From an uncultured Mesorhizobium sp. (lineage in GTDB: Bacteria; Pseudomonadota; Alphaproteobacteria; Rhizobiales; Rhizobiaceae), in assembly GCA_950071955.1 (NCBI GenBank), contig CATMOC010000043.1, positions 1-13,109 of the forward strand: a DNA stretch of 13,109 nucleotides. The letters run 5' to 3'. Each line of letters starts with the position of its first letter. The stretch's first letter is position 1. The notes beneath the pieces were generated by a model that was given only the letters and a program-made list of their open reading frames with translations, searched no databases and was not told the DNA's origin. The position numbers and the translations under genes are program-made. Positions 1 to 13,109 of this stretch are shown here, piece after piece.

Positions 1-643
1 CGCAGTAGTGCCATAACTTGAGGAGGTTGCGCGCCGCGTCGATCTGCGCCTCACGCGTCGGGCGGGAGAAGCTCAGGAGGAGCCGGTTGGTGGACCATTC
101 CTTGATCCTGGCCGCGTCCTCGTCGGGGATCCCGAGCAGGAGAAAGATCACCTTCGCGGGAAGCGCGTAGGTGAACTCGTGCAGGATATCGATCCGCCCT
201 TTGCCCCGAAGCCGTTCGAGGTCGGCCGCGACGAGTTCGCGGATCTCGTCGGCCATGCCGACGAAGCGCTTCATGCTCATTGCCTGGCTGGCGGCGGCGC
301 GGATGCGGGTGTGGCGCGGCGGATCGCAATTGACCTGGATACCCTCCAGCGCGTAGCCGCCCTCTTCGAGGATCTGCAGCGCTTCGCGGGGAACCGGCGA
401 GATCGGGGTGTTGGCGTTGGCGGCGGAAAAGCGGTCAGGATCGCGCAGGATATCGATCACGTCCCGATAGCGGGTCACCACCCAGTAGTCGATCTCGGCG
501 CTGTAGAAGACCGGTTCGGCAGAACGCGCGCGGGCCAGCGTCTCATGCATCTTGTGGTGATCGAAGGGGTCGTAGCTCGCGCCGATGCTCCCGACGGGGC
601 ATCTCACCGGCGGCGTTTCCCAGACTTTGGCCAAGTCGCTCAT
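1..643 (-). CDS. Cytochrome P450, CYP116-like (N-terminal part, cut by window edge)
   Basis: N-terminal 214 residues of a bacterial class P450, a heme monooxygenase that hydroxylates a small organic substrate using electrons from a separate ferredoxin. The reading frame is open from the ATG at 643 to the window edge, so the I helix, ExxR and heme-cysteine loop lie outside. Visible are a CP pair near the N-terminus (RCPVG), the segment PVFYSAEIDYWVVTRYRDV, and the C-helix heme-propionate motif HTRIR. It aligns throughout with the complete P450 at 1242-2531, including the shared ending FTYxLP and LWHYC/FWHYC, so the two are paralogues. The start has AGGAC seven to eight bases upstream. A 110-base gap holding a GGGGGAC motif separates it from the DUF1330 gene upstream, so it probably has its own promoter. 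The family assignment is from remembered CYP116 sequences; P450 identity is certain. Confidence 0.9.
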   Translation of the reverse strand, partial: MSDLAKVWETPPVRCPVGSIGASYDPFDHHKMHETLARARSAEPVFYSAEIDYWVVTRYRDVIDILRDPDRFSAANANTPISPVPREALQILEEGGYALEGIQVNCDPPRHTRIRAAASQAMSMKRFVGMADEIRELVAADLERLRGKGRIDILHEFTYALPAKVIFLLLGIPDEDAARIKEWSTNRLLLSFSRPTREAQIDAARNLLKLWHYC

Positions 644-712
644 GATCGTCCTGTCCTGCCGAACTCAACGGTTGGATTTCGAGCATAGCGCGGAAGGAAC
701 GCCCGCCCTGTC

Positions 713-730
713 ACCTTGCGGGGGACTGCC
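713..730. promoter_or_regulatory. Putative operator, copy 1 of a shared motif
   Basis: ACCTTGC followed directly by GGGGGAC (720-726) and TGCC. It lies in the 110-base gap between the left-edge P450 start (643) and the DUF1330 stop (754), 77 bases upstream of the P450 start codon. It shares ACCTTGC with the copy at 4203 and TCACC..GCGGGGGAC with the copy at 6534. A binding role is inferred from recurrence only. Confidence 0.45.
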
Positions 731-753
731 GCGGGCTCGGCCTCGGGCGTGCC

Positions 754-1242
754 TCAGTGCCGCGGCAATCCGCTCTCGACCCAGCGCGCGAGCCCATCCT
801 CGACATCGCTCCGGTCCGCAGCATCCGGCAGCTGTGGGTTAAGCCGCAGCAGGTGATAGGCGGCAAGCGCCACCGTTCGGTGATGGGCGACAGCCGCGTA
901 GGCGGCCGACTGCGACATTTCCAGCAGCGCCTCCAGCGACGGGTAAGACATGACGAAGACCTCGTCCCAGCGCTGGTCCTCGGGCCCGTTCACCATGCAT
1001 TCGAATTCGCCGGTCCAGACCACCCGGGCCCCGGCGCCCAGAAGCAGCGGCCTCACGCCTTCCTTGTAGGTGCGATAGGCGTCGGCGCCGCTCGTCTCCG
1101 TCCCGTCGGCATAGCGGGCCACGGGGCGGTAGCGCACGAGATTGAGCATGTCGACCCGGCCCGGCCTGCGCAGCGACCGGAACGCATCGACTTGGGCGCG
1201 TGACCGGAAGAGCGGATGATCCGTTGGCAGCGCTTCGTCCAT
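754..1242 (-). CDS. DUF1330 family protein (dimeric alpha/beta-barrel)
   Basis: A 162-residue soluble protein. The core from about residue 28 to 130 fits the DUF1330 family of the dimeric ferredoxin-like alpha/beta-barrel superfamily: a first strand VDMLNLVRYRP, an AYRTYKEGVRPLL helix, a second strand with W-x-G-E-F, then DEVFVMSYPSLEALLEM and a helix of short repeats (SAAYAAVAHHRTVAL). No catalytic role is established for the family. Its ATG (1242-1240) overlaps the stop of the upstream P450 (1244-1242) by one base in the string TGATG, so it is translationally coupled to that P450 and last in the SDR-SDR-P450 operon. The C-terminal 30 residues extend past the usual domain. A small accessory enzyme acting on the P450 product or substrate is my inference. 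Confidence 0.75.
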   Translation of the reverse strand: MDEALPTDHPLFRSRAQVDAFRSLRRPGRVDMLNLVRYRPVARYADGTETSGADAYRTYKEGVRPLLLGAGARVVWTGEFECMVNGPEDQRWDEVFVMSYPSLEALLEMSQSAAYAAVAHHRTVALAAYHLLRLNPQLPDAADRSDVEDGLARWVESGLPRH

Positions 1243-2531
1243 CAGGACGCGCCGGTATGGCGGGGTTTCCCGAGCACGACGGGAAGCGATCTGGGCGCGC
1301 GGAAGACGTAGGTGTAGGCGTGGTCGATCCGGGCGCCTTCGGCGAGCCGCGCGTCGGGGAACCGCGCCGTGAATTCCTCCAGAATGATCTTCATCTCGAG
1401 GCGGGCGAGCGGCGCGCCGAGGCAGACATGCTTGCCGTTGCCCATGGTCAGGTGCTTGCGTGAATTCTTGCGCCGGACGTCGAAGGTCTCCGGGTCCTCG
1501 AATTGCGCGTCGTCGCGATTGGCCGAACCGAAGGAGAGGATGATGTCCTGGCCAGCGGGAATATGGACGCCCCCCCCCTCGATGTCGGCGAGCGTGCGCC
1601 GCCGCCAGCCGATCACGGCGCCGCTGTAGCGGAATGCTTCCTCCACCGCCAACGGGATCAGCGACCGGTCCGCGCAGATGGCGTCCCAGTTGTGACGGTA
1701 GGTCAGGAGCATGCGGAAGGCATTGGTGAGCTGGCTCGTCGTGGTTTCGTGGCCGGCGAAGAGAACGCCGTATACCACCGTGGTCAGTTCGTTCAGCGTC
1801 AGCACGCTGTCGTCGCCGTTGCGATAGGCCAGCAAGGCGCTGGCAAGATCGTCCTTCGGATTTTCCATCCGGTCGCGCACGAGGTCGACGCAGTAGTGCC
1901 AGAAGTCGACCATGTCCTTGGCGCCGCTGACCTGCTGGTCATAGGTGGACGGACTGAAATTCAGGATGGTGCGGGTGCCCGACCATGCCTTGACCTTCTC
2001 CATGTCCTCCTGCGGAACGCCGAGGATCATGAAGAGAACCTGGACGGGCAGTTCGTAGGTGAAGTCCGCCAGCAGGTCGACGGTGCCGCGACCCTCGATC
2101 CGGTCGAGCGCCTTGCGGACGATCTGCCGGATCTGCGGCTCCATCTTCGAAAAGGTTCTGATGTTGAGGAACGACGCGGACGCCATGCGCACGCGTGTGT
2201 GGCGTTCGCCGTCGCAGTTGGACTGGACCTTCTCGGCGGCGAATCCGCCCTTCTTCATGATCGCGAGTGCGTCCTCGTGGACGGGCGTGGCCGAGTCGCT
2301 GGTGTTGATCGCCGAGATCCTGTCATGGTCCTGGAGGATCGCCATGACGTCGTCATATCGCGTCACGATCCAGTAGCCGGTCTCCTCATCGTAGAAGACC
2401 GGCCGTTCGCGCCGCGCGTCGGCCATCTCCTCGTAGATGCTCTCGTGGTAGTAGGGGCTGAACCCCGCCTCGGCGCCGGAAAACGGGCACCCGGAAGTGG
2501 CGGTCGTGTCATGCGTTTCGGCGTTCGCCAT
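1242..2531 (-). CDS. Cytochrome P450, CYP116-like heme domain without fused reductase
   Basis: A complete 429-residue P450. Visible motifs: CPF near residue 15; C-helix HTRVR at 111-115; I-helix oxygen-activation motif AGHETT at 259-264; K-helix E298-x-x-R301; heme ligand Cys370 in MGNGKHVCLG. Segments such as PVFYDEETGYWIVTRYDDV and ICADRSLIPLAVEEAFR resemble the CYP116 family, whose B members carry a fused FMN/ferredoxin reductase; this protein stops after the heme domain, like CYP116A, so it needs external redox partners. The residue opening the heme loop is Met363 where most P450s have Phe. The start has GGGAG eight bases upstream. It follows the SDR at 2573-3343 after 41 bases and overlaps the DUF1330 gene by one base, so all are one operon. 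A nine-base G run in its coding strand (1570-1578) encodes Gly-Gly-Gly. Confidence 0.95.
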   Translation of the reverse strand: MANAETHDTTATSGCPFSGAEAGFSPYYHESIYEEMADARRERPVFYDEETGYWIVTRYDDVMAILQDHDRISAINTSDSATPVHEDALAIMKKGGFAAEKVQSNCDGERHTRVRMASASFLNIRTFSKMEPQIRQIVRKALDRIEGRGTVDLLADFTYELPVQVLFMILGVPQEDMEKVKAWSGTRTILNFSPSTYDQQVSGAKDMVDFWHYCVDLVRDRMENPKDDLASALLAYRNGDDSVLTLNELTTVVYGVLFAGHETTTSQLTNAFRMLLTYRHNWDAICADRSLIPLAVEEAFRYSGAVIGWRRRTLADIEGGGVHIPAGQDIILSFGSANRDDAQFEDPETFDVRRKNSRKHLTMGNGKHVCLGAPLARLEMKIILEEFTARFPDARLAEGARIDHAYTYVFRAPRSLPVVLGKPRHTGAS

Positions 2532-2572
2532 CTTGCTTCTCCCTTTGGCGCGATGCGGTTTCCGCGATGCCC

Positions 2573-3343
2573 TCAGCCGGGTGAAAATCCCGAATAGAGC
2601 GCCATCTGGCCGCCATCATTGTTCATGACGAGCCCGGTCACGTAGGACGCCTCGTCGGACGCGAGGTAGAGCATGGCGTTCGCCTGCTCCTCCGGCCTGC
2701 CAATGCGGCCGAGCGGAATGCGCCGGCGTCGCTCGACGAAGCGGTTGGCGTCGAGCGCCTCCATGTCGCGGATCATGTTGGTCTCGGTAAGACCCGGGCA
2801 GAGGCAGTTCACGCGAATGCCGTGGCTCGCCCACTCGACGGCCAGCGCCTTGGTCAGACCGGCCGCGCCATGCTTGGAGGCGATGTAGCCCACGTCTCCG
2901 GGAAAGCCCGCGAAGGCGGCGTTTGAAGAGACGATGACGATCGCGCCGCTGCGGTTCGGGATCATGCTCTGGATGGCCGCGGCCCGCGACCAGTAGAAGG
3001 GTGCGTCGAGATTGACGCCCATCGTCCGGCGCCAGGCGTCGTACTCGACCGCCGGCTTGATCGTGGAGATGCCCGCGCAATTGACGAGCACGTCGACGCG
3101 GCCCTGGCGCGAGACGACCTCGCGGACGCGTTCCCGCGCGACTTCTTCGTCCGAGACGTCGCCCGGGATCGCAAACGCACGGCCGCCCGCCTCTTCGACC
3201 TGACCGACCGCCTCGGCGACCCTGTCGGGCACGAGATCGTTGATCGCGACGATCGCGCCCTCCGCGGCGAACATCCGCGCGGCGGCGAGGCCCATGCCGG
3301 AACCTCCCCCGGTGATGACGACGACCCTGTTCTCGAAACGCAT
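2573..3343 (-). CDS. Short-chain dehydrogenase/reductase (SDR), tandem copy A
   Basis: A 256-residue classical SDR, an NAD(P)-dependent alcohol/ketone oxidoreductase with a Rossmann fold. Visible: cofactor loop TGGGSGMG at 11-18, Asp36 at the end of strand two (favours NAD), GDV at 61-63, NCAG at 88-91, and the complete catalytic tetrad Asn111, Ser140, Tyr153 and Lys157. The start is the ATG at 3343 rather than a longer in-frame extension, because GGGAGGAGGG lies just upstream and the length then equals that of the neighbour. It lies 28 bases downstream of the SDR at 3372-4142, which it matches along its whole length (same 256 residues, shared DAPFYWS, DVGYIA, RFVERRRR), so the pair is a tandem duplication. 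Being directly ahead of a P450, it probably oxidises an alcohol of the pathway. Confidence 0.95.
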   Translation of the reverse strand: MRFENRVVVITGGGSGMGLAAARMFAAEGAIVAINDLVPDRVAEAVGQVEEAGGRAFAIPGDVSDEEVARERVREVVSRQGRVDVLVNCAGISTIKPAVEYDAWRRTMGVNLDAPFYWSRAAAIQSMIPNRSGAIVIVSSNAAFAGFPGDVGYIASKHGAAGLTKALAVEWASHGIRVNCLCPGLTETNMIRDMEALDANRFVERRRRIPLGRIGRPEEQANAMLYLASDEASYVTGLVMNNDGGQMALYSGFSPG

Positions 3344-3371
3344 TGGCCCTCCTCCCAGCGGCGCGGCGTCT

Positions 3372-4142
3372 TCAGGCGGGCGACCACCCGGAGGAGAGCG
3401 CGATCTGTCCCCCGTCGACGTTGAGAATGGCGCCGGTGATGTAGGACGCATCGTCGGAGGCCAGGAACGCCACGGCCTTGGCGATCTCCTCAGGACGCGC
3501 GGCGCGGCCCATCGGCACGCGGCGGCGCCTCTCGACGAAGCGATCGGGATCGATGGCTTCCATGTCCTTGATGATCTGCGTGTCGGTGAAGCCGGGGCAG
3601 ATGCAGTTGACCCTGATGCCGTGCTTGGCCCATTCGATGGCGAGCGAGCGCGTCAGCCCCAGGCCGCCGGCCTTCGCGGCGATGTAGCCCACGTCGCCCG
3701 GATAGGCCACGTGGCCCGCCAGCGAGGAGATGTTGACGATGGCGCCACCCTTGCCCGGGATCATCGTGAGCGCGCCCGCCGCCTGGGACCAGTAGAACGG
3801 CGCGTCCAGATCGACACCGGTGATCCGCTCCCACTCGGAATACTCCTCCGCTGGCTGGATCGTCGCGATGCCCGCATTGTTGATGAGGATGTCGATGCGC
3901 CCGCAGCGCGCGATGACCTCCTTCACGCTCTTCTGGGCCACGTCCCGGCTGGAGACGTCGCCCGGGATCGCGAAGGCCTTCCCGCCCGCGGCCTCGATCT
4001 CGCTCACTGCCTTGGCCGCCGTTTCCGCCTTGATGTCGTTGACGGCGACGGTTGCGCCTTCCGAGGCGAAGAGCTTCGACGTCGCGAGCCCCATACCGGA
4101 ACCGCCTCCGGTGATGACGACGACGCGGTCCTTGAAACGCAT
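3372..4142 (-). CDS. Short-chain dehydrogenase/reductase (SDR), tandem copy B
   Basis: A 256-residue classical SDR and first gene of the operon SDR-SDR-P450-DUF1330. Visible: TGGGSGMG at 11-18, Asp36 after strand two (NAD preference), GDV at 61-63, NNAG at 88-91, Ser140, Tyr153 and Lys157. The tetrad position that is Asn111 in the sister copy is Asp111 here (GVDLDAPFYWS). The C-terminus (NVDGGQIALSSGWSPA) parallels that of the sister. The start has CGGAGGT six to seven bases upstream. Two copies of the GGGGGAC-type motif lie 40 to 80 bases upstream, so this is where the operon is likely controlled. Substrate is unknown; a ring or side-chain hydroxyl generated by one of the P450s is my inference. 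Confidence 0.95.
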   Translation of the reverse strand: MRFKDRVVVITGGGSGMGLATSKLFASEGATVAVNDIKAETAAKAVSEIEAAGGKAFAIPGDVSSRDVAQKSVKEVIARCGRIDILINNAGIATIQPAEEYSEWERITGVDLDAPFYWSQAAGALTMIPGKGGAIVNISSLAGHVAYPGDVGYIAAKAGGLGLTRSLAIEWAKHGIRVNCICPGFTDTQIIKDMEAIDPDRFVERRRRVPMGRAARPEEIAKAVAFLASDDASYITGAILNVDGGQIALSSGWSPA

Positions 4143-4181
4143 GGGGTACCTCCGGTTGGCTCTGTCTTGCGATTTTCTATT

Positions 4182-4196
4182 CTTGCGGGGTACGCC
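4182..4196. promoter_or_regulatory. Putative operator, variant copy upstream of the SDR operon
   Basis: CTTGCGGGGTACGCC differs from the copy at 716-730 (CTTGCGGGGGACTGCC) by one substitution and one missing base. It lies 23 bases from the better copy at 4203, in the same orientation, so the two form a direct repeat of about two helical turns. Position is 40 to 54 bases upstream of the SDR start at 4142. Part of it (GGTAC, 4189-4193) also pairs with GTACC at 4201-4205 as a short inverted repeat. Confidence 0.35.
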
Positions 4197-4202
4197 GTCT
4201 GT

Positions 4203-4223
4203 ACCTTGCCGGGGGACATTCCC
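4203..4223. promoter_or_regulatory. Putative operator, copy 2 of the shared motif
   Basis: ACCTTGCCGGGGGAC followed by ATTCCC, in the 127-base gap between the DUF1289 gene and the SDR operon. GGGGGAC is at 4211-4217, 69 bases upstream of the SDR start codon. CCGGG..CCCGG arms make this copy nearly palindromic. No gene fits in the gap; on the minus strand an AT-richer stretch between this site and the start (around 4170-4182) could hold the -10 region. Confidence 0.45.
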
Positions 4224-4269
4224 GGTCGCGTCGCCACCCGGCAGCGATCATGCACGACCAATGCCGAGG

Positions 4270-4455
4270 CTATCGGCCTTCCGTTTCCAGCGACTTCAAC
4301 CGCAGCGGCAACTCGGCTCCGATCCGCTCGCGTTCCTCGTCCGGCAAGTCGATCCAGGAGAAGACCTCGCGGACAGTCCTTCCGCATCCGATACAGAAGC
4401 CGGCCTTGCGGTCCTGCTTGCAGATGCGGCGGCAGGGGGTTTCGACCGGTGTCAT
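4270..4455 (-). CDS. DUF1289 family small four-cysteine protein
   Basis: A 61-residue protein whose N-terminal half carries Cys8-x3-Cys12-x8-Cys21-x2-Cys24 (PCRRICKQD...FCIGCGRT), followed by an amphipathic stretch with W34 and the ending LPDEERERIGAELPLRL. This is the DUF1289 signature; the cysteines are expected to bind a metal or an iron-sulfur cluster, but no function is established. The start chosen is the ATG at 4455, 16 bases after the stop of the EthD-like gene; the same frame stays open further upstream but would overlap that gene, and DUF1289 proteins are this short. The ribosome binding site is weak, suggesting coupling to the EthD gene. It is last in the CYP199-like P450 operon, an unusual place for this family. 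It is not a recognisable ferredoxin. Confidence 0.85.
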   Translation of the reverse strand: MTPVETPCRRICKQDRKAGFCIGCGRTVREVFSWIDLPDEERERIGAELPLRLKSLETEGR

Positions 4456-4471
4456 GCCGCGAGCGGTCCGG

Positions 4472-5176
4472 TCAACCGAGCGGGATCTCGAGCGGATCGA
4501 CGAGCAGCCGGTGGGATGGCGGGCTGCCCACGAAATTCTTCTCGTCGGCCCGCAGCTCGGCCATGTAGGACGGAGCGGACCATGCCTTGCGGGCGTGCTC
4601 CAGACTGTCGAACCAGAACTCCGAAATGCCGTCGTAGGGGACGAAATCCTCCGATGTCTTGACCGTCTCCGGCAACACGTGGTGTTGCACATAGCGGTTG
4701 CAGAATTCGGCGAAGGCGGCGTTGCGGGAAACCAGCGTCCCGTGGACCTCCTTGTAATGCTTGCTGAACTCGGCGGGACTGGAGCCGGCCCGCCGGCGCG
4801 GCAGGCTCAGGATTTTCACGCCCCGTGCGGGGCCGTCGAACACGACGTTCTCGCGGGCGAAGAACTGCACCATCCGGGAAGGATCGGCGAAGTCGTCCTG
4901 ATGGGGACCGACGGTCTTGTTCAGCGGGTTGTCCCGGATGGTTTCCGGAGCGGTGAACTCCGGGCCGACGTCGATCTCGACGAGGCCATCCCAGAGGGGC
5001 TCGGGGATCAGGTCGTCCACGGCCGGTTGCGCGCGGTTCTGGACATAGCGCCCAGCCATCGCGCGAAAGGCGCCGTCGCCCGCCAGCGCCTGCGCATGCC
5101 GACCCTTCCAGCGCTCCGCGAAGTCGTCGGCCGCGAGGCCGGACTTTCGCTTCAGGAAAATGAACTTCCGGATCAT
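4472..5176 (-). CDS. Protein with two tandem EthD-like domains
   Basis: A 234-residue soluble protein made of two ferredoxin-like repeats, about residues 1-110 and 117-230. Each repeat begins with a strand followed by the EthD-type helix: KFIFLKRKSGLAADDFAERWKGRHA at 4-28 and KILSLPRRRAGSSPAEFSKHYKEVHG at 121-146, both with F-x-x-x-(W/Y)-(K)-x-x-H. Each repeat ends with a YVQ strand and a W-D/E-F-W core. EthD was named for a protein required with a P450 system in ethyl tert-butyl ether degradation by Rhodococcus; its biochemical role is unresolved. Here it follows the CYP199-like P450 by 41 bases and precedes the DUF1289 gene by 16, so it is in the same operon. The start ATG has AGGAG about eleven bases upstream. 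Confidence 0.85.
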   Translation of the reverse strand: MIRKFIFLKRKSGLAADDFAERWKGRHAQALAGDGAFRAMAGRYVQNRAQPAVDDLIPEPLWDGLVEIDVGPEFTAPETIRDNPLNKTVGPHQDDFADPSRMVQFFARENVVFDGPARGVKILSLPRRRAGSSPAEFSKHYKEVHGTLVSRNAAFAEFCNRYVQHHVLPETVKTSEDFVPYDGISEFWFDSLEHARKAWSAPSYMAELRADEKNFVGSPPSHRLLVDPLEIPLG

Positions 5177-5217
5177 GTCTCGTCCCGCTCCTGGGTATCG
5201 TTCATGCCGCCAGGCGA

Positions 5218-6429
5218 TCAGGCCGAGGCGATCCGCAGCGGCAGCCTCTCCAGGATCCGCAACTGATTGTGGATCAGGTATCGAGGCTCGCCCGCGGGTT
5301 CGATGGCTTCGACCCGCGCGACCAGTTCCTTCAGCATGCACTCGGCTTCCATGCGCGCGACGTTCTGGCCGATGCAGTTGTGGTCGGCGGCACCGAACGA
5401 CATGTGGATATTGGCCGTGTCGCGCATCACGTCGAACTTGTCGGGATTTTCCCATTTGCGCGGATCGCGGTTCGCCGCGGTCGGGAACGTGGCGATCTTG
5501 GTGTCGCCCTTGAGGAAGAAACCGCCGAGCTCGGTGTCGCAGGCGGTCGCCCGGTACACGAGATGGTTCGGCGCAACCATGCGGACGGCCTCGTCCATCA
5601 CGGCGCGGATGCGATCCGGATGCCGCTTGAGCAGCGCCCACTGATCGGGATTTTCGGCCAGAAGCCGCAGGGCCGTGCTCATGCCGCTGATGGTGGTGTC
5701 CATCCCGCCCCGTACCAGCGAACGGGTGATGTTGAACGCGATGCCCGGCTGCAGTTCACCCGCCGCCTCCGCCTCGAAGAACGAGCCGGCGATCGAGCCC
5801 GGCTCGACGGCGTCGCCCTCGCAGGCGGCCATGAACCATTCCATGTACGGCTCGCCGACCTCCATCCCCTTGAAGTAGAGTTCGTTTTCGGGACCGGTCT
5901 GGTTGAAGGACATATAGCCGATCGCGCGGATGGCGGCCTCGTCGAAACGGATCCCCATGGCTTTGGGAAAGCCGCCGAAGACGACGGGCTCCACGAGATC
6001 GCGGACACCGTCGAACGCCCCCATCTTCACGATGCGGTCGACCGCCTCCTTGGCCTTCTCCTCGAATAGGCTTCGCCATTTCCGGATCACCAGCGGAGAC
6101 ATGATGCGGTTGGCGACGCGCCGCGTCTCGGTGTGCTGGGGCGGATCGACCTCCACCAGCGCGCTCGGCGGGCGACCGCGAAACTCGGGCCTGCGCGCGT
6201 CGGTGATGCCGACGCCGCTCGATGCGGTGAAGCGCGAATAGTCGGTGACGACCTCGCGCAGTTCGGCATAGCGGCCGACGCCGTAGACGCCGTACTTCTC
6301 GAAATAGACCACCGGACCGGCATCGAGCAGTTCCCGATTGAACGGAATTGGGTCCTCCAGCACGTCCATCGCGTAGGGATCGAGCGATACGACAGGCGCC
6401 TCGCGCACGCCCGTGGCTGTGTCGGTCAT
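5218..6429 (-). CDS. Cytochrome P450, CYP199-like (complete)
   Basis: A complete 403-residue P450. Visible: C-helix HTETRR at 99-104; I-helix RGGMDTT at 240-246 with the acid-alcohol pair Asp244-Thr245; K-helix E280-x-x-R283; heme ligand Cys352 in FGAADHNCIGQ. FEKYGVYGVGRY, the CIGQ heme loop and the RMEAE segment resemble CYP199A, which demethylates 4-methoxybenzoate. Arg86 and Ser89 in RPPS, and Arg236, fall where I recall CYP199A4 holding the substrate carboxylate, so an acid substrate is plausible. The heme loop is unusual: GAAD replaces the common GxGx. A longer in-frame start exists upstream, but the ATG at 6429 has GGAGAG eight to ten bases ahead and gives the usual N-terminus. It heads the operon with the EthD-like and DUF1289 genes and diverges from the DctP gene. 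Confidence 0.95.
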   Translation of the reverse strand: MTDTATGVREAPVVSLDPYAMDVLEDPIPFNRELLDAGPVVYFEKYGVYGVGRYAELREVVTDYSRFTASSGVGITDARRPEFRGRPPSALVEVDPPQHTETRRVANRIMSPLVIRKWRSLFEEKAKEAVDRIVKMGAFDGVRDLVEPVVFGGFPKAMGIRFDEAAIRAIGYMSFNQTGPENELYFKGMEVGEPYMEWFMAACEGDAVEPGSIAGSFFEAEAAGELQPGIAFNITRSLVRGGMDTTISGMSTALRLLAENPDQWALLKRHPDRIRAVMDEAVRMVAPNHLVYRATACDTELGGFFLKGDTKIATFPTAANRDPRKWENPDKFDVMRDTANIHMSFGAADHNCIGQNVARMEAECMLKELVARVEAIEPAGEPRYLIHNQLRILERLPLRIASA

Positions 6430-6493
6430 TGGCAGTCTCTCCGGACGACTTGGTCTCTCTGCGTGCCCGTGAACGTAGGCGACAACATTCCGC

Positions 6494-6510
6494 GCCAGAG
6501 TCCCCCGTGG
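6494..6510. promoter_or_regulatory. Putative operator, copy 3 (reversed), in the P450/dctP gap
   Basis: Read on the minus strand this is CCACGGGGGACTCTGGC, with GGGGGAC at 6500-6506, 71 bases upstream of the CYP199-like P450 start at 6429. It faces the opposite way to the copy at 6534, so the 180-base divergent gap holds one copy per gene. Outside GGGGGAC the match to the other copies is weaker. Confidence 0.35.
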
Positions 6511-6533
6511 CTGGGACGGCGCGGGCACAGAGG

Positions 6534-6555
6534 TCACCAAGCGGGGGACATTGCC
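6534..6555. promoter_or_regulatory. Putative operator, copy 4, upstream of dctP
   Basis: TCACCAAGCGGGGGAC followed by ATTGCC. It matches copy 1 at TCACC..GCGGGGGAC..GCCGCG and copy 2 at GGGGGACATT. GGGGGAC is at 6543-6549, 61 bases upstream of the dctP start codon at 6610. No gene fits in the gap. Confidence 0.45.
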
Positions 6556-6609
6556 GCGCGGGGCCGCGTGCTAGCGGAAAGTCGGGAAAAACCGACCATG
6601 GAGGAAAAC

Positions 6610-7647
6610 ATGCTGCTCAAGAAACTGGCCACGGCGGTGGCGGCCGTCGGCCTCGCCGCGCTTTCGGCCACGCACGCCTTTGCCGACACTGTGACGATCC
6701 GGTACTCGAACTGGCTTCCGCCGAGCTTCTTCCTCTGGGACGACGTCATCGAGCCATGGCTCGCCGACATCGAGAAGGTCACGGAAGGCCGGGTGAAGGT
6801 CGAAGTGGCGCCGAAGGTGGTGGGCACAGTCCCCGCCCAGTACGACGTGGTGCACGATGGCTTGGCCGACATGTCCTGGATGGTCGCCGGTTACACGCCG
6901 GGGCGCTTTCCCCAGATCGAATTCGGGGATCTGCCGCTGATCGGAACGAAGACCGCCGCGCGCGGACCGGTGATCGACAGGATGTACCGAAAGCACCTCG
7001 CAGACAACGGTGTCTTCGAGGGTGTCTATCCGGTTTCGCTGCTGTCGGTATCGCCACTGCAGATGGTGACGAAGGGCGCCAAGGTGGAATCGGTGGAGCA
7101 GCTGAAGGGAATGAAGTTCCGCAGCAGTTCGCCGACCCTGACCGAGGTCCTGAACCTGCTCGGCGCCGTGCCGATCCTGAAATCGGCCGCGGAGGCCTAC
7201 GAGATGCTCGCGACCGGCACGATCGACGGCCAGATCACCAACCTGAACACGATCCCCGGCTTCAACCAGCTCGACCTGATGGACGGCGTCTATGTCGTGC
7301 CGGGCGGGCTCGCCAATGCCGTCATCATCATGGGCCTCAATGCCGACAAGTGGGCGCAGATCTCCCCCGAGGACCAGAAGGCGATCATGGAGATTTCGGG
7401 CGAAGCCTTCGCGCGCAAGGTCGGCCAGGCTTACGACGACGCCGATGCCAAGGCGCTGGAGAGCATGAAGACGGCCGGCTACCACATGGGCGAGGCCACC
7501 CCCGAGGCGATCGAAAAGATCAAGACCACGCTCAAGCCGATCGAGGACGCATGGCTCAAGAAGGCCGAGGAGGCCGGACTGTCGAACGCCCCGGAAATCC
7601 TTTCGGAGTTCAAGGCAGAGGTCGCAGCCGAGGAAGGCACGAACTGA
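6610..7647 (+). CDS. dctP: TRAP transporter solute-binding protein, DctP family
   Basis: A 345-residue periplasmic binding protein of a tripartite ATP-independent (TRAP) transporter, which captures a substrate, usually a carboxylate, for ion-driven uptake. Residues 1-25 are a Sec signal peptide: KK near the start, an Ala/Val/Leu core, and an AFA cleavage site before Asp26. The mature protein has the DctP pattern: TIRYSNW, a middle segment KGMKFRSSS with Arg171 at the position that normally salt-bridges the ligand carboxylate, then AYEMLATGTIDGQITN. The start is the ATG at 6610, because GGAGG lies five bases upstream; an in-frame ATG four codons earlier would place that sequence inside the gene. 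No DctQ or DctM membrane subunit is adjacent, so it is an orphan binding protein here. It diverges from the CYP199-like P450 operon and ends at a strong terminator. Confidence 0.95.
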   Translation: MLLKKLATAVAAVGLAALSATHAFADTVTIRYSNWLPPSFFLWDDVIEPWLADIEKVTEGRVKVEVAPKVVGTVPAQYDVVHDGLADMSWMVAGYTPGRFPQIEFGDLPLIGTKTAARGPVIDRMYRKHLADNGVFEGVYPVSLLSVSPLQMVTKGAKVESVEQLKGMKFRSSSPTLTEVLNLLGAVPILKSAAEAYEMLATGTIDGQITNLNTIPGFNQLDLMDGVYVVPGGLANAVIIMGLNADKWAQISPEDQKAIMEISGEAFARKVGQAYDDADAKALESMKTAGYHMGEATPEAIEKIKTTLKPIEDAWLKKAEEAGLSNAPEILSEFKAEVAAEEGTN

Positions 7648-7717
7648 TCGGATAGGTTCACCAGCAGCCATAGGCCGACCCGTTCGGCCGGGCTGTCTCG
7701 CTTGCATAGGAATGCAT

Positions 7718-7752
7718 GGCCGGTCCCGGACCTGTTTCGGGACCGGCCTTTT
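7718..7752 (+). terminator. Rho-independent terminator of dctP
   Basis: A perfect 11-base inverted repeat, GGCCGGTCCCG (7718-7728) and CGGGACCGGCC (7738-7748), with a nine-base loop and a following TTTT. It starts about 70 bases after the dctP stop. On the opposite strand there is no T run, so it does not obviously end the converging permease transcript. The rest of 7648-7810 holds no recognisable gene. Confidence 0.9.
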
Positions 7753-7810
7753 CATGTTGGAAATCCGTGCCGAGGCCTTGCCGCGTTCGAACCCGCCGTC
7801 GGCACACGCG

Positions 7811-8710
7811 TTATCGGAGCGCCTTCGCGCGCCCCTTTCGTTCCGATGCCACCAGCAACAGGCCGCTGGCGACGATGGTGAGCGTGCCGGCAATCGTCCA
7901 GGCGTCTGGCAGGCTGTCGAAGATGATGTAGCCGAAGATGACCGTCCAGATCATGTGCACGTAGATGAACGGCGCGAGGAAGGACGCCGGCGCGATGCGG
8001 TAGGCGTGGATCAGAAGCCAGTGCCCGATCGCGCCGAATGCGCCGAGAGACAGGAGGATCGAAAGGTAAAAGCCGTCCGGCGGCAGCGAGCCCACGAAGG
8101 GCAGCGCCGGAAGGCCGAGGACGATGGCGACCAGCGGAGGCATGACGAACAGGCTCTCATGGCTCTCCGTGGCGGTCAGAAGGCGCGTCGCGATGATGAA
8201 GACGCCATAGGCCAGCGTCGCGGCGAATGCCATGACATGCCCGATGCCGAGCACGCCCATGCCGGGCCGGGATATGATGATCACGCCGCCGAACCCGATG
8301 ACCACCGCGACGATGCGCATCCAGTCGAGGGATTCCTTGAGAACAAGGCGGGCCAGCAATGTGACCCAGATCGGCGCGGCGAAGAAGATCGCGACGAATT
8401 CCACGAGTTGCAGCGTCAGGAGCGAGGAGAAACTCAGGATACCCGAGACGAACAGCACCACGCCGCGAAAGAGCTGGAGGCGCATGTTGCCGACGCGGAA
8501 GCGATCGCTGTTCACCCATGGGCGCAGGATGACCACGGCCAGCACGCCATGGGTGAAGAACCGCATCCAGTTGACGAACACCGGATGCACGTCCGCGAGC
8601 ACCAGATATTTGGCGCCCGCATCGTTGAAGGCGAACATGAAGAAGGCGCAGACGAGGAGAAGCATCCCCTTCAGCGGATTGGAAACCGCAGCCTCGGATC
8701 GGATCACCAT
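7811..8710 (-). CDS. EamA/DMT-family inner-membrane transporter
   Basis: A 299-residue integral membrane protein with about ten hydrophobic helices in two similar halves, the EamA (drug/metabolite transporter) pattern. The first half begins NPLKGMLLLVCAFFMFAFNDAGAKYL; the first EamA repeat ends with VVIGFGGVIIISRPG near residue 150, and the second ends with the helix AGTLTIVASGLLLV followed by a positively charged tail (SERKGRAKALR). The internal motif FFAAPIWVTLLARLVLKE is typical of the family. Members export or import small metabolites; the substrate here is unknown. The start ATG at 8710 has GGAGG five to six bases upstream. The SDR at 8826-9653 ends 115 bases upstream on the same strand, so they may be co-transcribed, and the pair converges on the dctP terminator. 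A link to pathway substrate or product movement is inference from position. Confidence 0.9.
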   Translation of the reverse strand: MVIRSEAAVSNPLKGMLLLVCAFFMFAFNDAGAKYLVLADVHPVFVNWMRFFTHGVLAVVILRPWVNSDRFRVGNMRLQLFRGVVLFVSGILSFSSLLTLQLVEFVAIFFAAPIWVTLLARLVLKESLDWMRIVAVVIGFGGVIIISRPGMGVLGIGHVMAFAATLAYGVFIIATRLLTATESHESLFVMPPLVAIVLGLPALPFVGSLPPDGFYLSILLSLGAFGAIGHWLLIHAYRIAPASFLAPFIYVHMIWTVIFGYIIFDSLPDAWTIAGTLTIVASGLLLVASERKGRAKALR

Positions 8711-8825
8711 GCGCCTCCAGCAACGGACGTCGTCCCCGGCGAGATAGCCCCATGACGATGCGGCCCCTCGTCCGGCGCAAGCTCCTCCTCCGGATCTCTG
8801 GCGGTGAAGGTTCGCTAGCGTCCGG

Positions 8826-9653
8826 TTATTTGTTGGCGAAGAACTTCTGCGCCATCAGGCTCTGGGACAGCCCGCCGTCGCAATTCAGTTCCTGTGCGGT
8901 TACGAAAGATGCCGCCGGCGAAGCCAGGAAGACGACGGTATCCGCCAGTTCTGTCGCGACGCCCAGCCGGCCGAGGGGGATCTTGGCCTCGCGCTCGGCG
9001 ATGATCTCGGGTCGCATGTTGGCGCGCGTCAGCGGCGTGTCGATCGTTCCGGGACTGACGACGTTGACGCGTATTCCGTCGGCCGCCCATTCCAGCGCCA
9101 TCTGGCGGGTCAGAGAAATCAGCGCCGCCTTGCTCGGCCCGTAGGCGCCACCGTTGGGATAGCCCCTGCCACCGGCCAGGGAGGAGATGTTGACGATCGA
9201 CGCGGACTTGCTCTTGCGCAGATGCGGCAGGCAGGCGCGTTCGAGAAGCAGCGCCCCTTCGACGTTGACGAGGAACGAGGTGCGCCAGTCGTCCAGGGAG
9301 CAGTCCTCGAGCGACCCGGGGAAGATCACGCCGGCCGAATTCACGACGATGTCGAGCTGGCCGAACCTTGCGATCAGTTCCGAAACCCCCGCGCCGATCT
9401 CGGACGCGACGGCGACGTCCATGGCGAGGCTCAAGGCCTCGCCGCCGTCGGCCTCGATCTTCTTCGCGACACCGTCCGCCGCTTCCTTGCGGCGGTCGGC
9501 GACCGCCACCCGGGCACCGTTTGCGGCAAGCGTGATCGCGGTCGCCTCGCCGATACCGCTGCCGCCGCCCACCACGAGCGCGACGAGGCCATCGAGCAGG
9601 GAATTCGACATCCAGTCGCGCGGGCGCGCCGGAAGCTCAGCCTTTGTTGCCAT
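8826..9653 (-). CDS. Short-chain dehydrogenase/reductase (SDR), third copy
   Basis: A 275-residue classical SDR. Visible: cofactor loop GGGSGIG at 29-35, Asp53 after strand two (NAD preference), MDV at 78-80, NSAG at 105-108, and the full tetrad Asn130, Ser158, Tyr171, Lys175. It is clearly more distant from the two tandem SDRs than they are from each other. The start chosen is the ATG at 9653, with GGAG about nine bases upstream; a later in-frame ATG (MSNSLL, at 9611) lacks a good ribosome binding site but would give a more usual N-terminus. The long extension ahead of 9653 is not coding. It diverges from the SnoaL-like gene across a 192-base gap and may be co-transcribed with the permease downstream. 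Confidence 0.92.
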   Translation of the reverse strand: MATKAELPARPRDWMSNSLLDGLVALVVGGGSGIGEATAITLAANGARVAVADRRKEAADGVAKKIEADGGEALSLAMDVAVASEIGAGVSELIARFGQLDIVVNSAGVIFPGSLEDCSLDDWRTSFLVNVEGALLLERACLPHLRKSKSASIVNISSLAGGRGYPNGGAYGPSKAALISLTRQMALEWAADGIRVNVVSPGTIDTPLTRANMRPEIIAEREAKIPLGRLGVATELADTVVFLASPAASFVTAQELNCDGGLSQSLMAQKFFANK

Positions 9654-9776
9654 TTCTTCGTCTCCGTTGAAGCGATTGTCCGTCGGTCGGTCCCCGTCTT
9701 CGTCACGGCCGGTTGGCGGCGAGGCACGGAGGCATTCGTCGATGCCTATCCACCGGTCGACAACCCATCTGTACCC

Positions 9777-9812
9777 GTGACGTGGGACTCCCTGACCGGC
9801 GGGAATTCCCAC
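9777..9812. promoter_or_regulatory. Putative operator and palindrome in the SDR/SnoaL divergent gap
   Basis: GTGACGTGGGACTCCC (9777-9792) resembles the reversed copy at 6494-6510: on the minus strand both read GAGTCCC followed by (A/C)CGT. GTGGGAC at 9782-9788 is 58 bases upstream of the SnoaL-like start. Ten bases further on, GGGAATTCCC (9801-9810) is a perfect palindrome, and GTGGGA with TCCCAC (9807-9812) make an inverted pair spanning both. This is the weakest of the motif copies. Confidence 0.3.
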
Positions 9813-9845
9813 TATGTCTCACGGACCGTCAGGAATGGGAACGTC

Positions 9846-10313
9846 ATGACCATGGAACCGACCCGTGCGGACGACTTGTCGCCGCAAGACCAAAGGGAAG
9901 CCGCGGTGCTGGGCTACTTCACCCTGCTCATGAAGCGGGACCTGGACAGCTTCGAAGCGCTCTGGCAGCCCGATGCGGTTCAGGAGATCCCGTTCGTCCC
10001 CGAGGGGTTCGGAAAATTCGTGACCTCGAAGTTCGACGGCCGCGACGAGATCATGGCGCATTACCGCGCCGCCTTCGCCAACCGACGTGACCATGTCTTT
10101 GTCATCGACGCCATCCACCGCACGGACGATCCGGATTGCATCATCGTGGAGGCGCATGCCCGCAGTCTCGTCGGCGAGACCGGCCGGGTCTACGAGAACA
10201 GCTATGTCTGTCTCTTCCGGCTGCGCGACGGCAAGCTCGCGCTGCTGCGCGAATACGTCAATCCGCTTCAGTTCATGAAGGCCTTCGGCGGCGGTTTCGA
10301 CGAACTCCGATAG
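9846..10313 (+). CDS. SnoaL-like / NTF2-fold protein
   Basis: A 155-residue soluble protein of the SnoaL/ketosteroid-isomerase-like NTF2 superfamily, cone-shaped folds that act as isomerases, cyclases, hydratases or hydroxylases. Visible: an opening helix VLGYFTLLMKRDLDSFEALW, the strand DAVQEIPF, a FDGRDEIMAHYRAAF helix (the common G-x-x-x-I/V-x-x-(F/Y) pattern), and alternating strands IIVEAHARS, YVCLFRLRDGKL and LREYVNP typical of the fold's end. The residues are too divergent to name a reaction. The start is uncertain: the ATG at 9846 has only a distant AGGA, and a second ATG lies two codons on. It stands alone on the plus strand, divergent from an SDR and convergent with the KstD-like gene only 15 bases away (10313 versus 10329). 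A role in an isomerisation step is inference. Confidence 0.85.
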   Translation: MTMEPTRADDLSPQDQREAAVLGYFTLLMKRDLDSFEALWQPDAVQEIPFVPEGFGKFVTSKFDGRDEIMAHYRAAFANRRDHVFVIDAIHRTDDPDCIIVEAHARSLVGETGRVYENSYVCLFRLRDGKLALLREYVNPLQFMKAFGGGFDELR

Positions 10314-10328
10314 GAGCGTCTCGGCTGT

Positions 10329-12014
10329 TCAGGCGTGCTCGGCTTCGGAAGCCGAGGCCTTGATGCCGGCAATGTCCCGGGCAGCGATGTAGCCGAACGT
10401 CATTGCGGGTCCGAGGCTCGAACCGCCGGCGGGATAGAGACCACGCGTCATCGAGTTCATGTCGAGACCGACCGCATACAATCCCGCGATCGCCCTGCCG
10501 TCGCCGTCGAGGACGCGGGCACTTGCGTCGGTCCGCAATCCCGCGACGGTGCTGAGGTCGCCCGGAATGAGCGCGATGGCATAGAATGGCGGTTTCAGGA
10601 TGGGCGCGAGGCTGGGATTCGGCTTGTTCTCCTGGTCGCCGCGGAAGCGCGAATGGGCGTCGTCCCCGCGCGCGAAATCCGGATCGCGGCCCTCCCTTGC
10701 ATGTTTGTTGAACCGTTCGACGGTCTGCTCGAGCGTGGCGGCATCCACCCCTATCCTTCGCGCCAGTTCCGCCAGCGTCGGGGCCTCGATCAGATAGCCG
10801 TTCTCCACCCAGCGGCGGACCGGATAGGGGAACGGGCGCGCCAGCCCCATGCCGTACGTGCGCAGGAACCGGCGGTCGGCAATCATGTGAACCTTCGAAA
10901 TACCCAGTTGCTGCATGGTCATCACGAAGTGCTGATAGGAATCGGCTTCGTTGACGAAGCGCCTGCCGGTGGGGTCGACCGCGATCGATCCGGGCATGTA
11001 ACGATCGATCATGATGTGCGGGAACCGCTTCACGGTTCCGTCCTTGTCCCGAACCTTGGAAACCGGGATGTAGATGCCGTTCGAAGGATTGTCCTCGACG
11101 AGTTCCCCGCCCGCGCGCACGCCCATCAGGACGCCGTCGCCGACATTCGCTTCGGGCTGGATCGACACGTGATCCCGCGCCATCGGGATGAACTTCTCGC
11201 GCATCTCCCTGTTGGCGCCGAAGCCGCCGCTCGCGAGCACCACGGCCGTCGCGGCAAGTTTCGTCTCCCGGCCATCCCTTTCCACGACCAAACCGGTCAC
11301 GCGGCCATCTTCCGTCAGGACCTCCTTCGCCGCCGTTTCGGACCACAAGGTCACGCCGGCATCGATGGCCGACTTCAGAAGCCGTCCGGCGAGCGCATTG
11401 CCGCTCACCAGCCGGGTGCTGCGGCCGTGGCGCAGCCTGTCCGCCATGTAGTTGGCGACCATCCGGGTGGTATGGATGAAGCCCGACCATGTCCTGAACG
11501 CCTTGCGCAGCGGGACGATGTCGGCACCCGCGACCTGCATGCTGTCGAACACGGTGAATTCCGGCAGCGGCCGGCGGAGCTTCTTGAAATAGGGGCCGAG
11601 CTTCGAGCCGTCGTACTCCCTGGCGAGGACGCCGCGGTAGCGGGAAGCGCCCGGCTTCGTGGGAAGATAGTCGGGCGTTGGCGTCGGCACGAACTCCAGT
11701 TCCGTGTCGGCCTCGACGTACTCGAGCATTCGTGGACCGTTGTCCACGAAGGCCTCGATCTTGGTTGCCTCGTAGTAGTTGCCAAGGCATGCCTTCAGAT
11801 ACTCGAGCACCTTGTCGCGGCTGTCGTCGACGCCGACCGACTTCATGTGATGATGGTTGGGGATCCAGGCCACACCTCCGGAATAGGCCGTGGTGCCGCC
11901 GAACACATCCGCCTTCTCGACCACGAGGACCTTCAGTCCGTGCTTGGCGCAGACCACGGCCGTGGTCATGCCGCCCGCTCCCGAGCCCACCACCACCACG
12001 TCGAATTCCGCCAT
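10329..12014 (-). CDS. FAD-dependent 3-ketosteroid-dehydrogenase-like oxidoreductase
   Basis: A 561-residue flavoprotein of the FAD-binding-2 family (fumarate reductase / KstD type). The N-terminus has the dinucleotide fold VVVGSGAGGMTTA at 7-19, VEK at 32-34 for the adenosine ribose, and GGTTAYSGGVAW at 39-50. A second FAD segment, VVLASGGFGANREM, is at 258-271. The C-terminus GLYPAGGSSLGPAMTFGYIA (525-543) closely matches KstD enzymes, which remove two hydrogens next to a ring ketone. Tyr116 (DYLP), Tyr360 (NEADSY) and Tyr527 (LYPAGG) fall near positions I recall as the active-site tyrosines of KstD. The start is the ATG at 12014, with GGGAG eight bases upstream; an upstream TTG six codons earlier is less likely. 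It diverges from the right-edge P450. The substrate may be a steroid, terpenoid or other cyclic ketone. Confidence 0.9.
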   Translation of the reverse strand: MAEFDVVVVGSGAGGMTTAVVCAKHGLKVLVVEKADVFGGTTAYSGGVAWIPNHHHMKSVGVDDSRDKVLEYLKACLGNYYEATKIEAFVDNGPRMLEYVEADTELEFVPTPTPDYLPTKPGASRYRGVLAREYDGSKLGPYFKKLRRPLPEFTVFDSMQVAGADIVPLRKAFRTWSGFIHTTRMVANYMADRLRHGRSTRLVSGNALAGRLLKSAIDAGVTLWSETAAKEVLTEDGRVTGLVVERDGRETKLAATAVVLASGGFGANREMREKFIPMARDHVSIQPEANVGDGVLMGVRAGGELVEDNPSNGIYIPVSKVRDKDGTVKRFPHIMIDRYMPGSIAVDPTGRRFVNEADSYQHFVMTMQQLGISKVHMIADRRFLRTYGMGLARPFPYPVRRWVENGYLIEAPTLAELARRIGVDAATLEQTVERFNKHAREGRDPDFARGDDAHSRFRGDQENKPNPSLAPILKPPFYAIALIPGDLSTVAGLRTDASARVLDGDGRAIAGLYAVGLDMNSMTRGLYPAGGSSLGPAMTFGYIAARDIAGIKASASEAEHA

Positions 12015-12091
12015 TCCCGATGCTCCCGACAATCGAAGACGCCGCGCCGCCCTGCCCCGGGGCTAGTTGGCGCGGCAGCATAGACTAGAAG

Positions 12092-12107
12092 CTTGCGGGA
12101 CACCGCC
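12092..12107. promoter_or_regulatory. Putative operator, copy 5 (degenerate), KstD side
   Basis: CTTGCGGGACACCGCC resembles copy 1 (CTTGCGGGGGACTGCC) with two Gs missing. GGGAC at 12097-12101 is 83 bases upstream of the KstD-like start at 12014. With the copy at 12117 it gives two motif instances 25 bases apart in the same orientation within this 188-base divergent gap. Confidence 0.35.
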
Positions 12108-12116
12108 TGCCCCCGC

Positions 12117-12132
12117 GCCGGGGGACTACCCC
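12117..12132. promoter_or_regulatory. Putative operator, copy 6, P450 side
   Basis: GCCGGGGGACTACCCC, with GGGGGAC at 12120-12126, 77 bases upstream of the right-edge P450 start at 12203. GGGG and CCCC flank a short centre, so like the copy at 4203 it is nearly palindromic. It lacks the ACCTTGC half. Confidence 0.4.
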
Positions 12133-12202
12133 AGGCCTCGTCCGATTGTAGCTTCCTGGGATCAGCCGTCGCCTCGTGATGCGGCGCAAGGGAGGTTAGC
12201 CC

Positions 12203-13109
12203 ATGAGCATGACCACGCAACCGACCGCCGGTGAAGGTTCCCACGGCGCGCTGCTCGAGCCGCCGGTGCTGGACGTCGACCCGTACTCGGTCGAGAACAT
12301 CCAAAATCCGTATCTCTTCTTCGAAGAGCTGAGGGAGACGGCCGCGGTCGTGCGGCTGAAGCCATACGGGGTGTACGTCACCGGACGCTACGAGGAGACG
12401 AAGGTCGTCCTTAACGATCACGACCGGTTCATGGCCAGCGCCGGCATCGGCATCGCCGACATCCGCAAGCCGGGCAAGTTCCGTATCCCGAACCGGCTTC
12501 TGGAGAACGACCCTCCGGGACACACCGAAATACGCAAGACTTTGAACAAGATCCTGTCGCCGCTCGCGGTCAGGCGGTGGCGCGACCATTTCGAGACGGA
12601 AGCGGCGATCTTCGCCGATAAAGTCGTCGAGATGGGAGAGTTCGACGGAGTCGAGGACCTCGCCGAGGCATACATCCTGCACGTCTTCCCCGAGGCGGTA
12701 GGCGTCAACCTGCCGCGGACGGAAGCGCTGGCGATCGGCGAGATGAGCTTCAATCAGGCAGGGCCATACAACGACCTCTTCCGCGCGGCGGAAAAGAAGG
12801 CAGAGCCCTATCTCGAATGGTATGAAAAGAGCGTCCGGCGCGAAGCGATGCGTCCGGGATCGATCGGCGAGATGCTCTTCGACGCGGAGGAGCGCGGAGA
12901 GTTCGAAAAGGGCGTGGCCTCCAACATCTGCCGCGCCTTCGTGCGTGGCGGGACCGACACCACCATCGCCGGTCTCGGATTTGCCCTCAACCAGCTCGCC
13001 CGCAATCCCGACCAATGGGCGATCCTCAAGTCGAACCCGTCCAAGTTTGCGCGCAACGCCTTCGAGGAGGCGATCCGCCACGAATCGCCTTCCTACGTGA
13101 ACTACCGGA
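12203..13109 (+). CDS. Cytochrome P450, CYP199-like (N-terminal part, cut by window edge)
   Basis: The first 302 residues of a P450, open to the window end. Visible: C-helix HTEIRK at 107-112; I-helix RGGTDTT at 248-254 with Asp252-Thr253; K-helix E289-x-x-R292. The heme-cysteine loop is beyond the edge. It is a paralogue of the complete P450 at 5218-6429: shared GVGITD/GIGIAD, EVDPPQHT/ENDPPGHT, EMSFNQAGP/YMSFNQTGP and the uncommon VRGGxDTT I-helix. At the putative carboxylate-binding segment it has R94-I-P-N97 where the sister has R-P-P-S, so Arg is kept but Ser is Asn, suggesting a related but different substrate. The start has an excellent GGAGGT six to seven bases upstream. It diverges from the KstD-like gene. 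Confidence 0.92.
   Translation, partial: MSMTTQPTAGEGSHGALLEPPVLDVDPYSVENIQNPYLFFEELRETAAVVRLKPYGVYVTGRYEETKVVLNDHDRFMASAGIGIADIRKPGKFRIPNRLLENDPPGHTEIRKTLNKILSPLAVRRWRDHFETEAAIFADKVVEMGEFDGVEDLAEAYILHVFPEAVGVNLPRTEALAIGEMSFNQAGPYNDLFRAAEKKAEPYLEWYEKSVRREAMRPGSIGEMLFDAEERGEFEKGVASNICRAFVRGGTDTTIAGLGFALNQLARNPDQWAILKSNPSKFARNAFEEAIRHESPSYVNYR

Follow-up and report, generated by a model that had tools for sequence, protein, structure and literature searches.

LuxR-type activators of catabolic pathways and LuxR regulons defined by a shared promoter motif have both been described before, and the HTH of DevR likewise belongs to the LuxR/NarL type. Among the former, TeiR of Comamonas testosteroni is, in the available portion of PMC8700777, a LuxR-type positive regulator of a catabolic pathway and thus resembles the regulator proposed here, yet it is described there as a kinase, unlike our candidate; the likeness is one of description, not of sequence comparison. 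The latter are represented by CrbR of Pseudomonas (ACTU motif), a LuxR-family activator whose inverted repeat was found by promoter comparison, as was the one reported below, but which, according to the excerpted text of PMC5715377, is a two-component response regulator with sites like GACC..GGTC, both of which differ from the present case. OsdR and DevR/DosR boxes are G-rich palindromes as well, with GGGGACGATCGTCCCC as a predicted OsdR site; in the sections available of PMC5069765, their arms are reversed relative to our dyad, i.e. the G-run lies outside and AC inside a 16-nt palindrome. With the LuxR/TraR-type activators of quorum sensing, our candidate shares a LuxR/GAF-like fold of the sensor domain in the structural model; it differs from them in that this domain has no Pfam match, and the 20-nt lux box differs from the operator considered here, which spans 17 or 18 bp and has GTCCC arms. 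No report of this dyad operator, of its LuxR clade or of their pairing was found in the open-access literature searched.

A catabolic gene cluster scattered over contigs

The window, i.e. the whole stretch of 13,109 nucleotides of an uncultured Mesorhizobium sp. that was analysed, is contig C43 of a fragmented genome (611 contigs, 70% complete). CYP199A4 was among the closest solved relatives of the one window P450 searched (phmmer, E 1.7e-82), and a window flavoprotein resembles 3-ketosteroid dehydrogenases. CYP199A4 acts on substituted benzoates, and by convention P450s belong to one family at 40% identity or more. Orthologues of the P450 at 5218-6429 (76-82% identity) occur in three other genomes among 199 sampled in the family, while four more of the 199 have relatives at 34-42% only. 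Gene-by-gene comparison of these three genomes (G032, G160 and G176) revealed a conserved cluster of roughly 60-75 kb, its borders set by eye, whose parts in the window genome lie on contigs C43, C134, C411, C27 and C70 and also on C460, C549, C487 and C451. Judged by Pfam matches and protein starts, the cluster contains P450s, SDRs, TRAP and branched-chain ABC transporters, EthD, SnoaL and CoA-handling genes. A regulator that looks Lrp-type beside a transketolase-like gene of about 800 aa, both identified by eye, is located within the cluster or adjoins it on G032:C1, G160:C2 and G176:C9; this pair had no match on the window-genome contigs compared gene by gene.

An inverted repeat behind a recurrent word

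The initial annotation had singled out the word GGGGGAC in the gaps of the window. Exact copies are indeed present at 720-726, 4211-4217, 6543-6549 and 12120-12126 on the plus strand and at 6500-6506 on the minus strand, with a sixth, also noted before, inside the SDR gene (3407-3413, minus strand). Five of the six are intergenic, as had been claimed, in gaps that make up 12% of the window by our own gene calls; gene borders, here and in the related clusters, come from a home-made codon-usage caller rather than a published one. A distance of 60 to 80 bases to the next start codon holds for most of them (77, 69, 71, 49 and 77 bases to the called starts); the value outside this range, 49, becomes 61 if ATG 6610 is the start. 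As a 7-mer by itself, GGGGGAC is not significantly enriched in the window, six copies standing against 3.02 ± 1.68 expected and 13 of 200 shuffles reaching six, and it was dropped as the unit of analysis in favour of a dyad. An extended one-arm pattern, TTGCNGGGGGAC with one mismatch, was also dropped, being rarer in the window genome (46 matches) than its reversed control (77).

What is conserved around the word, previously read as an extension of the match into its flanks, is the dyad GT[CA][CA]C-N7/N8-G[TG][TG]AC. In five of its six copies, GGGGGAC is one arm of an inverted repeat, GTCCCC-N5/N6-GGGGAC, of 17 or 18 bp, and one of these five has a changed letter in the opposite arm. The window holds five exact dyads (A-E in Table 1), whereas shuffling predicts 0.28 (0.11 + 0.17) for the window and 0.03 for its gaps. 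Dyad E is an additional site without GGGGGAC, and it accounts for one of three degenerate copies listed earlier, that at 9777; the other two, at 4182 and 12092, fall outside the dyad pattern. On G160:C2 (L060-L063), elements like CCCTCCCCACAAGGGGGAGGGGGAC that end in GGGGGAC are repeated in several gaps without being dyads of the GTCCCC/GGGGAC class.

Table 1. Predicted regulatory sites and target genes in the window
Feature	Position	Strand	Remark
dyad A, GTCCCCCGCAAGGTGAC, 17 bp	710..726	-	for P450 gene starting at 643, cut by window start
-10 candidate TATGCT	682..687	-	22 nt from dyad A
dyad B, GTCCCCCGGCAAGGTAC, 17 bp	4201..4217	-	for run SDR-SDR-P450-DUF1330, 4142 down to 754
-10 candidate TAGAAA	4174..4179	-	21 nt from dyad B
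dyad D, GTCCCAGCCACGGGGGAC, 18 bp	6500..6517	-	for P450-EthD, 6429 down to 4472
-10 candidate TACGTT	6472..6477	-	22 nt from dyad D
dyad C, GTCACCAAGCGGGGGAC, 17 bp	6533..6549	+	for TRAP solute-binding protein, 6598 or 6610 to 7647
-10 candidate TAGCGG	6572..6577	+	22 nt from dyad C
dyad E, GTCCCACGTCACGGGTAC, 18 bp	9771..9788	-	for SDR 8826-9653, perhaps EamA transporter 7811-8710
-10 candidate TAGGCA	9743..9748	-	22 nt from dyad E
dyad F, GCCCCCGCGCCGGGGGAC, 18 bp, one letter off pattern	12109..12126	.	divergent gap, KstD-like flavoprotein / P450
-10 candidate TAGCTT	12149..12154	+	22 nt from dyad F, towards P450 12203
-10 candidate TAGTCT	12082..12087	-	21 nt from dyad F, towards KstD-like gene
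SDR, first gene of SDR-SDR-P450-DUF1330 run	3372..4142	-	predicted target
cytochrome P450, CYP199-like	5218..6429	-	predicted target
TRAP transporter solute-binding protein DctP	6598..7647	+	predicted target
3-ketosteroid dehydrogenase-like FAD protein	10329..12032	-	predicted target
cytochrome P450, cut by window end	12203..13108	+	predicted target

Enrichment and conservation of the dyad

The 249 cluster gaps of five genomes including the window's (42,055 bases) contain 73 dyads, as opposed to 0.66 ± 0.75 in 200 shuffles, none of which held more than three. Sixteen of the 73 belong to a contig of the genome G984 that was fetched after the pattern had been fixed and counted over its entire 95 kb (17 matches, 16 in gaps, and nine pairs at 24 other spacings); in the other four clusters, 57 of the 62 matches listed are in gaps. 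Among gaps of at least 60 bp, 41 are divergent, 116 tandem and 19 convergent, and 23, 40 and 1 of them, respectively, hold a dyad, compared with 1 of 156 control gaps from 20 other contigs of the window genome, taken from its longest, up to 20 kb each, rather than drawn at random; the motif is therefore not equally frequent elsewhere in the same genome. A spacing test with GT[CA][CA]C arms gave 57 half-site pairs at 17/18 bp versus 10 at 24 other spacings in the cluster gaps of four genomes, and one and two pairs, respectively, in the gaps of 349,540 bases of other window-genome contigs. An iterative matrix built from gap seeds placed 93 of 119 hits in gaps, which amount to about a tenth of the sequence.

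Conservation between orthologous clusters bears out the earlier idea of a shared site: dyads recur in the related clusters, and in G032, G160 and G176 the orthologues of the P450 and the SDR are each preceded by a counterpart of the window site (dyad D and dyad B, respectively). Dyad A has one in G160 and G176, and no exact counterpart was found in G032.

Genome-wide scans with two mismatches yielded more sites than the reversed control in the window genome (85 vs 28), G160 (108 vs 34), G176 (131 vs 67) and G032 (79 vs 50), but also in G177 (89 vs 45) and G105 (64 vs 50), both of which lack the cluster and its LuxR gene. Part of the excess in G177 is a dispersed repeat, the hairpin TCTCCCCGCAAGCGGGGAGA, many copies of which on G177:C1 mimic the operator pattern. 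A further scan pattern gave 30 vs 22 in the window genome. Because of the excess in G177 and G105, whole-genome scans are weak evidence, and the argument therefore rests on the spacing and gap tests. A string common to six actinobacterial P450 loci, GTCCCATCTNTGGGGAC, was discarded, as it sits in a conserved reading frame.

Position of the dyad in the promoter

A TA that could begin a -10 box lies 21/22 nt from the dyad edge, on either side, at 43 of the 73 rhizobial sites, a phase first noticed in the same rows on which it was later counted, whereas other pairs of neighbouring offsets reach 4.0 on average and 8 at most; the remaining 30 sites are without it. In the window, all six dyads have such a TA towards the neighbouring gene, dyad F in both directions; on the far side of dyad E, no TA stands at this distance towards the SnoaL gene at 9846. 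Read after the phase had been noticed, the sites on two Sphingobium plasmids show TA at exactly 22 nt in 10 of 10 cases, equivalent to about six independent ones, since the four sites of pTK2 all recur among the six of pMI1. At four other plasmid loci (L192, L195, L196 and L203), the phase is present in two of seven sites and absent in five. An A follows the proximal arm in 81% of 53 oriented sites, and at the usual -35 distance the resemblance to TTGACA is confined to GAC, at 62, 42 and 38%.

With TA 21-22 nt from its edge, the dyad would be centred near -43, where a class II activator would sit; for the lux box, the text available from PMC7585371 gives 42.5 nt upstream. Judged by sequence context and predicted start sites, the dyad may cover the -35 region while keeping a constant distance to the -10 box, as the operator of a class II activator would. 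Both arm spacings (17 bp, as in dyad B, and 18 bp) share the -10 distance of 21-22 nt. Two spacings for one dimer are unusual.

Two regulator genes of the cluster

Two regulator genes, of the LuxR/GerE and MarR types, accompany the cluster; they were picked from protein starts and were the only ones submitted to Pfam, so that others may have been missed. The LuxR/GerE gene, on contig C134 of the window genome (G000:C134:5445-6284), encodes 279 aa with a GerE HTH domain (PF00196) at residues 205-259 (35.9 bits, curated cut-off 23.5). GerE is its sole Pfam match at E≤0.01; neither an autoinducer-binding domain nor an N-terminal receiver domain of the NarL/FixJ type was detected, and the predicted structure combines a GAF/LuxR-type sensor fold with a NarL/RcsB-type HTH. 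Of the 199 family genomes, the four that have this gene are also the four with the close P450 orthologue; among 384 other genomes sampled from the class, none has it at E≤1e-20. In 32 homologues, hand-chosen from 120 listed, the HTH region is 70-92% and the N-terminal part 26-47% identical to the C134 query. No exact dyad is phased to the luxR gene itself in the window genome, G032, G160 or G176.

The MarR gene (G000:C460:2746-3363, L121; MarR_2, 42.2 bits vs 27) has orthologues of 55-62% identity in four genomes besides the window's own, i.e. it occurs in 5 of 394 family genomes. Four of these five have the P450 orthologue, and the fifth, G984, was read for dyads only. In all five, dyads flank the MarR gene on both sides, and the upstream one is phased to the -10 box of a divergent hydrolase gene.

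Dyads at plasmid-borne LuxR loci

To tell apart LuxR and MarR, whose genes accompany the same rhizobial clusters, 17 plasmid loci around LuxR homologues, hand-chosen among the records listed, were searched, and six of them hold 17 gap dyads in total: four in Sphingobium TKS, six in Sphingobium MI1205, two each in Variovorax VAI-C, Diaphorobacter and Bradyrhizobium CB82, and one in Sphingobium TomTYG64. The other 11 loci contain none. Dyads are found at four of the five loci whose LuxR HTH is at least 59% identical and at two of the 12 where it is at most 53% identical; in Burkholderia arboris (L194), an HTH of 64% identity goes with 30 kb devoid of dyads.

In five of the six loci with dyads (L191, L193, L192, L196 and L195, with 4, 6, 2, 2 and 1 gap dyads), neither a search at E≤1 nor the gene tables revealed a homologue of the MarR protein. 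The search, confined to the plasmid loci rather than extended to the hosts' chromosomes, picks up close homologues and missed an annotated MarR gene in L201, and the plasmid gene tables are incomplete. The sixth, L203, has a MarR homologue at 28% identity. Variovorax VAI-C carries a MarR homologue (43.6% identity) 1.2 Mb away on the same plasmid, and the 30 kb around it (L190) contain no dyad of the pattern.

Which protein reads the dyads?

The initial annotation had proposed one regulator for the P450, SDR, TRAP and KstD units and could not name its family. A single regulator remains the best reading, dyads being rare elsewhere and recurrent in related clusters, and the sequence evidence points to the LuxR/GerE-type activator encoded on C134. 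We put at about 75% the probability that the cluster gaps hold operators of one regulon read by this activator from the same cluster, whose units the protein, bound to a pathway compound, would activate in step. Its dimer would bind the inverted repeat TGTCCCC-N5/N6-GGGGACA, the end of which lies 21-22 nt before the -10 box, and, occupying the place of the -35 box, would recruit RNA polymerase as a class II activator whenever the N-terminal GAF-like domain holds a compound of the pathway. As the gene sits in a catabolic cluster, the ligand is probably such a compound. The units so activated in the window would be the P450 gene reading down from 643, SDR-SDR-P450-DUF1330, the TRAP solute-binding protein, P450-EthD, the SDR with perhaps EamA, the KstD-like flavoprotein and the P450 gene reading up from 12203.

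The strongest competitor is the MarR protein of C460, which would bind the dyads and repress the cluster until a ligand arrives, while LuxR binds elsewhere. Palindromes are the binding sites of MarR dimers, the gene is tied to the cluster as closely as luxR (G032, G160 and G176 among its genomes have the P450 cluster), and dyads border it on both flanks throughout; MarR was accordingly our initial assignment, given up once dyads were found at LuxR loci without MarR. These loci make the LuxR protein the more likely reader, as does the fact that the dyad preceding the MarR gene is in phase with the divergent hydrolase gene. Against MarR also stand the loci of its distant homologues (L150-L180), of which 1 in 31 has a gap dyad, and the fixed dyad position with a poor -35 box, which is activator-like. 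We therefore regard repression by MarR through the dyads as unlikely, and MarR, encoded nearby, probably exerts an additional level of control.

Even less probable, to the point of being remote, are promoters of an alternative sigma factor, with GGGGACA serving as a -35 box rather than as half of a dimer operator. The frequent fixed distance between GGGGACA and a -10-like TA would suit them; a spacer of 21-22 bp is long for a sigma factor, and the distal arm, for which a sigma factor has no need, recurs at two spacings only. Chance clustering of G-rich words in GC-rich DNA would agree with the count of the 7-mer alone but is already refuted by the excess of dyads over shuffles in the cluster gaps, to which the later-fetched G984 contig contributes, and by the gap dyads of the six plasmid loci.

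A wider operator code

The LuxR/GerE reading extends to a broader proposal, which we consider evenly balanced between right and wrong: that GTCCCC-N5/N6-GGGGAC, placed near -43, is the single DNA code of a clade of GAF-LuxR catabolic activators, which frequently come with a MarR gene and in which the DNA-reading half hardly changes while the sensor half is free to diverge, and that this code is reused in different breakdown clusters of Rhizobiaceae, Bradyrhizobium, Sphingobium and Comamonadaceae. If this is true, the operator alone could reveal further pathways and their borders. For the present locus, a vague word repeat gives way to a testable operator code for which a candidate regulator can be named. 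The operator also helps to trace the cluster, including the parts scattered over other contigs of a fragmented genome. It could likewise be used to search for other catabolic clusters and supply promoter-regulator pairs for biosensors.

With regard to the pairing, the listings of MarR and of LuxR homologues share 19 sizes of the largest contig, among them 1994 bp and 5,061,081 bp (Sphingomonas oryzagri). On the basis of these 19 matching sizes, the two homologues may lie on the same contigs in other organisms as a two-gene regulatory pair. On plasmid 4 of Variovorax sp. SRS16 (L201), a MarR gene directly follows one of LuxR type, in the neighbourhood of DUF3237, VOC and hydrolase genes; this locus, which is without the present dyad, is perhaps a sister system that uses another operator.
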